Source: Flavobacterium circumlabens (lineage in GTDB: Bacteria; Bacteroidota; Bacteroidia; Flavobacteriales; Flavobacteriaceae). From it: a stretch of 64,000 bases of DNA. The notes under the pieces were generated by a model. The model was not told the DNA's origin. It saw only the letters and a list, made by a program, of their open reading frames with translations, and did no database searches. Made by a program: the position numbers and the translations under genes. This document shows, piece by piece, positions 1 through 64,000 of this stretch (positions within the stretch are counted from its first letter, which is position 1; each line of letters opens with the position of its first letter). The stretch is from assembly GCF_004345565.1 (NCBI RefSeq), contig NZ_SLWA01000007.1, positions 1-64,000 of the forward strand. The letters run 5' to 3'.

Positions 1-87
1 TGAGTTTTAGTATTTCACTATTGAATTGGAGGAGTTTCTCCCTGATGTTAAGCAGGCCTGGATGTGCTAACAAAAAATGGAGACAAT

Positions 88-120
88 GTTAAGGGGTTAT
101 TTTCATACCCTTAACTTTTT
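88..120 (+). terminator. Hairpin with T-run overlapping the relaxase stop
   Basis: GTTAAGGG (88-95) and CCCTTAAC (108-115) form a perfect 8-bp stem followed by TTTTT. The polarity suits a plus-strand gene ending left of the window, convergent with the relaxase, whose stop lies inside the stem. Confidence 0.5.
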
Positions 121-1392
121 AAATCCTCCTTTGGATTCTTCTTTTCTTCTTTTCTTCTTTTGTTTAAACTGCTTTGCTATATAATCTGAAGAATATTCAG
201 CACGTGTAATCAGATCCAACAGCTTGACCAAATTTGGGATAGTAATTGTGTCTTTTTGATATTGAAGGTCATCAATCAACAATTCTTTAGATGGGAGTTT
301 ATCATAAATCTGATTTACTTTTCCTTCACCAGCAATATTCATTCCGCATCGCTCTTCTATAGCTTTTGCACTGTATTCTTTTCCCAGGCTACTGCCATTA
401 AAAACGTTTTTTGTTATATGGTCAATAAAAGTAATGCCATAAAGCTGACCTTCCATACTTCGTCTAAAAATGGCATAAATCCCCTCTTTTTCCAATAGCT
501 TTGCAAGTTTGCTCACAGGCATTGCTTTCTCGTTCAAGAGCGCCGTATTAATAGCATTTTTTACATGCAACTTATCCGTCGTTTTTCTTATCTGATTATC
601 TTTAAATTTCTGCTCTAAAAATTTCAAAGTCGGTTTGTTATAAAAACTACTCGATTTTATTGGAACACCAATTGGTTTGCCTTGCTCATTTAGTATGCGG
701 TATACCAATCCTTTTGCTGAAAATATTTTGGAATTTTCATTACCACGGTCAGCCAGAACATTGTATTGCTTTAGTACTGCATTAAGTTCAGCTAGGCTTG
801 AATACTTATAATGGTTCAAAACAGTGTTCAGAACATTAAGAATAGCTTTTTTAGATTCAGTCTTTCCATATTGAATCCTTCCCATTGAAATAGGCTCTAA
901 AGTAAATGCTTCTTTCTGTTTTTGTCCTTCTGCTTTTATGAGCCCAAATTGTTCTTCAATCTCCTTTCTTGCAGGTTCTGATTTTCTGATTCCTAAGTGA
1001 TGCAGATCAATACGTTTGCCATCTTTTTGGATATTTATGGAAACCACATGCAAATGCGCATGTCCTGCATCATGATGCTGGTATACTAAATAAGGCTGTT
1101 CTGAGAATCCTATTTTCTCCATATACATATCGGCAATGGCTATTAGTTTTTCTTTGGAATGTTTTTCCGATGGGTCAAAATTCAAGGAAATATGAACTGT
1201 ATTGCACTTTACATTTTCGTTTAATTCCGCACGTTTTATAAACCGATTGAGTTTCATGGTATCGCTCAATTTTTCAACATCCGAAGGATAGTTTCCTGCT
1301 GTGATACACTCGGCAACCCCAGCTTTGACTTTGTTCTCATTGTAGTAAAAAACACTACGAATGGAATGACTTGTTTTTATGATTGCAACCAT
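103..1392 (-). CDS. Relaxase/mobilization nuclease (MobB-like)
   Basis: A 429-residue protein with the relaxase nuclease fold typical of Bacteroidota mobilizable elements. The metal-binding histidine cluster is visible as H106-H107-D108 and H111-x-H113-x-H115, and tyrosines Y17/Y18 near the N-terminus are candidates for the nicking residue. The C-terminus is Lys/Arg-rich, as expected for DNA binding. Such enzymes nick oriT and stay covalently attached to the strand transferred by a conjugation machine. No separate accessory mobilization gene sits directly upstream; instead a plus-strand fragment starts 20 bp away. With the integrase at 2842-4149 it marks a mobilizable element. Family assignment is firm; activity is not shown. 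Confidence 0.85.
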   Translation of the reverse strand: MVAIIKTSHSIRSVFYYNENKVKAGVAECITAGNYPSDVEKLSDTMKLNRFIKRAELNENVKCNTVHISLNFDPSEKHSKEKLIAIADMYMEKIGFSEQPYLVYQHHDAGHAHLHVVSINIQKDGKRIDLHHLGIRKSEPARKEIEEQFGLIKAEGQKQKEAFTLEPISMGRIQYGKTESKKAILNVLNTVLNHYKYSSLAELNAVLKQYNVLADRGNENSKIFSAKGLVYRILNEQGKPIGVPIKSSSFYNKPTLKFLEQKFKDNQIRKTTDKLHVKNAINTALLNEKAMPVSKLAKLLEKEGIYAIFRRSMEGQLYGITFIDHITKNVFNGSSLGKEYSAKAIEERCGMNIAGEGKVNQIYDKLPSKELLIDDLQYQKDTITIPNLVKLLDLITRAEYSSDYIAKQFKQKKKRRKEESKGGFKKLRV

Positions 1393-1412
1393 TTGTAGGT
1401 AATTTTTGAGGT

Positions 1413-1874
1413 ATGGCTTTCAATCTGGTCTATCTTATTATTTATGATTTTTGGCTGAAAATCGACTTTAAACAATCTGACAATGGTAATTTTAAGCTGA
1501 ACCAATACCATCAGAATTATGGGTATGATTTGGAAGCAAGTCTGGCAAAACATTCAATCAAAGAGCTCAATACTCCGCAGTATAAAGAAGACCTTTTAAA
1601 TTCCCTTAAAAAAGGAAACCTTCAGTCGGCGACTTTTGTTGTCGGCGGTACTGAAAGTAAAATGTTTGTGGAGGCAAATCCCCAGTTTAAGACTGTTAAT
1701 GTTTATGATGAAAATTTACAAAGAATTAATCATCGAGAGAGCAAGGAAGAAAAAAAGGCTGAATCTCAAAAAGAATCAGTATCTAAAGATCAAAAAAAAA
1801 ATCTAGATTCTGATGAAGGTGATTCAGGGAGGAAAGATAATAAAGTAAAGAAAAGAAAAACTCCTTCACTTTAA
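1413..1874 (+). pseudogene. Truncated C-terminal fragment of a DUF3945-type conjugative-element protein
   Basis: The 153-residue frame resembles, from about residue 14 (WLKIDFKQSDNG) to about residue 110, the C-terminal repeat module of DUF3945/DUF4099 proteins found in Bacteroidota conjugative elements, which are usually several hundred residues long. The first dozen residues look unrelated, so the frame probably starts at a deletion junction around 1413-1450. The tail (about 110-153) is charged, Lys/Glu/Ser-rich and disordered. It is followed after 5 bp by the winged-helix gene at 1880. I read it as a remnant; a short functional protein cannot be excluded. Confidence 0.55.
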
Positions 1875-1879
1875 AAGTT

Positions 1880-2182
1880 ATGGAAAAAATAAAGCCTTTA
1901 TCGGATTTTTTTACCGCAATAGAGAATGATTACCGGATTAGTCCGATGCATATTGCCATTTATGCAGCTCTATTACAATTTAGATCCGTTAAGGGCTTCA
2001 TTAATCCAATTTTTGTCTTTAGCTCGGAGATTATTGTTATTGCTAAAGTTTCTTCAGCAAATACGTATCATAAATGTGTCCAGGAACTTCATCAGTATGG
2101 ATACATAAAGTATAGACCATCTTTTAAAAAAAATCGTGGCAGTGAAGTATATTTTTTGTTTTTAGCTGATGCGGACAATTAA
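1880..2182 (+). CDS. Small winged-helix-like protein of the mobile element
   Basis: A 100-residue protein with no family name I can give. The pattern of a short helix (MHIAIYAALLQF), a second helix, then NTYHKCVQELHQYGYIKY followed by a basic strand resembles a winged-helix DNA-binding domain like those in replication initiators and element regulators. It is a clear paralogue of the protein at 2477-2800: both carry TYHK..(K/E)L...GYIKY.PS and end with a short SEV tail. It may regulate excision or mobilization. The fold call is inference from pattern only. Confidence 0.6.
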   Translation: MEKIKPLSDFFTAIENDYRISPMHIAIYAALLQFRSVKGFINPIFVFSSEIIVIAKVSSANTYHKCVQELHQYGYIKYRPSFKKNRGSEVYFLFLADADN

Positions 2183-2217
2183 AGGTTCTGCAATTAATAA
2201 TTTTATGAAATTGTATT

Positions 2218-2493
2218 ATGAATGAAATTGTAACCAAGGAAGATCTGAGACAGTTTGGTCTTCTTCTAGTTGATAAAATACAGGCTGTATTTAAAGATAA
2301 GGATTCTGAACGGAAAGAAACTTTGGAACCAGAGTGGATTAAAAGTAAGTCTGTGAGAAAACTGCTTGATATTTCAGCAGGTTCAGTTCAGAATCTTAGA
2401 ACAAGCCAAAAAGTCCGATTTAAAAAAGTGCTTGGCTCGTATTATTACAATAAAGAAGATCTTCGAAAACTTTTTGATGATGATAAACACTAA
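2218..2493 (+). CDS. Helix-turn-helix (excisionase-like) DNA-binding protein
   Basis: A 91-residue protein. The C-terminal half (from about residue 40, EWIKSKSVRKLLDISAGSVQ, to YYYNKEDLRKLF) matches the HTH_17/MerR-like excisionase family common in Bacteroidota integrative elements: helix-turn-helix, then a wing with a Tyr-rich strand. The N-terminal half is a charged helix. Its position between two winged-helix paralogues and beside the integrase suggests control of excision or of the element's genes. Its last codons overlap the likely start of the next gene. Confidence 0.7.
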   Translation: MNEIVTKEDLRQFGLLLVDKIQAVFKDKDSERKETLEPEWIKSKSVRKLLDISAGSVQNLRTSQKVRFKKVLGSYYYNKEDLRKLFDDDKH

Positions 2494-2800
2494 AAGATTA
2501 AAAGAAAGCTATATAATGAGTTATCTGTCAATGTATAGTAATGATCCTAAACTAAATGTCTGGCATTTGTCGATTTTAATAGCAATATTAGGATTAGGGT
2601 ACAGGCAGGGGCAGAGAAGAAGGATTAAAGTCAGCCGCAGTAAAATTATGGAACTCTCACATGTGAATACACTGCCAACTTATCATAAGTATTTTAAACA
2701 GCTTCAGGATTTAGGATACATTAAGTACACCCCATCTTATCATCCAGGTTATAAAAGTGAAGTTAAACTATATAAAAAGAGACTATCTCAAAATATTTGA
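2477..2800 (+). CDS. Second small winged-helix-like protein (paralogue of 1880-2182)
   Basis: I place the start at ATG 2477 (or 2480), overlapping the previous gene by about 15 bp, because this gives an N-terminus matching its paralogue in length. ATG 2516, preceded by a purine-rich AAAGAAAG, is an alternative. Around 107 residues. The core VWHLSILIAILGLGYRQG and PTYHKYFKQLQDLGYIKY parallels the product of 1880-2182, including the GYIKYTPS motif. A strong terminator begins within its last codons. Probably a DNA-binding regulator of the element; no function is demonstrated. Confidence 0.6.
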   Translation: MMINTKRLKESYIMSYLSMYSNDPKLNVWHLSILIAILGLGYRQGQRRRIKVSRSKIMELSHVNTLPTYHKYFKQLQDLGYIKYTPSYHPGYKSEVKLYKKRLSQNI

Positions 2801-2814
2801 GGTAGTCTCTTTTA
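2777..2814 (+). terminator. Intrinsic terminator after the element's small-gene operon
   Basis: AAGAGACTATCTCAAA and TTTGAGGTAGTCTCTTTT form a long stem with one G-T pair and a short loop, ending in a T-run. It overlaps the stop of the plus-strand gene and lies between convergent genes. Confidence 0.8.
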
Positions 2815-2841
2815 AGTTTAAATATATTTTGAAATTATTTA

Positions 2842-4149
2842 TCACGAAGAAATGTTGTATTTCTTTTTGATTGCCTGGATTTCTTTTTCAAGTCTTCCCA
2901 GAACCGCTAAATCGGGTTTTGAAATCTTTGAAGCGGTTTTGTTGAGTTTTTTATTCAGAATGGACATTTCACGTCCGATTGTTGCCTGCTCTGTTATGGC
3001 ATAGGCCTCGGTCTGTTTTACCGATGCATGGCCGAGTAGTTCCTTTACGACATTTATTGGAACATTGTTATTGAGAGTTACCGTGCTTCCAAAAGTTCGG
3101 CGGGCCATATGCGTGTTGAGCGTAAAAGGAAATCCGCATAAAACTGCAACTTCTTTCAGATATTCGTTCATTTTCTGATTTGAAGAAACAGGCAGTACCG
3201 TGCCACACTGAATACAGAGCGGGTGGTCTTTATACTTTTCAATTATTTTTAGTGCCTGAGGAAGCAGAGGGACATTAAATGAAGAATTGGTTTTCTGCCT
3301 TTCAGACATAATCCACAGGTTTCCGTCAATACCTTTTTTGATATCAGTCTTTTTTAATTGGTATGCATCGATGTAAGCCAGTCCGGTGTAGCATTGGAAG
3401 ACAAATACATCCCTTACGACATTAAGCCTGTCAGTCGTGAAATAATGACTTTCAAGTTCGTACAATTCCTGTGCGGTGAGTGGTTTTTTTACCAGTTTTG
3501 TTTTACGTCCCTTAAAGTTCTTAAATGGGTCCTTGGTGATTAATTCCTTATCAATGGCGCGGATTACAATCTTTTTGAAATTTGCAATATACTTTAGGGT
3601 TGTGTTGTTGCTGCAGTCGCGTACAGTTCTAAGGTAAAACTCGAAGTCCTTTACAAACTCAAGATTCAAATCCGCAAATTCAAGATCGTGCTTTTTAAGC
3701 TTGAATTTGATAAAAGCTGTTAAATGGTTTTTAGTAATGGTAAACCGGTCAAGGGTGCCTTTTGCATAGCCTTTTCCAAGAAGCGCCTCCATTTCATCGT
3801 TATGCTTTTGAAATTCTTCGAGCACCTTAATCTTTGGCCCTGTCCTTCCCAGAACCTCGTCCATAATTTTCTCAGCGGTTATGGTTTTGCCGCTGTACAT
3901 CATTTCGGTTTTGATTTCATTGATTTTTAAAGTCAGCGAATCCAAAAAGAAGTTCAACGACTTTGCATCTTCCTTTGATCCGACCGCTCTTTCGAACCTT
4001 TGATCCCATCGTGTATTATCCCATCTTCTCTTAGTTGAACCTTCCTTACGGATACCGTCAACAGTTATTCTGAAATATACGATCCATTCTCTACTTTCTA
4101 TTTTGGGTCTTTTTAAAAAGAATCCCAAACCAAAACTGCTTTCCAACAT
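2842..4149 (-). CDS. Tyrosine-type site-specific integrase
   Basis: A 435-residue tyrosine recombinase of the Bacteroidota conjugative/mobilizable element type. It has an N-terminal arm-binding region (about 1-100), a SAM-like core-binding domain (about 105-205) and a catalytic domain (about 220-410). Visible catalytic residues are K286, H347-x-x-R350 (HMARR), H374 (LLGH) and the nucleophile Y383. The usual first arginine is replaced: the box reads TGLAYID (A258). This is a known feature of many integrases in this phylum, IntDOT being an example. It lies about 290 bp from the 3' end of tRNA-Tyr, supporting integration at that tRNA. Confidence 0.93.
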   Translation of the reverse strand: MLESSFGLGFFLKRPKIESREWIVYFRITVDGIRKEGSTKRRWDNTRWDQRFERAVGSKEDAKSLNFFLDSLTLKINEIKTEMMYSGKTITAEKIMDEVLGRTGPKIKVLEEFQKHNDEMEALLGKGYAKGTLDRFTITKNHLTAFIKFKLKKHDLEFADLNLEFVKDFEFYLRTVRDCSNNTTLKYIANFKKIVIRAIDKELITKDPFKNFKGRKTKLVKKPLTAQELYELESHYFTTDRLNVVRDVFVFQCYTGLAYIDAYQLKKTDIKKGIDGNLWIMSERQKTNSSFNVPLLPQALKIIEKYKDHPLCIQCGTVLPVSSNQKMNEYLKEVAVLCGFPFTLNTHMARRTFGSTVTLNNNVPINVVKELLGHASVKQTEAYAITEQATIGREMSILNKKLNKTASKISKPDLAVLGRLEKEIQAIKKKYNISS

Positions 4150-4440
4150 AATCCTACTTTTTAAATTAATAAATGTAGAATAATATCACTTTCAAATCAA
4201 GTCGTTAATCTCGTTAACCCCTATAAAGTAAGGGATTTTTGCTGTTTCTGGTGCACTTTTCTGTGAGCCGGAAAGTGCACCGATTCTGCACCTTTAATTT
4301 TGCGAGCATTTATAAATATTGAAAACAGGCAATAAAGCAAAAAAGCCAGTAAATCATCGGATTTACTGGCTTTAAGACATTTTTTAAGGCTTTTTGAAAA
4401 GATTGAAAACTTTAAGTTTTCCGGCTTTTCGGCCTTTCCG
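4150..4440. other. Integrase-tRNA junction region (candidate attachment side)
   Basis: No gene. Contents are a perfect 10-bp inverted repeat GGTGCACTTT/AAAGTGCACC at 4250-4259 and 4272-4281, located upstream of the integrase start, and a terminator hairpin at 4336-4373. If the element uses tRNA-Tyr, the crossover should lie in or just beyond the tRNA 3' end at 4441. I found no second copy of the tRNA 3' end in the element, so the partner site is presumably left of the window. Confidence 0.4.
4336..4373 (-). terminator. Terminator downstream of tRNA-Tyr
   Basis: AAAGCCAGTAAAT (4342-4354) and ATTTACTGGCTTT (4361-4373) form a perfect 13-bp stem with a 6-nt loop. Read on the minus strand, six T residues follow. 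It would end the tRNA-Tyr transcript. Confidence 0.8.
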
Positions 4441-4521
4441 TGGGGAGAGCAGGATTCGAACCTGCGAAGTTTACACAGCAGATTTACAGTCTGCCCTCGT
4501 TGGCCGCTTGAGTATCTCCCC
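4441..4521 (-). tRNA. tRNA-Tyr (anticodon GTA)
   Basis: Read on the minus strand, the acceptor stem GGGGAGA pairs with TCTCCCC and A is the discriminator. The anticodon stem GCAGA/TCTGC encloses CTGTAAA, giving GTA. The T-arm contains GGTTCGAATCC. The long variable arm fits bacterial tRNA-Tyr. The 3' CCA is not encoded (CACGG follows). The 3' end faces the integrase. Confidence 0.95.
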
Positions 4522-4560
4522 GAAGCTTGTATTGATGCGCTTTGTTGTGCTAAGCGGTTG

Positions 4561-4591
4561 CAAATATATAAACGTTTTTGATGTTTACAAA
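4561..4591 (-). promoter_or_regulatory. tRNA-Tyr promoter (TTTG-N19-TATATTTG)
   Basis: On the minus strand TTTG (4588-4591) and TATATTTG (4561-4568) are separated by 19 bp. This matches the Bacteroidota sigma factor consensus TTTG...TAnnTTTG. It lies about 40 bp upstream of the mature tRNA. Confidence 0.7.
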
Positions 4592-4657
4592 CTAAAATCA
4601 CACTTAATTTTAAGTTATTTTCAAGATATTTTTTAATTGGTTGGTATTGAATAAAAT

Positions 4658-4688
4658 AAAAAAATCTCCACCAGGGAGATTTTTTTAT
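4658..4688 (-). terminator. Terminator after the TlpA-like gene
   Basis: An AT-flanked hairpin, AAAAAATCTCC-ACCA-GGGAGATTTTTT, lies 20 bp beyond the stop of the minus-strand TlpA-like gene and has T-runs on both strands. Confidence 0.75.
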
Positions 4689-4707
4689 TTTATGCTGAAT
4701 ATTGGTA

Positions 4708-5874
4708 TTATTTAGCTAAAAGCTCTAAGATTTTTGCTCTTAATTCAGGACCTCTTAAGTCTTGGGCAACTACTTTTCCTGTTGCATCAAGTATAAAAGT
4801 TGCGGGAATCGATTCAACATTGTATTGTTTAGCGATTGGTTCGTCCCAGTATTTTAAGTTAGAAACCTGTGTCCATGTTAAGCCATCTTTTGCGATAGCT
4901 TCTTTCCAGGCACCAGCTTCTTTGTCTAAAGAAACACCAACAATATTGAGTCCTTTTGCATGTAGCTCTTTATAAATAGCGACAACGTTAGGATTTTCTT
5001 TTCTGCACGGTCCACACCATGAAGCCCAGAAATCAACAATTGTTACTTTACCTAAACTCTGTTTAAGAGAAATTACTTTCCCTTCGGGATTAGGCGCAGA
5101 AAAATCTGATCTTCATTTAGCGTCACCAGCAGGAGGAGCTGTTGCACCAACTGCAGGCATTTTTGCTTGACCGATTTTTGTTTTGATTTCTTTACCAGGA
5201 GCAGTATTTTTTAATGACTCATCTAAAGAATTGTATAAAGCCTCCGCTTTTTTAGCATCAGTAGAAGGATCTCCCAACATACCCTGAATGATCAAAGCAG
5301 AAATAAATGATTTTGGGTGAGTTTCAGCGTAAGCTACATATTTCTTTTTAGAATCAGCTTGTACTTCAGTTTGAATAGTCACGTATTGTTTCATCAAACC
5401 ATTGATAGTTGCAGTATCCTGAGCTTGTTGAGCTGCTTGCATTTTCTGAGTATTGTTTTTCTGAAAATCAGCTAGTCTTTTTTGAGTTTTAGTAAGTTCG
5501 TCATTGAATTTTACATACTCATCGTTATTGTAAGTTCCGGAAATTTTAGATTTATGGATACTGTCTTTGTCAATAGCAATATTGATTTCTCCGGTTTCTA
5601 AGATAAAAGGGATTGGTCCGTTAGCACCCTGAAGGATTAACGTATGGAAAGCTGGTTCAGTTACTTTTCCTTTTATTTCAAATTTTCCGTTTTCAACTTT
5701 TACAGTATCAAGCGCTACTGCCATTTTTGTAGTAGGATCCTGACCTTGAAGAATGATAGTTTTTCCGTTTTCGATTCCTTTTGCAGTTCCTGTAATTAGG
5801 TACTCTCCGTCTTTAACTTTGCTGCATGAAATGATTGCTATAGAAGCAGTAAGTAAAAAAAATATTTTTTTCAT
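4708..5874 (-). pseudogene. TlpA-like thioredoxin lipoprotein with DUF4369 domain, interrupted by in-frame TGA
   Basis: A 253-residue N-terminal part has a lipoprotein signal (lipobox IAIISC) and a DUF4369-type beta-rich domain. It ends at TGA 5113-5115. The same frame continues without further stops to TAA 4708, encoding a complete thioredoxin-like AhpC/TSA domain with the redox motif WASWCGPC, then VSLDKE and the cis-Pro region ESIPATFILD. Together about 388 residues, the usual size of Bacteroidota periplasmic disulfide reductases of this type. The sequence around the stop (GDAK*RSDFSAPNPEGK) suggests a small local change in the linker before the expected APDFSAPNPEGK. If the stop is real, the redox domain is not made from this start. 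No good restart codon is visible after the stop. Confidence 0.75.
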
Positions 5875-5908
5875 TATAAAAAATTAATTAGTTAATTGAT
5901 TTGTGCAA

Positions 5909-5916
5909 CAAAAGTA
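5909..5916 (-). promoter_or_regulatory. Candidate -7 box of the TlpA-like gene
   Basis: On the minus strand TACTTTTG matches TAnnTTTG and lies 35 bp upstream of the ATG. No clear -33 TTTG is seen at the expected spacing. Confidence 0.45.
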
Positions 5917-6085
5917 TCTAAAAATATAAAATATAAAGAATTTTGTTGCCTAAAATTTTGTTATAGTTTTTTTGTGCTTAATTAGCATGTTATCAGAGTA
6001 TTTATCTGTGAAATTTAACTAAAAAATTTTAATAATAGTATAATTGTGGCGCTAAAAGCATAAAATTTTAATTTTAAAGCATAAA

Positions 6086-6114
6086 AAAAGCATCCTGTTG
6101 CCAGAATGCTTTTA
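6086..6114 (-). terminator. Terminator after the J-domain/KTSC gene
   Basis: AAAAGCATCCTG-TTG-CCAGAATGCTTTT forms a stem with one internal mismatch and T/A tracts on both sides. It starts 20 bp beyond the minus-strand stop at 6135. Confidence 0.7.
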
Positions 6115-6134
6115 TAGATAATTTGGATATAAAT

Positions 6135-6575
6135 CTATTCCTGATTTGTTTTTTTTCTCCACGTAAAAGAGTTGAGAATATGTCTTTTAGCAAATCTTCC
6201 TGGAGAATCTGCATTTACCATTTTTACATAAGTAGCTTTAGGAACACTGATGTATTCGTAAACGCTACCGTTAGAGAAATCGATAATTAAACGACCATCA
6301 ACAAATTTATAATCTGTAATTGAACAAGTCGAAATTGTTTCCGTGTATTCCGGTAAGTTAGCTTTAATCGTTTCAGGATTAATGCTTACCAAAAAGTGAT
6401 AAGCCTCAATGATCGCTTTACTTTTTTCTTCCGCAGCTTTCAAACCAGCATCATCACCTTGAAATTTATCAGGATGTGATTCTTTCATCGCATTACGATA
6501 GATGGTTTTTAAATCTTTTAGTTCTGCAGTTTTTTCTACATTTAATAACTTACGGTATTCAACTATTTTTTTCAT
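6135..6575 (-). CDS. J-domain and KTSC-domain protein
   Basis: A 146-residue two-domain protein. Residues 1-65 form a DnaJ-like J domain with the HPD tripeptide (KESHPDKF), which normally stimulates the ATPase of a DnaK-type chaperone. Residues about 80-142 form a KTSC domain (YKFVDGRLIIDFSNGSVYEY through SPGRFAKRHIL), a small module named for lysyl-tRNA synthetase C-terminal occurrences. There is no Gly/Phe linker or zinc domain, so this is not DnaJ itself. It probably recruits Hsp70 to a specific client or RNA; the target is unknown. Confidence 0.85.
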   Translation of the reverse strand: MKKIVEYRKLLNVEKTAELKDLKTIYRNAMKESHPDKFQGDDAGLKAAEEKSKAIIEAYHFLVSINPETIKANLPEYTETISTCSITDYKFVDGRLIIDFSNGSVYEYISVPKATYVKMVNADSPGRFAKRHILNSFTWRKKTNQE

Positions 6576-6645
6576 AAATAAAAGGTAACTTATTGTCTAT
6601 TAGTTTGAAATGTGTATTTAATACTTCAAAACGACAAATTTTTTG

Positions 6646-6653
6646 CAAAGGTA
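6646..6653 (-). promoter_or_regulatory. Candidate -7 box of the J-domain/KTSC gene
   Basis: TACCTTTG on the minus strand fits TAnnTTTG and lies about 70 bp upstream of the start. Confidence 0.45.
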
Positions 6654-6705
6654 CACTTTTTTTTAACTTTTTAGTTTTGAAGGAAAAAATATTCGTAATT
6701 TTTAT

Positions 6706-6752
6706 AGTCTCAGTCTCAGTCTTCAGTCTCAGTTTACAGTTTCAGTTTTAAC
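6706..6752. repeat. Low-complexity CAGTCTCAGT repeat
   Basis: Degenerate reiterations of CAGTCTCAGT/CAGTTTCAGT fill the spacer. Similar words recur at 9733-9760 and at the 3' end of the DinB gene near 42160-42200. Confidence 0.7.
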
Positions 6753-6795
6753 ATACAGGTAAAACATGACCACGGCTGCGACTGAAAACTAAAAA

Positions 6796-7047
6796 CTACT
6801 TCTGTTCCGGCTTGTAATTGGCCTTATCGAAGTTTTTAGACTTTTTAGGATATTTGTCGTAGCTGATATCGCTTGGATTTTCAATAACAGATTTAATGGT
6901 GATCATATCGCCTACATTAAAATTGGAATGCGCTAATTTGTAATCTAAAAGATATTCTCCACAAAAATAATTATTGTTTTCATCTTTCTCAATGATGCCG
7001 GTATAAACTCCTTTTTGCAACATTTTTTCGTGTGATCCTTTCGACAT
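6796..7047 (-). CDS. Conserved hypothetical protein, 83 residues
   Basis: I do not recognise a family. The protein is short, soluble and charged, with an N-terminal segment GVYTGIIEKDENNNYFCGEY that looks like a small beta-barrel strand pair and a lysine-rich C-terminus. No signal peptide or membrane segment. It is divergent from the gene at 7137, with a compact shared promoter region: TAACTTTG on the minus strand at 7076-7083. Confidence 0.65.
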   Translation of the reverse strand: MSKGSHEKMLQKGVYTGIIEKDENNNYFCGEYLLDYKLAHSNFNVGDMITIKSVIENPSDISYDKYPKKSKNFDKANYKPEQK

Positions 7048-7075
7048 GACTTTTTTATTTTTAGAATTGAAGCTG

Positions 7076-7083
7076 CAAAGTTA
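7076..7083 (-). promoter_or_regulatory. Candidate -7 box of the 83-residue gene
   Basis: TAACTTTG on the minus strand fits TAnnTTTG, about 30 bp upstream of the start at 7047. Confidence 0.45.
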
Positions 7084-7100
7084 ATCAATATATCGTTTGG

Positions 7101-7133
7101 TTTGGGCAGTTTAAGACAATCTCAGTATATTTG
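7101..7133 (+). promoter_or_regulatory. Promoter TTTG-N21-TATATTTG
   Basis: TTTG at 7101-7104 and TATATTTG at 7126-7133 match the Bacteroidota consensus closely. The box ends only 3 bp before ATG 7137, so the transcript of the following gene would be leaderless or nearly so. Confidence 0.65.
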
Positions 7134-7136
7134 CAC

Positions 7137-7676
7137 ATGCAAAAAAACTTTAGACCCCATCCGAATTCTTTCAAAAATACATTTTGTGTTTTTAATGAAG
7201 TTTCACCGGATGCTGTAACAGGTTTAAAAATCCAGTTCGAAAGTAAAGCCGGAAGCACCTATTATTATACCGAAAAAGGGATGTACAGGGTTTCGAATCA
7301 TTGGGGAAGACTAGCCAACAGTAAATGGCGTCTGGTCGCAATGGAACCGGAAACGCCATCGAAAACTAAAATTGGTTTTGCTGCCTGGAATGAATTCTAT
7401 CCGGACAATGCTACTGATAAATTGTATTATATTCAGGCAGATTTCGAAAAAAACACGGTTAATTATCAGCACCGAAATAATCCGGATTATGATAAAAAAG
7501 CAGTTTTAAGAACGGGTTTCGAAACCACAAAACGAATCAAGCAAATCAGGAATTTGCAGCAATTAACTTCCTGGGCGAAATATTTTGAGGAAGACATCGA
7601 TATTTTGAGAGAGAAGATAATCACCGAATTGATTTTTACCGAAAAAACATTAGACGAAATTAAAAGAGAAATATAA
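7137..7676 (+). CDS. Conserved hypothetical protein, 179 residues
   Basis: I do not recognise a named domain. It is a soluble protein with several aromatic strands (TYYYTEKGMYRVSNHWGRL, KLYYIQADF) and a C-terminal helical part (ILREKIITELIFTEKTLDEI), no signal peptide and no membrane segment. I start it at ATG 7137; a TTG two codons upstream lies inside the -7 box and is unlikely. Its stop overlaps the next small gene (TAATG), implying translational coupling. Confidence 0.7.
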   Translation: MQKNFRPHPNSFKNTFCVFNEVSPDAVTGLKIQFESKAGSTYYYTEKGMYRVSNHWGRLANSKWRLVAMEPETPSKTKIGFAAWNEFYPDNATDKLYYIQADFEKNTVNYQHRNNPDYDKKAVLRTGFETTKRIKQIRNLQQLTSWAKYFEEDIDILREKIITELIFTEKTLDEIKREI

Positions 7677-7822
7677 TGGGACGCAACAACGAAAGAAATA
7701 TTAAAAAACACAATGATAAGCTCCATAAAGCGCAAGACAAAGCCAAACAGGCTGTAATCTCACGAAAAGAAAAGCTAAAAGAAATTGTGAGAAAGTTTAA
7801 CGAAGATAAAAAGGAAGAATAG
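7676..7822 (+). CDS. Small basic protein, 48 residues, coupled to the preceding gene
   Basis: ATG 7676 overlaps the stop of the upstream gene in TAATG. The 48 codons encode a highly charged helix (MGRNNERNIKKHNDKLHKAQ ... KFNEDKKEE) with no hydrophobic segment. The tight coupling and absence of stops support a real gene; the function is unknown, and a nucleic-acid or partner-binding role is only a guess from charge. Confidence 0.55.
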   Translation: MGRNNERNIKKHNDKLHKAQDKAKQAVISRKEKLKEIVRKFNEDKKEE

Positions 7823-7903
7823 AAAAAGTAGTTTCAAGTGAAAAGTAAAAAGGGAGAAGTGAAACCTGGAACTTGAAACCTGAAACAAAAAAACAAAGTA
7901 GAT

Positions 7904-8137
7904 ATGAATACAAAATTCGAAGACTTAAAAGTAAGTGTGCAGGAGATAATTGACCTGATTGCAGCGAAAAATGACAAAGAAGCCAATAATAAATTACTGG
8001 AAGTAAATGAAACTTTAGATGAACTGTTGGATCACGCCGAGGAAGACGAAGATTTAAGAGAAATCAGCAGGTATCAGGTTTTACTGAACCAGCTGCATGT
8101 GAAAATCAATGGTGAAGAAGAGGTTGATGGAGAGTAA
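7904..8137 (+). CDS. Small acidic helical protein, 77 residues
   Basis: No family recognised. The sequence is almost entirely helical and acidic (LDELLDHAEEDEDLREISRY) with no signal peptide. It overlaps the start of the following YchJ-type gene by 11 bp, so the two are probably co-transcribed. It may be a small binding protein; no function is claimed. Confidence 0.65.
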   Translation: MNTKFEDLKVSVQEIIDLIAAKNDKEANNKLLEVNETLDELLDHAEEDEDLREISRYQVLLNQLHVKINGEEEVDGE

Positions 8138-8507
8138 AAAATGTTTTTGCGATACGGGCTTATCGTTTAATGCTTGTTGTGGATTGTACCTGGAGCAAAA
8201 TCAAAAAGCGCCAACTGCATTAGCTTTAATGCGCTCCCGATATTCGGCTTATGCGACTCACAATGCCGATTATCTTCTGGAAACGACACATGTTTCAGAA
8301 AGGCAATATTATTCAAAAACTGAGATCCTGAAATGGGCAACCAGTAACCAGTGGCAAAAATTAGAAATTTTAAGTTCGTCTGAAGATACGGTTGAATTTA
8401 AGGCTTATTTTTTAAATGCAGATCGACAACCTCAGACACATTACGAATTTTCGACTTTCAGATTCGAAAAGGAGGGTTGGTTTTATGTGGATGGAAAGTT
8501 TGAATAA
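8127..8507 (+). CDS. YchJ-family protein with SEC-C-like zinc motif
   Basis: A 126-residue protein of the YchJ/UPF0225 family. An N-terminal Cys cluster (CFCDTGLSFNACC) resembles the SEC-C zinc-binding motif, followed by ALALMRSRYSAYATHNADYL, which is characteristic of the family, and an NTF2-like fold to the end. I choose ATG 8127 because family members begin just before the Cys cluster; an in-frame ATG at 8109 would add six residues. It overlaps the preceding gene by 11 bp. The biochemical role of YchJ is not established. Confidence 0.8.
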   Translation: MESKKCFCDTGLSFNACCGLYLEQNQKAPTALALMRSRYSAYATHNADYLLETTHVSERQYYSKTEILKWATSNQWQKLEILSSSEDTVEFKAYFLNADRQPQTHYEFSTFRFEKEGWFYVDGKFE

Positions 8508-8584
8508 TTTATAATTTAGGAGTAATTTCCGTCTATTTCATGGTGTTTTTTTAACTAAAAATTAATAAACGTTTCTTTTTTCGT

Positions 8585-8612
8585 AATTCTAAAAAACCGT
8601 AATTTTAGAATT
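8585..8612. promoter_or_regulatory. Inverted repeat directly upstream of the VWA gene
   Basis: AATTCTAAAA (8585-8594) and TTTTAGAATT (8603-8612) are perfect complements flanking CCGTAA and end one base before ATG 8613. It could be an operator or a structure sequestering the start region. Confidence 0.4.
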
Positions 8613-9731
8613 ATGAAAAACGAATTTAAAAAAGGTTTTTACTTTAAGACTTACGAAGCACCGTTTCAGTCTCCGTTTGAAAAACTTTTTGGCATTTTCA
8701 AAGAGCTGATCACCCATACTTCGGGCGATTTTGATGAAGCCATAGACTGGCTCAGGGAGCTGGATATCGAGTATAAACTTACCGATGAAAACTACACAAT
8801 CGATGATTTTATCGAAGATTTAAAAAAGAAAGGTTACATAAAAGACGAAGCCAAAGACGATGGTACGCCAGGATTTGGAATCACTGCTAAAACAGAACGT
8901 GCAATAAGGCAGCAGGCCTTAGATCAGATTTTTGGTAATTTGAAACGTTCCGGAAGCGGAAATCACAAAACCAAACATGCCGGAAATGGTGATGAGCATA
9001 CAGGAGAATTCCGTGAGTTTAATTTTGGAGACGGTTTAGAGCGTATTTCTTTAACAGAAAGCTTGAGAAACGCCCAAATCAACAATGGAGTGGAAAGCTT
9101 TATGCTTACCGAAAACGATTTGGTGGTAGAAGAAACGCAGTACAAAGCACAAATGAGTACGGTTCTGATGATCGATATCAGCCACAGTATGATTTTGTAT
9201 GGAGAAGACCGAATCACCCCGGCCAAGAAAGTAGCCATGGCTTTAGCCGAATTAATCACGACACGTTATCCGAAAGATACATTGGACATTCTGGTTTTCG
9301 GAAACGATGCGTGGACAATTCCGATTAAAGACTTACCGTATTTGCAAGTGGGACCTTATCATACCAATACGGTTGCGGGACTTCAGCTTGCAATGGATAT
9401 TTTACGCAGAAAGCGAAATACCAACAAACAAATTTTTATGATTACCGACGGGAAACCAAGCTGCGTTCGCGAACGGGATGGTTCGTATTACATGAACAGC
9501 AACGGTCTTGACGACTATATTGTAGACAAATGTTACACACAGGCACAGCAAGCCCGAAAATTACACATTCCGATTACGACTTTTATGATTGCCAACGATC
9601 CTTACTTACAGCGTTTTGTCAATCATTTTACAGAAGCCAATCAGGGAAAAGCATTTTATACCGGACTTAAAGGTTTAGGCGAAATGATTTTTGAAGATTA
9701 CGAAACGAATAGGAAGAAGAGGGTTCGGTAG
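8613..9731 (+). CDS. VWA-domain protein (CoxE-like)
   Basis: A 372-residue cytoplasmic protein. The N-terminal 160 residues are helical. Residues about 180-360 form a von Willebrand A domain whose metal-ion-dependent adhesion site is visible as D188-I-S-H-S192, with a second aspartate in ITDGKPS (D279). Proteins of this kind are paired with MoxR AAA+ ATPases and are thought to link ATPase remodelling to a target complex. The partner ATPase follows at 9874-11370. The spacer between them (about 140 bp) carries repeats but no obvious terminator, so co-transcription is likely. Confidence 0.85.
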   Translation: MKNEFKKGFYFKTYEAPFQSPFEKLFGIFKELITHTSGDFDEAIDWLRELDIEYKLTDENYTIDDFIEDLKKKGYIKDEAKDDGTPGFGITAKTERAIRQQALDQIFGNLKRSGSGNHKTKHAGNGDEHTGEFREFNFGDGLERISLTESLRNAQINNGVESFMLTENDLVVEETQYKAQMSTVLMIDISHSMILYGEDRITPAKKVAMALAELITTRYPKDTLDILVFGNDAWTIPIKDLPYLQVGPYHTNTVAGLQLAMDILRRKRNTNKQIFMITDGKPSCVRERDGSYYMNSNGLDDYIVDKCYTQAQQARKLHIPITTFMIANDPYLQRFVNHFTEANQGKAFYTGLKGLGEMIFEDYETNRKKRVR

Positions 9732-9732
9732 T

Positions 9733-9800
9733 TTTCAGTGTCAGTCTCAGTTTTCAGTTGTCATGCTGAGCAGAGTCGAAGCATTTTTAAATGGATAAAG
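9733..9800. repeat. Intergenic repeat between VWA and MoxR genes
   Basis: Contains the CAGTGTCAGTCTCAG type of low-complexity sequence followed by CATGCTGAGCAGAGTCGAAG, a word of a dispersed repeat type. No coding potential seen. Confidence 0.5.
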
Positions 9801-9873
9801 GTTTCAACGCAGAGGAGCACAGCAGTGCGTCTTTTCAAAGTTAATTCGCAGCAGGTGCATTTGCACAAAAAAA

Positions 9874-11370
9874 ATGATAAATAACAAAATAGATATTTCA
9901 ATAAAAATGGAAATAAACAATATAAATACATTAGGTCAGTTAAAAGCCTCAGGATATAAAAGTATAGGTATCAAAGACGAATTACGAAATAATCTTCGGG
10001 AGAAAATCAAATCCGGACAAGCTGTTTTTGAAGAGGTACATGGTTTCGAAAATACAGTAATCCCGGAATTGGAGAGAGCCATTTTATCACGCCACAATAT
10101 CAATTTATTAGGACTTCGCGGACAGGCAAAAACGCGTCTGGCCCGAAAAATGATTGAATTGTTAGACGAGTATATTCCGTTTGTTTCGGGTTCTGAAATC
10201 AATGACGATCCTTTAAATCCGATTTCCCGTTTTGCAAAAGATCTAATTGCGGAAAAAGGAGATGAAACTCCAATTTTATGGTTGCACAGAAGTGAACGAT
10301 TTTTCGAAAAACTGGCTACTCCGGATGTAACAGTGGCCGATTTAATTGGCGATGTCGATCCGATTAAAGCGGCAAATTTGAAATTATCGTATGCAGACGA
10401 CCGCGTGATTCATTTCGGAATGATTCCAAGGGCCAATCGCTGTATTTTTGTAATTAACGAATTACCGGATTTACAAGCCAGAATTCAGGTGGCTTTGTTT
10501 AATATTTTGCAGGAAGGCGATATTCAGATCAGAGGTTTCAAATTGAGAATGCCGCTTGATATGCAGTTTGTTTTCACTGCAAATCCTGAAGATTACACCA
10601 ACAGAGGAAGTATTGTTACTCCGTTGAAGGATAGAATTGGTTCTCAAATCTTAACGCATTATCCTGAAACTGTAAAAATTGCCAGAACAATTACTGAGCA
10701 GGAAGCCAAATTAGATCAAAATCAAAGTGAAACCGTCTATGTTCCAAGTCTGGCTAAAGATATATTAGAGCAAATAAGTTTTGAAGCGCGTGACAGCGAA
10801 TATATTGACAATAAAAGTGGTGTCAGTGCCAGAATGAGTATTACGGCTTTCGAAAATTTAATTAGTACCGCAGAACGTCGTGCTTTGATAGCCGGAGCAG
10901 ATAAAACCACCTTGCGTTTGTCAGATTTTATCGGAATCATTCCTGCTATTACCGGAAAAGTCGAATTGGTTTACGAAGGAGAGCAGGAGGGAGCAGCTTC
11001 CGTAGCTCAGACTCTGATAGGTTTGGCCGTCAGAACTTTGTTTTCGGAGCATTTTCCTAAAATTGAAAAATTAGAAAAACCCGGAGAAAAAACTCCTTAT
11101 TCTGATTTGATCGAATGGTTCTTTGCAGAAAGTGGTTTCGAATTGTTAGACGATTGCTCGGATAAAGAATATCAGGATATCTTAGACGAAGTTACGCCTT
11201 TAGATGTTTTATTGAAAAAGTACCAGCCTCAACTGGATAAAAAAGATCAGTATTTCATGAAAGAATTTATTTTATGGGCACTGGTTGAATATAAAAAATT
11301 GAGCAAGGATCGTTTTGCAAAAGGACACCAGTTCAAAGATATGTATGGAAGTTACATCAGTAAGTTGTAA
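9874..11370 (+). CDS. MoxR-type AAA+ ATPase (magnesium-chelatase ChlI-like)
   Basis: A 498-residue AAA+ ATPase. The Walker A region is GLRGQAKTR (K86, T87), in which Ala replaces the usual last Gly. A Walker-B-like segment reads CIFVINELPDL and sensor 1 is TANPED. The C-terminal 150 residues are helical. It is most similar in layout to magnesium-chelatase/sigma-54-interacting ATPases that pair with VWA proteins, as here. ATG 9874 gives MINNKIDISIK before a second in-frame ATG at 9907 (MEINNINTLGQ); either may be used. Confidence 0.85.
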   Translation: MINNKIDISIKMEINNINTLGQLKASGYKSIGIKDELRNNLREKIKSGQAVFEEVHGFENTVIPELERAILSRHNINLLGLRGQAKTRLARKMIELLDEYIPFVSGSEINDDPLNPISRFAKDLIAEKGDETPILWLHRSERFFEKLATPDVTVADLIGDVDPIKAANLKLSYADDRVIHFGMIPRANRCIFVINELPDLQARIQVALFNILQEGDIQIRGFKLRMPLDMQFVFTANPEDYTNRGSIVTPLKDRIGSQILTHYPETVKIARTITEQEAKLDQNQSETVYVPSLAKDILEQISFEARDSEYIDNKSGVSARMSITAFENLISTAERRALIAGADKTTLRLSDFIGIIPAITGKVELVYEGEQEGAASVAQTLIGLAVRTLFSEHFPKIEKLEKPGEKTPYSDLIEWFFAESGFELLDDCSDKEYQDILDEVTPLDVLLKKYQPQLDKKDQYFMKEFILWALVEYKKLSKDRFAKGHQFKDMYGSYISKL

Positions 11371-11394
11371 ATACTTGTGATATTAAAGAATTTC

Positions 11395-11437
11395 AAAACC
11401 TGACACGTTTTTAAAACCTGTCGGGTTTGTTTTTTAA
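11395..11437 (+). terminator. Terminator after the MoxR gene
   Basis: AAACCTGACA and TGTCGGGTTT pair with one G-T and are followed by a T-rich tract. The sequence is also of the dispersed AACCTGACA...TGTC(A/G)GGTT type seen in flavobacterial spacers. Confidence 0.7.
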
Positions 11438-11547
11438 ACTTAGTAAATTATGTTTCAACAGTTTATTATTTCTAAAAATCCCTTTACCACTTTAAAATCA
11501 ACTACCTTGTTCCGTTGACTGTAATTGCAGTCTTTCCTAAAAATATA

Positions 11548-12141
11548 ATGGAAGATAGTTTTGAAGATTTGATCGCTTCGTACATCGAAAATAAAGTAGG
11601 TATAGCGGAGCATTTTTTAACCCCTGAATTAGCAAATCATTTAAAACAAAATTTACTCGATTTAAATCAGAAAAATTTATTGTTAAGCGCCGGAATTGGA
11701 AACTCGGATAAACTGTCGTATGACGGTGCCATCAGAAGCGACTCGATTTACTGGCTGGATAAAAATCACAATAATGTTTTCGAGAATGAATTTTTTGCCA
11801 AAATTGATGCTTTTATACTATACCTTAATGAAAGCTGCTATACCGGAATTACAGGTTACGAGTTTCATTATGCCTTATACGAAAAAGGAGATTTTTACCT
11901 GAAACATTTGGATCAGTTCAAAAATAATCCCAGTCGTAAATATTCCATGATCAGTTATCTCAACAGCAATTGGCAGGAAGCCGATGGCGGAGAATTGCTG
12001 ATTCATCAGGTGAATAATAATCAGAAGATTTCACCAACACAGGGTAAAACTGTTTTTTTTAAAAGTGACGAACTGGTACACGAAGTTTTAGTGACTCAGA
12101 ATACGCGAATGAGTATTACAGGCTGGCTTAAGAGTGATTAA
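11548..12141 (+). CDS. 2-oxoglutarate/Fe(II)-dependent oxygenase (prolyl-4-hydroxylase-like)
   Basis: A 197-residue enzyme of the P4Hc/SM-20-like family. The iron-binding facial triad is H120-x-D122 (KHLDQF) and H178 (ELVHEV), with R187 (TRMSITGW) positioned to bind the 2-oxoglutarate carboxylate; YSMISYLN and GGELLI are family strands. It probably hydroxylates a protein residue, with the target unknown. A TTG at 11515 would extend the frame by 11 residues, but ATG 11548 fits the family better. Confidence 0.85.
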   Translation: MEDSFEDLIASYIENKVGIAEHFLTPELANHLKQNLLDLNQKNLLLSAGIGNSDKLSYDGAIRSDSIYWLDKNHNNVFENEFFAKIDAFILYLNESCYTGITGYEFHYALYEKGDFYLKHLDQFKNNPSRKYSMISYLNSNWQEADGGELLIHQVNNNQKISPTQGKTVFFKSDELVHEVLVTQNTRMSITGWLKSD

Positions 12142-12179
12142 TATTCTTTTTTTTTAGAAGTTATAAAAGAGATAAACGT

Positions 12180-12187
12180 TATTTTTG
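12180..12187 (+). promoter_or_regulatory. Candidate -7 box of the EamA gene
   Basis: TATTTTTG matches TAnnTTTG and lies 17 bp upstream of ATG 12205. Confidence 0.5.
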
Positions 12188-12204
12188 CATTCAAAAAGAA
12201 CCTT

Positions 12205-13059
12205 ATGTTATTTCTCGTTTTAAGTATTATTTGCAGTGTTGTGGTGGGCGTTATTTTTAAAATCACCAGAAAATACAATACGAATCCAACCCAGATTGTC
12301 GCTTTCAATTATGTGTTTGCAATGCTGCTTTGTTATTTTACTTTTAGTCCGGATCTTAAGGAAGTTACTGTTAATTCGCCCTGGATCATTTATATCGCCA
12401 TTGGTGTTTTGCTGCCTGCTGTTTTTCTGTTTTTAGTAGCTTCTATAAAACATATGGGAATCGTAAAGACAGATGCGGCCCAAAGATTGTCGTTATTTAT
12501 CCCTATTTTGGCTGCCTGGTTTATTTTTAAGGAAGAATTCAACAGTTATAAAGTAATTGGGCTTCTGACGGGTTTTCTGGCACTTTTATTCATCTTAAAA
12601 AAACAAGCCACAAATACGGGGAACAAGTGGATGTATCCGGCAATTGTTTTGTTTGGCTTTGGTGTTATTGATATCCTTTTTAAACAAATTGCTCTTTACA
12701 CGACTTTACCTTATACTACTTCACTATTTGTAGTTTTTGCAATTGCATTGCTTGTTGCGGTATTTATTGCTGCTTATGAGTTTGTCATTAAAAAAGCCAG
12801 ATTCGAATCTAAAAATATTCTTTTTGGAGCTTTGGTAGGCCTTTTTAATTTCGGAAATATTTTGTTTTATCTGAAAGCACATAAAGCATTCTCTGAGAAT
12901 CCTTCGACTGTTTTTGCAGGAATGAACATGGGAGTTATCATTCTTGGCAGCGTGGTTGGTCTTCTTTTTTTTAAAGAAAAACTGTCCAAAATTAACTTCG
13001 TCGGAATCATTTTAGCTCTAATTTCCATTATTTTTATTGTTTTTTCACAATTGAAGTAA
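12205..13059 (+). CDS. EamA/DMT-family transporter
   Basis: A 284-residue inner-membrane protein with about ten hydrophobic segments arranged as two five-helix halves, as in drug/metabolite transporters of the EamA type. Motifs include the glycine-rich LIGFLALLFILKK-like ends of TM4 and the C-terminal helix GIILALISIIFIVF. The substrate is not predictable. A TATTTTTG promoter box lies just upstream and the gene appears to stand alone. Confidence 0.8.
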   Translation: MLFLVLSIICSVVVGVIFKITRKYNTNPTQIVAFNYVFAMLLCYFTFSPDLKEVTVNSPWIIYIAIGVLLPAVFLFLVASIKHMGIVKTDAAQRLSLFIPILAAWFIFKEEFNSYKVIGLLTGFLALLFILKKQATNTGNKWMYPAIVLFGFGVIDILFKQIALYTTLPYTTSLFVVFAIALLVAVFIAAYEFVIKKARFESKNILFGALVGLFNFGNILFYLKAHKAFSENPSTVFAGMNMGVIILGSVVGLLFFKEKLSKINFVGIILALISIIFIVFSQLK

Positions 13060-13165
13060 TTTTTTTACTTGTATAAAGTCTTTATTTACAGGCTTTTTTG
13101 TAGTAGAATTCATTTTGTTTAAAATTAATTCTACTAATTCCATAGAATATATAAAGTAATTTATA

Positions 13166-13173
13166 TAGATTTG
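13166..13173 (+). promoter_or_regulatory. Candidate -7 box of the leader ORF upstream of gdh
   Basis: TAGATTTG matches TAnnTTTG. The ATG codons of the leader ORF follow at 13176 and 13182, so transcription would begin at or next to the start codon. Confidence 0.55.
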
Positions 13174-13181
13174 CAATGACA

Positions 13182-13268
13182 ATGAAAAACTATAGCCAAA
13201 ATAGCATTCCGTTTATGTGCAGCTTCACGATGTGTTGCATGATGAACGCTGTAATGAAATGGCCTTAA
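13182..13268 (+). CDS. Met/Cys-rich leader peptide upstream of gdh
   Basis: A 28-codon ORF (30 from ATG 13176) directly behind a TAGATTTG promoter box. The second half reads MCSFTMCCMMNAVMKWP: six Met and three Cys within about 17 residues. An intrinsic terminator follows 33 bp after its stop, and the gdh-like gene lies about 210 bp downstream. This is the architecture of a translation-coupled attenuator responding to sulphur amino acids or to the charging of their tRNAs. The peptide composition and terminator are seen; the regulatory role is inference. Confidence 0.5.
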   Translation: MKNYSQNSIPFMCSFTMCCMMNAVMKWP

Positions 13269-13300
13269 TAGAAAATGGACTTGTTAGTTATTTTTTTTTT

Positions 13301-13331
13301 AGCCTTTCATGCACCATGAAAGGCTTTTTTT
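13301..13331 (+). terminator. Terminator/attenuator between leader ORF and gdh
   Basis: AGCCTTTCATG and CATGAAAGGCT pair perfectly around a 3-nt loop and are followed by six T residues. It lies between the leader ORF and the dehydrogenase. Confidence 0.8.
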
Positions 13332-13380
13332 GGAATTATTAAAAAATTATAAGATGCGATCAAATAGAAATACCAACATA

Positions 13381-13425
13381 ATGATGCAGTGCTGTCTGAT
13401 AAAAATACCATGTTGTATCCGTTGA
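13381..13425 (+). CDS. Second mini-ORF, Cys-rich (14 codons)
   Basis: MMQCCLIKIPCCIR then TGA, located between the terminator and the dehydrogenase gene. Four of fourteen residues are cysteine in two CC pairs. No separate promoter is clear. It may be a second leader peptide; chance cannot be excluded for so short a frame. Confidence 0.3.
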   Translation: MMQCCLIKIPCCIR

Positions 13426-13480
13426 AACAATTAGAAAAGCTGAACAAAAATAAACAACCCCAATTTAAAAGATATATAAA

Positions 13481-14497
13481 ATGAGTGCAGAAATAATAAA
13501 ACAGAATCCCTTTCAATCTATGATTGATCGCTTTAATATCGCCGCTGATATTCTTAATTTAGAGGAATCCATCAGGCAGAAATTGCAGCGTCCGGAAAAG
13601 CAAATCGTTGTGAATTTCGCTATAACCTTAGACAATGGAACAATTCAAAATTTTGAAGGATACCGCGTCATTCACAATACGGCACTTGGACCGTCAAAAG
13701 GCGGAATTCGTTACGATACAGGTGTTAATCTGGATGAAGTCAAAGCACTGGCTGCCTGGATGACCTGGAAATCTGCTGTAACAGGAATTCCTTTTGGAGG
13801 TGCAAAGGGCGGAATCATTTGTGATCCGAGAACCCTTTCCAAAACAGAATTGGAAAAAATAACCAGAGCCTATACCAAAGCATTAGCTGATATCTTCGGA
13901 CCTGAAAAAGATGTTCCTGCTCCCGATATGGGAACCGGACCTGACGAAATGGGCTGGCTCATGGATGAATTTTCATTGGTACACGGCAAAACGATTCATG
14001 CCGTAGTGACCGGAAAACACCTGCATTCCGGAGGTTCTTTGGGAAGAGTAGAAGCAACAGGGCGCGGTGTAAGCATCATCAGTATTCTGGCGCTTCAAAA
14101 GCTAAAAATCAGACCTGCAAGAGCTACGGCTGCGATTCAGGGTTTTGGGAATGTTGGTTTGCATTCGGCTTTGTTTTTATTCGAAAAAGGATTGAAAATT
14201 GTCGCCGTAAGTGATGTTTCTGAAGCTTTTTATAATCCGGACGGACTCAATATCCCGGAACTGATATTGTATTACAATCTGAATAATAAATCAATAAAAG
14301 GATACCGGAGAATTCACCAGATCAACAAGCGTCTGGAAGATATATTGGAAAAAGGTTTTGATACCGTTTTTAGAGTTGCAGCAAAATATGATGTAACGCC
14401 TCGTATTGCGGCTTATATTATTGCATTGAAAAAAGTGGCTGAAACGCAGTCTGTAAAAGAAGTGGCGGCAGATAGTCCAAAGTATAAACAGAATTAA
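13481..14497 (+). CDS. Glutamate dehydrogenase-like protein with internal deletion
   Basis: 338 residues; bacterial GDHs of this family have about 410-450. Seen in order: the N-terminal dimer segment; KGGIRY; the catalytic-lysine box PFGGAKGG; PAPDMGTG with the catalytic Asp; the nucleotide-binding GFGNVG; and SDVSEAFYNPDGLNIPEL. The frame then runs from SIKGY directly to RRIHQINKRLEDILEKGFDT, part of the C-terminal helix. The expected PAA, EGANGP and LANAGGVTVSYFEW blocks are missing, a loss of roughly 80 residues without a frameshift. The enzyme is probably inactive or altered. The leader ORF/terminator unit lies upstream. Confidence 0.8.
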   Translation: MSAEIIKQNPFQSMIDRFNIAADILNLEESIRQKLQRPEKQIVVNFAITLDNGTIQNFEGYRVIHNTALGPSKGGIRYDTGVNLDEVKALAAWMTWKSAVTGIPFGGAKGGIICDPRTLSKTELEKITRAYTKALADIFGPEKDVPAPDMGTGPDEMGWLMDEFSLVHGKTIHAVVTGKHLHSGGSLGRVEATGRGVSIISILALQKLKIRPARATAAIQGFGNVGLHSALFLFEKGLKIVAVSDVSEAFYNPDGLNIPELILYYNLNNKSIKGYRRIHQINKRLEDILEKGFDTVFRVAAKYDVTPRIAAYIIALKKVAETQSVKEVAADSPKYKQN

Positions 14498-14525
14498 AAA
14501 TTTACTCTAAAATTAGACCTGGATA

Positions 14526-14579
14526 ATTTTCATCAATTGATACTTTTCTGTGAATGGGATGGTATCAATTGATGAAAAT
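14526..14579. other. Perfect 18-bp inverted repeat with 18-nt loop
   Basis: ATTTTCATCAATTGATAC (14526-14543) is exactly complementary to 14562-14579. There is no T-run after the second arm, so it is not a canonical terminator. It sits between gdh and the sterol desaturase gene. Confidence 0.6.
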
Positions 14580-14625
14580 ATCTTCTTCCTGACATATTTA
14601 TAATACAACAAAGTAATTTTTAAAA

Positions 14626-15849
14626 ATGGAACATATTAATTTTCTTGCTTTCGCAATGCCTGCCTTTTTTCTTTTTTTATTTATTGAATTTAAGATAGCG
14701 CAACGAAAAAAAAGACCGGAAATTTTTAATTACGAAAGCTCTGTTTCGAATATTAGTATTGGTATTGCCGAAAGATTAATTAACCTGTTTAAAGCGGCGA
14801 GTTTCTATCAGTCCTATTATTTCATTTATAATAATTATCGGATTTTTGATATTCCATCGAATTTTTTTGTCTGGTCTGCCTTAATTCTCGCAACCGATTT
14901 TGTCTGGTATTGGTACCACAGGTTAGGACATGAAGTCAATTTTTTCTGGGCAGCTCATATTGTGCATCATCATAGTGAAGAATTTAATTTTACCGCTGCA
15001 GCGAGAATTACTACTTTTCAGGCTGTTATCCGGACTGGATTTTGGTGTGTTCTTCCGTTTGTAGGGTTTCATCCAACAATGGTCATAACAATGCTGATTG
15101 TTCATGGTGCTTATTCTTTTTTTACGCATACACAGCTTATCGGAAAAATAAAGTGGCTGGAATATGTTTTTGTTACGCCTTCTGTTCATGGAGTCCATCA
15201 CGCCTCCGATGAGAAATATCTGGATAAAAACTATGGGGATATGTTTACTTTCTGGGACCGACTTTTCGGGACTTTCCAGACGGAAGAGGAAAAACCAAAA
15301 TATGGATTGACGCATCCGTTGAAAAGCTACAGTTTCTTATGGCAGCATTTTCACTATTACTTTGAAATTTATGAATTGATGAAACGCTCCACACATTTCA
15401 AAGAAAAATGGAAAGCAGTTTTTGGAAGCCCCGCACATATGGATCAGGACATTCGGCCCCTGCTGGAAAAACGGTTTTTACAGGATAAAGCGAATCCGAA
15501 TCAGCGACTTCGATTTAAAAATTATCTTTATATCCAGTTGGGAATTTCGACTTTTTTGCTAACGGTTTTTACCTATTATTTTGAATTTTTAAATGGTTTT
15601 GATAAGGTTTTTGTGCTGTCGATTATATTGATTACGCTAATTAATTGTGGTGCTTTACTGGAACAGCGAAAATGGATTTATTATCTCGAATATGCCCGAA
15701 TTTACATGATCGCGGTCTATTTCCTGTACGAAGAAAATTTAATCACCTTTTTCTTTATCCCACTAGGAATTATGATTTTCGCTGAACAATTATTCTCCTT
15801 GGGTAAACGGTATCAGAATGTGGTGCTTCAGTTGGAATCTTCGGACTGA
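14626..15849 (+). CDS. Sterol desaturase/fatty-acid hydroxylase family membrane protein
   Basis: A 407-residue integral membrane di-iron enzyme. The His boxes are visible: HRLGH, HIVHHH followed by SEEFNFTAAAR, and HGVHH. Hydrophobic segments flank them, and an extra C-terminal membrane part (about 300-400) extends beyond the hydroxylase core. Such enzymes hydroxylate or desaturate lipid chains or sterol-like molecules in the membrane; in Bacteroidota the lipid substrate is usually unknown. It stands alone between the inverted repeat and a convergent gene. Confidence 0.85.
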   Translation: MEHINFLAFAMPAFFLFLFIEFKIAQRKKRPEIFNYESSVSNISIGIAERLINLFKAASFYQSYYFIYNNYRIFDIPSNFFVWSALILATDFVWYWYHRLGHEVNFFWAAHIVHHHSEEFNFTAAARITTFQAVIRTGFWCVLPFVGFHPTMVITMLIVHGAYSFFTHTQLIGKIKWLEYVFVTPSVHGVHHASDEKYLDKNYGDMFTFWDRLFGTFQTEEEKPKYGLTHPLKSYSFLWQHFHYYFEIYELMKRSTHFKEKWKAVFGSPAHMDQDIRPLLEKRFLQDKANPNQRLRFKNYLYIQLGISTFLLTVFTYYFEFLNGFDKVFVLSIILITLINCGALLEQRKWIYYLEYARIYMIAVYFLYEENLITFFFIPLGIMIFAEQLFSLGKRYQNVVLQLESSD

Positions 15850-15909
15850 ATAGAAGTGAGAAGTGAGGTGTGAAAAGTATAGAAAAAAGCGGTATTTGAA
15901 AGGGTGTCG

Positions 15910-15927
15910 TTTTTTTTTTTTTTTTTT
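15910..15927. repeat. Homopolymer of 18 T
   Basis: A run of 18 T lies between convergent genes, followed by GCCACTGATTTACGGATT and an AATCTGTG repeat common in flavobacterial spacers. Its length is prone to slippage and to sequencing error. Confidence 0.7.
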
Positions 15928-16000
15928 GCCACTGATTTACGGATTTTAAAAGATTTTTTAATCTATGTGAATCTGTGCAATCTGTGGCTTTTTTTTAAAA

Positions 16001-17605
16001 TTATATGGTTTTAATCGCCATGATTTTCTCTTCAAAAGTATCTTTAAAGTCGGATTTGCTTTTGATTCTTGTTTTGTACGTATAGATTGTAGCTACGGAA
16101 AGTTCCAGAAATTCAGCCATTTGGCTGCTGTCCTGAATTCCCAGTCGATACAATGCGAAAATTCGAAGCTCGGTGTTTAAGAGTTCGCCTTTTTTTACAA
16201 TGCATTTATGGTCATTCGGAAATAAATGATTGAAATCGGTCACAAAAGTCGGGAATAACTTCAGGAAGATTTCATCAAACTGATGGAATAAATTCTCGCG
16301 TTCTTCCTTTACATTATAGCGTTTTAAACTCGCAATCACTTCATCTGTTTTCTTTGTAATGATCTTATGAAGCGTACTTTTCTGAATATGATCTATTTTA
16401 TTAATGAATGCCGATGTTGCTTTGATAAAATAGGTAATGTATTCTTCCTTAATAGCATTGGCCTCGCTCAGGCTGATGTTCATCTCCTGCAGCTGACTAT
16501 ATGAAGAAGCCATTATTTTTCTCGCCTTATTTCTTTCTTTTAGTTGCTTGAAAATAATGATCGAAAACAAAATGATAATCACGGTCAGTATCGTTAACAG
16601 AATAATAATTCTTTCCAGTTTATCATTCTTTTCTTTTACATTATTCAGTTGTGCTTTTTCGATGATTGGCAAAATAGACGAAATCTCAATTTTGCGGTGT
16701 CTGGCGTTGTAAAAAGTAGCATCATCCATAGCAATATTAATGTATTCGTTGGCTTTGTCGAGATACCCCATTTTAAAGAGTTCATTGGCCAGATTTCGCA
16801 AGGCGACGGTTTCTTTGGTCGCATTTTTTACGTCAGCAATAGCAGCAAGTGCCAGGTAATGAACGGCTTTTTTGGTGTATCCTCTTTCTGAGTAAATGTA
16901 ACCCAGACTTGAAGTTGCAATTCCGTAATAATCGGGAGGCAGATCATAATTATTAATCCAATAGCTGAAGGCAAATTCGGCACCACGCCAATCCTGCTGC
17001 TTGAGTCTTTTCAGACTTTCGGCGGCCCAATATTCGTTGGTGTTCGTTCCGATTAATTCTAATGCCTTTTTCAGAAAATGATTTCCCTGTTGTACATAGT
17101 GAATGTTAAAACGCTGATCACGGTTATAATCGGCTAAATCATAATAAGCACGCGCTTTTATATTGTAATACTCAAATTTGTTTTGTGAGTCCAGTTTTTT
17201 GTCGTCAACGACATTCAAAGTATCAATAGCTTCTTTAAATAAACCGGAGGAAAGGAGTACGAAACCTTCTTTAATTCGGCTTTTGGCCAGGTATTTGGGA
17301 TCTTTCAGCACAATCGCCTTAATCTTTGCTTCTTCTAAATAATAATAAGCGGAATCATATTTAAAAGATTTGTATTCTTCAAACAGCGACATATAGCAAT
17401 TATAAAGGGCGGTGTTGTTCTGGCTCAGTGTAAATTTGGATACATTTTTTTTTAGTGCTTCTATCTTCTGATATTTCTTTTTGAGATATACTTCCTTTTT
17501 AAGGAGCACTTTATCTAATTCTTCCAGAACAGGATCTGTCTCTTTCGCAGTGAGAGAAAAACCTGCAATGAAAAAATACAGAATTAATATTCTTTGCATA
17601 GTCAT
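16001..17605 (-). CDS. DUF6377-type membrane sensor/regulator of the polysaccharide locus
   Basis: A 534-residue protein with an N-terminal signal peptide, a helical TPR-like periplasmic region (about 30-320), one membrane helix (about 335-355, [18 protein letters not shown]), a coiled coil, and a C-terminal cytoplasmic LuxR-like helix-turn-helix ([20 protein letters not shown] ... [14 protein letters not shown]). This matches the DUF6377 proteins of Bacteroidota that accompany SusC/SusD loci. It is divergent from the locus across about 470 bp. The likely role is to sense an oligosaccharide in the periplasm and regulate the adjacent operon. The role is inferred from context and family. Confidence 0.8.
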
Positions 17606-18079
17606 GTTTTGGTTTAGGATAAAAATAGTTTTTGGTTGGTGTGAGTTAATTCGTTTTTAATTCAACATAAGCCTGAGAGCTCAGACCTGATAACTTTTAG
17701 AATTTAGAAAATTGAGACGTAACACATTTAAAAACAAGGGTTAGTTTATTTAAAAACGGGCTCTAAATGTTAAAAGTAGTTTAATAATTTGCAATTATAC
17801 AATAAAAAGCAATTATATATATGCATAGTGAAAAAAATATACACTTTAATTTTGATATTGTCATTTATACCATTAATCAAATGCCATTTTTTATCTAAAC
17901 AATGTCTTGATTTTTGCTCTTGTAAAAATATCTTAAATAATTGATTATTAAATAGTTGTTATGTTTTTTGTTTGATTTTTATCTTGATTTTTCTCAGATA
18001 TTTTTTTTAAGATTTATTTAACGTATAGCTTCGCTCTGTCCTTTAGGAATAAAAAAACTAACAATCAAACCACAAATTT
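17606..18079. promoter_or_regulatory. Divergent control region between sensor and PUL operon
   Basis: 474 bp of AT-rich DNA with no ORF. I see no exact TAnnTTTG box for either direction; TATCTTGA and TATTTTTA are near matches. Regulator binding sites are expected here, but none is identifiable by eye. Confidence 0.4.
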
Positions 18080-18601
18080 ATGAGATGTAAAAGTATTTAT
18101 TGGTTGGCTGTTGTGATGAGTTTAACAGCCATTGGCTGTGATAACACTGACGACGGAAGCCACGTTGATCCCATTACCATTTATGAAAAAGTAAACGGCA
18201 ACTGGGGATTAACAAATCTGAAAATGGTTGATGAATTTGCGAAAGCAAGTAAAATCGAACCAAACGAAGAAAACTTGAGTACCTATTTTAATTACGAAGA
18301 TTTTAAAATCAACTTCGTAGCAGACGCACAAAACAGGCCTACAAGTTATGAAGTTACCGGAAATGTTCCTCCATTATTTGCTCCCAAAGGATATTGGGCA
18401 TTAAGCTCAGATTTTCAGCAGACCAATGCCAGTGCAATACGAATCTATTTGTACAGCGATGCTCAGAAAACTCAAAAAACAGATGAACTCAGGATAATTT
18501 CAGTTCCGGGTAAAAATGAAGAAATGCAGCTTCAGCTGATGCGTACTTCCGGCGGAGTGGATTTTGTGTCTTATGTATTCAAATTAAATGCTATTAATTA
18601 A
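18080..18601 (+). CDS. PUL lipoprotein, DUF5004-like
   Basis: A 173-residue protein with a lipoprotein signal peptide (lipobox LTAIGC) followed by a Thr/Asp-rich linker. The domain beginning VNGNWGLTNLKMVDEF resembles the lipocalin-like DUF5004 domain found in Bacteroidota polysaccharide loci. First gene of the operon, 8 bp before the next. It is probably exposed at the cell surface or inner face of the outer membrane. Family assignment is moderate; ligand unknown. Confidence 0.65.
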   Translation: MRCKSIYWLAVVMSLTAIGCDNTDDGSHVDPITIYEKVNGNWGLTNLKMVDEFAKASKIEPNEENLSTYFNYEDFKINFVADAQNRPTSYEVTGNVPPLFAPKGYWALSSDFQQTNASAIRIYLYSDAQKTQKTDELRIISVPGKNEEMQLQLMRTSGGVDFVSYVFKLNAIN

Positions 18602-18609
18602 AAAGTAAT

Positions 18610-19692
18610 ATGAAAAAGTTTATATATACAATTTTACTTGCCCTGTTGATGGCTCCGAATTTTCTAACGGCCCAGGAAAATGCCGGTGCTGTGGGACCAA
18701 TGTCATCCTATCCGGTAGTGTACAAATATGATGAAGCAGTAACCTGGTATTTTGATCTTTCAGGAACCACGTTTGCAGAAACTGAAGATCTTTACATCTG
18801 GATTTGGTCCCCATCTGAGCCTGATGCGGGCAACTGGGAAAACTCTTCTGATTTTGCCAAACTAAAATACGAAGGTGATAAAATCTGGAGTTTTAAGCTG
18901 ACCCCAACGGCGTATTTTGGTAAAACTCCCGAGGAAATCGCAGCAAGTGCAGGTTTTTGGTTCCGTTTAAAAAACAAAAACGGATCGAAGCAAAGTGATG
19001 TTGCCAACATGACGTATACTGATTTTTCCTCCTTTTATACAGCAAACGAATTAATCAGATCCTATCCGGCCAAACCAACAATTGATAAACCGGTAAGTAT
19101 TTTATTTAATTCGAATTTAAAAGACGGTTTCGCCGGAGTTCCAAGTGTTCACTTCCATAGTGGTTTAAACAACTGGGCTGTTTTGCAGGAATATCAGGCG
19201 TGGCTTCCGGAAGTTTCTGAAAAAACAAAACTAAAGGATTTAGGAAATGGTTTTTACAGAATGGATTTGATTCCACAGGAATATTATAATACGGAACCTG
19301 GTTTTGTTATGGAAAACATTACGTTTTTAATGGTAGCAAAAGACTGGACCACTAATTCCGGTGATCAGATTATATATGCAGGCGAATTTGTGCCGCCACC
19401 GCCGCCTGTTTTTGCTTTTTTCCCTTTACAGATCAGTCAGAAAGACTTTTTGGGAATGTCAAGAAAAAACAATGAATCGGGGGTAAACAAATTGATTTAC
19501 ACCATTACAGCCGGCAGTAAAACCTTTTCTGGTGAGTTTTCGGGAGGAACTGCTGAGATCAAAGGATTTGTCAATTTAGTTTCAGAACTAAACGGAGTTC
19601 CGAATTTAACTGAAATTCATGTCCTGGTAAAAGATAACAAAGACAAAACAATTTCGGATACGTCGATTCCCCTTAAAACTTTAGACAAATAA
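18610..19692 (+). CDS. Secreted PUL protein, possible carbohydrate-binding (SusE/F position)
   Basis: A 360-residue protein with a signal peptide (cleavage around LTAQ-EN). There is no lipobox. The sequence is aromatic-rich and beta-structured, with a Trp-rich block (DLYIWIWSPSEPDAGNWENS, KIWSFKLTP), repeated in part around residues 150-240 (FHSGLNNWAVLQEYQAWLPE), then a proline stretch and a C-terminal beta domain. It occupies a SusE/SusF-like place but lies upstream of susC, not after susD. I infer a starch-binding-like surface protein; I cannot name the family. Confidence 0.65.
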   Translation: MKKFIYTILLALLMAPNFLTAQENAGAVGPMSSYPVVYKYDEAVTWYFDLSGTTFAETEDLYIWIWSPSEPDAGNWENSSDFAKLKYEGDKIWSFKLTPTAYFGKTPEEIAASAGFWFRLKNKNGSKQSDVANMTYTDFSSFYTANELIRSYPAKPTIDKPVSILFNSNLKDGFAGVPSVHFHSGLNNWAVLQEYQAWLPEVSEKTKLKDLGNGFYRMDLIPQEYYNTEPGFVMENITFLMVAKDWTTNSGDQIIYAGEFVPPPPPVFAFFPLQISQKDFLGMSRKNNESGVNKLIYTITAGSKTFSGEFSGGTAEIKGFVNLVSELNGVPNLTEIHVLVKDNKDKTISDTSIPLKTLDK

Positions 19693-19720
19693 TTCACTAT
19701 CAAATTAAACACCAATTCTA

Positions 19721-22720
19721 ATGAATAGTAAAAATATAAAAGGAGTCCTGCATCTGATGTGGACTACTAAATCGGCGGTATTGATGATATTCATGCTTTT
19801 TCTTTCGGCAGGAGTTTTTGCCCAGGGAAAAAAGCAGGTATCAGGAACCGTTTACGACAATACCGGAAGTGTATTGCCGGGAGCTTCTGTTATTGAGGTG
19901 GGAACCAAAAACGGAACAACTACAGACTTTGACGGAAAATTTACTTTGCAGGTAGCGGTAGGAAGTGCCATCGAAGTGTCATTTATAGGCTCCACAACCC
20001 AAAAAGTTCAGATCACCGGAACAACTGCTAATCTTGATGTTCGTCTGCAAAATGACGGTTATACACTGGCAGAAGTTCAGGTCGTTTCTGTGGGATACGG
20101 AAAAGTAAAAAAATCAGACTTAACAGGTGCCATTTCTACCGTTGGAGCAGATGATTTAGTAAAAGGAACCATCTCTTCAACCGAGCAGGTTTTGCAGGGA
20201 AAAGTAGCGGGATTGAATATTATTCGTCCCTCCGGTGATCCGGCTGCAGGTGCTACAATCCGTTTGCGTGGGGGAACTTCGCTTACAGCAAGTAACAGTC
20301 CGTTGATCGTGGTTGATGGTATTGCAGGAGTTGATATTAATGTGGTTCAGCCTTCCGATATCAAATCGGTAGACGTTTTAAAAGATGCTTCGGCAACGGC
20401 TATTTACGGTTCAAGAGGTGCCAACGGAGTCATCATGATTACAACCAAATCAGGGACAAAAGGAGTTTCTGTCGTTTACAGCGGCTTATCGAGTATTGGT
20501 TACGTTGCAGATAATTTAGATCTTTTATCTGCCAATCAATGGAGAGGTTATGTACGTGATACCGGAAATACGGATGCTGTTGATTATGGTGGAAATACCA
20601 ACTGGCAGAAAGCCATCGAACAGACCGCTATTTCACAATCCCACACTTTAAGTATCAATTCCGGAAAAGCAGACAGCGGTTTCAGAACTTCGATTTCGTA
20701 TTTGAATAATGAAGGGGTTATAAAAAAATCCGGCCTGGAAAGAATCAGCGGAAACGTTAGCGCTTACCAATATCTTGGCGATAACAAAGACGTGAAATTT
20801 GATATGGGATTGTTTGCCAATATCGATAAATGGAATCCTATCGATTACAGGATTTTTGAACGTGCTTACAATTTAAATCCAACGATTCCGGTCTATGACG
20901 CCAATGGAAATTTTTCTTCTGTGAGTGGAAATATCTATGAAAACCCGGTTGAAATTCTAACCAACAGAACTGTTGATAATGAGAGACACAGACTTTTGGG
21001 ATATTTTAAAACGGAAGTTAAATTCCTGAGCGATTTTACAGCTTCAGCTAATATTTCCCTGGAACATAATGCCGTAAAAGGTGGAACATACAAACCATCC
21101 TACGCCGTTATGGAAGGGAGAACAGAAGATGGCTACGCACAAAGAACCTATGCAGAATACACCAACGCGCAGGGTGAAATCTTTGTGAATTACAACAAAA
21201 CTTTAGACAAACATACGATTGGAGCCTTAGCCGGATATTCCTATTTTGAAAATATATATGAAGGTTTCGGAGCACAAAGAAGTGGTTTTGTAACAGATGC
21301 TTTTGGCTATAATAACTTAGGTGCCGGTTACAATTATCGTTTGGGCGATGTGTATTCCTATAAAGGGAAATCAAACCTGGTTTCGTTTTTTGCGCGTGCG
21401 AATTATTCTTACGACGGAAAATATCTTCTGACTGCTACGGTAAGACGTGACGGTTCAAGCCGCTTTGGAGAAAACAACAAATGGGGAACTTTCCCGTCTG
21501 CTTCTGCTGCCTGGAAAATTTCAGGTGAAGAATTTATGAGTTCTTCCAAAGGCTGGCTGGATAACCTGAAACTAAGAGTAGGTTACGGAGTTACCGGTAA
21601 TCAGGACGGAATTGGGGAATACAAATCACTTTCTATTTTAGGAGTTGGAAACGACAGTTATTACGATCCGGTTACGAAGACATGGAGTTTAGCTTATTCT
21701 CCGAAACAAAACCCGAATGCTGATCTGAAATGGGAATCCACGCAACAAATTAATATTGGGGTAGATTTCGGTTTATTCAACAGAATTACGGGTTCATTCG
21801 AATGGTATTCCAAAACGACAAAAGATTTATTATATACCTACGAAGTACCACAGCCTCCTTATTTAGTAGGAACAATGCTGGCCAACGTGGGTGAAATGTC
21901 CAATAAAGGTGTGGAACTTACTTTGAATGCCAACATCATCAAAGGCGATAAGTTTACCTGGGATGCGAATCTGACTTTAGGGCACAACATTCAGAAAATT
22001 GAAAAATTATCAAATCCAACGTATAAAACAGATGTCATCTACAGCGGCTCTTTACACGGATTAGCAGGGATGTCCGGACAATATTCGCAGGTTATTGCTG
22101 AAGGATATCCGGTTGGAACTTTCTGGGGTTTTCAAAGTGCAGGACTGGATGCCGATGGAAAAATGTTATACTACAATGCCGCAGGGGAGACGGTAGCAGA
22201 GAGTGCTTTGGTGGATGCAGATAAAAAAGATTTAGGAAATGTACAGCCGGATCTGACTTTAGGAATCGGAATGAACTTTACCTACGGAAATTTTGATCTT
22301 GGTATTTCAGGATACGGAATGTTTGGACAAAAAGCCTTAAATGCGACCAATATGATGCTGAACGATCCGAACAGATTACCGGCTTTCAACGTTCCGGATG
22401 ATTTCCTGTCAAGCGGAATCACTTCAGCGCCGAAATACTCCAGCTACTGGATAGAGGATGCTTCTTTCTTCAGGCTTCAGACCCTTTCTGTTGGGTATAC
22501 ATTACCCTTGAAATACAAAAGCTCTAAGCTCAGAATTTATCTAATGGGAGAAAACCTTGCTGTATTTACAAATTATAAAGGAGTGGATCCGGAAATTGGT
22601 TTAAATGCACAGGATGGTGCAGACCAAACCGGATTAGCCTCGCCTGGAATTGACCGATACAACAATTATCCACGACCAACAACGATTTCTGTTGGATTAA
22701 ATTTTACGCTGAATAACTAA
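19721..22720 (+). CDS. SusC/RagA-family TonB-linked outer-membrane transporter
   Basis: A 999-residue outer-membrane protein. After the signal peptide comes a carboxypeptidase-regulatory-like beta-sandwich (about 38-115, VSGTVYDNTGSVLPGASVIE), then the TonB plug (GKVAGLNIIRPSGDPAAGA; IVVDGIAGVD; SVDVLKDASATAIYGSRGAN), and a 22-strand barrel to the C-terminal SVGLNFTLNN. It imports oligosaccharides with the SusD partner that follows 28 bp later, energised by TonB. The N-terminal extension fits the type not coupled to an anti-sigma factor. Confidence 0.95.
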   Translation: MNSKNIKGVLHLMWTTKSAVLMIFMLFLSAGVFAQGKKQVSGTVYDNTGSVLPGASVIEVGTKNGTTTDFDGKFTLQVAVGSAIEVSFIGSTTQKVQITGTTANLDVRLQNDGYTLAEVQVVSVGYGKVKKSDLTGAISTVGADDLVKGTISSTEQVLQGKVAGLNIIRPSGDPAAGATIRLRGGTSLTASNSPLIVVDGIAGVDINVVQPSDIKSVDVLKDASATAIYGSRGANGVIMITTKSGTKGVSVVYSGLSSIGYVADNLDLLSANQWRGYVRDTGNTDAVDYGGNTNWQKAIEQTAISQSHTLSINSGKADSGFRTSISYLNNEGVIKKSGLERISGNVSAYQYLGDNKDVKFDMGLFANIDKWNPIDYRIFERAYNLNPTIPVYDANGNFSSVSGNIYENPVEILTNRTVDNERHRLLGYFKTEVKFLSDFTASANISLEHNAVKGGTYKPSYAVMEGRTEDGYAQRTYAEYTNAQGEIFVNYNKTLDKHTIGALAGYSYFENIYEGFGAQRSGFVTDAFGYNNLGAGYNYRLGDVYSYKGKSNLVSFFARANYSYDGKYLLTATVRRDGSSRFGENNKWGTFPSASAAWKISGEEFMSSSKGWLDNLKLRVGYGVTGNQDGIGEYKSLSILGVGNDSYYDPVTKTWSLAYSPKQNPNADLKWESTQQINIGVDFGLFNRITGSFEWYSKTTKDLLYTYEVPQPPYLVGTMLANVGEMSNKGVELTLNANIIKGDKFTWDANLTLGHNIQKIEKLSNPTYKTDVIYSGSLHGLAGMSGQYSQVIAEGYPVGTFWGFQSAGLDADGKMLYYNAAGETVAESALVDADKKDLGNVQPDLTLGIGMNFTYGNFDLGISGYGMFGQKALNATNMMLNDPNRLPAFNVPDDFLSSGITSAPKYSSYWIEDASFFRLQTLSVGYTLPLKYKSSKLRIYLMGENLAVFTNYKGVDPEIGLNAQDGADQTGLASPGIDRYNNYPRPTTISVGLNFTLNN

Positions 22721-22748
22721 GCGAATTGATAACCATAAAATATTAAAA

Positions 22749-24260
22749 ATGAAAATCAAAATAACAGCAGCGATACTTTTAAGCATGCTTTTTACGGTGT
22801 CATGTACAAATTTGAATGAAGATCTGTATGATAAAGTAGAAGACGGAAATTTTGGAAACACTCCAAAAGAAATTGATGCGCTGGTAGGTGGAGCCTATTC
22901 TTCGTTAAGAGGATTTGCAGACGGGATATCCAATAATTATCCAACTTGCGAATATGTTTTCTTTTTGAATGAAGTGGTGTCTGATGAAGCTACCATTCCA
23001 ACCAGAGGAACCAACTGGTATGACGGCGGACAATATCAGGACGCACAAAAACATACCTGGAAAGCAGACAACAGAATGATCCTTTCGGCCTGGCGTTATA
23101 ATTACACCGGAATTGCCAAAATCAATGCGATCATTTATCAAATTGACAAATCTTCCCTGACCACTCAGGCAAAAACACCGATTTATGCGGAGTTAAAAGC
23201 GTTAAGAGCCTACTACTATTACAATCTTTTGGATATGTTTGGTAATGTGCCAATCGTAACCAATTTTGAAGACCTGGATTTACCGTCTAATTCGACAAGA
23301 AAACAGGTGTATGATTTTGTAGAGAAAGAATTGCTGGATGCCATTCCGTATTTGAATTCTAACATTGTATATTCTAAACTGACCAAAAATGTGGCCTATT
23401 CTATTTTGGCCAGGTTGTATCTTAATTCAGAAGCATTCATCGGGACAGCGCGTTGGCAGGATTGCCTGTCCATGTGCCAGAAAGTTACAGGTTATACTTT
23501 GACACCGGATTTCTTCGCCAATTTTGCAACAGAAAATCAAACTTCGACTGAAATTATTTTTGCCATTCCGTACGATTCAAAAGCGGGAACAGTAGGGAAT
23601 TATATGAGTTCCATGTCTTGTCATTATTTGCACAAACTAACGCTTTCGCCAACAGGAAATTATCCGTGGAGTGCCAACGGAATGTGTGCACAACCGGGAG
23701 TTTATTCTGCCTTTGCCGATACCGATAAAAGAAAAAAATGTATGGTTGCAGGTGATCAGATCAATCTGGCAACTGGCTCTGTCATTATTATGGATAACGG
23801 AGAACCGCTTACTTACACAGAGAACCTGACAAGTTTAGCCGATGCTAAAGAAAATGAAGGAATCCGTTTAGGTAAATATGAAATGAAAGCCGGAGAAAAC
23901 TGGGAACGTGACCATGATTTTGTACTCATTCGTTATGCCGAAATCCTAATGATGCAGGCAGAATGTTATGTACGTTTAGGTTCCGCAGATTTAGCAAAAC
24001 CATTTTTACAACAAATAACAGCACGTGCGGGAGAAGAAATGCCGGCAACAATCGATCTTAATTTCATTGATCAGGAATTACTTAAGGAATTTACTTTTGA
24101 AGGAAGAAGAAGAACAGATAACATCCGTTTTGGAACTTTCTTTTTACCATGGTGGGAAAAAGGAGCAACTCCTAAAACCAGGGCTATTTTTCCGATCCCA
24201 AGCAGTGTTTTAACGACCAATAAAAATCTGGTTCAGAATCCCGGGTATCCTGTAAATTAG
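22749..24260 (+). CDS. SusD/RagB-family nutrient-binding lipoprotein
   Basis: A 503-residue surface lipoprotein (lipobox TVSC) of the SusD family, which caps the SusC channel and binds the glycan. Typical segments are AELKALRAYYYYNLLDMFGNVP in the TPR-like N-terminal half, YSILARLYLNSE, and the C-terminal EFTFEGRRRTDNIRFGTF. It follows susC by 28 bp. A hairpin terminator or attenuator lies right after the stop, which may lower expression of the two downstream hydrolase genes. Confidence 0.95.
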   Translation: MKIKITAAILLSMLFTVSCTNLNEDLYDKVEDGNFGNTPKEIDALVGGAYSSLRGFADGISNNYPTCEYVFFLNEVVSDEATIPTRGTNWYDGGQYQDAQKHTWKADNRMILSAWRYNYTGIAKINAIIYQIDKSSLTTQAKTPIYAELKALRAYYYYNLLDMFGNVPIVTNFEDLDLPSNSTRKQVYDFVEKELLDAIPYLNSNIVYSKLTKNVAYSILARLYLNSEAFIGTARWQDCLSMCQKVTGYTLTPDFFANFATENQTSTEIIFAIPYDSKAGTVGNYMSSMSCHYLHKLTLSPTGNYPWSANGMCAQPGVYSAFADTDKRKKCMVAGDQINLATGSVIIMDNGEPLTYTENLTSLADAKENEGIRLGKYEMKAGENWERDHDFVLIRYAEILMMQAECYVRLGSADLAKPFLQQITARAGEEMPATIDLNFIDQELLKEFTFEGRRRTDNIRFGTFFLPWWEKGATPKTRAIFPIPSSVLTTNKNLVQNPGYPVN

Positions 24261-24268
24261 ATTCTGGA

Positions 24269-24309
24269 ATGTCAGTCTTCCCTGTTGGTTAGTCGCGGAA
24301 GGCTGACAT
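24269..24309 (+). terminator. Hairpin after susD
   Basis: ATGTCAGTCTTCC and GGAAGGCTGACAT pair over 13 bp with one G-T around a 15-nt loop and are followed by ATTTTT. It may partly terminate transcription between transport and hydrolase genes. Confidence 0.65.
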
Positions 24310-24420
24310 ATTTTTAAATACTCACTTTCCAAAAAAAATATTTTTAGCCACAGATTAAAAAGATTCTCACAGATTCTAAAGTTAAGAAAACAGTACATAA
24401 AATCTTTTTTAATCTCTGAT

Positions 24421-24436
24421 CCCGATAGCTATCGGG
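24421..24436. repeat. Palindrome CCCGATAGCTATCGGG
   Basis: A perfect 16-bp palindrome in the spacer before the GH71/99-like gene. It belongs with the CCCGA...TCGGG palindromes at 58441 and 59896. Confidence 0.7.
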
Positions 24437-24521
24437 ACTGGTAAAAAAAAGAGAATATTAAATTTTACAAATATTTTTAATTACAGTGAAAGACGAGTTA
24501 TAAAAACAAATATCAATTAAA

Positions 24522-25766
24522 ATGAAAAAATACATCACATTATTATTTTGTGTAATTGTGAATTTTTTAGTGGCACTCGGTTGTAGCAGCGACGATAAAA
24601 ATTCAGATACACCTGTAACGCCGGAAACAATTGCGCCGGTTGCCATTGAAAAAACAAACAGCACCAAAATTTATGTGCACTACATGCCGTGGTTTGAAAC
24701 CAATGAAAGTAGTGCCGATAAAAAATGGGGATATCACTGGACAATGGCCAACAAAAATCCAAATACTATAGATGCAAATAACCGCAGGGAAATTGCATCG
24801 TATTATTACCCGCTTATCGGTCCTTATCATTCAGGCGATAAAAATGTGATTGAAAACCATTTATTACTGATGAAATATTCAGGAATTGATGGTGTTTTGA
24901 TTGATTGGTACGGTACTTATGATGTTTTCGATTACAGAATGGTAAAAGAAAATACAGAACAGCTTATTGCTATGCTGGACAAAGTTGGATTGGAATATGC
25001 TATTGTTTATGAAGACCGGGTAACAAAAAGTGCTGTCGATGCCGGAAAAGCCATTTCTGTTACCAGCGCCGCAAAAACCGATTTAGCGTACATGGAAAAA
25101 AATTATTTCGACGATAAAAATTATATCAAAATCAATGGAAAACCTTTGCTGCTGAATTTCGGACCAATCGTTTTGCAAACACCGGCAGAATGGACCAATG
25201 TTTTTAATACCCTGACCGTAAAACCAACTTTTATAACCCTTTGGGACCAATCGATTGAAGCCGGAGAAAATGCGTCAGGAGAATATGCCTGGGTGTATAA
25301 AAACAGCACCTATCTGACTAATTTTTATACGAATACAAAACCAAAACTTTCGGTAGCAATAGGAAGTGCTTATCCCGGTTTTAAAGATTTTTATGCCCAG
25401 GGAGGCGGCGGAGCAGCAATTGGATGGACAATCGAGCCTAATAACGGAGCTACACTCGATGAAACACTTGCGATGGCTAAAAATGCCAATCTAAATTATC
25501 TGCAATTAATTACATGGAATGACTTTGGAGAAGGTACGATGTTCGAACCCACAGTGGAATTTGGATACACCTATATCGAAAAAGTAAAAGCCTTTGCCGG
25601 AGTTAAAAGTGCCGAAAATGTATTCCCTGATATTAGCCAGTTATACAATTTACGCATACAAAAGAAAGGGAATGCCGATGCCCAGAAAAAATTAGACCAG
25701 GCTTTCAATTATTTTGTTTCTATGCAGTCCGCTAAAGCAAAAGAATTACTTAATGAAATTAAATAA
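24522..25766 (+). CDS. GH71/99-like glycoside hydrolase lipoprotein
   Basis: A 414-residue lipoprotein (lipobox VALGC, then SSDDKN). The catalytic TIM-barrel starts at KIYVHYMPWFET and includes YYPLIGPYHSGD, IDGVLIDWYG and, near the end, the acidic motif WNDFGEG (D334, E337). GH99 enzymes have two glutamates here (NEW-x-EG); Asp at the first position is as in GH71 alpha-1,3-glucanases, while the trailing GTMFEPT is GH99-like. This fits the GH71/99-like group, whose specificity is poorly defined. Together with the GH97 that follows, an alpha-glucan substrate is my preferred guess; alpha-mannan is less likely as no GH92 is present. Confidence 0.75.
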   Translation: MKKYITLLFCVIVNFLVALGCSSDDKNSDTPVTPETIAPVAIEKTNSTKIYVHYMPWFETNESSADKKWGYHWTMANKNPNTIDANNRREIASYYYPLIGPYHSGDKNVIENHLLLMKYSGIDGVLIDWYGTYDVFDYRMVKENTEQLIAMLDKVGLEYAIVYEDRVTKSAVDAGKAISVTSAAKTDLAYMEKNYFDDKNYIKINGKPLLLNFGPIVLQTPAEWTNVFNTLTVKPTFITLWDQSIEAGENASGEYAWVYKNSTYLTNFYTNTKPKLSVAIGSAYPGFKDFYAQGGGGAAIGWTIEPNNGATLDETLAMAKNANLNYLQLITWNDFGEGTMFEPTVEFGYTYIEKVKAFAGVKSAENVFPDISQLYNLRIQKKGNADAQKKLDQAFNYFVSMQSAKAKELLNEIK

Positions 25767-25791
25767 GAGTTGTAATTAATACAATTAGATA

Positions 25792-27810
25792 ATGAAAAAC
25801 ATAAGATATAGCTATTGCCTGATTACTTTAGCATCCATGCTGATTTTTGCCTGCAGTACTAAAAAAACATATACCATAAGTTCACCTGATAAAAATGCTA
25901 CATTAGTTTTTGAATTAACAGCGTCAGGCCAGCCTCAATACAGCTTTTCTTCGAATGGGAAATCGGTTATAGAACCTTCTTTGCTGGGATTTGAATTTCA
26001 GGGAATCCAGAAAATGACCGATCATTTTGAGGTCGTTTCAACCGAAGAAAAAACGGCTGATGAAACCTGGGAACAGCCCTGGGGAGAATTCAAAAAAGTA
26101 AGGGATCACCATACCGAAATGATTGTTCACCTGAAAGAATCTGAAGGCGAAGAGCGTTTGGTTGATATTATTTTCAGGGTTTTTGATGACGGTTTAGGAT
26201 TTCGGTATGAATTTCCGAAACAGCCCCATTTAGGGAAAGTAAAAATCTCAAATGAAGTTACCCAATTTACGTTCAAAGATAATAATGACGTTTGGTGGAT
26301 TCCCGTACATCGCGAAAACAGCTATTACGAAAGCACCTATCGCAAAACGTTAATGAGTAAAACGGATACGATCAATACACCGGCAACTTTTGAAACGAAA
26401 GACAAATTGTATGTTGCCATTCATGAAGCGAATCTGACAGACTTTGCGTCAATGACTTTATTAAAAACTTCCGACAAGCAATACAAAAGTGATCTGGTGG
26501 CCTGGGCAGATGGTGTAAAAGTCTATGCGGAAACGCCTTTTAAAACACCCTGGAGAACAATTGTGGTTGGTAAAACACCCGGAGATGTCGCTACTTCAAC
26601 CATTATGCTAAATTTAAATGAGCCTTCCAAAATTGAAGATTTATCCTGGATCACCCCTTCTAAGTATATTGGAATCTGGTGGGGAATGCATTTAGAAAAA
26701 TTCACTTGGGGGCAAGGCCCAAAACACGGTGCTACGACTAAGAATACCAAAGAATACATTGATTTTGCTGCGAAAAACAATTTTGACGGCGTTCTGGTGG
26801 AAGGCTGGAACGAAGGCTGGGACGGCGACTGGACTGCCGACGGATCTGCTTTCAGTTTTGTAAAAGCATATCCTGATTTTAATCTGGAAGAAATTACCAA
26901 ATATGCAGCCATGAAAAATGTTCGTTTAATCGGACATCATGAAACGGCCGGAGCTACTAAAAATTACGAAAGCCAGCTGGAAGATGCTTTTAAACTGTAT
27001 CAGAAAATGGGAGTAAATTCCGTAAAGACCGGTTATGTAAACAAATATTTAGATAAAAAAGAATGGCACGACAGCCAATACGGAGCGCGCCATTACAGAA
27101 AAGTAATCGAAACAGCTGCGAAATATCATATCATGATCGATAATCACGAACCGATGAAAGGAACGGGAATACAACGTACGTATCCAAACTTCATGTCGCA
27201 GGAGGGCGGAAGAGGGCAGGAATACAACGCGTGGTCCGCAGATGGCGGAAATACTCCCGAGCATCTGACGACTTTGCCTTTTACCAGAATGTTATCCGGT
27301 CCTTTTGATTATACTCCGGGTAATTTCAATTTTGATTATAAAACGCCTTCAGGAGCCAGGGTACAGACTACCTTAGCCAATCAGCTTGCCTTGTATGTAA
27401 TTATTTTCAGTCCGCTGCAAATGGCTTCAGACTTACCTGAAAATTACGTAGGAAAGCCGGAATTTCAATTTATTAAAGACGTTCCGTGTACATGGTCTGA
27501 TACGAAGGTTTTAGATTCCAAAATTGGAGAATATACTACAATTGTCCGTAAAGACTGGAATGAAAAAAATTGGTATCTGGGTTCTATTACCAACAGTAAT
27601 GCCCGTGACCTGAAAGTAACGCTGTCATTTTTAGATCAAAACAAAGAGTACGAAGCAGAAATATACGCAGATGGAGTGGGAGCCAATTATAAAACAAATC
27701 CGTATCCGGTTACTATTTCGAAACAAAAAGTAAATAACAAAACAGTTTTAGATATAAAACTGGCAGCTGGCGGAGGAACAGCCATAAAGTTTACTCCAAT
27801 AGAAAAATAA
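25792..27810 (+). CDS. GH97 inverting alpha-glucosidase (SusB-like) lipoprotein
   Basis: A 672-residue enzyme with a lipoprotein signal (LIFACS). It has an N-terminal beta-super-sandwich (about 30-280), a (beta/alpha)8 barrel (about 285-570) and a C-terminal beta domain. Four glutamates, E384 (GHHETAG), E453 (DNHEP), E471 and E477 (QEGGRGQEYN), keep exactly the spacing (69, 18, 6) of SusB E439, E508, E526 and E532. Those residues are the general base, calcium ligands and acid of the inverting subgroup. It should release glucose from alpha-glucan oligosaccharides. It is the last gene of the locus, 26 bp after the GH71/99-like gene. Confidence 0.92.
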   Translation: MKNIRYSYCLITLASMLIFACSTKKTYTISSPDKNATLVFELTASGQPQYSFSSNGKSVIEPSLLGFEFQGIQKMTDHFEVVSTEEKTADETWEQPWGEFKKVRDHHTEMIVHLKESEGEERLVDIIFRVFDDGLGFRYEFPKQPHLGKVKISNEVTQFTFKDNNDVWWIPVHRENSYYESTYRKTLMSKTDTINTPATFETKDKLYVAIHEANLTDFASMTLLKTSDKQYKSDLVAWADGVKVYAETPFKTPWRTIVVGKTPGDVATSTIMLNLNEPSKIEDLSWITPSKYIGIWWGMHLEKFTWGQGPKHGATTKNTKEYIDFAAKNNFDGVLVEGWNEGWDGDWTADGSAFSFVKAYPDFNLEEITKYAAMKNVRLIGHHETAGATKNYESQLEDAFKLYQKMGVNSVKTGYVNKYLDKKEWHDSQYGARHYRKVIETAAKYHIMIDNHEPMKGTGIQRTYPNFMSQEGGRGQEYNAWSADGGNTPEHLTTLPFTRMLSGPFDYTPGNFNFDYKTPSGARVQTTLANQLALYVIIFSPLQMASDLPENYVGKPEFQFIKDVPCTWSDTKVLDSKIGEYTTIVRKDWNEKNWYLGSITNSNARDLKVTLSFLDQNKEYEAEIYADGVGANYKTNPYPVTISKQKVNNKTVLDIKLAAGGGTAIKFTPIEK

Positions 27811-27842
27811 GTTGGTTGAGTTTATTTGAGTTAAGTTGAGCA

Positions 27843-27881
27843 ACAAACCCGATTTCTGAGAAGAGGTCGGGTTTGTTTTTT
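27843..27881 (+). terminator. Terminator of the polysaccharide locus
   Basis: ACAAACCCGA and TCGGGTTTGT form a perfect 10-bp stem followed by TTTTT, 33 bp after the GH97 stop. Confidence 0.85.
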
Positions 27882-27882
27882 G

Positions 27883-28125
27883 AGGTTCTTAGATTCTGAG
27901 ATTCTGAGGTACAAAGGTTCAGAGTTACAAAGGTTCAAAGATGAAAGATATAAGCGTTTAAAAGTGTAAAATTAAGGATGTAGGAAGACCACGGTTTTTA
28001 ATTGCATGCAGCTTTAGTTAGAGGTAAAAGGATGATGCTAGAAAGGGCTTTAGCCAAAATTTCTATTCTCTTTCATCTTTCATCTTTCATCTTTCATCTT
28101 TCATCTTTCATCTATTTTCTTTCAT
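27883..28125. repeat. Composite repeat spacer
   Basis: In order: low-complexity AGATTCTGAGATTCTGAGG and GGTTCAAAG words (27885-27945); a partial copy of the palindromic element (GCAGCTTTAG near 28007-28016 and GGGCTTTAGCC at 28046-28056); and six perfect tandem copies of TTTCATC (28071-28112) reaching to 13 bp from the DUF6526 stop. No gene seen. Confidence 0.7.
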
Positions 28126-28560
28126 CTAAACCCTGTTATAATCCGCTTTCCAATGAACAATTGCTTTTTTGATGGCGGCTCCGGTCAGGCTGTTTTTAAG
28201 GGTGTCTTCTACAAGGGGTAACAACTCATCGTCCGGTGCAAATCGCAGGGCAAATAGCTGATCGTCGGTTAATTTGTATTCAAATTCTTCGAATCTTTTT
28301 CCTGAAACTGTAAAATACCGGTACCGAAGCTCCAGTCTGACAATTCTGTTTTGTAGCGTTAAGGCATAATGCTGGCGCAACATAAAAGCAAGGCAAAACA
28401 AAAAGATAAAACCAACACTGATAAAGGCCCAGATTAACTTTTCATCTTCGGTAAAAGCAAAATAAATACTGCTAATCAAAAATGCAATCAGAATTGGATA
28501 GTATACAAAATGGTGTGGAGGATAAAACCGAATATGATTTTGGTACGTTTGAATTTTCAT
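28126..28560 (-). CDS. DUF6526 membrane protein
   Basis: A 144-residue protein with two membrane helices (about 20-40 and 45-63) and a cytoplasmic C-terminal domain containing LTLQNRIVRLELRYRYF and LTDDQLFALRFAPDDELLPL. This matches the DUF6526 family of Bacteroidota. No function is known. It stands alone. The tandem TTTCATC repeat lies at its 3' side. Confidence 0.75.
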   Translation of the reverse strand: MKIQTYQNHIRFYPPHHFVYYPILIAFLISSIYFAFTEDEKLIWAFISVGFIFLFCLAFMLRQHYALTLQNRIVRLELRYRYFTVSGKRFEEFEYKLTDDQLFALRFAPDDELLPLVEDTLKNSLTGAAIKKAIVHWKADYNRV

Positions 28561-28595
28561 AATGATTTGGTTTATGAGATATGTGGTAAAAGTAT

Positions 28596-28629
28596 AAAAG
28601 CTATTCTAATAAAAGAATAGCTTTTTTTT
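28596..28629. terminator. Bidirectional hairpin
   Basis: AAAAGCTATTCT and AGAATAGCTTTT pair perfectly, with a long T-run on the plus strand and a short one on the minus strand. It could terminate the deoxyinosine glycosylase transcript before the DUF6526 gene. Confidence 0.6.
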
Positions 28630-28828
28630 CAAAATAAACTAACAACCAATATTTTATAATTTAAATCTTTGAATGTAATTTATAAGAGTGAGTTTTTATA
28701 AATACAAAGAGTTTAAATTATTTCAATACCTTAAAACCTTTTGGTAAAATTATTGGATTACCTAAAGAAGCTGTTACATTTTAAAATCATAATCTTATAC
28801 AATTCAAATATCAATCATCTTTTTTTTT

Positions 28829-29311
28829 TTAAAGTGTAGTTATAACTTTCCATTCCTTTAATTTTGACTCAAATGACTTACTCGCATTTGCAGGACTAGA
28901 TGACGGTAAAGTTATGAGTTGGAATGTTTTGTCGATAGAAACGTATTTTTTAAAAAATGCCGCTGCTTTTTGTCCGTTAAACAAAATGGTTGTGATGTTG
29001 GGATGCTCTGCTAAAAATGTCTCAAAGTCATTTGCAATTTCATTTTTTATGGCACTGTCTAAACTTCCGACTCTGTCGCAAAATTGTAAAACATCCCATA
29101 CAGCAATTTTATGCTTCATCAGGATTGTTTTTTTAGTGTCATAATCAGACGTACTATCTTCTTGTAAGATGGTAAAAATAAACTTCCAGAAATTATTCTG
29201 GGCGTGGCCATAGTATTGATTCAATTCCAAAGATTTTGTCCCGGGCATTGTGCCCAATATCAACAGGTTAGCGTCTTTGGCGCTTATAGGAGAGAAAGAG
29301 AAACTTTTCAT
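28829..29311 (-). CDS. DNA-deoxyinosine glycosylase (uracil-DNA glycosylase superfamily)
   Basis: A 160-residue enzyme of the UDG superfamily. The active-site motif 1 region reads LLILGTMPGTKSLELNQYYG followed by HAQNNFWKF, and the second motif is LPSSSPANA. This pattern matches bacterial hypoxanthine/deoxyinosine glycosylases, which excise deaminated adenine or uracil from DNA. Length is as expected. No operon partner is evident. Confidence 0.85.
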   Translation of the reverse strand: MKSFSFSPISAKDANLLILGTMPGTKSLELNQYYGHAQNNFWKFIFTILQEDSTSDYDTKKTILMKHKIAVWDVLQFCDRVGSLDSAIKNEIANDFETFLAEHPNITTILFNGQKAAAFFKKYVSIDKTFQLITLPSSSPANASKSFESKLKEWKVITTL

Positions 29312-29512
29312 GCTTTTTTATTAAGGTGAAAGGTGCTGTACAGCTTAAATCATTTAGAGTTAATTATAAAACAATTTACAAAAATTATATAACACTTTTC
29401 GCTGTTGATTATTGCAACTTTGAACTAGATATTTTTAAGGAATTTTTCTATAAAAGAAACGTTCTTTATTACATCTATAAGTAGCAGATTATCAAATTTA
29501 AATACAGGTAAA

Positions 29513-30538
29513 ATGAAAGTAGTTACTATAAATACAGAGAAAATTAAAGATATTTTTGAAGCTTTGGCTTTAAATATTGGAGGTAAAGCAACTTTTGATT
29601 TAGACGAATATACTTTAGAGTTTAATAATAGTTTTGCTAAGGGGTCGATTATTGGATCCTCTTTTAATGATGCTATTTCCTATGTTCAGTTTGATATGAC
29701 TTTTTCTGCTGACGTACAGATGAATATTGCAAATCCAAAATCATCTCCTGTCTATTTTGCCTATTGCTCTAAAGGAAATTTGTCTCATAGTTTCGGAATT
29801 TTAGGCGAGGAAAGAAAACTAAAAACCTTTCAGACTGCGATACTTTCTTCCAAAAAAGAAAATGAAAACGTTTTGTTTTTTGAAAAAGGCATCAAAACCA
29901 AATTTACATTGATTATTGTTGGAACTCACCTTTCCGAACAAAATCAGACCAATTCGCTGAATGCAAAAGTAAAGGAAACATTTTTTGAAAACAGCGCACG
30001 CGAAGATTTCTTTTATCTGGGTTCTTATAATTTAAGAATTGGTGAAAAAATAGAACAATTAAATGCTGTAACCCAAACGGGTATTGTTCGTAATTTACTG
30101 AAAGAAGGTATTTTAAGAATTATCCTGGCTATGGAAATTCAGCAGCATACAGACGATTTAGCGGCTACCTCAAAAGATACCAATTGTCTTACCTTAAAAG
30201 AAATGGAAGAAATTAGAGAACTTTCAGAAGCTATAAAAGCAAATCCTGAAGAGGCTTTCACCATAAAATCATTAAGTAAAAAATCCGGCCTGTCTCCGAA
30301 TAAACTGCAGGAAGGGTTTAAGATGATTCACAATCGTACCGTTAACGATTACATAACACATATGAGAGTTTTAAAAGCTGAAATCCTAATCAGAACTTCC
30401 GATTTAAACATCTCGGAAATCGTTTACTGTATTGGTTTTACAAGCAGAAGTTACTTCTCCAAAATCTTCAAACAAAAATTCAATTGCAGTCCAAAAGAAT
30501 ATAAATTCAATTTGAATCCTTTGGCTATTACAGCTTAA
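29513..30538 (+). CDS. AraC-family transcriptional regulator
   Basis: A 341-residue protein. The N-terminal 230 residues carry a ligand or partner domain without a recognisable cupin motif. The last 100 residues form a tandem helix-turn-helix AraC domain (FTIKSLSKKSGLSPNKLQEG; DLNISEIVYCIGFTSRSYFS; FKQKFNCSPKEYK). No target operon is adjacent. The 3' end of the gene is partly duplicated in the downstream spacer at 30626-30660. Confidence 0.85.
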   Translation: MKVVTINTEKIKDIFEALALNIGGKATFDLDEYTLEFNNSFAKGSIIGSSFNDAISYVQFDMTFSADVQMNIANPKSSPVYFAYCSKGNLSHSFGILGEERKLKTFQTAILSSKKENENVLFFEKGIKTKFTLIIVGTHLSEQNQTNSLNAKVKETFFENSAREDFFYLGSYNLRIGEKIEQLNAVTQTGIVRNLLKEGILRIILAMEIQQHTDDLAATSKDTNCLTLKEMEEIRELSEAIKANPEEAFTIKSLSKKSGLSPNKLQEGFKMIHNRTVNDYITHMRVLKAEILIRTSDLNISEIVYCIGFTSRSYFSKIFKQKFNCSPKEYKFNLNPLAITA

Positions 30539-30540
30539 TT

Positions 30541-30740
30541 TATTTAAAGTTTCTAAGCTGCTAAGGTACTAAGGCTCTGAGGAAAATCAGAATCTTAGTC
30601 ATTCAGTAGCTTCGTATCTAAAAATCAATTGAATCCTTTGGCTATTAGAGCTTGATTTATGAGGATTTAAGTTCTTAAGGTGATAAGGATCTAATAAAAA
30701 AAACTTAGAAACTTAGAAGCTCAGCACCTCAGTATCTAAA
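30541..30740. repeat. Tandemly duplicated spacer including the AraC gene 3' end
   Basis: TTGAATCCTTTGGCTATTA occurs inside the AraC coding end (from about 30515) and again near 30630. Each copy is followed by GCTTAATTTAT/GCTTGATTTAT, a CTAAG/AAGG low-complexity hairpin-prone tract, and GTATCTAAAAA. The unit is about 110 bp. Confidence 0.75.
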
Positions 30741-30747
30741 AAACATA

Positions 30748-30775
30748 TATATTTGCATAACTAATTATGTAATTA
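30748..30775 (+). promoter_or_regulatory. Promoter box and putative MarR operator
   Basis: TATATTTG (30748-30755) fits the -7 consensus. The palindrome TAATTATGTAATTA (30762-30775) lies at the expected transcription start, 8 bp before ATG 30784. MarR-family proteins commonly bind such AT-rich palindromes in their own promoters, so autoregulation is inferred. Confidence 0.55.
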
Positions 30776-30783
30776 ACTATATT

Positions 30784-31737
30784 ATGAATTTTTTTGATAA
30801 AGTAGGCAAGGTAGCTTTAGGAAGCCGTCTTCGATTGATGACCGCTGCGATTACAGATGATGCAGCTAAAATATACGAGTTGTACGGGATCAGTTTTATG
30901 CCCAAATGGTTTCCGGTTTTTTATATGCTGACCGAAGAAAGAGAAATTACCATCACTGAAATTGCCAATGAAATTGGACATTCGCAACCTTCAGTGAGTA
31001 AAATTATTCAGGAAATGACGACGGCGGGGCTCGTTCAGGAAAATCTGAAAACAACCGATAAACGCAGAAATAGTGTTGCTTTGACCAGCCAGGGGATAGT
31101 GGTTTCGAAAGAATTAAAACTACAATGGGTCGATGTTGAGGCTGCTGTTGAGTCTTTAATAACAGAATCAAACCATAACCTGTGGGCTGCACTGGAAGAA
31201 TGGGAGTTTTTGCTGGAACAAAAATCACTGCTGAAAAGAGTGATTGAAAACAAAAAAATACGCGAAAGCCAGGACGTGCAGATTGTAGCCTTTGAACCAA
31301 AATACCTTGACGCTTTTAAAGCCCTTAACGTAGAATGGATTTCGACTTATTTTGAAATGGAAGCAGCAGATTATAAAGCATTAGACAATCCGCAGGAATA
31401 TATTCTGGACAAAGGCGGTAAAATCTTTGTGGCTTTATACCATGATGAACCGGTTGGTGTCTGTGCGTTAATCAAAATGAAGGATGAAAACTATGATTTT
31501 GAAATGGCAAAAATGGCTGTTTCACCAAAAGCACAAGGGAAAAACATAGGCTGGCTATTGGGTCAGGCTATTGTAAACAGTGCAAAAGAACAAGGAGCAA
31601 AGAAAATATACCTGGAGAGTAATACGATCCTTAAGCCCGCTATCAACCTGTATCATAAATTAGGATTCCAGAAAGTTTCGGGTCTCGCGACACCTTATAA
31701 ACGTTGTAATATTCAGATGGAGTTGGTTATTGCATAA
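30784..31737 (+). CDS. MarR-type regulator fused to a GNAT acetyltransferase
   Basis: A 317-residue bifunctional protein. Residues about 30-145 form a MarR winged helix-turn-helix (ITEIANEIGHSQPSVSKIIQ, then the wing GLVQENLKTTDKRRNSVAL). Residues about 160-317 form a GNAT fold with the acetyl-CoA loop region AVSPKAQGKNIGWLLGQAIV and the C-terminal LYHKLGFQKVSG. Such fusions are known in Bacteroidota. The regulator may be tuned by, or control, the acetyltransferase, whose substrate is unknown. A palindromic operator candidate lies in its promoter. Confidence 0.88.
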   Translation: MNFFDKVGKVALGSRLRLMTAAITDDAAKIYELYGISFMPKWFPVFYMLTEEREITITEIANEIGHSQPSVSKIIQEMTTAGLVQENLKTTDKRRNSVALTSQGIVVSKELKLQWVDVEAAVESLITESNHNLWAALEEWEFLLEQKSLLKRVIENKKIRESQDVQIVAFEPKYLDAFKALNVEWISTYFEMEAADYKALDNPQEYILDKGGKIFVALYHDEPVGVCALIKMKDENYDFEMAKMAVSPKAQGKNIGWLLGQAIVNSAKEQGAKKIYLESNTILKPAINLYHKLGFQKVSGLATPYKRCNIQMELVIA

Positions 31738-31742
31738 AGTTG

Positions 31743-31806
31743 CTAAGGTTCTGAGTTGCTAAGTTTCTAAGAGAAGACTTAGTGTCTTAGGAACTCAGAA
31801 CCTTAG
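31743..31806. terminator. Long hairpin between convergent genes
   Basis: CTAAGGTTCTGAGTT and AACTCAGAACCTTAG pair within a longer imperfect stem separated by a 30-nt interior. It lacks a T-run but lies exactly between convergent stops, so it may act as a bidirectional terminator or RNA end-protector. It is built of the same words as the low-complexity repeats. Confidence 0.5.
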
Positions 31807-31822
31807 AACCTTAAAAAAGACC

Positions 31823-33022
31823 TCAGCGATGAAATCTGTAATACTCTAAATCAACATGTTTTTTACCTTCGATCGAACATAAAATCGAATTCATTCCAAT
31901 GACACTGAAGGTAATTCCGTTTCCTCCGAAGCCTAAAACGTAATGTTCGTTTTTATTTGGATCCGGTTTTCCTAAATAGGGTAAACCATCCTTGGTTTCA
32001 CCAAAGGTACCTGCCCAGGAATAATCAATTTTGAAGTCGATATTTGGGAATTTCCTTTGGAATTTTTTTAATAGAAATTGTTCTTTTTTTGGCAATATTT
32101 TATCACGCTTCTTAGAATCTTTAAATTCTTCGTCACCGCCTCCCGCAATGATTCGGTTGTCCTGCGTTCCGCGGAAATATAAATACGGAGAAGAGGTGTC
32201 CCAAAAGACCGCATTTTTAAAAGCTTTAGGTAAATCCGGAAGACTCTCGGAAGTAATTACAAACGTGCTTTTCAGGTCAACAACTTTCTCTGTGAGTGTT
32301 TCGGTACTTTCATAACCGCTGCAGTGTATGACATGATCGGTGGTCACTTTAAATTTGGTATCTGTGTATGCAATAACTTTTCCTTTATGGTCCTGAGTGG
32401 ATGTAATATTGGTACGGTCCAGAATTTGCATTCCTTTTTTCTCACAATACTGTATTAGATCCTGAGCCAGTTTATACGGATCCATAACAGCTGCTGTTTT
32501 AGATTCTATGGCAGCAAGGGCATTGAGTCCTAATTTTTCAAGATCCCACTTTTCCAGCCAGCTTACATCGAAACCATTTTCTTTTCTGGATTTAAATTCG
32601 GCCTTCAGGAAAGGAAGATCCTTTTTTAAGGAACAGAAATAAATGCTTTTTTTGAATTCAAACTGGCAGTCGCTTTTTATGGTATCGATTATATTTCGCA
32701 GGTCAAAAATGGCTTTTTTTCCATTTCTGTAACTGTCAACAGCACATTGTAATCCTCTGATTTTTATTAATTCATGTAAAGATATGTCTATTTCATACTG
32801 AAGTAATGCGGTACTTGCGGCGGTACTCCCGTTGCAAATATCACGGCGATCCACCATAATTACTTTTTTTCCTTCGTTTATGAGTTTATAGGCGGTCAGT
32901 GCTCCGGTAATTCCTGCGCCGATAATTAGGATTTCTGTCTCTAAATCTGAATCTATTGACGGATAACTTACTTCCATGGCATACTTTAATGGCCAGAAGG
33001 TTTCTGTTGAACGTAGCTTCAT
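31823..33022 (-). CDS. FAD-dependent oxidoreductase (DAO/glycine-oxidase family)
   Basis: A 399-residue flavoenzyme. The N-terminal dinucleotide-binding motif is ILIIGAGITGALTAYKL, ending in the acidic MVDRRD. The C-terminal flavin segment reads GLPYLGKPDPN and VLGFGGNGITFSVIG. The fold is that of the DAO family (D-amino-acid, glycine and sarcosine oxidases). No Rieske domain follows. The substrate is unknown. Its start overlaps the stop of the upstream iron-permease-like gene by 4 bp, so the two are translationally coupled. Confidence 0.85.
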   Translation of the reverse strand: MKLRSTETFWPLKYAMEVSYPSIDSDLETEILIIGAGITGALTAYKLINEGKKVIMVDRRDICNGSTAASTALLQYEIDISLHELIKIRGLQCAVDSYRNGKKAIFDLRNIIDTIKSDCQFEFKKSIYFCSLKKDLPFLKAEFKSRKENGFDVSWLEKWDLEKLGLNALAAIESKTAAVMDPYKLAQDLIQYCEKKGMQILDRTNITSTQDHKGKVIAYTDTKFKVTTDHVIHCSGYESTETLTEKVVDLKSTFVITSESLPDLPKAFKNAVFWDTSSPYLYFRGTQDNRIIAGGGDEEFKDSKKRDKILPKKEQFLLKKFQRKFPNIDFKIDYSWAGTFGETKDGLPYLGKPDPNKNEHYVLGFGGNGITFSVIGMNSILCSIEGKKHVDLEYYRFHR

Positions 33023-33507
33023 TTTTTTGTGATGTTTTTGGTACGTGTTTTTGTCCTGTTTTTATCTTTCCGTTCATGTTGCTCATCTGCTTCAGCAATA
33101 GAATGCGATGTTCTCACACTTTCGTCTTTTTTGGCAAGCTCACTAAGTCTGTGGTAATATTTCTGTACGATAATCATCTCTTCTTCAGTCATACTTTCAA
33201 TATCAACCAGAGTATTGCTTGAATATTCATTTGAAGCAACTAATTCATTTAATTTCAATTGAATAGCCAGAGAATCTTTATTCTGTGCTTTCTGAATTAA
33301 AAAGACCATTAGAAAAGTAATAATTGTCGTTCCGGTATTGATTACCAGTTGCCAGGTTTCAGAGTAGTTGAAAATGGGGCCTGAAGCAGCCCACACGACA
33401 ACAATTAAAAAAGCACTTATAAAAGCAGTTGTACTTCCTGCTGCCTTAGAAACGTGTGTAGCGAATTTTTCGAATGCACCGGTAGTATTCTGTTTTTTCT
33501 TTTTCAT
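33019..33507 (-). CDS. Low-affinity iron permease family protein
   Basis: A 162-residue protein with two membrane helices (about 26-44 and 56-75) and the family's typical segment WQLVINTGTTIITFLMVFLI followed by QKAQNKDSLAIQLKLNELV. Bacterial members of this family (PF04120) have no proven iron-transport role. The charged C-terminus is Lys/Arg-rich. It lies 6 bp after the AsmA gene and overlaps the FAD oxidoreductase gene by 4 bp, forming a three-gene unit. Confidence 0.8.
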   Translation of the reverse strand: MKKKKQNTTGAFEKFATHVSKAAGSTTAFISAFLIVVVWAASGPIFNYSETWQLVINTGTTIITFLMVFLIQKAQNKDSLAIQLKLNELVASNEYSSNTLVDIESMTEEEMIIVQKYYHRLSELAKKDESVRTSHSIAEADEQHERKDKNRTKTRTKNITKK

Positions 33508-33513
33508 TTCAAT

Positions 33514-36324
33514 TTAACGTTTACGTTTGCTGACTTTTTCTTCCTTAATCACTTTATTGTTTTTTTCGTCATAGACAGCATCGTTTATCTTTTGTCCTGT
33601 CTTACTGAAAATCTTAATTTTCGGATCATCATGCGTACCTGTAATCACAATTGGGAACCCGATAAGGCCAAACAGCGGAAGGCCTAAACGCATTCGTAAA
33701 TCCAATAAGCCGTCAAAACTGGTGGTTCCTTTTATAGTGGGTTTAAAACCTGCTACCGTAAAAGTAAAGGGCTCAATATGAATCAGGTTGTTATCAATAG
33801 TGGAGACAATTTCGATGCCTTTCATATCCGGATTGCTTAAGCCTTTTTGGCCTGTCTGTGAACTTATTCCGTCAAATAATTTCATGCCTTTTACCTGTAC
33901 ATCACGTAAATTCAGTATTCCGCCACCTTCAAGAGATTCATAAATTGGACCCATATTACCGTTCAGATCCCCTTTTATATTATAGTCCACAGAAATGATT
34001 CCCTGCGCTTTTTCGGCAGCACTAACCATGTTATGAAACATTGGAATTTCTTTGTAAGCCCTTTGTACACTGAAATCTTTGGCTGTAAAATGAGCGTCAA
34101 AATGGGCTGAGGTTGGTGATTCATCTTTGTAGTTGGCATCAATACCCAAAAGGCAGTCAATAATGTTGAAAGTGGTTTTTTCTAAATAAAAATTACCTTT
34201 TGTAATTCCCACTTTTCCCGCAAGTTTATTGAAAACCAAACCATTGTATTCTACTTTATCCACGTTTGTTTTCAGTCCGACATTTAAATTTTTAGGAATA
34301 ATGACCACGCCGCTCATTTTCGGATGGTCTTCTTTGGCGTATTCTACGTCAATATTCCGATCTTTATTTTCTCCTTGCTTAAGTGCCATAAACTCATCAA
34401 CATTGATCAGTTTTGATTTCATATTAAAATCTCCGCTCAGCGTTCCGTTTGATTCCAGGAAGTAATTAATGGTATTGAGGAGATATCCGTTAATGGCAAA
34501 ATCTGATTTTCCATAAGAAGCATCAAATTTTTCAAACCACATCTTCTCATTTTGAAAACGAAAATTACCCTGTTTGATAAAAAAGGCTTTTGGGAAAAGT
34601 TCAGATGTCGCTTTTATGTTTTTAAGGATGATCGTTCCTTTATTGTCTAATTTGTCATATTGTCCGTTGGTTGCATAACTTTGTTTTCCTTTCAGGGAAA
34701 GATCAGCTTTTGCATAACCGGTTATATCAACACCTTTTCGGGAAAAGACTTTGTAAATACGTCCTACATTCAATTCTCCCTTGACTTTTGCATTATAAGC
34801 CAAATCACTAAAGTCGGAAAGTGTCGCATTTACATACACAGGATTTCCTTCAAAAGCAAAAGAGGCAGGTGCCACAGAAACAATCAAATCCTTAAATGTT
34901 CCGGCTTTGTTGAGTACATTGGCTACCAAAGTAATATCGGTAATCGGATTTGGATAAGATTCTGTTTTGAGCCAGCCGTTTCGCAGTGAGATTCCACCAA
35001 TCGTTTTAGGAAATAATTTTTTCGTGGTACTGAAAGTTCCTCTTGCCTGAAGATTCGTTTTTAAGATTCCTTTTAATTCAAGTGAAGTCAAACCCAAAGC
35101 AGCATCAACTGTTGCGAGATCCAGCGCCCCTTTTACACTGGCATTGACATCCATTTCAGTAAAACCTTTGCTGTGCAGGTACGCTGTGAAATAATCTTTT
35201 TCACCAACTTTAAATTTAAGGGTATTTAAATTAATGAGCAGTTTTTCAATATCAAGCGAAGGCATAATGGCATTGAGGTTCATTTGAAAATCTGTCAGTG
35301 GAGCAGGGGCGTTTTGATAATTGATTGCGCCTTTTTCAATTTTAAGGTTAAAAGCAAGATCCGGTTTTAGTTTTTTGGCGACATTATAATCTCCTTTAAA
35401 CGTAAAAAGCAAATCACTGTTCCCGGAAATTTCGGTTTCGTTCATCCAGGTTAAATATTCCGGAGGCATTACGGAAAATAAATCTTTTAAGGTTGTTTTC
35501 TCTGATGCCGCTTTGATATTGATTTTATACCCATCTCTTAAAATGGTCAGTAAACCGGTAAATTTCAGTGGTAGTTTATTGATTTTTAATTCATTTTTCT
35601 GAAGAATAAAAGAAAGCGCATGCGTATTGATTCTGGTAATTAAATCAGCACGGACTTCTTTCTTTCTGAGGTAAGCGGTTCTGTTGTAATAGAAATCAAC
35701 GCTGTCAATTTTTGCATCTGTATTTAAATCAAAAATATCTTCACTTAAATTTCCTTTTCCAATATAATTGAAGCCTTTGGCATCTATCAGAATTTTGGCA
35801 GAGCGATCGTTGTATTTTACGTGACAGTCTTCAAGGTCAATTCGTTCCAGTCTGAGCGCAGTTCCTTCTTCGGCATCTTCTTTTTGATTTTTTTTATCTT
35901 CGGGAGCGATATAAATGTTATAATTGGCCTGTCCTTTTTGGTTGACCATTACATTTATTAAGGCTTTGGAAATATATAATTTGTTGATTTTAACTTCATT
36001 GTCGAAAATCAGCCTTTTGAGGTTGATTCCAAAAGCAACCTGCTCGGCTTTTATCAAAGTATCATTGCCGAAAGGAGCGGAGCCGGTCATCGATAAATCA
36101 TCTAAGGAAACAGTTAAAGAAGGGAAATGTGTAAAAAAAGAAAGTCTTGATTTCGTAAAATCAAGTTTAGTATCCAGCCGTTCATTGGCAATTTTTTTTA
36201 CTTCAGAAGCGACTTTTCCGGGAAATAAAAGCGGAATCAGGAATAATAACAGCAGGATTGCTGCTGTTATTATTCCTGTTATTTTTAAAAATTTAAGGGC
36301 GGTATGTTGGAATGAAAATGGCAT
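33514..36324 (-). CDS. AsmA-family envelope protein
   Basis: A 936-residue protein with one N-terminal membrane helix (FLKITGIITAAILLLLFLIP) and a long, beta-rich periplasmic body. The AsmA N-terminal domain (TKLDFTKSRLSFFTHFPSL) and AsmA-like C-terminal region (GILNLRDVQVKGMKLFDGIS through LDLRMRLGLPLFGLIG) are visible. AsmA/TamB-like proteins form lipid-transfer bridges or aid outer-membrane assembly. ATG 36324 is preferred; the frame could begin at a TTG two codons upstream. The Mla-type operon next to it also concerns envelope lipids, which supports an envelope role. Confidence 0.85.
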   Translation of the reverse strand: MPFSFQHTALKFLKITGIITAAILLLLFLIPLLFPGKVASEVKKIANERLDTKLDFTKSRLSFFTHFPSLTVSLDDLSMTGSAPFGNDTLIKAEQVAFGINLKRLIFDNEVKINKLYISKALINVMVNQKGQANYNIYIAPEDKKNQKEDAEEGTALRLERIDLEDCHVKYNDRSAKILIDAKGFNYIGKGNLSEDIFDLNTDAKIDSVDFYYNRTAYLRKKEVRADLITRINTHALSFILQKNELKINKLPLKFTGLLTILRDGYKINIKAASEKTTLKDLFSVMPPEYLTWMNETEISGNSDLLFTFKGDYNVAKKLKPDLAFNLKIEKGAINYQNAPAPLTDFQMNLNAIMPSLDIEKLLINLNTLKFKVGEKDYFTAYLHSKGFTEMDVNASVKGALDLATVDAALGLTSLELKGILKTNLQARGTFSTTKKLFPKTIGGISLRNGWLKTESYPNPITDITLVANVLNKAGTFKDLIVSVAPASFAFEGNPVYVNATLSDFSDLAYNAKVKGELNVGRIYKVFSRKGVDITGYAKADLSLKGKQSYATNGQYDKLDNKGTIILKNIKATSELFPKAFFIKQGNFRFQNEKMWFEKFDASYGKSDFAINGYLLNTINYFLESNGTLSGDFNMKSKLINVDEFMALKQGENKDRNIDVEYAKEDHPKMSGVVIIPKNLNVGLKTNVDKVEYNGLVFNKLAGKVGITKGNFYLEKTTFNIIDCLLGIDANYKDESPTSAHFDAHFTAKDFSVQRAYKEIPMFHNMVSAAEKAQGIISVDYNIKGDLNGNMGPIYESLEGGGILNLRDVQVKGMKLFDGISSQTGQKGLSNPDMKGIEIVSTIDNNLIHIEPFTFTVAGFKPTIKGTTSFDGLLDLRMRLGLPLFGLIGFPIVITGTHDDPKIKIFSKTGQKINDAVYDEKNNKVIKEEKVSKRKR

Positions 36325-36441
36325 GTACAATAGATTTAAAAATTATTCAACACATAAAGGTGAAGATTTTAATTTTGAAAAGGCGGAAAAAAGCAGCGTT
36401 TTGATACATTTTACATTTTGCAAATAACAGTTTGCAACTAC

Positions 36442-37269
36442 TTATTTTTTCTCTTTTTGGGCTTCTGCTTTTTTAGCGTCTTCCTCTTTTTGTTTTTCCT
36501 CTTTTTCTTTTTGTTCTTTCTCCTTTTTCTCTTTTTCTTTTTCAGCTTTTTCCTGTTGTTCTTCTTTTTTCTCTTTTATTTCTTCCTGTTTTTTCTCTTT
36601 TTGTTTTTCTTTTTTCTTGTAATATCCTCTCAACAGGAAATTACTTTTTGCAGCTTCCATATTTTGACTAAAACCTTTGGTTCCGCTTTCGAGATTAGAG
36701 AGTGTATTAGAAACGCTGTTGGCCATTTTATCATCTCGGACCAATCGGGCCAGGGCTCCGTTTCCGTTATTCATACTGTGGCTGAAAATTGCCAGTTCAT
36801 CGGTTATGACGGCAGCATTGTCAACACTTTTCTTAACGCTTTTCATTAAATCCTGCATCTCAATTCCGTTAAGAGAAGCAATTGCACCGTTATTTTCGAT
36901 TACTTTAGTAGATTTCACTCCCGGAGAAATAGTCAGGACTTTATCGCCCATTAAACCATCAGAACCAATACTGGCACGGGCATCTGTTTTAATGAATTCG
37001 CGAACATCATCTTTTATAACCATCGAAACCACAACAGAGGAATCGTTTATCAACCTGATTTCTTCGACTGTTCCGATATTAATTCCTGAAAAACGGACAT
37101 TATTTCCCACTTCTAAACCGCTGACCGTTTTAAATTGTGAGGTGATATGAAAGGTTGATCCAAATAGATTTTTTTGTTTTCCGATGAAGTAAATTGCCAT
37201 TATAAAAAGCAACAATCCAACTGTTACAAACATTCCTAATTTCCAAGTATATCCAGATTGCTTATCCAT
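36442..37269 (-). CDS. MlaD-like MCE-domain protein with Lys/Glu-rich tail
   Basis: A 275-residue protein with an N-terminal membrane helix (about 11-28) and one MCE domain (about 38-115: FKTVSGLEVGNNVRFSGINIGTVEEI; ARASIGSDGLMGDKVLTISPG). A helical segment follows, then an extreme C-terminal tail of about 55 residues made almost only of Lys, Glu and Gln. MlaD binds phospholipids between inner and outer membranes. The tail is unusual for the family and probably disordered or coiled. It is the last gene of the mlaE-mlaF-mlaD-like operon. Confidence 0.88.
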   Translation of the reverse strand: MDKQSGYTWKLGMFVTVGLLLFIMAIYFIGKQKNLFGSTFHITSQFKTVSGLEVGNNVRFSGINIGTVEEIRLINDSSVVVSMVIKDDVREFIKTDARASIGSDGLMGDKVLTISPGVKSTKVIENNGAIASLNGIEMQDLMKSVKKSVDNAAVITDELAIFSHSMNNGNGALARLVRDDKMANSVSNTLSNLESGTKGFSQNMEAAKSNFLLRGYYKKKEKQKEKKQEEIKEKKEEQQEKAEKEKEKKEKEQKEKEEKQKEEDAKKAEAQKEKK

Positions 37270-37292
37270 GATTTCTAATTTTATTTTTAAGT

Positions 37293-38072
37293 TTATTCAA
37301 AAAAAGAGCATACCCACTCGTCTTCACTTTTTTCTAGTTCTTCGTAAGTTCCTTCAGCATGTATTACACCGTCTTTTAAAACCATAATGCGGTCTGCAGT
37401 AAGTTTTGCGCAGGCCATATCATGTGTAATAATGATTGATGTTGTTTTGCGTTTGTGTTTTATTTCTAGGATCAACTCGCTGATTTCTCTCGATGTGATC
37501 GTATCTAAACCGGTTGTTGGTTCGTCGTATAAAATAATTTCAGGTTTAAGAATTAAAGTTCTGGCCAGACCAATTCTTTTTTGCATTCCGCCAGATAATT
37601 CAGAAGGCATTTTATCTATCGCATCGCTCAACCCTACATTATCAAGTGCTTCCAGAACTTCGGCTTCTACTTCTTCCGGTGTTAAATCCCTTTTGTGTTT
37701 TCTCAGTGTAAAAGCCAAATTTTCGCGAACTGACATCGAATCGTACAAAGCACCACTTTGAAATAAAAAACCAATTCTTACCCTGATTTCATTCAGGTCT
37801 TTTTTACTCAGGTTCAGCACATTTTCGTCGAATACTTTTATTTCGCCTTTGTCAGGTTCAATTAAGCCTACGATGCATTTTATGGTTACTGATTTTCCCG
37901 AACCGGAACGGCCTAGAATCACCAGGTCTTCCCCTTTATTTACAGTAAGATTGACTCCTTTTAAAATCGTATTATTTTTGCCAAATGTTTTGTGCAGATT
38001 TTTAATCTCGATTATTGGAGTTTTACTTTTTGCTTTCGGTTCTTTCTCTATATTTTTTTCTTCTTTAATCAT
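37293..38072 (-). CDS. MlaF-like ABC transporter ATP-binding protein
   Basis: A 259-residue ABC ATPase with Walker A GRSGSGKS, Q-loop FLFQSGALYDSMSV (typical of MlaF), signature LSGGMQKRIGLAR, Walker B ILYDEPTTGLD and switch His in ITHDM. It energises phospholipid movement with the MlaE permease, whose gene lies 2 bp upstream, and the MlaD protein encoded 23 bp downstream. A Lys-rich N-terminal extension of about 20 residues precedes the domain. Confidence 0.93.
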   Translation of the reverse strand: MIKEEKNIEKEPKAKSKTPIIEIKNLHKTFGKNNTILKGVNLTVNKGEDLVILGRSGSGKSVTIKCIVGLIEPDKGEIKVFDENVLNLSKKDLNEIRVRIGFLFQSGALYDSMSVRENLAFTLRKHKRDLTPEEVEAEVLEALDNVGLSDAIDKMPSELSGGMQKRIGLARTLILKPEIILYDEPTTGLDTITSREISELILEIKHKRKTTSIIITHDMACAKLTADRIMVLKDGVIHAEGTYEELEKSEDEWVCSFFE

Positions 38073-38074
38073 CT

Positions 38075-38833
38075 TTAAAAAAATAAGTCAGTTATTTGAA
38101 CGGCTACCATATCAATTATAAAAATGGCTAAAGAGGCGGTTACCACAGCAGAGTTTGCTGCTTTTCCAACACTTTCAGTTCCATTAGAAGCATTAAATCC
38201 TTTGTAACATCCAATCATTCCGATAAAAAAGCCAAAGAAAAAAGTCTTTATTGTGGCCGGAAATAAATCCAGAAATTCTAATGATTGGAGAATTTGTGTC
38301 AGATAACGATAAAAATTGACATCCCCGTGAATATTAATACCAATATATCCGCCGACAATTCCTACTGCATCAGCAAAAAACACCAATATCGGAACCATTA
38401 ACGTACAGGCTAAAATGCGCGTTACTACCAGATAATTGTACGGATTAATAGCCGAAACTTCCATAGCATCAATTTGCTCTGTTACTTTCATAGAACCTAA
38501 TTCAGCACCAATTCCTGACGATATTTTTCCGGCACAAATCAGAGCGGTAATTACGGGAGCAATTTCACGAATTAAAGAAAGTGCCACCATTCCCGGTAAC
38601 CAGGATTCGGCTCCGAATTTTACCAAAGTCGGCCTTGATTGCAGTGTAAGAACCAATCCCATAATGAAACCTGTTATAGCGACAAGCGGCAATGATTTAT
38701 ATCCTATAATATAGCATTGCTTCACGAATTGTTTTGCCTCATAAGGAGGTACAAAAACTTCCTTAAAAAACTGCTTTGCAAACAAGGTTGCATTACCAAT
38801 CTCTTCGAATGTATTTTTTAAAGTGAGAATCAA
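38075..38833 (-). CDS. MlaE-like ABC transporter permease
   Basis: A 252-residue membrane protein of the MlaE/PF02405 permease family, with five to six hydrophobic segments and the conserved stretch LVLTQLS-like LVLTLQSRPTLVKFGAESWLPGMV, then SSGIGAELGSMKVTEQIDAM. The frame has no ATG near its N-terminus; the start is TTG 38833, an in-frame stop (TAA 38846-38848) lying just upstream. First gene of the operon with MlaF and MlaD proteins, acting in phospholipid transport. Confidence 0.9.
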   Translation of the reverse strand: MILTLKNTFEEIGNATLFAKQFFKEVFVPPYEAKQFVKQCYIIGYKSLPLVAITGFIMGLVLTLQSRPTLVKFGAESWLPGMVALSLIREIAPVITALICAGKISSGIGAELGSMKVTEQIDAMEVSAINPYNYLVVTRILACTLMVPILVFFADAVGIVGGYIGINIHGDVNFYRYLTQILQSLEFLDLFPATIKTFFFGFFIGMIGCYKGFNASNGTESVGKAANSAVVTASLAIFIIDMVAVQITDLFF

Positions 38834-39111
38834 AATACTACTGTTTTAGTTAGTTTAAATTTTTGAAAATCAATATTTTAACATATCTGAATTTTCCTTT
38901 GTTATTTCTGAATAAAATTACCCTATTAGTTAACAAAAATTCTTACACAACTTTTTATGATGTTTATATAATTTACATAACAGTACAATAATTTTAGCAA
39001 GTTAACGTTTCTTCAAAAATTCTGAAAAACAAAAAATCCCTTTGCGATAAAGGGATTTTTAAAGTAGTAGTAGAAAATTCAGTTTTTTGAAATATAGAGT
39101 AAGTGGTTAAA
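38834..39111. other. Spacer between Mla operon and glycosyltransferase gene
   Basis: AT-rich and without ORFs. It holds a terminator at 39032-39060; no clear TAnnTTTG box for the Mla operon was identified. Confidence 0.5.
39032..39060 (-). terminator. Terminator after the glycosyltransferase gene
   Basis: AAAAATCCCTTT and AAAGGGATTTTT form a perfect 12-bp stem with T-runs on both strands, 50 bp beyond the minus-strand stop. Confidence 0.85.
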
Positions 39112-41382
39112 TTATTGATTAATAGCAACGCCGGTTTTAGCTTTCATTAGCGGAATCACCTTGCTTTCTGATAACTTTAGATTTTCCATAATTAATCTTG
39201 CCGTTAGATAACAAACCGTAGATTCTGATCCCTGATTCAGGTTTACATTTTCTTTTTCCAGACCGTCATATCCTCCTCCGCTAATCGGATTATACATAAT
39301 TTGATTGAGGTGATTTTTCCCTAAAAACCAGTTAAAGGCAATTTTCATCTTTTGTTTGTATTCCGGATTTTTAAAGGCGCTGTAAAAAGAGTTCAGTGTT
39401 TGAATCATGTACGAAACATCAATTGGCTGTTCGCCATATTCATGCGGCTCTGAATCTTTGTGGTACCAGCCGTTGTTTGAAATTACTTTGAAATTATCGC
39501 CTTTATAAGTTTTCGAAATCAAGAAATCCAACGATTCTAGAGCTACTTTTTTATAGATAGGTTTATTGGTTACTAAATAAGCGTACAACATAGACTCCGG
39601 TAAAATTCCGTTTCCGTAAGTCATATAATTTTCGAACCATTTCCAGTCTTTCGTTGAAGAAATTTCATAATTAGACAATAATTTGGCATTCAGTTTATTG
39701 ATAATTGCAGCCACATATAAATTAGGAACAGCACTGTGATACAAATACAAACCTTTTGTTGCAAAACCAATAGAGCGTGGCGACTGAATACTTTCTGCCC
39801 ATTTTAAAGAGTTCAATAAACATTTTGCCGCTTTTTTAGTTATAGATTCCGGCAACAGGCTGCCAAGAGAAACAACAGTTCCTAAAGCCCAGATGCCGCG
39901 TGCATTAGAATCTTCTAAATTAACTTCTTCATTTTGCTCAATATGTTCCCGATTGTGCTGATCTACATAATTCATGAAATTACCTTTTGGTTTCTGGCAA
40001 CGTTCAATGAAATCTAAATAAATCAAAATATAAGGCAAATCATCTTTGTCTTGTGTTAGTTTATAATGCATACAAATCGCAACCAGGGCTCTTGCATTGT
40101 CATCCAGCGTATAACCGGAAGAAATATCGGGAACAGAAATTTTGCTAAACTGAATGATACCAAGTTCGGTAGTCATTTTTTTAACGTGGGCCAACTGAAT
40201 GGAAGGATAGCTATATTTGATTTCATATGTTTTATCCATCAGCTTTTTGTAAGTATTCATATGCGTAATCCCAACATTTTCCCAGGAAGAAGCTCTTGTT
40301 TTTCTGAAAGCGTTTTTCCCCATTTCTTCTCTTAGATTTTCATCATTAAGTAGTTTAATGGCAGCTGCGGCAAACTGATTTTCATCTCCAATATCAACTA
40401 AAATTCCTGAATCTTCTGTTAGCACTTCTTTGGTATGCGGAATTTTGGATGCTACAATCGGGCAGGCACAACTCATGGCGTAAGAAAAAGTGCCGCTTAC
40501 AGCCTGATTCGGATCTTTTGAGGTAAACATATAAATATCTGTTGCCTGTAAATATTCTAAAAGCTGATCTGTTTCAAGATATTGGTTGATAAAACGAACA
40601 TTATCATGTAAGTCCAATTCATTGACAATACCTTCAAGTTTTTCACGGTATGTATCAACGCCGTCAATAATTAAGTTTGGATGTGTTCTTCCAATAATTA
40701 AATAAAGTGCATTTGGTGTGTTTTCTACAATTTTACCTAAAGCTCTCAAACCGGTTTCAATATTTTTTCCTTCTCCTAAAAGTCCAAAAGTAGATAAAAC
40801 AGTTCGGTCTTCAAATCCTAATTTTGCTTTCGCTGTTTCCGGTGCCTCGTAAACAACAACGTGTGTTCCGTGAGAAATAGTGGTGATAAATTCTTTTGGA
40901 ATATCATAATCATTAATCAATATTTCTTCGGATCTGTTTGTCATTACAAATACAGAATTACTGTAATTCAGCAATAATTTTACAAATGTTCTTAATTCGT
41001 TATTAGGACCGGGAAGTACAGTATGAAAGGTAAACGTTACGGGTTTTTTGATCACATTTAAGAAATCTAATAAATGATCGCCGTAGTTTCCTGAAAACAA
41101 ACCAAATTCATGTTGAATATGAACGAGCTTAATACTTTCATCCGCATTCATTTCTTCCGCAACGCGCGTATAATCTTCTCTGTTTTTTGTGTTTAAGGTA
41201 AAGGCCTGTGTTGGTTTTGCTTTTGGTTTATCGACCAGTTCACAAATTTCACAAGTGACAGATTTACCATAAACATCGGTAATTCCTTTGATTGTATCCT
41301 GCGTATAAGTAGCTATTCCACATTGCGTTGGTGGGAAAGTAGATAGAAAAACTATTTTTAATTTACTTGATAGTGCTTTCAT
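39112..41382 (-). CDS. GT4 glycosyltransferase with C-terminal alpha-toroid domain
   Basis: A 756-residue protein. Residues about 8-370 are a GT-B glycosyltransferase of family 4 type: N-terminal FLSTFPPTQCGIATYTQ, central LLGEGKNIETGLRAL, and the C-terminal donor-site region GTFSYAMSCACPIVASKIPH with an acidic partner (TKEVLTED). Residues about 395-740 are a helical, Trp-rich region (NARALVAICMHY; NARGIWALGTVVSLG; NNGWYHKDSEPHEYGEQPID) resembling (alpha/alpha)6 toroid proteins. The pairing suggests synthesis or remodelling of a glycan. It stands alone with its own terminator. Substrates unknown. Confidence 0.8.
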   Translation of the reverse strand: MKALSSKLKIVFLSTFPPTQCGIATYTQDTIKGITDVYGKSVTCEICELVDKPKAKPTQAFTLNTKNREDYTRVAEEMNADESIKLVHIQHEFGLFSGNYGDHLLDFLNVIKKPVTFTFHTVLPGPNNELRTFVKLLLNYSNSVFVMTNRSEEILINDYDIPKEFITTISHGTHVVVYEAPETAKAKLGFEDRTVLSTFGLLGEGKNIETGLRALGKIVENTPNALYLIIGRTHPNLIIDGVDTYREKLEGIVNELDLHDNVRFINQYLETDQLLEYLQATDIYMFTSKDPNQAVSGTFSYAMSCACPIVASKIPHTKEVLTEDSGILVDIGDENQFAAAAIKLLNDENLREEMGKNAFRKTRASSWENVGITHMNTYKKLMDKTYEIKYSYPSIQLAHVKKMTTELGIIQFSKISVPDISSGYTLDDNARALVAICMHYKLTQDKDDLPYILIYLDFIERCQKPKGNFMNYVDQHNREHIEQNEEVNLEDSNARGIWALGTVVSLGSLLPESITKKAAKCLLNSLKWAESIQSPRSIGFATKGLYLYHSAVPNLYVAAIINKLNAKLLSNYEISSTKDWKWFENYMTYGNGILPESMLYAYLVTNKPIYKKVALESLDFLISKTYKGDNFKVISNNGWYHKDSEPHEYGEQPIDVSYMIQTLNSFYSAFKNPEYKQKMKIAFNWFLGKNHLNQIMYNPISGGGYDGLEKENVNLNQGSESTVCYLTARLIMENLKLSESKVIPLMKAKTGVAINQ

Positions 41383-41771
41383 GGCGATTATTTTTTAATT
41401 CGTTTAATATTTAGTAAGGACACAGATTCAATTGTTGGTTTGTCATCTTTTTCTAAAAGGACTGCTATTTTTTGTAGCCAATTTCATCTTTTTCAGTGTT
41501 TATTTTTATAATGTTTAAAATTAGAACTAACATAAGGCCACGATTAATCCAATCCGCTAAAAAATTAACTCTAAAGGATTTACGTGGGAATTCTGTAAGA
41601 CATAAATTGAAATTCTGATAGTTCTGCTGGATTTTCAGCATTATTGTGTTATGTACTCGATTGCGCTAAAAAAAAAATGGATTGAGTTAAAAGAAGCTGT
41701 TTTTTAAAAAGAAATTTGAAATAACAAATCAGACCTTATAAGTCATTTTATAAACTAAAAAATCAAATATT
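41383..41771. other. Divergent spacer, no gene seen
   Basis: About 390 bp between the glycosyltransferase start and the DUF1328 gene. No ORF, repeat family member or convincing promoter box was recognised. Confidence 0.4.
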
Positions 41772-41933
41772 ATGTTACGTTGGACAGTCATTTTTATTAT
41801 TCTTGCTATAATAGCCGGAATATTTGGCTTTGGTGGAATTGCCGCCGGAGCAGCTAGTATTGCAAAAGTTTTATTCTTCATATTTTTAGTGTTATTCGTT
41901 ATCTCATTAATAAGCGGAAGAACAAAAGTGTAG
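41772..41933 (+). CDS. DUF1328 (YtjA-type) small membrane protein
   Basis: A 53-codon gene starting [20 protein letters not shown], with a Gly/Ala-rich middle ([15 protein letters not shown]) and a second hydrophobic segment ending SGRTKV. This is the typical size and sequence of DUF1328 proteins: two membrane helices, often stress-induced, function unknown. It is followed 25 bp later by a terminator, supporting an independent transcript. Confidence 0.88.
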
Positions 41934-41957
41934 TGATCATTCATTAACTTATAAATT

Positions 41958-41997
41958 AAAAGCGTCGCAAGTGTATTACTTAAGACGCTTTTTTTAT
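41958..41997 (+). terminator. Terminator after the DUF1328 gene
   Basis: AAAGCGTC and GACGCTTT pair around an 18-nt loop and are followed by a T-run. Confidence 0.75.
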
Positions 41998-42708
41998 TGT
42001 GAAAATGAGATAATGAGAGAATGAGATAATGAGAGAATGTGATAATGAGAGAATGAGAGAATGAGAGAATGAGAGAATGTGAAAATGAGATAATAAGAAA
42101 ATGTAAAAATGAGAGAATGTAAAAATGTGAGAATGTGCGACGGCGACTGCCACTGCTTTTTCGACCACCCCTGAGACTGAGACTGTCACTGTGCCTGCTT
42201 TATTTTCTGTCACAACTTTACCAATCGTCTGCAACTGACTCAGATGTCTCCGGATGTGGATGAGTGCAAAACTAACCCATTCGTAAATGGTGAATTTGCC
42301 GAAGCCGGGAATTTCGAAATCGAGGCAGGTTAAGGTTAAATCATAGTTTTCGGAAACATTTAATAGTTCCTTTTCAATTTTTAAAAGGGATAATGCTAAT
42401 GAGTTTTTGTTGTAAGTTATATTTGACGGAATTATAGCTTCCGGAGATTTCATTTTTATATCGTAATTAAAGAAAAGAGCTTCTATGTCTTTCACTTTTT
42501 CGTCTGGCTTTCTGGACGTTTTCCCGGTCTTTCCTGCAAACATTTCAGGAAACCCGGAACATCCCATAATCAAATGCTGTATAACTTGTCCGGCAGTCCA
42601 GCTTCCTTCAAACGGAACGGTATTTAGTTCTGTTTCAGAAAAAGAAGTGAGTTTATGATTTAACTCCTTAAAGGTTTCGACTATTTTTTTTTGAATTTCT
42701 GTCTTCAT
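41980..42708 (-). CDS. DinB-family protein with repeat-derived C-terminal extension
   Basis: A 242-residue protein from ATG 42708. The first 165-170 residues form a DinB-like four-helix bundle with putative metal-binding His residues (GQVIQHLIMG; FALIHIRRHLSQLQTIG). The domain normally ends soon after that motif. Here the frame continues about 70 residues through intergenic repeat DNA, giving VSVSGVVEKAVAVAVAH and then a His/Ser/Phe/Ile-rich stretch (SHIFTFSHFYIFLLSHFHIL). Last gene of the DoxX-HMA-VOC-DinB operon. DinB proteins are thiol- or metal-dependent transferases; the substrate is unknown. Confidence 0.8.
   Translation of the reverse strand: MKTEIQKKIVETFKELNHKLTSFSETELNTVPFEGSWTAGQVIQHLIMGCSGFPEMFAGKTGKTSRKPDEKVKDIEALFFNYDIKMKSPEAIIPSNITYNKNSLALSLLKIEKELLNVSENYDLTLTCLDFEIPGFGKFTIYEWVSFALIHIRRHLSQLQTIGKVVTENKAGTVTVSVSGVVEKAVAVAVAHSHIFTFSHFYIFLLSHFHILSFSHSLILSLSHSLIISFSHYLIFTIKKAS
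42000..42200. repeat. Low-complexity GAGAATGAGATAAT tandem array
   Basis: Degenerate 7-mer-based reiterations (GAGAATG, AGATAAT, GAAAATG) from 42000 to about 42135, followed by CGACTGCCACTG and GAGACTGAGACTGTCACTG near 42140-42195. It lies inside the 3' part of the DinB reading frame. Confidence 0.85.
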
Positions 42709-42725
42709 TTTTTCTGATTTAGAAA

Positions 42726-43103
42726 TTATTTTTTTACAGCTGTAATCCACCAGACATTACCAAAAGGATCTGTTACACCACAGGCTCTGCCGTAATCCTG
42801 GTCGCTTGGCGGCATCAGAACGGTTGCACCGGCCTGAACTGCTTTTTCAAAAGTTGCATCGGCATCCGGGACATATACAAATAAGTTTGCTGTTTGTTTT
42901 TTCCAGTCTTTAGATTCATCTGTAACCATGATGGTGCTTCCGTCAATACGTATTTCGGCATGCATTACAGTTCCGTCGTCCCGAAACGATTGCGGATCGG
43001 AGGTTTCGGCATTAAAAACATTTTGGGTAAAAGCTATAAATTGTAATGCTCCGTCTAAAATTAAATAGGGCATTATGGTCTGATGGCCGGCAGGTAATTT
43101 CAT
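42726..43103 (-). CDS. VOC-family (glyoxalase/PhnB-like) protein
   Basis: A 125-residue protein of the vicinal oxygen chelate fold, PhnB-like: MPYLILDGALQFIAFTQNVF at the start, MHAEIRIDGSTIMVTDE in the middle, and YGRACGVTDPFGNVWWI at the end, where the last metal ligand normally lies. ATG 43103 is preferred over an upstream TTG at 43121. It precedes the DinB gene by 17 bp. The substrate is unknown. Confidence 0.85.
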   Translation of the reverse strand: MKLPAGHQTIMPYLILDGALQFIAFTQNVFNAETSDPQSFRDDGTVMHAEIRIDGSTIMVTDESKDWKKQTANLFVYVPDADATFEKAVQAGATVLMPPSDQDYGRACGVTDPFGNVWWITAVKK

Positions 43104-43174
43104 CGTTATAGTATTTAACAATTAGTAACAATTAATGCTGTAGAATGAATATTTTAAAAAGTACTTCCGTATAG

Positions 43175-43384
43175 TTATGCTAATACTTCACAGTGATATC
43201 CGTAGGAGTTAAGAAGGGCTATTATTGTTCGGTTTGAAATTGATACTGCATGAATTCTCAAAATCTTATCACAATCTTCAAGGTCAAAATTAATGACACT
43301 GTCAGGAAAATGTTCAAGAAGCTTCATTACAATCATTTTTGACTGCTCCGTTTCCTGAACATTTGTTTTAAAAACTTCGATCAT
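43175..43384 (-). CDS. Small HMA-fold-like protein lacking the metal Cys pair
   Basis: A 69-residue protein, VFKTNVQETEQSKMIVMKLL then FPDSVINFDLEDCDKILRIH and IIALLNSYGYHCEVL. The beta-alpha-beta-beta-alpha-beta pattern and final YGYHCEVL resemble heavy-metal-associated domains, but the CxxC metal site is absent (TEQS in its place). It lies 11 bp downstream of the DoxX gene and is likely co-transcribed. Function unknown. Confidence 0.65.
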   Translation of the reverse strand: MIEVFKTNVQETEQSKMIVMKLLEHFPDSVINFDLEDCDKILRIHAVSISNRTIIALLNSYGYHCEVLA

Positions 43385-43395
43385 TGTTTTGAAGT

Positions 43396-43776
43396 TTATA
43401 ACGCGATATTTTTATGTCGCTCAATTTTATGATAATAGAAATAAGAAATCAGCAGGATCACCAAAATGATTAATGGGAAAAAAGACTGAAATCCGAATCC
43501 GTCCACTGCAAAATGGCTTATGGAAGCAAATAAAAAGTCAAAAGTAAAGCCGGCGTAAGCCCACTCCTTTATTCTGTTTGGTACTTGCGGAATCACCAGT
43601 GCCAGAACGCCCAACACTTTAAAAACGACCAAAGCGTTACCGAAATATTCAGGATAGCCTAAATGTCTGATGCCTTCTTTGGCCAGTTCGGTCTGTGAAG
43701 TCAATGCAGGCATAACGCCTTCGAATAGAAAAATAATAATAGTGGTGATCCAGAAAATAATTTTTGCTTTCTTCAT
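43396..43776 (-). CDS. DoxX-family membrane protein
   Basis: A 126-residue protein with four membrane helices (about 5-22, 45-63, 70-88, 95-115), matching the DoxX/DoxX-like family (GIRHLGYPEYFGNALVVFKVLG; EWAYAGFTFDFLFASISH). First gene of a four-gene unit (DoxX, HMA-like, VOC, DinB). On the minus strand TAGATTTG at 43815-43822 is a fitting -7 box 38 bp upstream. DoxX-like proteins are often linked to thiol or redox stress. Confidence 0.8.
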   Translation of the reverse strand: MKKAKIIFWITTIIIFLFEGVMPALTSQTELAKEGIRHLGYPEYFGNALVVFKVLGVLALVIPQVPNRIKEWAYAGFTFDFLFASISHFAVDGFGFQSFFPLIILVILLISYFYYHKIERHKNIAL

Positions 43777-43814
43777 TGGTTTGTTTTTTAAATAGTTAAG
43801 TTGAATATTTAATA

Positions 43815-43822
43815 CAAATCTA
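43815..43822 (-). promoter_or_regulatory. Candidate -7 box of the DoxX operon
   Basis: TAGATTTG on the minus strand matches TAnnTTTG, about 40 bp upstream of the DoxX ATG. Confidence 0.5.
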
Positions 43823-43889
43823 CCATTGTTATTCCTTTATTGAATACGTATTTGCGACTTTTTTAGGGTCATTTACGACAGATTTTTTT

Positions 43890-43965
43890 TTAGGTACAAA
43901 GTTGCAAAGGTTCAAAGGTTGAGAGGTGCTGAGTTGGAATTTGGAATTTGAAAAATTGGAATTTA
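43890..43965. repeat. Low-complexity AGGTTCAAAGG / TTGGAATTTG repeat
   Basis: Words GGTACAAAG, TTGCAAAGG, TTCAAAGG and then TTGGAATTTGGAATTTG lie just downstream of the GNAT gene stop. Confidence 0.7.
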
Positions 43966-43966
43966 A

Positions 43967-44695
43967 TTAAAGAATATAATTTTTGATGACAAACAAATCG
44001 GCAAAACCCAATCGGGTGTAAATATCTTTTCCCATTGCAGAGGCCTGCAATAAGGCATATTCGGCTTTTAAATCTATGGAGCGATTAAGAGCAAATTTCA
44101 TGATTGCTTCGGCAAAACCTTTTCGTCTCATTTCCGGGATTACTCCAACGCCGTGAATTCCGATATTATTTCCGGTTTGAAATAACATGCAGGTCCCTAT
44201 AGGTTGATTTTCCAACGAAAATAAATAAAAAGAAACCTGATTGTAATTCCGGATCAGGATTTCTTTACTGATTTCATAACCAAAAGCTTCCGGATATAAA
44301 TCAGCCCAGATTTTGGCGTCCTGTTCATTGGTAACCCGTTTGAAATGCAGATTGGTTTCGTATTTGAATTTTTGTTCCAATCGCAACGCCATTGCGACTT
44401 GTTCTGTTTTAACCGTTAAACCTTTGGCTTCCAGAATTTCGTTTGAATTGCTGTGGTGAATATCAAAATACGGAAGAACTAAACCTGAATTGGCCTGCAT
44501 GATTTGTATTGCAGTTTCAGCATCAGTTTCAGAAATATCCGTTCGAAACCATAATTTGTTGGGCCAGCCTGAATTTTCGATTTTGCAGTATTCCGAATTT
44601 TCTTTTTTATGATAAGATTCAAAAGGAGTTCCGACGGTTTTCCATAAACCGGTAAGATTATCAATATTGTCGCGGATCAGATTGCTATTTTTCAT
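43967..44695 (-). CDS. GNAT-family N-acetyltransferase
   Basis: A 242-residue protein from ATG 44695. The C-terminal half carries the GNAT core: QPIGTCMLFQTGNNIGIHGVGVIPEMRRKGFAEAIMKFAL, with the acetyl-CoA P-loop-like RRKGFA, and LLQASAMGKDIYTRLGF. The N-terminal half is a degenerate, second domain. An in-frame ATG at 44740 lies upstream of a good promoter box (44715-44722), so 44695 is the likely start. Substrate unknown. Confidence 0.85.
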   Translation of the reverse strand: MKNSNLIRDNIDNLTGLWKTVGTPFESYHKKENSEYCKIENSGWPNKLWFRTDISETDAETAIQIMQANSGLVLPYFDIHHSNSNEILEAKGLTVKTEQVAMALRLEQKFKYETNLHFKRVTNEQDAKIWADLYPEAFGYEISKEILIRNYNQVSFYLFSLENQPIGTCMLFQTGNNIGIHGVGVIPEMRRKGFAEAIMKFALNRSIDLKAEYALLQASAMGKDIYTRLGFADLFVIKNYIL

Positions 44696-44714
44696 TTCGT
44701 AATAAATTATACAA

Positions 44715-44722
44715 CAAAGGTA
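44715..44722 (-). promoter_or_regulatory. Candidate -7 box that decides the GNAT start
   Basis: TACCTTTG on the minus strand fits TAnnTTTG. Transcription would start near 44708, between the two candidate ATG codons. Confidence 0.55.
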
Positions 44723-44758
44723 AGTTTCGTTTTTAGTCAAAACCTTTACATATGTTGA

Positions 44759-45364
44759 TTACAGGTCTTTTTCAAGACTTTTTCTGATCCGGCTTAATTG
44801 TGTAGGCGTAATCCCTAAATGTGAAGCGATGTGGAGCAGGGGAATCCGGTTCGAAATATCGGGATGTCTGGAGATAAATTGCAAATATCTTTCGGTGGCG
44901 TTTTCCATGACTAAGGAGATTTCCCTTTGTTCTTTTTCAATCACCCAGTTTTTTTCCAGATAAGCGATGTAGAAATTTTTAAGATCATCATTCCGGAAAA
45001 TCAGTTCCCGGTATTTTTGGTAATTGATGCGGATCACAATTGAATCTTCGAGTGCCTCTATAGAAAAATCAGAAGGGGTTTGCTGTAGGGAAGAAGCTGT
45101 TGAACCTGCAAAAGAGCCTTCGGTAAAAATATTTTTGTTGTAAATAGTGCCTTCTTTGTCGGTAATATAAGCTCTTAAAATGCCTTTGCAGATGAAATAA
45201 AGTTCTTTGGCTACCTGACCATTTCTAAGTAAAATATCTCCTTTTTTTACCGATTGAAATGCAGTAATGGCTTCTATTGACTGCCAGGATTCAGAAGTGA
45301 TCGGAGCATAATTTTGAAAATTTAACTGTAATTCGCTGAGATATTTGTTTTTATCAATTGTCAT
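44759..45364 (-). CDS. Crp/Fnr-type transcriptional regulator
   Basis: A 201-residue protein with a cyclic-nucleotide-binding-like jelly roll (about 30-120: GDILLRNGQVAKELYFICKG; GSFAGSTASSL) and a short C-terminal winged helix (ISNRIPLLHIASHLGITPTQ, LSRIRKSL). It lacks the Cys residues of Fnr iron-sulphur clusters. Proteins of this type in Bacteroidota often regulate a neighbouring gene; the GNAT gene lies just downstream. Effector unknown. Confidence 0.85.
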   Translation of the reverse strand: MTIDKNKYLSELQLNFQNYAPITSESWQSIEAITAFQSVKKGDILLRNGQVAKELYFICKGILRAYITDKEGTIYNKNIFTEGSFAGSTASSLQQTPSDFSIEALEDSIVIRINYQKYRELIFRNDDLKNFYIAYLEKNWVIEKEQREISLVMENATERYLQFISRHPDISNRIPLLHIASHLGITPTQLSRIRKSLEKDL

Positions 45365-45392
45365 GGCTTAGAAAAGATTTTTTATTGCTTAT

Positions 45393-45400
45393 CAAAAGTA
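45393..45400 (-). promoter_or_regulatory. Candidate -7 box of the Crp-type regulator
   Basis: TACTTTTG on the minus strand, about 30 bp upstream of the ATG at 45364. Confidence 0.5.
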
Positions 45401-45420
45401 TTTATTTTTTTTGTTTTGTG

Positions 45421-45483
45421 AAGGTTCAAAGGTGCAGAGGTTCAAAGGTGCAGAGGTACAAAGGTGCAAAGGTGCAGAGGTCT
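45421..45483. repeat. AAGGTTCAAAGGTGCAGAGG tandem repeat
   Basis: Alternating AGGTTCAA, AGGTGCAG and AGGTACAA units, about 8 bp each, immediately upstream of the Crp-type gene promoter. Confidence 0.85.
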
Positions 45484-45515
45484 AGCGTTTTTTCTTTACT
45501 CTTTGTTCACACAAA

Positions 45516-45551
45516 CAAAAAAAACGCTGCAGAATCGAAATCCTGCAGCGT
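45516..45551 (-). terminator. Terminator of the RND efflux operon
   Basis: ACGCTGCAG (45524-45532) and CTGCAGCGT (45543-45551) pair perfectly. On the minus strand a run of eight T follows. Confidence 0.88.
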
Positions 45552-45580
45552 CACTCAAATAAATAATTAAAAAACGGGTA

Positions 45581-46999
45581 TTATCTCCAACCTCCGCCCA
45601 ATGCGCGATATAACTCGGTATTGGCAGATAGTTGTTCTCTTTTCAAATTAGCCAGTTCTAACTCACTTTGCAATAAATTGGACTGCGCCGTGATAACTTC
45701 AAGATATTCTGCCATTCCGTTTTTGAATAACAAATTGGCGTTTTTAATGGCTTGCTGTAATGTTTTTACACGCTGCTCAAGGAAAGATTTCTGAAGCTCT
45801 AATTTCTCCACTTTTACCAAAGCATCAGCTACTTCACTAATGGCTACCAGAACAGCTTGTCTAAAGCTTAAAACGGCTTTTTCTCTTTCGGCAACTGCAA
45901 TATTGTATTGTGTTCTTACCTTTTTATTATTCAGTAAAGGTTGTGTCAAACCTCCTGCAACAGTTCCGAATAAGGAAGCAGGAATGTTGAACCAATTACT
46001 GGTTTCGAATGAATTTACGCCGCCCTGAGCAGTAATTTTAAGCGACGGATACAAATCGGCTTTTGTAATTCCGACGTTTGCATTGGCTACTTTTAAGGCC
46101 AGTTCGGCACTTTTTACATCCGGTCTGCGGCTTACTAAAGAAGACGGAATTCCGATTGCATTGTTATTTTTAACTTCAAGAACGCTTAAACGGGTCGTTC
46201 TGGTTTTTGAATTTGGAAAAGATCCTGTTAAAACACTTAAAGCATTTTCCTGAACAGCAATGTTTTGTTCCAATTGCGGAATCAATTGTTCTGCAACCAA
46301 TTTCTGTGCTTCAGATTGTTGAATCGCCAGTGTAGTAACCTGACCCGCATCGTATTTTAATTTAATGATGTTGGTCGTACTGTCGTTTAACTGTAAATTT
46401 TTCTTAGCGATTTCCAATTGTGCATCCAGCATTAAAAGATTGTAATATCCTTTCGAAACATTGGCTACGATAGTAGTCTGCAATGCTTTTTTTACTTCTG
46501 CAGATTGAAGATATCCGGCATAAGCGCCTTTTTTCTGATTACGGATTTTACCCCAAATATCAGCTTCCCAGGATAGTGATGCTCCGGCAGAATAATCGTC
46601 AATGTGTTTTTGACCTAAAGCCTGATTCAGGTTCATGCCCGTAAAACTATTGTCAGACGGATTACTCGTGCTTGCGGTTACATTTAAATTAATCTGAGGA
46701 ATATTTCCCCATTTTGACTGTGTAAATCGGTATTGTGCGATTTCAATGTTTTTCGTAGCGATTTGTAAATCATTATTTCTCGCCACTGCACTATCAATCA
46801 ATTGAATAATGTCACTTTCTGTAAAGAAATTTTTCCACTCCAGATCCCCGATACTTGTCGTATCCTTTGAAACCGATGCACTCCTGAAATTTTCAGGAAA
46901 TGCATCTTTTGGAGTTTCAATATCCTTAGAAACTTTACAGGATATGAATGTGATGATCAGAATAGTGGCCATCACGATTTTGGTTATATACTTTTTCAT
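45581..46999 (-). CDS. Efflux outer-membrane factor (OprM/NodT family lipoprotein)
   Basis: A 472-residue TolC-like channel protein with a lipoprotein signal (IITFISC, Cys 21 from ATG 46999). Paired repeat motifs are seen: IDSAVARNNDLQIATKNIEIAQYRFTQSKWG and the periplasmic helices with LPSSLVSRRPDVKSAELALKVANANVG, ending in YRALGGGW. An in-frame ATG at 47014 overlaps the stop of the 37-codon ORF (TAATG) and would add five residues. It forms a tripartite pump with the RND permease and adaptor encoded upstream in the same operon. Confidence 0.93.
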   Translation of the reverse strand: MKKYITKIVMATILIITFISCKVSKDIETPKDAFPENFRSASVSKDTTSIGDLEWKNFFTESDIIQLIDSAVARNNDLQIATKNIEIAQYRFTQSKWGNIPQINLNVTASTSNPSDNSFTGMNLNQALGQKHIDDYSAGASLSWEADIWGKIRNQKKGAYAGYLQSAEVKKALQTTIVANVSKGYYNLLMLDAQLEIAKKNLQLNDSTTNIIKLKYDAGQVTTLAIQQSEAQKLVAEQLIPQLEQNIAVQENALSVLTGSFPNSKTRTTRLSVLEVKNNNAIGIPSSLVSRRPDVKSAELALKVANANVGITKADLYPSLKITAQGGVNSFETSNWFNIPASLFGTVAGGLTQPLLNNKKVRTQYNIAVAEREKAVLSFRQAVLVAISEVADALVKVEKLELQKSFLEQRVKTLQQAIKNANLLFKNGMAEYLEVITAQSNLLQSELELANLKREQLSANTELYRALGGGWR

Positions 47000-47013
47000 T
47001 TTATAGGTTGTCA

Positions 47014-47127
47014 TTAAATTTCTTTACAAGTATCTTTTCTCGTGTCAAGATCTCTTGAAATTTTATAGGATATGTAAGCGATGCCCGTAATAATGGTCAC
47101 CAGTATTGTCGTTATATAATTTTCCAT
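47014..47127 (-). CDS. 37-residue ORF mirroring the N-terminus of the outer-membrane factor
   Basis: MENYITTILVTIITGIAYIS then YKISRDLDTRKDTCKEI. It lies between the RND permease and the outer-membrane factor. It aligns with the first 36 residues of the latter (MKKYITKIVMATILIITFIS, CKVSKDIETPKD), also at the DNA level, but the lipobox Cys is Tyr and the frame ends after the duplicated segment. Its stop overlaps ATG 47014 (TAATG). It could be a decayed duplication or a small membrane peptide of the pump. Confidence 0.55.
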   Translation of the reverse strand: MENYITTILVTIITGIAYISYKISRDLDTRKDTCKEI

Positions 47128-47129
47128 TT

Positions 47130-50100
47130 TTATTTTTCTTCGTTATGAATTACGGCTACCGGTTTTCCGGTAACTTTTTCTTGTAAATATTGGAATACGA
47201 TGAATAAAACAGGGATGATAAACAAGCCCAGAATTACTCCCGAAATCATTCCTCCGGCGGCACCAATACTAATAGAGTGGTTACCCTGAGCCGATGGACC
47301 TTTGGCACTCATCATCGGAATCAATCCAACAACGAAAGCCAGTGACGTCATGATAATCGGACGTAAACGCAGTTTGGCAGCATCGATGGAAGCTTTGACC
47401 AATGCCTGACCTGATTTTCTTTTTTGTACCGCGAACTCGACGATCAGAATCGCATTTTTGGCGAGCAATCCGATAAGCATTACCAGTGCAACCTGTACAT
47501 AAATGTTATTTTCGATTCCTGTTAAACCAATCGCTACGAATACTCCAAATATACCTGCAGGTATTGAAAAGATTACGGCCAGTGGCAAAATGTAACTTTC
47601 ATATTGTGCAGCAAGTAAGAAATAGATGAATATCAGACACAATAAGAAAATTGTTGCCGATTGCCCTCCGGAAGAAATCTCCTCACGGGTTTGTCCTGAA
47701 AACTCATAACTGTAACCTGCAGGTAATTGCTGTGCTGCAACTTCTTCAATCGCTTTGATAGCATCTCCCGAACTAAATCCCGGTTTTGGAATCGCATTAA
47801 TCGAAATAGAGTTGAATAAGTTGTATCTCGAAGCGGTTTCTGAACCATAAATACGGGTTAGTTTTACTAAAGTATTTATCGGAACCATTTCGCCATTTTT
47901 GTTTTTTACAAACACACGGTCAATAGCGGACGGATCTGCTCTGTCGGCAATATCGGCCTGAACCACGACTCTGTAATATTTACCAAATCGGTTAAAATCG
48001 GAGGCCTGAGCACTACCAAAATAAGCCTGCATCGTCTGCAGTATATCTTTGACTTTTACGCCTAACTGATCGGCTTTCTCATCGTTGATATCCAATTGTA
48101 ATTGTGGATAATCGGCTTTGAAACTCGTAAAGGCTACGGCAATTTCCGGACGTTTCATTAATTCTCCAATGAAGGTTTGTGAGATGCCGCTAAATTTATC
48201 CAGTTTACCACCGGTTTTATCCTGTAATACTAAATCCAATGCCTCAACATTACTAAAACCCGGTACAGTCGGGAAACTGAATACGAAGAAACTTCCTCCT
48301 GAAATCGCGCCTAATTTGCCACGAACCTGATTCATGATTTCGTCGATATTTTTGATATCCCCACGCTCTTCATTTGGTTTAAGCAATACGAAAACAACTG
48401 CTGAAGAAGGACTGGTAGAGTTCGTCAATAAGTTGAAACCGGAGATTGCCGTTACAAATCTTGAAGCATCAAGACCTCTTAACGTATTTTCTGCCTGCGT
48501 CATTACTTTCTGAGTTCCATCCAATGATGTTCCTGAAGGCGTATTTACCGCAATGGCAATAAATCCCTGATCTTCTGTCGGAATAAATCCTGCAGGAGTT
48601 GTTTTAACCATTACAACCGTAGCGAAAGTAATTAAAGCCAAACCACCTAAACTCACCCATTTGTTACGGATTAAGAATTTTAATCCACCCACATAACGGT
48701 TGGTTAAAGCATTGAAACTATTGTTAAATCCGGCAAAGAATTTTTCTTTAAACCCTTGTTTAACGTATGGAGTTTCTCCGTCGTGTGCTGCATGATTATC
48801 TTTTAAGAATAAAGCGGCAAGGGCAGGGCTTAAAGTAAGGGCGTTTACAGCTGAAATTACAATTGCAATTGCCATTGTGAAAGCAAACTGGCGGTAGAAA
48901 ACCCCGGTTGAACCTTCCATAAAACCTACCGGCAGGAATACAGCAGCCATTACCAGCGTAATCGAGATAATAGCACCCGTAATTTCGTGCATTGCTTCAT
49001 GAGTTGCTGCTTTTGGAGACAGATGTTTGTGCTCCATTTTCGCATGCACGGCCTCGACGACGACAATCGCATCATCGACCACAATACCAATCGCTAAGAT
49101 TAAAGCGAAAAGCGTAAGAAGGTTAATCGAGAATCCGAATAACTGCATGAAAAAGAACGTTCCTAAAATTGCTACGGGAACAGCAATCGCCGGGATTAAT
49201 GTCGATCTAAAATCCTGAAGGAAAATAAATACCACAATAAATACCAATATAAAAGCTTCAATCAAAGTATGTTCAACCTGCTCAATAGACTGGTCTAAAG
49301 AAACTTTTGTACTATAGAAAATATTGTGTTTTATTCCCGCAGGGAAATCTTTTGAGGCTTTAACCATCAATTTGTTGATCGCAACCTGAATATCATTGGA
49401 GTTCGAACCCGCTAACTGGATAATACCAATTACAACTCCTTTTTTACCATTAAGACGTGTTAAACTGTTATAAGAATAAGCACCAAGTTCTACTCTCGCC
49501 ACATCTTTCAATCGAAGTACAGAACCATCTGCATTAGAACGAATGGCGATGTTTTGATAATCTTCGGGTTTGGTCAGTTTTCCTTTGTATTTAATAACGT
49601 ATTCAAAAACCTCTTTACTTCTTTCTCCAAATTTACCCGGAGCAGCCTCTAAACTTTTGTCCTGAATAGCGGCCATAACTTCATTTGGCGTAACATTATG
49701 AGTAGACATTTGTGTTGGGTTTAACCACACACGCATGGAGTAATCTTTGGTACCACCAAAAATAGCAGCCGAACCTACACCCGGAATACGTTTGATTTCA
49801 GAGATAATATTGATTTGTGCATAGTTGGCAACAAAAGTCTGGTCGTATTTCGCTTCATCTTCGGTATACATACCGATTGCCATAATAAAACTGTTTTGTT
49901 GTTTGGCTGTGATTACACCTTGCTGTACCACCTCTGAAGGCAGCTGACTTGTAGCCTGTGCCACCCTGTTCTGAACGTTTACAGCAGCCTGATCGGCATC
50001 TGTACCCAATTTAAAGAAAACAGTAATCGCTAAAGTACCGTCATTACTGGCTGTTGAACTCATGTAAGTCATGTTCTCAACACCATTTATAGACTCTTCC

Positions 50101-50294
50101 AGAGAAGGGGCAACAGAACGTAAAACCGTTTCTGCGTTAGCTCCCGGATAAACTGCCGTTACCAAAACCGATGGCGGCGCAATATCAGGAAACTGTTGTA
50201 AAGGTAATTTTGTAAGTCCAAGTACTCCGAGGATCACCAACAAGATGGAGATAACGGTTGCCAGTACGGGTCTTTGTATAAATATTTTGAACAT
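47130..50294 (-). CDS. RND efflux permease (AcrB/HAE1 type)
   Basis: A 1054-residue inner-membrane proton antiporter with 12 membrane helices and two large periplasmic loops. Proton-relay residues are present: Asp pair in GIVVDDAIVVVEAVHAKMEH and Lys in GLLAKNAILIVEFA. N-terminus MFKIFIQRPVLATVISI is typical of HAE1 pumps. It exports drugs or other amphiphiles with the adaptor (50306-51454) and outer-membrane factor. Three bases separate it from the 37-codon ORF. Confidence 0.95.
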   Translation of the reverse strand: MFKIFIQRPVLATVISILLVILGVLGLTKLPLQQFPDIAPPSVLVTAVYPGANAETVLRSVAPSLEESINGVENMTYMSSTASNDGTLAITVFFKLGTDADQAAVNVQNRVAQATSQLPSEVVQQGVITAKQQNSFIMAIGMYTEDEAKYDQTFVANYAQINIISEIKRIPGVGSAAIFGGTKDYSMRVWLNPTQMSTHNVTPNEVMAAIQDKSLEAAPGKFGERSKEVFEYVIKYKGKLTKPEDYQNIAIRSNADGSVLRLKDVARVELGAYSYNSLTRLNGKKGVVIGIIQLAGSNSNDIQVAINKLMVKASKDFPAGIKHNIFYSTKVSLDQSIEQVEHTLIEAFILVFIVVFIFLQDFRSTLIPAIAVPVAILGTFFFMQLFGFSINLLTLFALILAIGIVVDDAIVVVEAVHAKMEHKHLSPKAATHEAMHEITGAIISITLVMAAVFLPVGFMEGSTGVFYRQFAFTMAIAIVISAVNALTLSPALAALFLKDNHAAHDGETPYVKQGFKEKFFAGFNNSFNALTNRYVGGLKFLIRNKWVSLGGLALITFATVVMVKTTPAGFIPTEDQGFIAIAVNTPSGTSLDGTQKVMTQAENTLRGLDASRFVTAISGFNLLTNSTSPSSAVVFVLLKPNEERGDIKNIDEIMNQVRGKLGAISGGSFFVFSFPTVPGFSNVEALDLVLQDKTGGKLDKFSGISQTFIGELMKRPEIAVAFTSFKADYPQLQLDINDEKADQLGVKVKDILQTMQAYFGSAQASDFNRFGKYYRVVVQADIADRADPSAIDRVFVKNKNGEMVPINTLVKLTRIYGSETASRYNLFNSISINAIPKPGFSSGDAIKAIEEVAAQQLPAGYSYEFSGQTREEISSGGQSATIFLLCLIFIYFLLAAQYESYILPLAVIFSIPAGIFGVFVAIGLTGIENNIYVQVALVMLIGLLAKNAILIVEFAVQKRKSGQALVKASIDAAKLRLRPIIMTSLAFVVGLIPMMSAKGPSAQGNHSISIGAAGGMISGVILGLFIIPVLFIVFQYLQEKVTGKPVAVIHNEEK

Positions 50295-50305
50295 TTTCGT
50301 AAAAA

Positions 50306-51454
50306 TTATTTTTTGTTAGTTATTTGTGCAACCTTGGCAGTAGCAGCTTTCTCAGGCTGAATCAACTGACCTTCCTGAAGTTTGTCGATACCGCTTAATA
50401 CAATTTGGTCACCCGATTTTACACCATCCTTAATAAGATAATTGGTACCGCTTTTACCGATTACAGTAATTGGCATTTTGGTTACTTTATTGTCAGTTCC
50501 TACAGTAAAGACAAAAACTTTATCCTGCATTTCAATCGTAGCCGATTGCGGAACCAAAATAGCGTCATCATGCTGAAGACCTAAACGTATTTTACCGGTG
50601 TTACCTGAACGTAAAGTTCCGTTTGCATTTGGGAAAGTGGCTCTTAACGTAATAGCTCCGGTAGTTTTATCAAACTGACCGTCAACCATATCAATTTTTC
50701 CGGTTTGCGGATAGGCATTATTATCGGCTAATATTAAAGAAACCGGAGGTAATTTTTTTATTTTGTCTCCAATGCTGTTTCCGGCATATTGCGATTTAAA
50801 GTTGATGAAATCAGTTTCACTTAAAGAGAAGTAAGCAAAAACTTCATGTACATCGGAAAGTGTTGTTAAAGCTTCAACATCTGTTGCAGAAACGAGGCTT
50901 CCTTGTTTTTTTGGTAATCTTCCGATATAACCACTTACAGGAGCAGTAACATTGGTATAGCCTAAATTGATTCTTGCTGATGCTACCATTGCTTTTGCCT
51001 GCTCAATATTGGCAGCGGCAATTTTCTGGGAAGCTTTAGCCGTTTTCAGCTGATGGTCAGATACTACTTTGTTTTGTACGAGCGGAGTTAATTTGTCTAC
51101 TTCTAACTGAGCGTTGATCAAAGCAGCTTCAGAAGCGTGAAGACTTGCCAGGGCATTGTTTAACTGCTCACGGAAAGGACGTTCGTTTATTTTGAAAAGC
51201 GACTGGCCTTTAGAAACATACGCTCCTTCGTCTACCAGAACGCGATCTAAATTTCCACTTACCTGTGGACGGATCTCAACATCTACAGTTCCTTGTATAG
51301 AAGCAGGATATTCAGCATCAGTCGTCGTGTTAGCACTTGTGATTACCGAAACAGGTAAAAGTGGTGCCGGAGCTGCAGCTGGTGCCTGAGATTTATCAGC
51401 ACAACTTATCAGCACAAGTGCCAGAATAAAGCTGGTTATAATTACATTTTTCAT
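50306..51454 (-). CDS. RND efflux periplasmic adaptor lipoprotein (AcrA type)
   Basis: A 382-residue membrane-fusion protein from ATG 51454 with lipoprotein signal ILALVLISC followed by an Ala/Pro-rich linker. The lipoyl and barrel motifs are GTVDVEIRPQVSGNLDRVLV and GAYVSKGQSLFKI, then a coiled coil, APVSGYIGRLPKKQGSLV, and a beta-barrel to IQPEKA. An upstream in-frame ATG at 51526 would add 24 residues ahead of the signal peptide and is less likely. First structural gene after the regulator, 12 bp before the permease gene. Confidence 0.93.
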   Translation of the reverse strand: MKNVIITSFILALVLISCADKSQAPAAAPAPLLPVSVITSANTTTDAEYPASIQGTVDVEIRPQVSGNLDRVLVDEGAYVSKGQSLFKINERPFREQLNNALASLHASEAALINAQLEVDKLTPLVQNKVVSDHQLKTAKASQKIAAANIEQAKAMVASARINLGYTNVTAPVSGYIGRLPKKQGSLVSATDVEALTTLSDVHEVFAYFSLSETDFINFKSQYAGNSIGDKIKKLPPVSLILADNNAYPQTGKIDMVDGQFDKTTGAITLRATFPNANGTLRSGNTGKIRLGLQHDDAILVPQSATIEMQDKVFVFTVGTDNKVTKMPITVIGKSGTNYLIKDGVKSGDQIVLSGIDKLQEGQLIQPEKAATAKVAQITNKK

Positions 51455-51535
51455 TTTAATATTGGTTTTAATTTGTTGGACATTCTCGTTTTTTAAATAT
51501 TTATTTTGGGTATTATCTGAATTCATCTTATGGTT

Positions 51536-51756
51536 ATTAAATTTTCTAACGTTGTTAAGTAAATAAGTGTAAAAGTCTATATAATCATGGTTGCCAAATC
51601 TATTTCATAATTGGTATTAAATTATTTATCACCGTTAAGTAGCACAGAAAAAAAAGCCTCTATATTACTCTATTAAATTTTCTAACACTGTTAAGTAAAG
51701 TAGTAAAAAAATAGTTGCTAAATTACCTATTAAATCATTTATCACTGTTAAGTAAA
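51536..51756. promoter_or_regulatory. Four-copy operator array upstream of the efflux operon
   Basis: Four near-identical 28-bp sites at 51536-51563, 51616-51643, 51672-51699 and 51729-51756. Each begins ATTAAAT and contains TA(A/T)C-3-GTTA with GTTAAGTA after it. The core is an imperfect palindrome as expected for a TetR-family operator. Spacings are 80, 56 and 57 bp. The minus-strand promoter box TAGATTTG (51595-51602) lies between the first two. Confidence 0.75.
51595..51602 (-). promoter_or_regulatory. Candidate -7 box of the RND operon
   Basis: TAGATTTG on the minus strand fits TAnnTTTG. Transcription would start near 51588, with operator copies on both sides. Confidence 0.6.
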
Positions 51757-51769
51757 AATGAAATTTTTT

Positions 51770-52363
51770 TTATTGTATTGATTTTATAATACCACCAATC
51801 GCATCTTTTAAGATTTGGGCATTTATGGTTGCCATGATATCACTTTTATTAATGATGTTAATGGCAATCAAACCATGAATAACAGAAAAGAAAGTAAAAT
51901 ATTTTTGTTTGATAACCTCTTCCGTTGGATTACTGCTTTTCATAATTTCAGCAATTACAGAAGTAAATAATTTATAAGGTGTTTTAGAAGCATCACATTG
52001 TTCCGAACAACAGTTCATTTGAACCCCAAACATGACCTGATACATTTCGGTATCCGTAAAGGCGAAATCCCAATAGGCCATCCACATAGCTTCTATCTGC
52101 TCTTCCGGTTTTTCAAATTTAGCTTTGGCACTTTCAAGTTCCCTGCCCAATTTCATAAAACCTTTACCGGTTAATTCCCTTAAAATAGCATCCTTGTTAG
52201 AAAAGTATTCATAGATAATAGGAGCCGTATATTCAATCTTATCAGCAATCTTTCTCATACTCAGACCTTGCCATCCTTCTTCTTTGACGATAGCGTAAGC
52301 AGCCTCAAGAATATTAGTTCTTGTCTCTTCTTTTTGTCTTAAAATACGATCTTTACTTGCCAT
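51770..52363 (-). CDS. TetR/AcrR-family repressor of the efflux operon
   Basis: A 197-residue regulator. The N-terminal helix-turn-helix reads ILEAAYAIVKEEGWQGLSMRKIADKIEYTAPIIYEYFSNKDAILREL. The C-terminal ligand domain (about 70-195) contains a Cys-rich stretch (QMNCCSEQCDAS) that could sense metals or electrophiles. It lies just upstream of the adaptor gene in the same orientation. A fifth copy of the putative operator overlaps its own promoter, so it likely represses both itself and the pump. Confidence 0.9.
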   Translation of the reverse strand: MASKDRILRQKEETRTNILEAAYAIVKEEGWQGLSMRKIADKIEYTAPIIYEYFSNKDAILRELTGKGFMKLGRELESAKAKFEKPEEQIEAMWMAYWDFAFTDTEMYQVMFGVQMNCCSEQCDASKTPYKLFTSVIAEIMKSSNPTEEVIKQKYFTFFSVIHGLIAINIINKSDIMATINAQILKDAIGGIIKSIQ

Positions 52364-52374
52364 TTTGATTAAGT

Positions 52375-52406
52375 ATTAAATTGTTTAACACCGTTAGGCA
52401 AATGTA
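52375..52406 (-). promoter_or_regulatory. tetR promoter with fifth operator copy
   Basis: TACATTTG on the minus strand (52399-52406) is a -7 box. The operator copy (52375-52402: ATTAAAT ... TAACACCGTTAGGCAAA) overlaps its downstream edge and the transcription start, which is a repressing position. Confidence 0.65.
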
Positions 52407-52627
52407 GGACGGTTTTTCTGATTATCATATAATTTCATTATAATATTTTCTTATTGTAGTATAGAGTACTGTAAAAAAATGCCGGAAGTCCTTATTTATA
52501 AGGGTTTCTTATTTAAAAATTATTTTTAAGAACCAGTTTTTTCGTATTTGATCGCTTAATAAGTGTGCATTTTTTTATCGCCTGCATAATAATTTATCTT
52601 TTTTAATGATTCAGTAATTATAATTCT
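52407..52627. other. Spacer, no gene seen
   Basis: About 220 bp of AT-rich DNA between tetR and the RelE toxin gene. A weak AATAAGGGTTTCTTATT dyad near 52493 is the only structure noticed. Confidence 0.35.
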
Positions 52628-52927
52628 TTATTTTATTGGATAATTATCGGGATTTTGTGACGTATGAAAAATAGCGTTTAGAAAAACAGTTTTTGAAGGT
52701 TCATCTACCATATAAAAAGCTATGTAAGGAAATTTTTTGAAGGGCAAAAAACTATAATTATTATCGTGAATTTGATAAAAAGGGTTTATTTGTAAAGCTT
52801 TATAAGTTTTTTTGTAATCATTAAGAAAATCTAAAGCTACTTTTTTACTCGCTTTTGCAATATAATATTCAAGAGCTTTTTCAATATTCTTTAATGCAAT
52901 AGGAGAAACGATAATCTTATAACTCAT
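52628..52927 (-). CDS. RelE/ParE-family toxin
   Basis: A 99-residue toxin of the RelE/ParE superfamily: YKIIVSPIALKNIEKALEYY at the N-terminus, the central basic strand, and FPYIAFYMVDEPSKTVFLNAIFHTSQNP at the end, a typical layout. It overlaps the preceding antitoxin gene by 11 bp. Target (ribosome-dependent mRNA cleavage or gyrase) cannot be told from sequence. Confidence 0.85.
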   Translation of the reverse strand: MSYKIIVSPIALKNIEKALEYYIAKASKKVALDFLNDYKKTYKALQINPFYQIHDNNYSFLPFKKFPYIAFYMVDEPSKTVFLNAIFHTSQNPDNYPIK

Positions 52928-53144
52928 ACTTCTTTTTTAGATCTGTATAAAGTGATTCAGCGTCTGTATATAATTTTTCATCGGGGTTAACCTGACTGTC
53001 CAAAATTTCTTGCTGCTTATCAGATAATTTATAAGGTTTTACATTTTCGATCTCAAATTTTATCTTTAGTGATTTCATGAAATCTTTAACAGCTTCTATC
53101 TGAGAAGCATCTTTTGTATATGCCGTGATGTTGATTGCTTGCAT
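52917..53144 (-). CDS. DUF2683-type antitoxin
   Basis: A 75-residue protein: ITAYTKDASQIEAVKDFMKS LKIKFE, then an acidic, helical tail (QEILDSQVNPDEKLYTDAES). This is the DUF2683 family that precedes RelE/ParE toxins in Bacteroidota. The N-terminal half resembles a small ferredoxin-like or ribbon fold rather than a classic HTH. TAACTTTG on the minus strand at 53172-53179 is a good -7 box. Confidence 0.8.
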   Translation of the reverse strand: MQAINITAYTKDASQIEAVKDFMKSLKIKFEIENVKPYKLSDKQQEILDSQVNPDEKLYTDAESLYTDLKKKYEL

Positions 53145-53171
53145 GATTTAAAATTTACTAAAGTTGATAAA

Positions 53172-53179
53172 CAAAGTTA
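53172..53179 (-). promoter_or_regulatory. Candidate -7 box of the DUF2683/RelE operon
   Basis: TAACTTTG on the minus strand, 28 bp upstream of the antitoxin ATG. Confidence 0.5.
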
Positions 53180-53269
53180 ATACAAAAGTCTAACTTTCAT
53201 GTTGATCATCATAATTTATTTTAATCAGACAGCTAACTAAAAAAGGGCTTTTGTTATCCTTAAATTACT

Positions 53270-53752
53270 TTACTTTTTTCGATTGACGTATATGATAATT
53301 GGATTTTTACCATCCAAACCTCTTTTATTGCGACCAAATAAACCAATTTCAGTATCATCCGGGCTTTCTGATTTTAATTCGTTTGGATTTACATAGGTAT
53401 ACATTCCATAGCCATGGCCGGAGATAACCCAACCATCAGTTTTATTTAAATGTGTAACTCCAAAATCTCCAGCTGGCCCACCTGGATAAACAGGCCCAAA
53501 TTCTTTCATTAATTTTATTGCTTCACTTTCCAAATTTGGAATTGTGTCTGCACTGTCAAAGATTATATATGTTCCGTTTTTAAATTAAACCCAATCCTTA
53601 AATTTTGGATTTATGGCAAGTTCAACGTGATTTACTAAAGTTTTTTGAGTCATTGTGTTAGTTTTCTGGATGTTAACTTTCTTTTTCTCTGAGTTACTAC
53701 AACCTAATAAAAATAAGTTTAGAAGGATAAAAAATATTTTAAATCTTTTCAT
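53270..53752 (-). pseudogene. Lipoprotein gene interrupted by in-frame TAA
   Basis: ATG 53752 starts a lipoprotein signal peptide (MKRFKIFFILLNLFLLGCSN). At codon 56 the frame meets TAA (53585-53587) and then continues in the same frame to 53270 with FKNGTYIIFDSADTIPNLES, EAIKLMKEFGPVYPGGPAGD and FGVTHLNKTDGWVISGHGYG. Reading through gives about 159 residues. The word before the stop, KFKDWV*FKNGTYIIF, fits a single base change. The family is unknown to me; similar small secreted proteins occur near toxin or accessory genes in Bacteroidota. Confidence 0.65.
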
Positions 53753-54047
53753 TATCGGCGGTTTAGCATTTATGGAGTATTTATAACTAACTCTTAAGAA
53801 GTTTCAGGACTTTGTAACAGCAATATTAGTTGAATAACTTTTAAAAACAATGAATTTACGTAAAAAGCAAATTGGAAAGTTAAGTAGGGCGCAAGATCTA
53901 ACAGTATTCCTTCTGGTATTATTTTCATTTCTTACCACTTAGAAAAAAGACCGCAAAAAAAACATAATTATAATTATTTTCTTACTTTTTAATTCTTCTT
54001 ATACTATCTTAGTTTTTAAAATTAAAAAGTGTTGAAAACTAAAATCT
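53753..54047. other. Spacer before the HicAB operon
   Basis: About 300 bp, AT-rich. It contains only a 30-codon frame at 53850-53942, which I do not support as a gene, and a half-site ACTATCTTAG near 54003 that resembles the HicAB operator. Confidence 0.35.
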
Positions 54048-54074
54048 AAAGATAGTAGTTTTACTATCTTTGTA
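54048..54074 (+). promoter_or_regulatory. HicAB promoter with overlapping inverted-repeat operator
   Basis: AAAGATAGT (54048-54056) and ACTATCTTT (54065-54073) form a perfect inverted repeat. The second arm coincides with the -7 box TATCTTTG (54067-54074). This is where a HicB repressor would bind. Confidence 0.65.
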
Positions 54075-54087
54075 AAGCCATTGTAAA

Positions 54088-54282
54088 ATGAAGTCAAGAG
54101 AATTTATTAGGGAAGCTGTGCGAAATGGATGGGTATTCTTAAGACAAGGTAAAGGAAGTCATGAAATTTATAAAAAGCAGGGAAAGCAGGTTGCAATTCC
54201 CAATCATGGAGCAAAAGAGATAGGAAAGGGGGCTAGAACAAAAACTGAGGAAAGAAATGGGACTTTAATTTTTTGTAAATAA
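54088..54282 (+). CDS. HicA-type toxin, C-terminus frameshifted
   Basis: A 64-residue dsRBD-like HicA mRNA interferase. The active His motif GKGSHEIY and the conserved IPNHGAKEIGKG are present. After GKG the frame reads ARTKTEERNGTLIFCK, whereas removing one G from the GGGGG run at 54228-54232 restores the family's usual LEQKLRKEMGL and a stop at 54266-54268. The last helix is therefore altered. It is followed by the hicB gene. Homopolymer error or real lesion cannot be told apart here. Confidence 0.85.
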   Translation: MKSREFIREAVRNGWVFLRQGKGSHEIYKKQGKQVAIPNHGAKEIGKGARTKTEERNGTLIFCK

Positions 54283-54291
54283 TGAAAAAGT

Positions 54292-54687
54292 ATGAAAACA
54301 ATTAGAATTATAATCGAAAGAAACGAAGATGGTTTTTGGGGATATGCAGAAAATGAAAAAGCAATTGTTGGCGGAGGAGATACGGTGCAGGAATGTAAAC
54401 AAGATATATTGGATTGTATTGAAACTTTAAAAGATTTAAATACAGCTAGTAAACCAGCTTTTCTGGAAAAAGAGTATGGGCTAGTTTATAAATTTGATAC
54501 AGCTAGTTTATTAAGCTATTATAAAGGAATATTTAGCAATTCGGCACTTGAAAGAATTACTGGAATAAATCAAAAGCAAATACAACATTACGCATCTGGT
54601 CATCGTAATCCAAGAGCAGAACAACGTTTGAAAATAGAAAATGCTTTACACAATCTGGGTAGAGAACTTTTGGCGGTAGAGTTATAA
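54292..54687 (+). CDS. HicB-type antitoxin
   Basis: A 131-residue antitoxin. The N-terminal 60 residues form the partially degraded RNase-H-like HicB fold (IERNEDGFWGYAENEKAIVG, GGDTVQECKQDI). The C-terminal part is an XRE-like helix-turn-helix (NSALERITGINQKQIQHYAS, then GHRNPRAEQRLK). It neutralises HicA and probably binds the inverted repeat upstream of the operon. Confidence 0.9.
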   Translation: MKTIRIIIERNEDGFWGYAENEKAIVGGGDTVQECKQDILDCIETLKDLNTASKPAFLEKEYGLVYKFDTASLLSYYKGIFSNSALERITGINQKQIQHYASGHRNPRAEQRLKIENALHNLGRELLAVEL

Positions 54688-54752
54688 AGGATTAAAAAAT
54701 CTGGTGATAAGATTAAGAAGGTTATGAGAGATAATTGTAATTCAATAGTTAT

Positions 54753-55178
54753 CTATTTAACATAATTTGGTGACACACATGCTTCCCAATAACTTACAAT
54801 TGTTTTGATGGTTTCTTTAATATCGTTATACGCTGTAGGTTTAACAAAAAAGCCCTGAATTGATTTCGAATAAGCATCGATAACATGTTTTTGTTCGGCA
54901 CTGGTAGAAAAGAATAAATACGGAATAGATTTCAGTCTTAAATCTTCATTTTCATGAATTTTTGCACGTAATTCCATACCACTTAACTTGGGCATATTGA
55001 TATCAGAGAAGATAATGAAAGGCTCAATTTCTGTAGAGGTTAGGTACTCTAAAGCTTTTTCGCCCTCAGTAAAAAAGATGATTTCATTTTTATAATTAAG
55101 CTCTTCAAATATATCAGTTAAAATTTCCTGATCATCTAAATCGTCTTCAATAATAATAATGGGGCCGCCCTTGTTCAT
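54753..55178 (-). CDS. Single-domain response regulator
   Basis: A 141-residue CheY-like receiver. The acidic pocket E11/D12, phosphoacceptor D59 (FSDINMP), Ser/Thr at about 91 (FFSTSAE) and K113 (FVKP) are present. There is no output domain. Such proteins in Bacteroidota often relay signals from hybrid or phytochrome-like kinases; no kinase is nearby. Confidence 0.9.
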   Translation of the reverse strand: MNKGGPIIIIEDDLDDQEILTDIFEELNYKNEIIFFTEGEKALEYLTSTEIEPFIIFSDINMPKLSGMELRAKIHENEDLRLKSIPYLFFSTSAEQKHVIDAYSKSIQGFFVKPTAYNDIKETIKTIVSYWEACVSPNYVK

Positions 55179-55507
55179 TTTTAGTTTTTGGTAAAGATAG
55201 TTTATTTTAATCCGGTAAGCAATCTTTTATAATTATGGAGACACTTCATTTTTAATTTAAAAAGAAGATCCGGAAGCATTTTTAGAATTCTCCGGAACTA
55301 AAAAGGCTTTAGCCAAATACGCCTATTCGGCTAAAGCCAGGATTCTTACAAATACAAAATCCCTCCACCTAAAGCAGGAGGCAATCAAAGTAAGTTATGG
55401 TAAACCAAAGTTTTTAGCCCAAAAACTTAAATTTTCTTATATAACTTAAATGTTAGGAAAAACTTAAAAACAGACCTCAAACTTCACTGTTTTTAAATAG
55501 CTTCAAG
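55179..55507. repeat. Spacer with a partial copy of the palindromic element
   Basis: GGCTTTAGCC (55305-55314) and GGCTAAAGCC (55329-55338) form the inner arms. CCTCCACCTAAAGCAGGAGGC (55362-55382) matches the right outer arm of the element at 57993-58118. A further arm-like word, AGCTAAAGCAGCAGGCTATT (about 55506-55525), runs into the 3' end of the PanE-type gene. No gene seen. Confidence 0.75.
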
Positions 55508-56419
55508 CTAAAGCAGCAGGCTATTGATTCGGTTATAAAATGGAGTTTCAATTCCGTATTGAGCCGCTTTTTCAATCACATAATCTACCAAAAATGGTTT
55601 CTCGGTTTGATTTTGGTTTTCGAAATCCAATTGCAGAGATGATTTGGATTCGAATGGAAACTTAGTCAGTAACTCTTTTGAAGTTTTAATGTCTTCGTTT
55701 GTCAAATTAATATTGTTTTTACTGGCAAGGGACTGAATTTCCATCATCATATTTTCAAGAATCTCCATTAGATTTGAGTCTTCCAGAAGTTGCCCGAAAG
55801 TGACTTTATAGGCAGAAGTGATTGCGGCAACAGGTGCAACGAATAAGTATTTTTTCCATAAAATTTCGTTGATGTTAGCCACATGTGTAATGTCTAATCC
55901 ACCTGCTGCCAATAAATTAAGTATCGATTGGTCTTCGTTTCCTCCAACAAAAATTTTCCCGGGACCCCCAACATGCTGAATATGTCCGGGCTTCTTAACA
56001 TTTGAAGCAACATAAATACAACCTTCCATAATTTTTCCGGTCTTGGGTAAAGTCTCACGGATTATTTCTCTGGCATTCACTACATTTTGCAAGGTGATTA
56101 TGACTGTTTCGTCATTGATACAATCTTGATAAGTGGCTAATATACTGCTTATAGAATAGGACTTACAAGTAAGAATCAGCACATCCAGAATTCCAATTTC
56201 GGTTGGATTATCTGATACTAAATCCGGAAATATAGTTTCTTTAGTGCCTTTAGATTCAAATAGTAAACCTTCGTTTTGAATCGCTTTTTTAGTATCGCCT
56301 CTACAAATGAATATAATTTTGGTCGTACTGTCCTTGTACTTTTTTGCTAACGGAGCGCCAACAAATCCGCCGATTCCACCAATTCCGATAATTCCTATTT
56401 TTATTGTATCTGAGTTCAT
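55508..56419 (-). CDS. 2-dehydropantoate 2-reductase (PanE/ApbA family)
   Basis: A 303-residue ketopantoate reductase-family enzyme. The Rossmann motif GIIGIGGIGGFVGAPLAKKY is at residue 8, KSY at the catalytic lysine region (ILTCKSY), and the C-terminal helical domain contains EILWKKYLFVAPVAAITSAY with the second conserved Lys. It could serve pantothenate synthesis or another 2-keto acid reduction. The last codons (NSLLL-stop) are formed from repeat-arm DNA. Divergent from an AraC regulator, which may control it. Confidence 0.85.
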   Translation of the reverse strand: MNSDTIKIGIIGIGGIGGFVGAPLAKKYKDSTTKIIFICRGDTKKAIQNEGLLFESKGTKETIFPDLVSDNPTEIGILDVLILTCKSYSISSILATYQDCINDETVIITLQNVVNAREIIRETLPKTGKIMEGCIYVASNVKKPGHIQHVGGPGKIFVGGNEDQSILNLLAAGGLDITHVANINEILWKKYLFVAPVAAITSAYKVTFGQLLEDSNLMEILENMMMEIQSLASKNNINLTNEDIKTSKELLTKFPFESKSSLQLDFENQNQTEKPFLVDYVIEKAAQYGIETPFYNRINSLLL

Positions 56420-56477
56420 ATTGTAGTATTTTGGGTTTAAATTCGTAATGCAAAGTAAATAGGTTCATAATCATTAA

Positions 56478-56504
56478 TTGATGTAAAAATATAGGTTATA
56501 TTTG
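56478..56504 (+). promoter_or_regulatory. Promoter of the AraC gene (TTG-N16-TATATTTG)
   Basis: TTG 56478-56480 and TATATTTG 56497-56504 lie just upstream of ATG 56520. Confidence 0.55.
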
Positions 56505-56519
56505 TAAAAATTAAGGATT

Positions 56520-57359
56520 ATGAAAGACACGTTTTTTATATACAAAGATTTCGAAATTTATTCGGTAGAAGAACTTACCTGGAAAAAGGAAGTTCACAGG
56601 CATAACTTTTTCGAATTATTGTATATTGAATACGGAACGGGAAATCATACTTTAAATTCGATTCCGCACCAGTATAAAAAGCACGATATTTATTTGCTTA
56701 CCCCAAAAGATTATCACTCTTTTAAGACACTGGACCCTACAAAATTTCACTGTTTGCGTTTTCTGCCCGGTTTTTTTTCGAATAAAAAAGAAATCGAAGA
56801 AATCGAGAAGTTGTTTTACTACCACAATCAAACCAACGGTAATTTGGTTTTCCCTGAAGACGATAAAGCCTTTTGCGAATTGCTTATTGTAAAAATACTG
56901 GATGAAATAGCAAAGCAAAAAGAACAAAACGAAATTATAATCAAGACTTTGATGATGTCGCTGATTCAAATCATTCGAAGAAACGCCAGTATCAGTGAAA
57001 GAAATTTAAACCTGCAAACGACTCAGGTATTAAAGATAGATACTATTTTGAGTTACATTCGCTCTAATATTGCCAATCCGCATTTGTTAAGGAAAAAAGA
57101 AATCGCCAATCATTTTAATGTTTCGGTCAATTATATTGGCGAGTATTTTAAAACGCATTTAAATATTACTTTAAGAGACTATATCGAGCAGACAAAGCTT
57201 AAAGTTGTCACAGAGAAATTAAGCAAAAGCAATCTGACTTTCTCAGAAATCAGCAACGATCTGGGCTTTATCGACAGCAGCCATTTTAATAAATTCATAA
57301 TGCGAAGCACCGGAATTTCTCCCTCTGAGTTTAAAAAAGCATTAAGTAGTACTTCATAA
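56520..57359 (+). CDS. AraC-family transcriptional regulator (cupin type)
   Basis: A 279-residue regulator with an N-terminal cupin-like sensory domain (VHRHNFFELLYIEYGTGNHT, YLLTPKDYHSF) and a C-terminal AraC HTH pair (NPHLLRKKEIANHFNVSVNY; NLTFSEISNDLGFIDSSHFN; FMIRSTGISPSEFKK-like end). Divergent from the PanE-type gene with about 100 bp between, so that gene is a likely target. Inducer unknown. Confidence 0.88.
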   Translation: MKDTFFIYKDFEIYSVEELTWKKEVHRHNFFELLYIEYGTGNHTLNSIPHQYKKHDIYLLTPKDYHSFKTLDPTKFHCLRFLPGFFSNKKEIEEIEKLFYYHNQTNGNLVFPEDDKAFCELLIVKILDEIAKQKEQNEIIIKTLMMSLIQIIRRNASISERNLNLQTTQVLKIDTILSYIRSNIANPHLLRKKEIANHFNVSVNYIGEYFKTHLNITLRDYIEQTKLKVVTEKLSKSNLTFSEISNDLGFIDSSHFNKFIMRSTGISPSEFKKALSSTS

Positions 57360-57480
57360 CGTATTACTAGCTTTCTTAAAAATAATGGTGTTGCCATTCT
57401 ATGTATATTCAAGCAGAAGGCTCACACGGCAGCTCAAAGTTGTTGCAAAATACAAAATGAATAAATTTGTAACCATTTGT

Positions 57481-57526
57481 GTTTCAAAATTTCTGTTTCA
57501 AAAAAAAGAAACATAAATTTTGAAAC
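57481..57526. other. Long inverted repeat (19-bp arms)
   Basis: GTTTCAAAATTTCTGTTTC and GAAACATAAATTTTGAAAC are complementary at 18 of 19 positions around an A8 loop. No T-run follows. It lies in the spacer between the AraC gene and the 77-residue gene. Confidence 0.6.
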
Positions 57527-57602
57527 AATTTTTGTAACAAAGTCAACAGTGCGATAGATAAAAAAAGTAAGAAAAATCTTTTAAAAAATGAAAGTTTTTT
57601 CT

Positions 57603-57610
57603 TATTTTTG
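57603..57610 (+). promoter_or_regulatory. Candidate -7 box of the 77-residue gene
   Basis: TATTTTTG matches TAnnTTTG, about 70 bp upstream of the ATG. Confidence 0.45.
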
Positions 57611-57678
57611 CAGCTCTTAAATCTTCACATTAAGAACGTATTAAAATTGCCTGGGAACAGGTTTTATATTCACTAAAA

Positions 57679-57912
57679 ATGGAAGATATGAGTACAAACA
57701 CTTTTTCAAAAGAAACTGAAACAAGATTAATTGATTTTTTTAACCACATCATAGCCCCGGAGGATATGGCGAAGGTAATCCGACAGGTAAATTATACAAT
57801 GGCCTTAGGTGTGATGCGGGAAAAGGAAACTCCCCAAAACGGAATAGAAAACAACTTTTACTGGCTGAATGAATTGGCCGAAATTTTAAATCCTTATTTA
57901 GAAGTGGAATAA
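57679..57912 (+). CDS. Conserved hypothetical protein, 77 residues
   Basis: No named family recognised. The protein is small, acidic and helical (TRLIDFFNHIIAPEDMAKVI RQVNY; WLNELAEILNPYLEVE), without signal or membrane segment. ATG 57679 or ATG 57688 could start it. It has its own promoter box and a terminator, so it is an independently expressed gene. Confidence 0.7.
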   Translation: MEDMSTNTFSKETETRLIDFFNHIIAPEDMAKVIRQVNYTMALGVMREKETPQNGIENNFYWLNELAEILNPYLEVE

Positions 57913-57943
57913 GTTTTTTCTTTGGTATTATTTTTAAAATGAG

Positions 57944-57976
57944 AAACCTCGATCTTGGAAAAGGTCGAGGTTTTTT
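57944..57976 (+). terminator. Terminator after the 77-residue gene
   Basis: AAACCTCGA and TCGAGGTTT pair perfectly and are followed by TTT. Confidence 0.85.
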
Positions 57977-57992
57977 GGTTTAATAAATATAC

Positions 57993-58118
57993 AATAGCCT
58001 CCTGCTTTAGCTGGAGGTTTATAATAGAATAGTAAAAGGGCTTTAGCCAAAAATAAACATTCGGCTAAAGCCAAAATCTTATAATACGAAATTCCTCCAG
58101 CTAAAGCAGGAGGCTATT
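57993..58118. repeat. Palindromic interspersed element, best copy
   Basis: Outer arms of 25 bp (57993-58017 and 58094-58118) are perfect complements, containing AGCCTCCTGCTTTAGCTGG. Inner arms GGCTTTAGCC (58039-58048) and GGCTAAAGCC (58063-58072) share the same centre. The element is about 126 bp, has no ORF, and has partial copies at 55305-55382 and 28007-28060. Confidence 0.85.
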
Positions 58119-58524
58119 CAACCTTTTGAAACTTAAAAAAAGAATTAAAGTTTGCTCTCGTCCCAAAGTTTCGGGATCGCGATTGCGTCTTTGTGAGAGA
58201 TTTTCTGTTGCTTATTACAATACGTACAAGGTTTTAAAAACCTTGCAGGAAAGCCTGAAAAAATAAAAATAAAATTTTCTTGTATGACTTATATGGTAGA
58301 AAAAACTTTACTAGTAAATCCGCAACGAGAATTAAATCTTTGTCGAACCACTTGCTAAGATTTCTCCTTCGTCGAAATGACAGAAAGTGAAAATAAAAAC
58401 TTTGCGTCTTTGCGGGATTATTTTTATTTTCATAAGCCTTGTCCCGAAGCTTCGGGACGTTCAGGATGACAATTAGAGGATTTAAGAATAATCTAAAAAC
58501 TTTGTGAATCGCCACTAAATCTTC
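58119..58524. repeat. Repeat-rich spacer without genes
   Basis: Holds TCCCAAAGTTTCGGGA (58152-58167), ACAAGGTTTTAAAAACCTTG (58226-58245), a CTTCGTCGAAATGACAG word (58367-58383) and the perfect palindrome GTCCCGAAGCTTCGGGAC (58441-58458). Frames crossing it are made of repeats. Confidence 0.65.
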
Positions 58525-58563
58525 CATAAAAAAAGGACGATACTTTATAATGTATCGTCCTTT
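58525..58563 (-). terminator. Terminator after the T9SS-secreted protein gene
   Basis: AAAGGACGATAC (58532-58543) and GTATCGTCCTTT (58552-58563) are perfect complements. On the minus strand seven T follow. Confidence 0.85.
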
Positions 58564-58618
58564 AAGATATTTTATCTACATTTTAAAATTAGCTTTAAAA
58601 TGTAGCTATCAGAATGAA

Positions 58619-59611
58619 TTATTTTACAATAATTTCTTTGTTTAAATATTGATTTCCTACCTGGAAAACAAAAAAGTAAACTCCTTTTGACCAGCTAGAT
58701 ACTTCTACCTGAGTAGGATTTGCTATAGTTTTTACTAATGCACCTGTAGAAGAATAAATTTTTACTGCATCTATAGGATCCGGAGAACTAATAGAAACCG
58801 TATGACTTGCAGGGTTTGGATAAACTTTGATTGTATTATTTAAAACAACATCATTCAGACCCAAATTATATTGACAATTGATGCTAAAAGTTACTGTTTT
58901 ATCGTAAACCCATGTTGTAGTTCGAACACTATTAAGGTCATCAACTTGTATACAGCTTAAATCCGGGTTTAAACTGGCTTTCATTAAATTAAAGAAAAGT
59001 GTTTTTCCGTTATTTAAGTTCAAAGACCTAAGTTTATTAGCTCTGCAATCTATAGAGGTCAGTTTCACATTTAAACTAATGTCTATATCCACAATTTTAT
59101 TATTCTCGCAGCCAAGGTCGTAAAGCACTAGATTTTTAGACAAGTCTAATGCAGTAAGCAGGTTTGATCCTGTTCTTAATCTTTCCAGTTTAGTATTGTT
59201 AGAAAGGTTTAATGATGGGATCTTATTAGTACCACACTCCAGCGTTTCTAAATTTACAAGTGCTGATGTATTCAACGCTGTTAAATCATTTCCAACAACG
59301 TATAATCCATCTAACTTGGTATTGCTACTTAGATCTACTGTTATTAAATCGTTATAGTTAGCATTTAATCCGGTAAGGTTTATAAAAGCTTCAATTCCGG
59401 ATAAATTTTTGATTGATTGCCAGCTACAATCCATGTATCCTGTGAAAGCTTCCGCTTCGGTTTTGCTTATTTCAGCATCACCATCTGTGTTAATCTCCGT
59501 TTTTCCAACTAAAAAGGCTTTGAATTTTACATCCGGAATTGTAATGTTTTGCGATTGTACTGCTGAAATTGCCAGTAAAAGAAATGTAGAAAGAGTAATT
59601 TTCATTTTCAT
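58619..59611 (-). CDS. Secreted leucine-rich-repeat protein with type IX secretion domain
   Basis: A 330-residue protein from ATG 59611 with a signal peptide (LLLAISAVQSQ). An LRR region (about 60-230) has repeats such as LNANYNDLITVDLSSNTKL, LTALNTSALVNLETLECGTN and LSLDLSKNLVLYDLGCENN-like units. The C-terminal 75 residues form a type A T9SS sorting domain (VYPNPASHTVSISSPDPIDA; VKIYSSTGALVKTI; GVYFFVFQVGNQYLNKEIIV). It should be exported across the outer membrane and anchored or released. Ligand unknown. Confidence 0.9.
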   Translation of the reverse strand: MKMKITLSTFLLLAISAVQSQNITIPDVKFKAFLVGKTEINTDGDAEISKTEAEAFTGYMDCSWQSIKNLSGIEAFINLTGLNANYNDLITVDLSSNTKLDGLYVVGNDLTALNTSALVNLETLECGTNKIPSLNLSNNTKLERLRTGSNLLTALDLSKNLVLYDLGCENNKIVDIDISLNVKLTSIDCRANKLRSLNLNNGKTLFFNLMKASLNPDLSCIQVDDLNSVRTTTWVYDKTVTFSINCQYNLGLNDVVLNNTIKVYPNPASHTVSISSPDPIDAVKIYSSTGALVKTIANPTQVEVSSWSKGVYFFVFQVGNQYLNKEIIVK

Positions 59612-59644
59612 AGAAAAAATTTTAAGGATTAATTTGTAGCGCAA

Positions 59645-60008
59645 TTTAGAAATTTTAACATTATAAAAAAATGTTAATTATACAATTTATACAAAGTTTA
59701 CTTACAATGGAATGTCTATTAAAAAATTAAATTTCAAATCGATATTCGATTTTTTTTTACTTACTGAAAGGAGAATATTTTTTATAGGAAAAGCATTAAA
59801 AAAGAGGAGTACGATAGCAGGAAATAGCTACTTAAAAACCTTAAGGTTTTCTTTAATTAAAAGTTTTGAAAAAAAAGAGCATAAAAACTTTGCTCCCGAA
59901 GCCTCGGGATTCTGTCTTTGCAAGCCAATTTCATCAGCCAAGTTATTACCTTCAAGGTTAGAAAAAACCTTGCAGGAAACTTGAAAGAAGAAGCCTTCTA
60001 TGATAAAA
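59645..60008. repeat. Repeat-containing spacer
   Basis: AT-rich, with TCCCGAAGCCTCGGGA (59896-59911) and AAGGTTAGAAAAAACCTTGC (about 59956-59975), related to 58226-58245. Short frames here are not supported as genes. Confidence 0.5.
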
Positions 60009-60040
60009 AAAGGACAGCACTTTTGTATGTGCTGTCCTTT
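60009..60040 (-). terminator. Terminator of the second RND operon
   Basis: AAAGGACAGCAC and GTGCTGTCCTTT form a perfect 12-bp stem. On the minus strand a T-run follows. Sequence style resembles the terminator at 58525. Confidence 0.85.
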
Positions 60041-60093
60041 AGGCAAATGGTACAGATTTTTGGTAATCTACTATAAGGAGACTAAAACGCAGG

Positions 60094-61182
60094 TTATTCG
60101 TTTATAATGTCGCCTTCCTTAGTTTCTTCACTGGCAATTTTCACCAGTTTATCTTGCGGGTTCAAATCGCCGAAAATTTCAATTTTATCGTCGATTTCTC
60201 TTCCCCTTTTTACGTCTACCCGTGTTGCTTTATGATTCAGGACTTTGATTACAAAAGTACCTTCGGCAGAATTGACAAGTGCTGATTTCGGGATTACAAA
60301 CGTGCTGTCTTTAGCGTTAAGCGGTAAAAGCACTTCGGCCACCATTCCCGGTAATAAATTTTTCTTAGTATTCTGAACATCCATTTCTACACGTTCCGAA
60401 CGAAGTTTCAAATCTAAAGCTCCCGACATTCTGGTAATGGTTGCTTTAAACGTTTCCGGTAACGATTTTACATTAAAACTCATTTCGTCGCCATTGTGTA
60501 AATATCCCGTATACAATTCCGGAACCGAAACGGCCAAACGTAATTTGTTTTGTTGCTGAATCGTCAGTAAAGGCAAATCTGATCCTTTTCCGGCTGGGCC
60601 TACAAAGGTTCCAAGATTCACATTTCTTGCTGCCACAACACCGTCAAAAGGCGCACGGATTTCAAGATACCCTCTCATGATCGACACTTCTTTGTGGGCT
60701 GCCACTGCCGCCTGATATTGGGCGTAATCGGAGTTTTTCTTTCCGTTGGCCATTTCCAGATCATTTTTAGAAATTGTTCCTTCCACTTTGCTCGTTTCAT
60801 ACAAACGGTTGTAGGTACTTTTGCTGGTAGCGTAAATGGCTTCCATCGATTTTAATCTCGATTCGGCTGCCGCCAGTTGTGAACTGATTTCGGGTGCTTC
60901 CAAAACAATCAGAAGTTGTCCTTTTTTTACCTGAGTACCAATATCTACTTTTAGTAATTTCACGAAACTGCTTACTTTGGCATATAAATCTACTTGTTGA
61001 AAACCGGTTAATTCGGCAGGCAAACGCAATTCTGTCGTTAGCTTTTCTTTTTGTAAAAGGAAAGTTTCTGTTTTAGGCTCCAGTTCCGGAGTAACCGTTT
61101 CTTCTTTCTTTGAATTACAACTGGCTAGAAAAAATACAGCTGTAAAAAATAATGCGGTCGATTGTATAATTTTATTTTTCAT
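60094..61182 (-). CDS. RND efflux periplasmic adaptor lipoprotein (second system)
   Basis: A 362-residue membrane-fusion protein from ATG 61182 with lipoprotein signal FFTAVFFLASC. Visible are the lipoyl half motifs DLYAKVSSFVKLLKVDIGTQ, VKKGQLLIVLEAPEI, a coiled-coil hairpin, and APFDGVVAARNVNLGTFVG, then a beta-barrel. Frames upstream to 61278 overlap the end of the permease gene and are unlikely to be used. It works with the permease encoded immediately upstream in the operon. Confidence 0.9.
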   Translation of the reverse strand: MKNKIIQSTALFFTAVFFLASCNSKKEETVTPELEPKTETFLLQKEKLTTELRLPAELTGFQQVDLYAKVSSFVKLLKVDIGTQVKKGQLLIVLEAPEISSQLAAAESRLKSMEAIYATSKSTYNRLYETSKVEGTISKNDLEMANGKKNSDYAQYQAAVAAHKEVSIMRGYLEIRAPFDGVVAARNVNLGTFVGPAGKGSDLPLLTIQQQNKLRLAVSVPELYTGYLHNGDEMSFNVKSLPETFKATITRMSGALDLKLRSERVEMDVQNTKKNLLPGMVAEVLLPLNAKDSTFVIPKSALVNSAEGTFVIKVLNHKATRVDVKRGREIDDKIEIFGDLNPQDKLVKIASEETKEGDIINE

Positions 61183-61255
61183 AAATGTGAAAGTTATTTT
61201 AGAAAGGTCATTTATGTTATCACCTTTTAATTTATTGGTATTTGTTTTCAACAAA

Positions 61256-64000
61256 TTAGTTTTTAGTGGTGATTTCATTTTCTGATTTTAAGGATGAGAT
61301 ATAATGGATGCTTTCTTCGTCTTCAGGATCTAAGGAAACCGACTGTGTTGTGGTATGTTCCTGTGCCCAGGCAAAGATAAGTGGCAGGATTAGTAAAACG
61401 GCAAAGGTCGAGAATAATAATCCGCCAATAACGGCTCTACCCAACGGTGAAACCTGATCGCCGCCTTCTCCGTGTCCAATTGCCATTGGCAACATTCCCG
61501 CAATCATCGCGACAGAAGTCATGATAATCGGACGAAGACGTAAGGCCGCTGCTTCACGGGCCGATTCTAAGGCATTCCCGTTTCGTTTTCGCAATTGTTC
61601 TGCGTTGGTGACCAGTAAAACGGCATTGGCAATCGAAACCCCAACCGACATAATGATTCCCATATACGATTGCAAGTTTAACGTTGAACCTGTCAGCGTC
61701 AGCATCAATAACGCTCCTAAAACAACCGCCGGAACTGTGGTTAAGATAACCAGCGACACTTTGAACGATTGAAAATTAGCGGACAACATTAAGAAGATTA
61801 CAAATATGGCAACCAATAATCCTACCTGTAAACTGCTTAATGTTTCGCTTAATACTTTACTTAAACCAATTGGCGTAATGAATAACCCCCTCGGTAATTC
61901 TCCCAATGCGTTTATTGTTGCATCCACATCTTTTACGGCCGTTCCTAAATCGGTCTGGCTAATGTTGGCTGTAACGGTAATGTATGGCATAGCCCCTAAA
62001 TTGTCATTTTCACCACTTACAAATCCGGGTGTAATTTTGGCAACGTCACTTAATACAGGACGAAGCGAGTTTTTCAATACCGGAATTTCTCCAATATCGG
62101 TTTTGCTTTTCATTTTGTTCAAAGGCACCTGCACCTGAACGTTATACGATAATCCGGCTCTTTCGTCGACCCAGGTGTTTTTCTCTGTATATCTGGATGA
62201 TGAAGTTGAAGCGACCAATGATCTTGAAATATCATTCATATCTACGCCTAATTCAGCGGCACGCGTTCTGTCAATATCAATATTCATGGCCGGATAATGA
62301 ATGGGTTGACCAATTTGTACATCTCTGAAATAAGAGAATTTTTTCAGTTTCTCTACGATTTGATTGGCATATAATTCATTGCGTTTTTTGTCTTTTCCGG
62401 CAATACGGACTTCGATTGGAGTAGGGGAACCCTGGCTCAATACTTTATCGGTCAGTTCGATTGGTTCAAAAGAAAGTTTTACATCCGGAAGGACTTTTTT
62501 AATTCGGGCTCTGAAGTCGTCTTTAAAGTCATCCATATCGGTATGGTATTCTTTTAAACTCACCTGAAAAACGGCTTCATGCGAACCTGCCATGAACAAA
62601 TAAATCGGGTTGATCGAGAATAACGATGGATGTTGTCCCACATAAACAGAAGAGATTCCGATATGTTCCTTGCCCACCATTTTTTGCAATTCCTTCAATA
62701 CAATAATCGCTTTCTCTTCGGTACGTTCTAAACGGGTTCCGTCGGGAGCACGCATTCTTAACTGGAACTGACTTGAGTTTACTTTAGGAAAAACATCTTT
62801 TCCGATAAAAGAAATAAAAACTACAGCAAGCACCGTAATTCCGATAAGATACACTAAGGCGGTTATTTTTTTATAAGGAAACAAACGATCCAAAGTTCTC
62901 ATAAAACGGATTCTGAAGCGTTCGAAAGCACCAATTTTCCCGTTATTGTCCGTATCTGTTTTTTCAACATATCCTTTTTTCTGCGTGATCAGGTCTTTCT
63001 CCGATTCAGGTGTCAGGCCGCAGGCGTTAAATTCTGCTTCATCATCTGTAATCGCCGGACCATGTTCGTGCTTCGGGTGCGCTTTCATCAGCCAGTTCGC
63101 CATTACGGGAACAAAAGTCTGTGACAGTAAAAACGAAATAACCATTGAGAATCCGATTGCTAAAGCCAAAGGCAAAAACAACGCTCCCGGAATACCCACC
63201 ATGGTAAATGCCGGAGCAAATACCGCCAGAATACAAAGTAAAATCAATAATTTAGGCAAGGCAATTTCCTGACAGGCGTCCCAAATGGCGAGTGCCTTGG
63301 GTTTGCCCATATCGAGATGCTGGTGAATGTTTTCGATTGTAACCGTACTTTCATCTACCAAGATTCCAATCGCCAGAGCCAGTCCGCTTAAAGACATTAA
63401 GTTGATCGTTTGTCCGAATAATTTAAGGAATAAAACCCCTGAAATAATCGAAATCGGAATGGTTAAGATTACGATCAGCGCCGCACGTCTGTCACCAAGA
63501 AAAAGTAACACCATTAATCCGGTTAAAACCGCTCCGATAATTCCTTCGGTAATCAAACTTTTAACCGAGTTGATTACATAAACCGACTGGTCAAATTCGT
63601 AGGATAATTTTACGTCTTCCGGTAATGTACTTTGAATTTTAGGCAATTCCGCTTTCAATTTCTGAACCACATCCCAGGTCGAAGCATCTCCCGCTTTTGC
63701 AATACTGATATAAACCGAACGTTTTCCGTTGACCAAAGCATAACCGGCCGTAATATCGGCACCATCTTTTACCGTGGCAACATCACCCAGTTTTAAGTTT
63801 TGAACCCCGCCTTTAAACAAAGGAATCTGCTCAAAATCCTTAACTTCTTTAATTGTATTGTTGGTAGGTGTAATATAATTGACATCGCCCATTCTGACAT
63901 TCCCTGAAGGAGCCGTCTGATTGTTGATACGGATCGCCTCAACCACCTGATCCGGAGTCATATTGTGCGAACGTAATAAATCGGGATCAACGTTAACCTC
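61256..64000 (-). CDS. RND efflux permease (second system), 5' end outside the window
   Basis: The frame is open to the right edge; at least 914 residues are present, and an RND permease needs about 1040-1080, so the N-terminal part is missing. It contains LALAIGILVDESTVTIENIH, where the usual Asp-Asp pair of TM4 is Asp-Glu, and GVSIANAVLLVTNAEQLRKR in place of the Lys-containing TM10 motif of AcrB-type pumps. A charged cytoplasmic insert follows TM6 (HPKHEHGPAITDDEAEF). It is close to HAE-type pumps but with an altered proton relay. Substrate unknown. Confidence 0.9.
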   Translation of the reverse strand, partial: EVNVDPDLLRSHNMTPDQVVEAIRINNQTAPSGNVRMGDVNYITPTNNTIKEVKDFEQIPLFKGGVQNLKLGDVATVKDGADITAGYALVNGKRSVYISIAKAGDASTWDVVQKLKAELPKIQSTLPEDVKLSYEFDQSVYVINSVKSLITEGIIGAVLTGLMVLLFLGDRRAALIVILTIPISIISGVLFLKLFGQTINLMSLSGLALAIGILVDESTVTIENIHQHLDMGKPKALAIWDACQEIALPKLLILLCILAVFAPAFTMVGIPGALFLPLALAIGFSMVISFLLSQTFVPVMANWLMKAHPKHEHGPAITDDEAEFNACGLTPESEKDLITQKKGYVEKTDTDNNGKIGAFERFRIRFMRTLDRLFPYKKITALVYLIGITVLAVVFISFIGKDVFPKVNSSQFQLRMRAPDGTRLERTEEKAIIVLKELQKMVGKEHIGISSVYVGQHPSLFSINPIYLFMAGSHEAVFQVSLKEYHTDMDDFKDDFRARIKKVLPDVKLSFEPIELTDKVLSQGSPTPIEVRIAGKDKKRNELYANQIVEKLKKFSYFRDVQIGQPIHYPAMNIDIDRTRAAELGVDMNDISRSLVASTSSSRYTEKNTWVDERAGLSYNVQVQVPLNKMKSKTDIGEIPVLKNSLRPVLSDVAKITPGFVSGENDNLGAMPYITVTANISQTDLGTAVKDVDATINALGELPRGLFITPIGLSKVLSETLSSLQVGLLVAIFVIFLMLSANFQSFKVSLVILTTVPAVVLGALLMLTLTGSTLNLQSYMGIIMSVGVSIANAVLLVTNAEQLRKRNGNALESAREAAALRLRPIIMTSVAMIAGMLPMAIGHGEGGDQVSPLGRAVIGGLLFSTFAVLLILPLIFAWAQEHTTTQSVSLDPEDEESIHYISSLKSENEITTKN

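Follow-up and report, generated by a model that had tools for sequence, protein, structure and literature searches.

Tract-linked putative TetR operators between a tetR gene and an RND efflux operon in Flavobacterium, a candidate series of repressor-dependent roadblock terminators

In Flavobacterium circumlabens, one short site occurs five times around a tetR gene and the efflux operon that follows it, and the locus raises the question of what such a series does between a regulator gene and its neighbours. We analysed a 64,000-nucleotide stretch of one contig (the window), in which all features described here are on the minus strand. The tetR gene (51770 to 52363; 197 amino acids) is followed by genes for an RND periplasmic adaptor (50306 to 51526; TIGR01730, 269.9 bits, cut-off 94.9), an RND pump (47130 to 50294; ACR_tran, 1019 bits; TIGR00915, 1055 bits, cut-off 940), and an outer-membrane factor (45581 to 47014; PF02321 OEP, 166.3 bits, cut-off 22), which lie in line and form a tripartite RND efflux operon. 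The tetR product is a TetR family member, with a TetR_N helix-turn-helix domain above the curated Pfam cut-off (46 bits; cut-off 24). Solved TetR proteins were matched both by sequence and by fold (best Z 19.9, rmsd 3.7, 186 residues), the structure model has a mean pLDDT of 82.7, and an alignment of 16 orthologues shows a basic, conserved N-terminal arm. Scores for the AcrR and MtrR equivalog models were far below their cut-offs (25.7 bits versus 271 and 20.9 versus 280, respectively). A small gene upstream of tetR (52628 to 52927) has a ParE_toxin match in Pfam (27.3 bits, cut-off 23).

A repeat search of the window found the 26- to 31-bp site at positions 51535, 51615, 51671, 51728, and 52374, in register, with copy-to-copy spacings of 80, 56, 57, and 646 bp and a single orientation relative to transcription. 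In the order of transcription, we call these copies U (52374 to 52399; profile E value 2.2e-4), D-3 (51728 to 51753; 1.1e-4), D-2 (51671 to 51696; 1.7e-5), D-1 (51615 to 51640; 4.1e-5), and D-0 (51535 to 51560; 1.4e-4), the last just upstream of the adaptor start; D-0 to D-3 are copies 1 to 4 of the initial annotation. The minus-strand form approximates ACTTAAC-NNN-GTTARAWNATTTAAT, and in each site inverted half-sites flank a free 3-nt center. Allowing up to 3 mismatches, a 26-nt pattern matched exactly these five places in the 5.76-Mb genome, with two matches for the reversed control pattern. In a scan with a 26-position profile of 60 sites, which scored 150 of 8771 first-look candidates, the five copies had E values of 1.7e-5 to 2.2e-4 and the next best place in the genome had 0.061. 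A consensus search of the window with up to 3 mismatches recovered 4 of the 5 copies and nothing in 100 shuffles; a looser 15-nt core did not discriminate across the genome (416 matches versus 705 for the reversed control). With only five copies in the genome, a genome-wide mobile or REP-like repeat is ruled out, and the region from 50000 to 53500 has no Rfam match at gathering scores and thus no known structured RNA. These searches bear out the initial annotation in confining the sites to the tetR-efflux locus and in placing four of them between tetR and the adaptor gene at 80, 56, and 57 bp. It had also put the fifth copy at the tetR promoter box, which holds, with the correction that the box TACATTTG (52399 to 52406) abuts the site instead of overlapping it.

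The adjacent TetR protein very probably uses the five sites as its operators, as the same annotation had proposed, because they are built of inverted half-sites, are confined to this locus, and co-occur with the TetR orthologue (36 orthologue-bearing genomes). At several D sites, a further match to the core lies exactly 18 bp on, clearest in one locus (L188) and in the f5 loci described below. The most fitting reading of AATTTAAT, which the Flavobacterium site has on one side only, is thus a putative third half-site. This overlapping half-site, the single orientation, and the A/T tracts that precede the sites go beyond what the initial annotation saw.

A TetR orthologue with at least 61% identity is present in 36 of 150 genomes of the genus, this one included. 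The site pattern occurs at least three times in 31 of these 36, and direct reading of the other five found diverged arrays; among the 114 genomes without the orthologue, five have one pattern match each and the others none. We added 80 further loci, nearly all titled Flavobacterium, and from 116 oriented loci kept 98 distinct ones after dropping those identical around tetR. A palindromic U site lies at the tetR promoter in 97 of the 98, and a TAnnTTTG box abuts it in 97 of 97; here, U follows the tetR −7 box directly, and as a putative operator it should cover the point where tetR transcription starts. The stretch from tetR to the adaptor gene contains at least three D sites in 97 of the 98 loci, at least four in 84, at least five in 4, and six in 1; conservation of the repeated sites beside orthologous tetR genes, which had been suggested as a check, is thus seen in 97 of 98 loci. 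Site order and spacing are conserved as well, at about 58, 56, and 80 bp in most loci, and the D-1 to D-0 distance is 77 to 84 bp in 94 of the 98 loci, the comparison of this distance having used 94 of the 98. Inner spacings range from 52 to 68 bp, with exceptions up to 153 bp, and strict helical phasing of the sites is not seen. In 86 of 87 loci, an in-frame upstream ATG for the adaptor lies shortly after D-0, mostly 10 nt on (here, 51454 to 51526 of the window), so the lipoprotein-like adaptor signal may have an unusually long N-terminal extension.

The inner D sites are preceded by A/T tracts. In this locus, an A8T3 tract that begins in the tetR stop codon (51761 to 51771) precedes D-3, a T7 tract (51705 to 51711) precedes D-2, and a T8 tract (51648 to 51655) precedes D-1. 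Across the loci, a coding-strand run of at least six T's occurs within 35 nt upstream of D-1 in 88/98, D-2 in 81/97, D-3 in 22/84, D-0 in 10/98, and U in 1/97, and at D-1 and D-2 the run nearly always ends 7 to 10 nt before CTTAAC. A-runs of the same length are found at 2/98 D-1 and 9/97 D-2 sites but at 62/84 D-3 sites, where the tract at this distance is mostly an A-run plus TTT (A3+T3+, 61/84). The remaining spacer contains one T-run and three A-runs of that length in all loci together, and, as a background value for the window, T6+ follows the stop codon by no more than 20 nt in 4 of 40 long reading frames. Under a looser rule (T5+ or A3+T3+ ending 7 to 12 nt from the core), tracts are present at 47/98 D-0, 88/98 D-1, 91/97 D-2, and 79/84 D-3 sites, and mirror-image tracts downstream of the operator number 0 in all four classes. 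Among the first 60 of the 98 loci, hairpin strength before the tracts gave no signal at D-1 (mean z 0.35, n = 52) or D-2 (0.16, n = 47), but did give one at D-3, where only 7 loci were usable (mean z −2.13). We reject intrinsic terminators at D-1 and D-2 for this lack of a hairpin signal directly before the T-run.

The inner sites also lack a promoter signature. Between tetR and the last site, the 98 loci contain 17 TAnnTTTG matches versus a shuffle mean of 22, which is no enrichment, and the counts at D-1, D-2, and D-3 are 0/98, 4/97, and 2/84 versus 6.0, 5.0, and 2.2 in shuffles. The initial annotation had placed the efflux −7 box at TAGATTTG, between copies 1 and 2; the sequence is present there (51595 to 51602), but as a conserved −7 box it fails, since only 8 of 98 loci have one at that position. 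In this window, TAGATTTG more likely supplies the TTG (51595 to 51597) of a candidate −33 element. A better candidate for the efflux promoter is the arrangement TTG-N16-18-[TG]AnnTTTG, found before D-0 in 25 of 98 loci with 0.1 expected; [TG]AnnTTTG ends 10 nt before D-0 in 34 cases. At the place of this conserved element, the window has GACTTTTA (51570 to 51577), a weak candidate −7 element with two mismatches to TAnnTTTG.

The combination of tract and operator recurs beyond the Flavobacterium loci. In family f5 (genera g24 and g60), whose four compared TetR proteins have 40 to 43% identity to the TetR of the window, the U sites adjoin TAnnTTTG, and T6+ occurs in the 22 nt before 69/82 D cores in g24 and 8/15 in g60, counts that include second cores 18 bp on, which have no T6+. 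The fraction of D cores with T6+ is 2/6 in genus g102 and 0/5 in genus g104, and the rule finds no core at one paralogue (L050). In several of two groups of f5 loci (L149 to L164 and L165 to L180), reading by eye found ATG-started frames of about 3 to 14 codons between the D sites, which may be chance or leader peptides.

We also analysed two sets of more distant TetR regions, both of them part of the matches listed. The first comprised 40 regions, of which 38 were used, since one (L226) runs off its contig end and another (L242) repeats L192. In 25 of these 38, AAC-N3-GTT occurs within 200 nt after the tetR stop, mostly as TAAAC or TGAAC operators, and in 24 of the 25, which span 14 families, a tract ends 7 to 12 nt upstream of the core (14 at exactly 10), although this set had been read by eye before the tract rule was fixed and the A3+T3+ part was added after that reading; T5+ alone qualifies 18 of the 25 first D sites. 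Control counts are 4/31 for U sites and 2/42 and 2/19 for unrelated matches, and mirror-image tracts number 0 at the 25 first D sites. A tract lies no more than 30 nt from the stop in 23 of 25 loci with a core versus 2 of 13 without (P = 4e-6). In the second set, to which the rule was applied as fixed and of which all 40 regions were analysed, six loci have a core and four of these a tract, compared with 2/34 U sites; in the two that fail, the core lies 53 and 100 nt beyond the stop. A tract near the stop is present in 4/6 loci with a core versus 6/34 without (P = 0.03), and by eye many loci of this set have a gene directly after tetR and neither operator nor tract. All these loci are related by descent, so their counts are not independent events.

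The distant tract occupies positions −18 to −11 from the core and contains hardly any G or C; the G+C content then is 52 to 64% at −10 to −8. Four to eleven of 28 distant tracts are an A-run plus T3-4 instead of a pure T run, and a strong hairpin abuts the tract in 2 of 28. In two loci (L224 and L236), a G+C-rich hairpin after tetR abuts a T-run, as in a normal intrinsic terminator, with a TetR operator 12 nt on. TAnnTTTG occurs near 12 of 31 distant U cores (1.9 expected) and near 1 of 25 D cores (1.3 expected), and the next reading frame of at least 60 codons starts 13 to 49 nt after the core in 24 of 25 loci. At one locus (L190), T6 and an operator core come right after the stop of a more distant tetR and the gene downstream is, by eye, YceI-like, so the module is not tied to RND pumps; at L191 and L192, tetR has a site but no clear module follows the gene.

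Because the tract is tied to the operator, lies on the tetR side only, is absent at U, and comes without a promoter motif, its likely target is an elongating polymerase. We propose, at what we judge to be an even chance, that the inner sites are repressor-dependent roadblock terminators in series and that U and D-0 serve as promoter operators. TetR bound to U, where tetR transcription should start, would repress its own gene, and TetR on D-0 would cover the start region of the efflux promoter, which appears weak here. D-1 to D-3 would each be a module with no promoter of its own, consisting of an A/T tract with 3′ T's, a spacer of about 10 nt, and the operator. The tetR promoter, which is on their strand, transcribes toward all of them, the geometry in which a roadblock can act. 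Bacterial roadblocks halt polymerase about 14 bp before the site. A halt about 14 to 15 bp before an inner site places the enzyme within the tract, and its RNA-DNA hybrid would then consist almost wholly of A/U pairs. Bound TetR would thus stop a polymerase coming from the leaky, autoregulated tetR promoter at a point where its active center contains a weak A/U hybrid; the polymerase would be released, and the basal tetR transcription that supplies TetR would be kept from the pump genes. A ligand that removes TetR would open all sites together and let the tetR transcript run on into the pump operon. Several findings speak against this model: runs of at least six T's are rare at D-0 (10/98) and in genera g104 (0/5) and g102 (2/6), L050 has no core, the distant set to which the rule was applied as fixed gave a tract at only 4 of 6 cores, and many tracts, including most at D-3 (61/84), are an A-run plus T's, a kind of tract that is also bent DNA.

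The main rival is conventional multi-operator repression, in which TetR dimers would bind cooperatively, wrap the DNA or form loops in it, and so repress the efflux promoter more tightly. The tracts would be bent or stiff DNA that helps this assembly, and a second dimer may bind more weakly 18 bp on from each site. A8T3 and T8 are classical bent tracts. We hold this reading to be unlikely, and it is the main rival because A8T3 is bent and because roadblocked RNA polymerase I at a T-rich stretch released no RNA without a hairpin; the further core matches exactly 18 bp on also fit it, as does the way most loci keep to spacings near 58, 56, and 80 bp. Against it stand the position of the tracts on the tetR side only, with 0 mirror images, and their absence at the promoter operators of the same TetR (1/97; 4/31 in the distant loci). 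The inner spacing of 52 to 68 bp, with values up to 153 bp, keeps no strict helical phase, and the tract is also found in loci with a single site.

It is more doubtful still that each tract-operator module is a promoter-operator in which the T-run serves as a −33 element or a degenerate −7 element and is occluded by TetR. The promoter-like TTG-N16-18-[TG]AnnTTTG at D-0 in 25 of 98 loci agrees with this, as does the G that follows the tract in 15 of 28 distant loci and resembles the end of TTTG. In contrast, TAnnTTTG is not enriched at the inner or distant D sites but is enriched at U, and the base after the tract is mostly A at D-1 (60/88) and D-2 (69/91).

We consider it very improbable that the repeats work at the mRNA level or are bound by a regulator other than the adjacent TetR. 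All copies point one way and would be transcribed, and TetR binding is read from sequence, which leaves room for such a role; the free center between inverted half-sites, the co-occurrence of the sites with the adjacent TetR, the occurrence of this type of core next to TetR genes elsewhere in the phylum, and the lack of an Rfam match all argue against it.

The view of the initial annotation that the operators were recently amplified to grade repression is hardly credible, since the repeated spacing and the repeated site pair of one relative that favor it are set against position-specific conservation over 80 loci and the presence of the array in 97 of 98. The 80 loci are those with exactly four D sites; in them, a site has 0.89 to 0.95 identity to the sites at its own array position in other loci, compared with 0.82 for sites at different positions (0.822 within a locus and 0.821 between loci). 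As same-position identity exceeds that between positions, the array is old, with each position keeping its own character, and the description of copies 2 to 4 as tandem duplicates of a unit of about 56 bp holds for their spacing and not for recent copying. The relative in question is L012 (G066:C43), which has six inter-gene sites, including those at 2214, 2293, 2396, and 2477, and looks recently duplicated because the pair at 2396 and 2477 nearly copies that at 2214 and 2293; nothing elsewhere points to recent amplification or homogenization. A second tetR-RND copy in one genome (L052 in G096), with a tetR frame broken near its start, still has a site at tetR and sites after it.

Returning to the roadblock model, its wider form is that a two-part terminator that a ligand can switch, usually without a hairpin, lies at the end of many TetR genes in the Bacteroidota and is made of an A/T tract of about hybrid length, about 10 bp, and the repressor's own operator. 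Such an element would insulate the downstream genes and open when the repressor is removed, and Flavobacterium would have a conserved series of up to six. We regard this generalization as possible and somewhat short of an even chance. The unexpected part is the tract-operator module, which reaches beyond this locus and can be taken as a variant of repressor roadblocking. The usual view of repressors is that they act on initiation. If the model is true, these Bacteroidota, across many families and although the operator sequence changes, would also use them as switchable terminators, and the strand-specific module with its fixed geometry would be the bacterial counterpart to the T-rich and roadblock layout of RNA polymerase I terminators. 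The module would also mark operators of uncharacterized Bacteroidota TetR proteins and would give a direct test of how the efflux operon stays silent while its repressor is made.

We found no title or opening of an abstract that describes such an array or places a T-tract ahead of a repressor roadblock in bacteria, in a search that left subscription papers mostly outside and is thus weak evidence of absence. As in the local repressors of the AcrR and MtrR type, a TetR family gene lies beside an RND operon with operators at the regulator promoter; the differences here are the co-directional order of tetR, adaptor, pump, and outer-membrane factor genes, the four inter-gene operators, and the tract-operator modules. 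RaeR of Riemerella anatipestifer, in the available part of its report, is a TetR protein beside an RND pump with another gene order (PMC5727081). In the excerpts of two reports on LacI, CodY, CcpA, PurR, and GalR, a DNA-bound repressor downstream of the start halts polymerase (PMC10310618, PMC4132739), and in Escherichia coli Mfd releases the roadblocked enzyme (PMC4132739); Mfd is encoded in this genome as well. Those excerpts mention neither a T-tract at a fixed distance nor a series of sites after the repressor gene (PMC10310618, PMC4132739). A closer likeness is YtgR at trpRBA of Chlamydia trachomatis, which, in the accessible portion of its report, represses an internal promoter and also ends read-through transcripts from an upstream promoter (PMC6504234). 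There, as predicted from sequence here, a repressor is bound after a regulator gene; YtgR differs in having one site and no array and in being an iron-dependent repressor encoded elsewhere, and that portion mentions no T-tract module (PMC6504234). The layout proposed here most resembles that of RNA polymerase I terminators, where, according to the excerpt consulted, the enzyme pauses in a T-rich nontemplate stretch 15 bp upstream of the roadblock site of Reb1, Nsi1, or TTF1 (PMC12366685), compared with a tract about 18 to 11 bp upstream of the core in our loci. In the same excerpt, roadblocked complexes without a hairpin stay intact for 30 min and release needs an RNA hairpin (PMC12366685), whereas a hairpin is strong in only 2 of 28 distant loci here; the polymerase and the protein of those terminators are unrelated to those considered here, and the terminators are not under ligand control.
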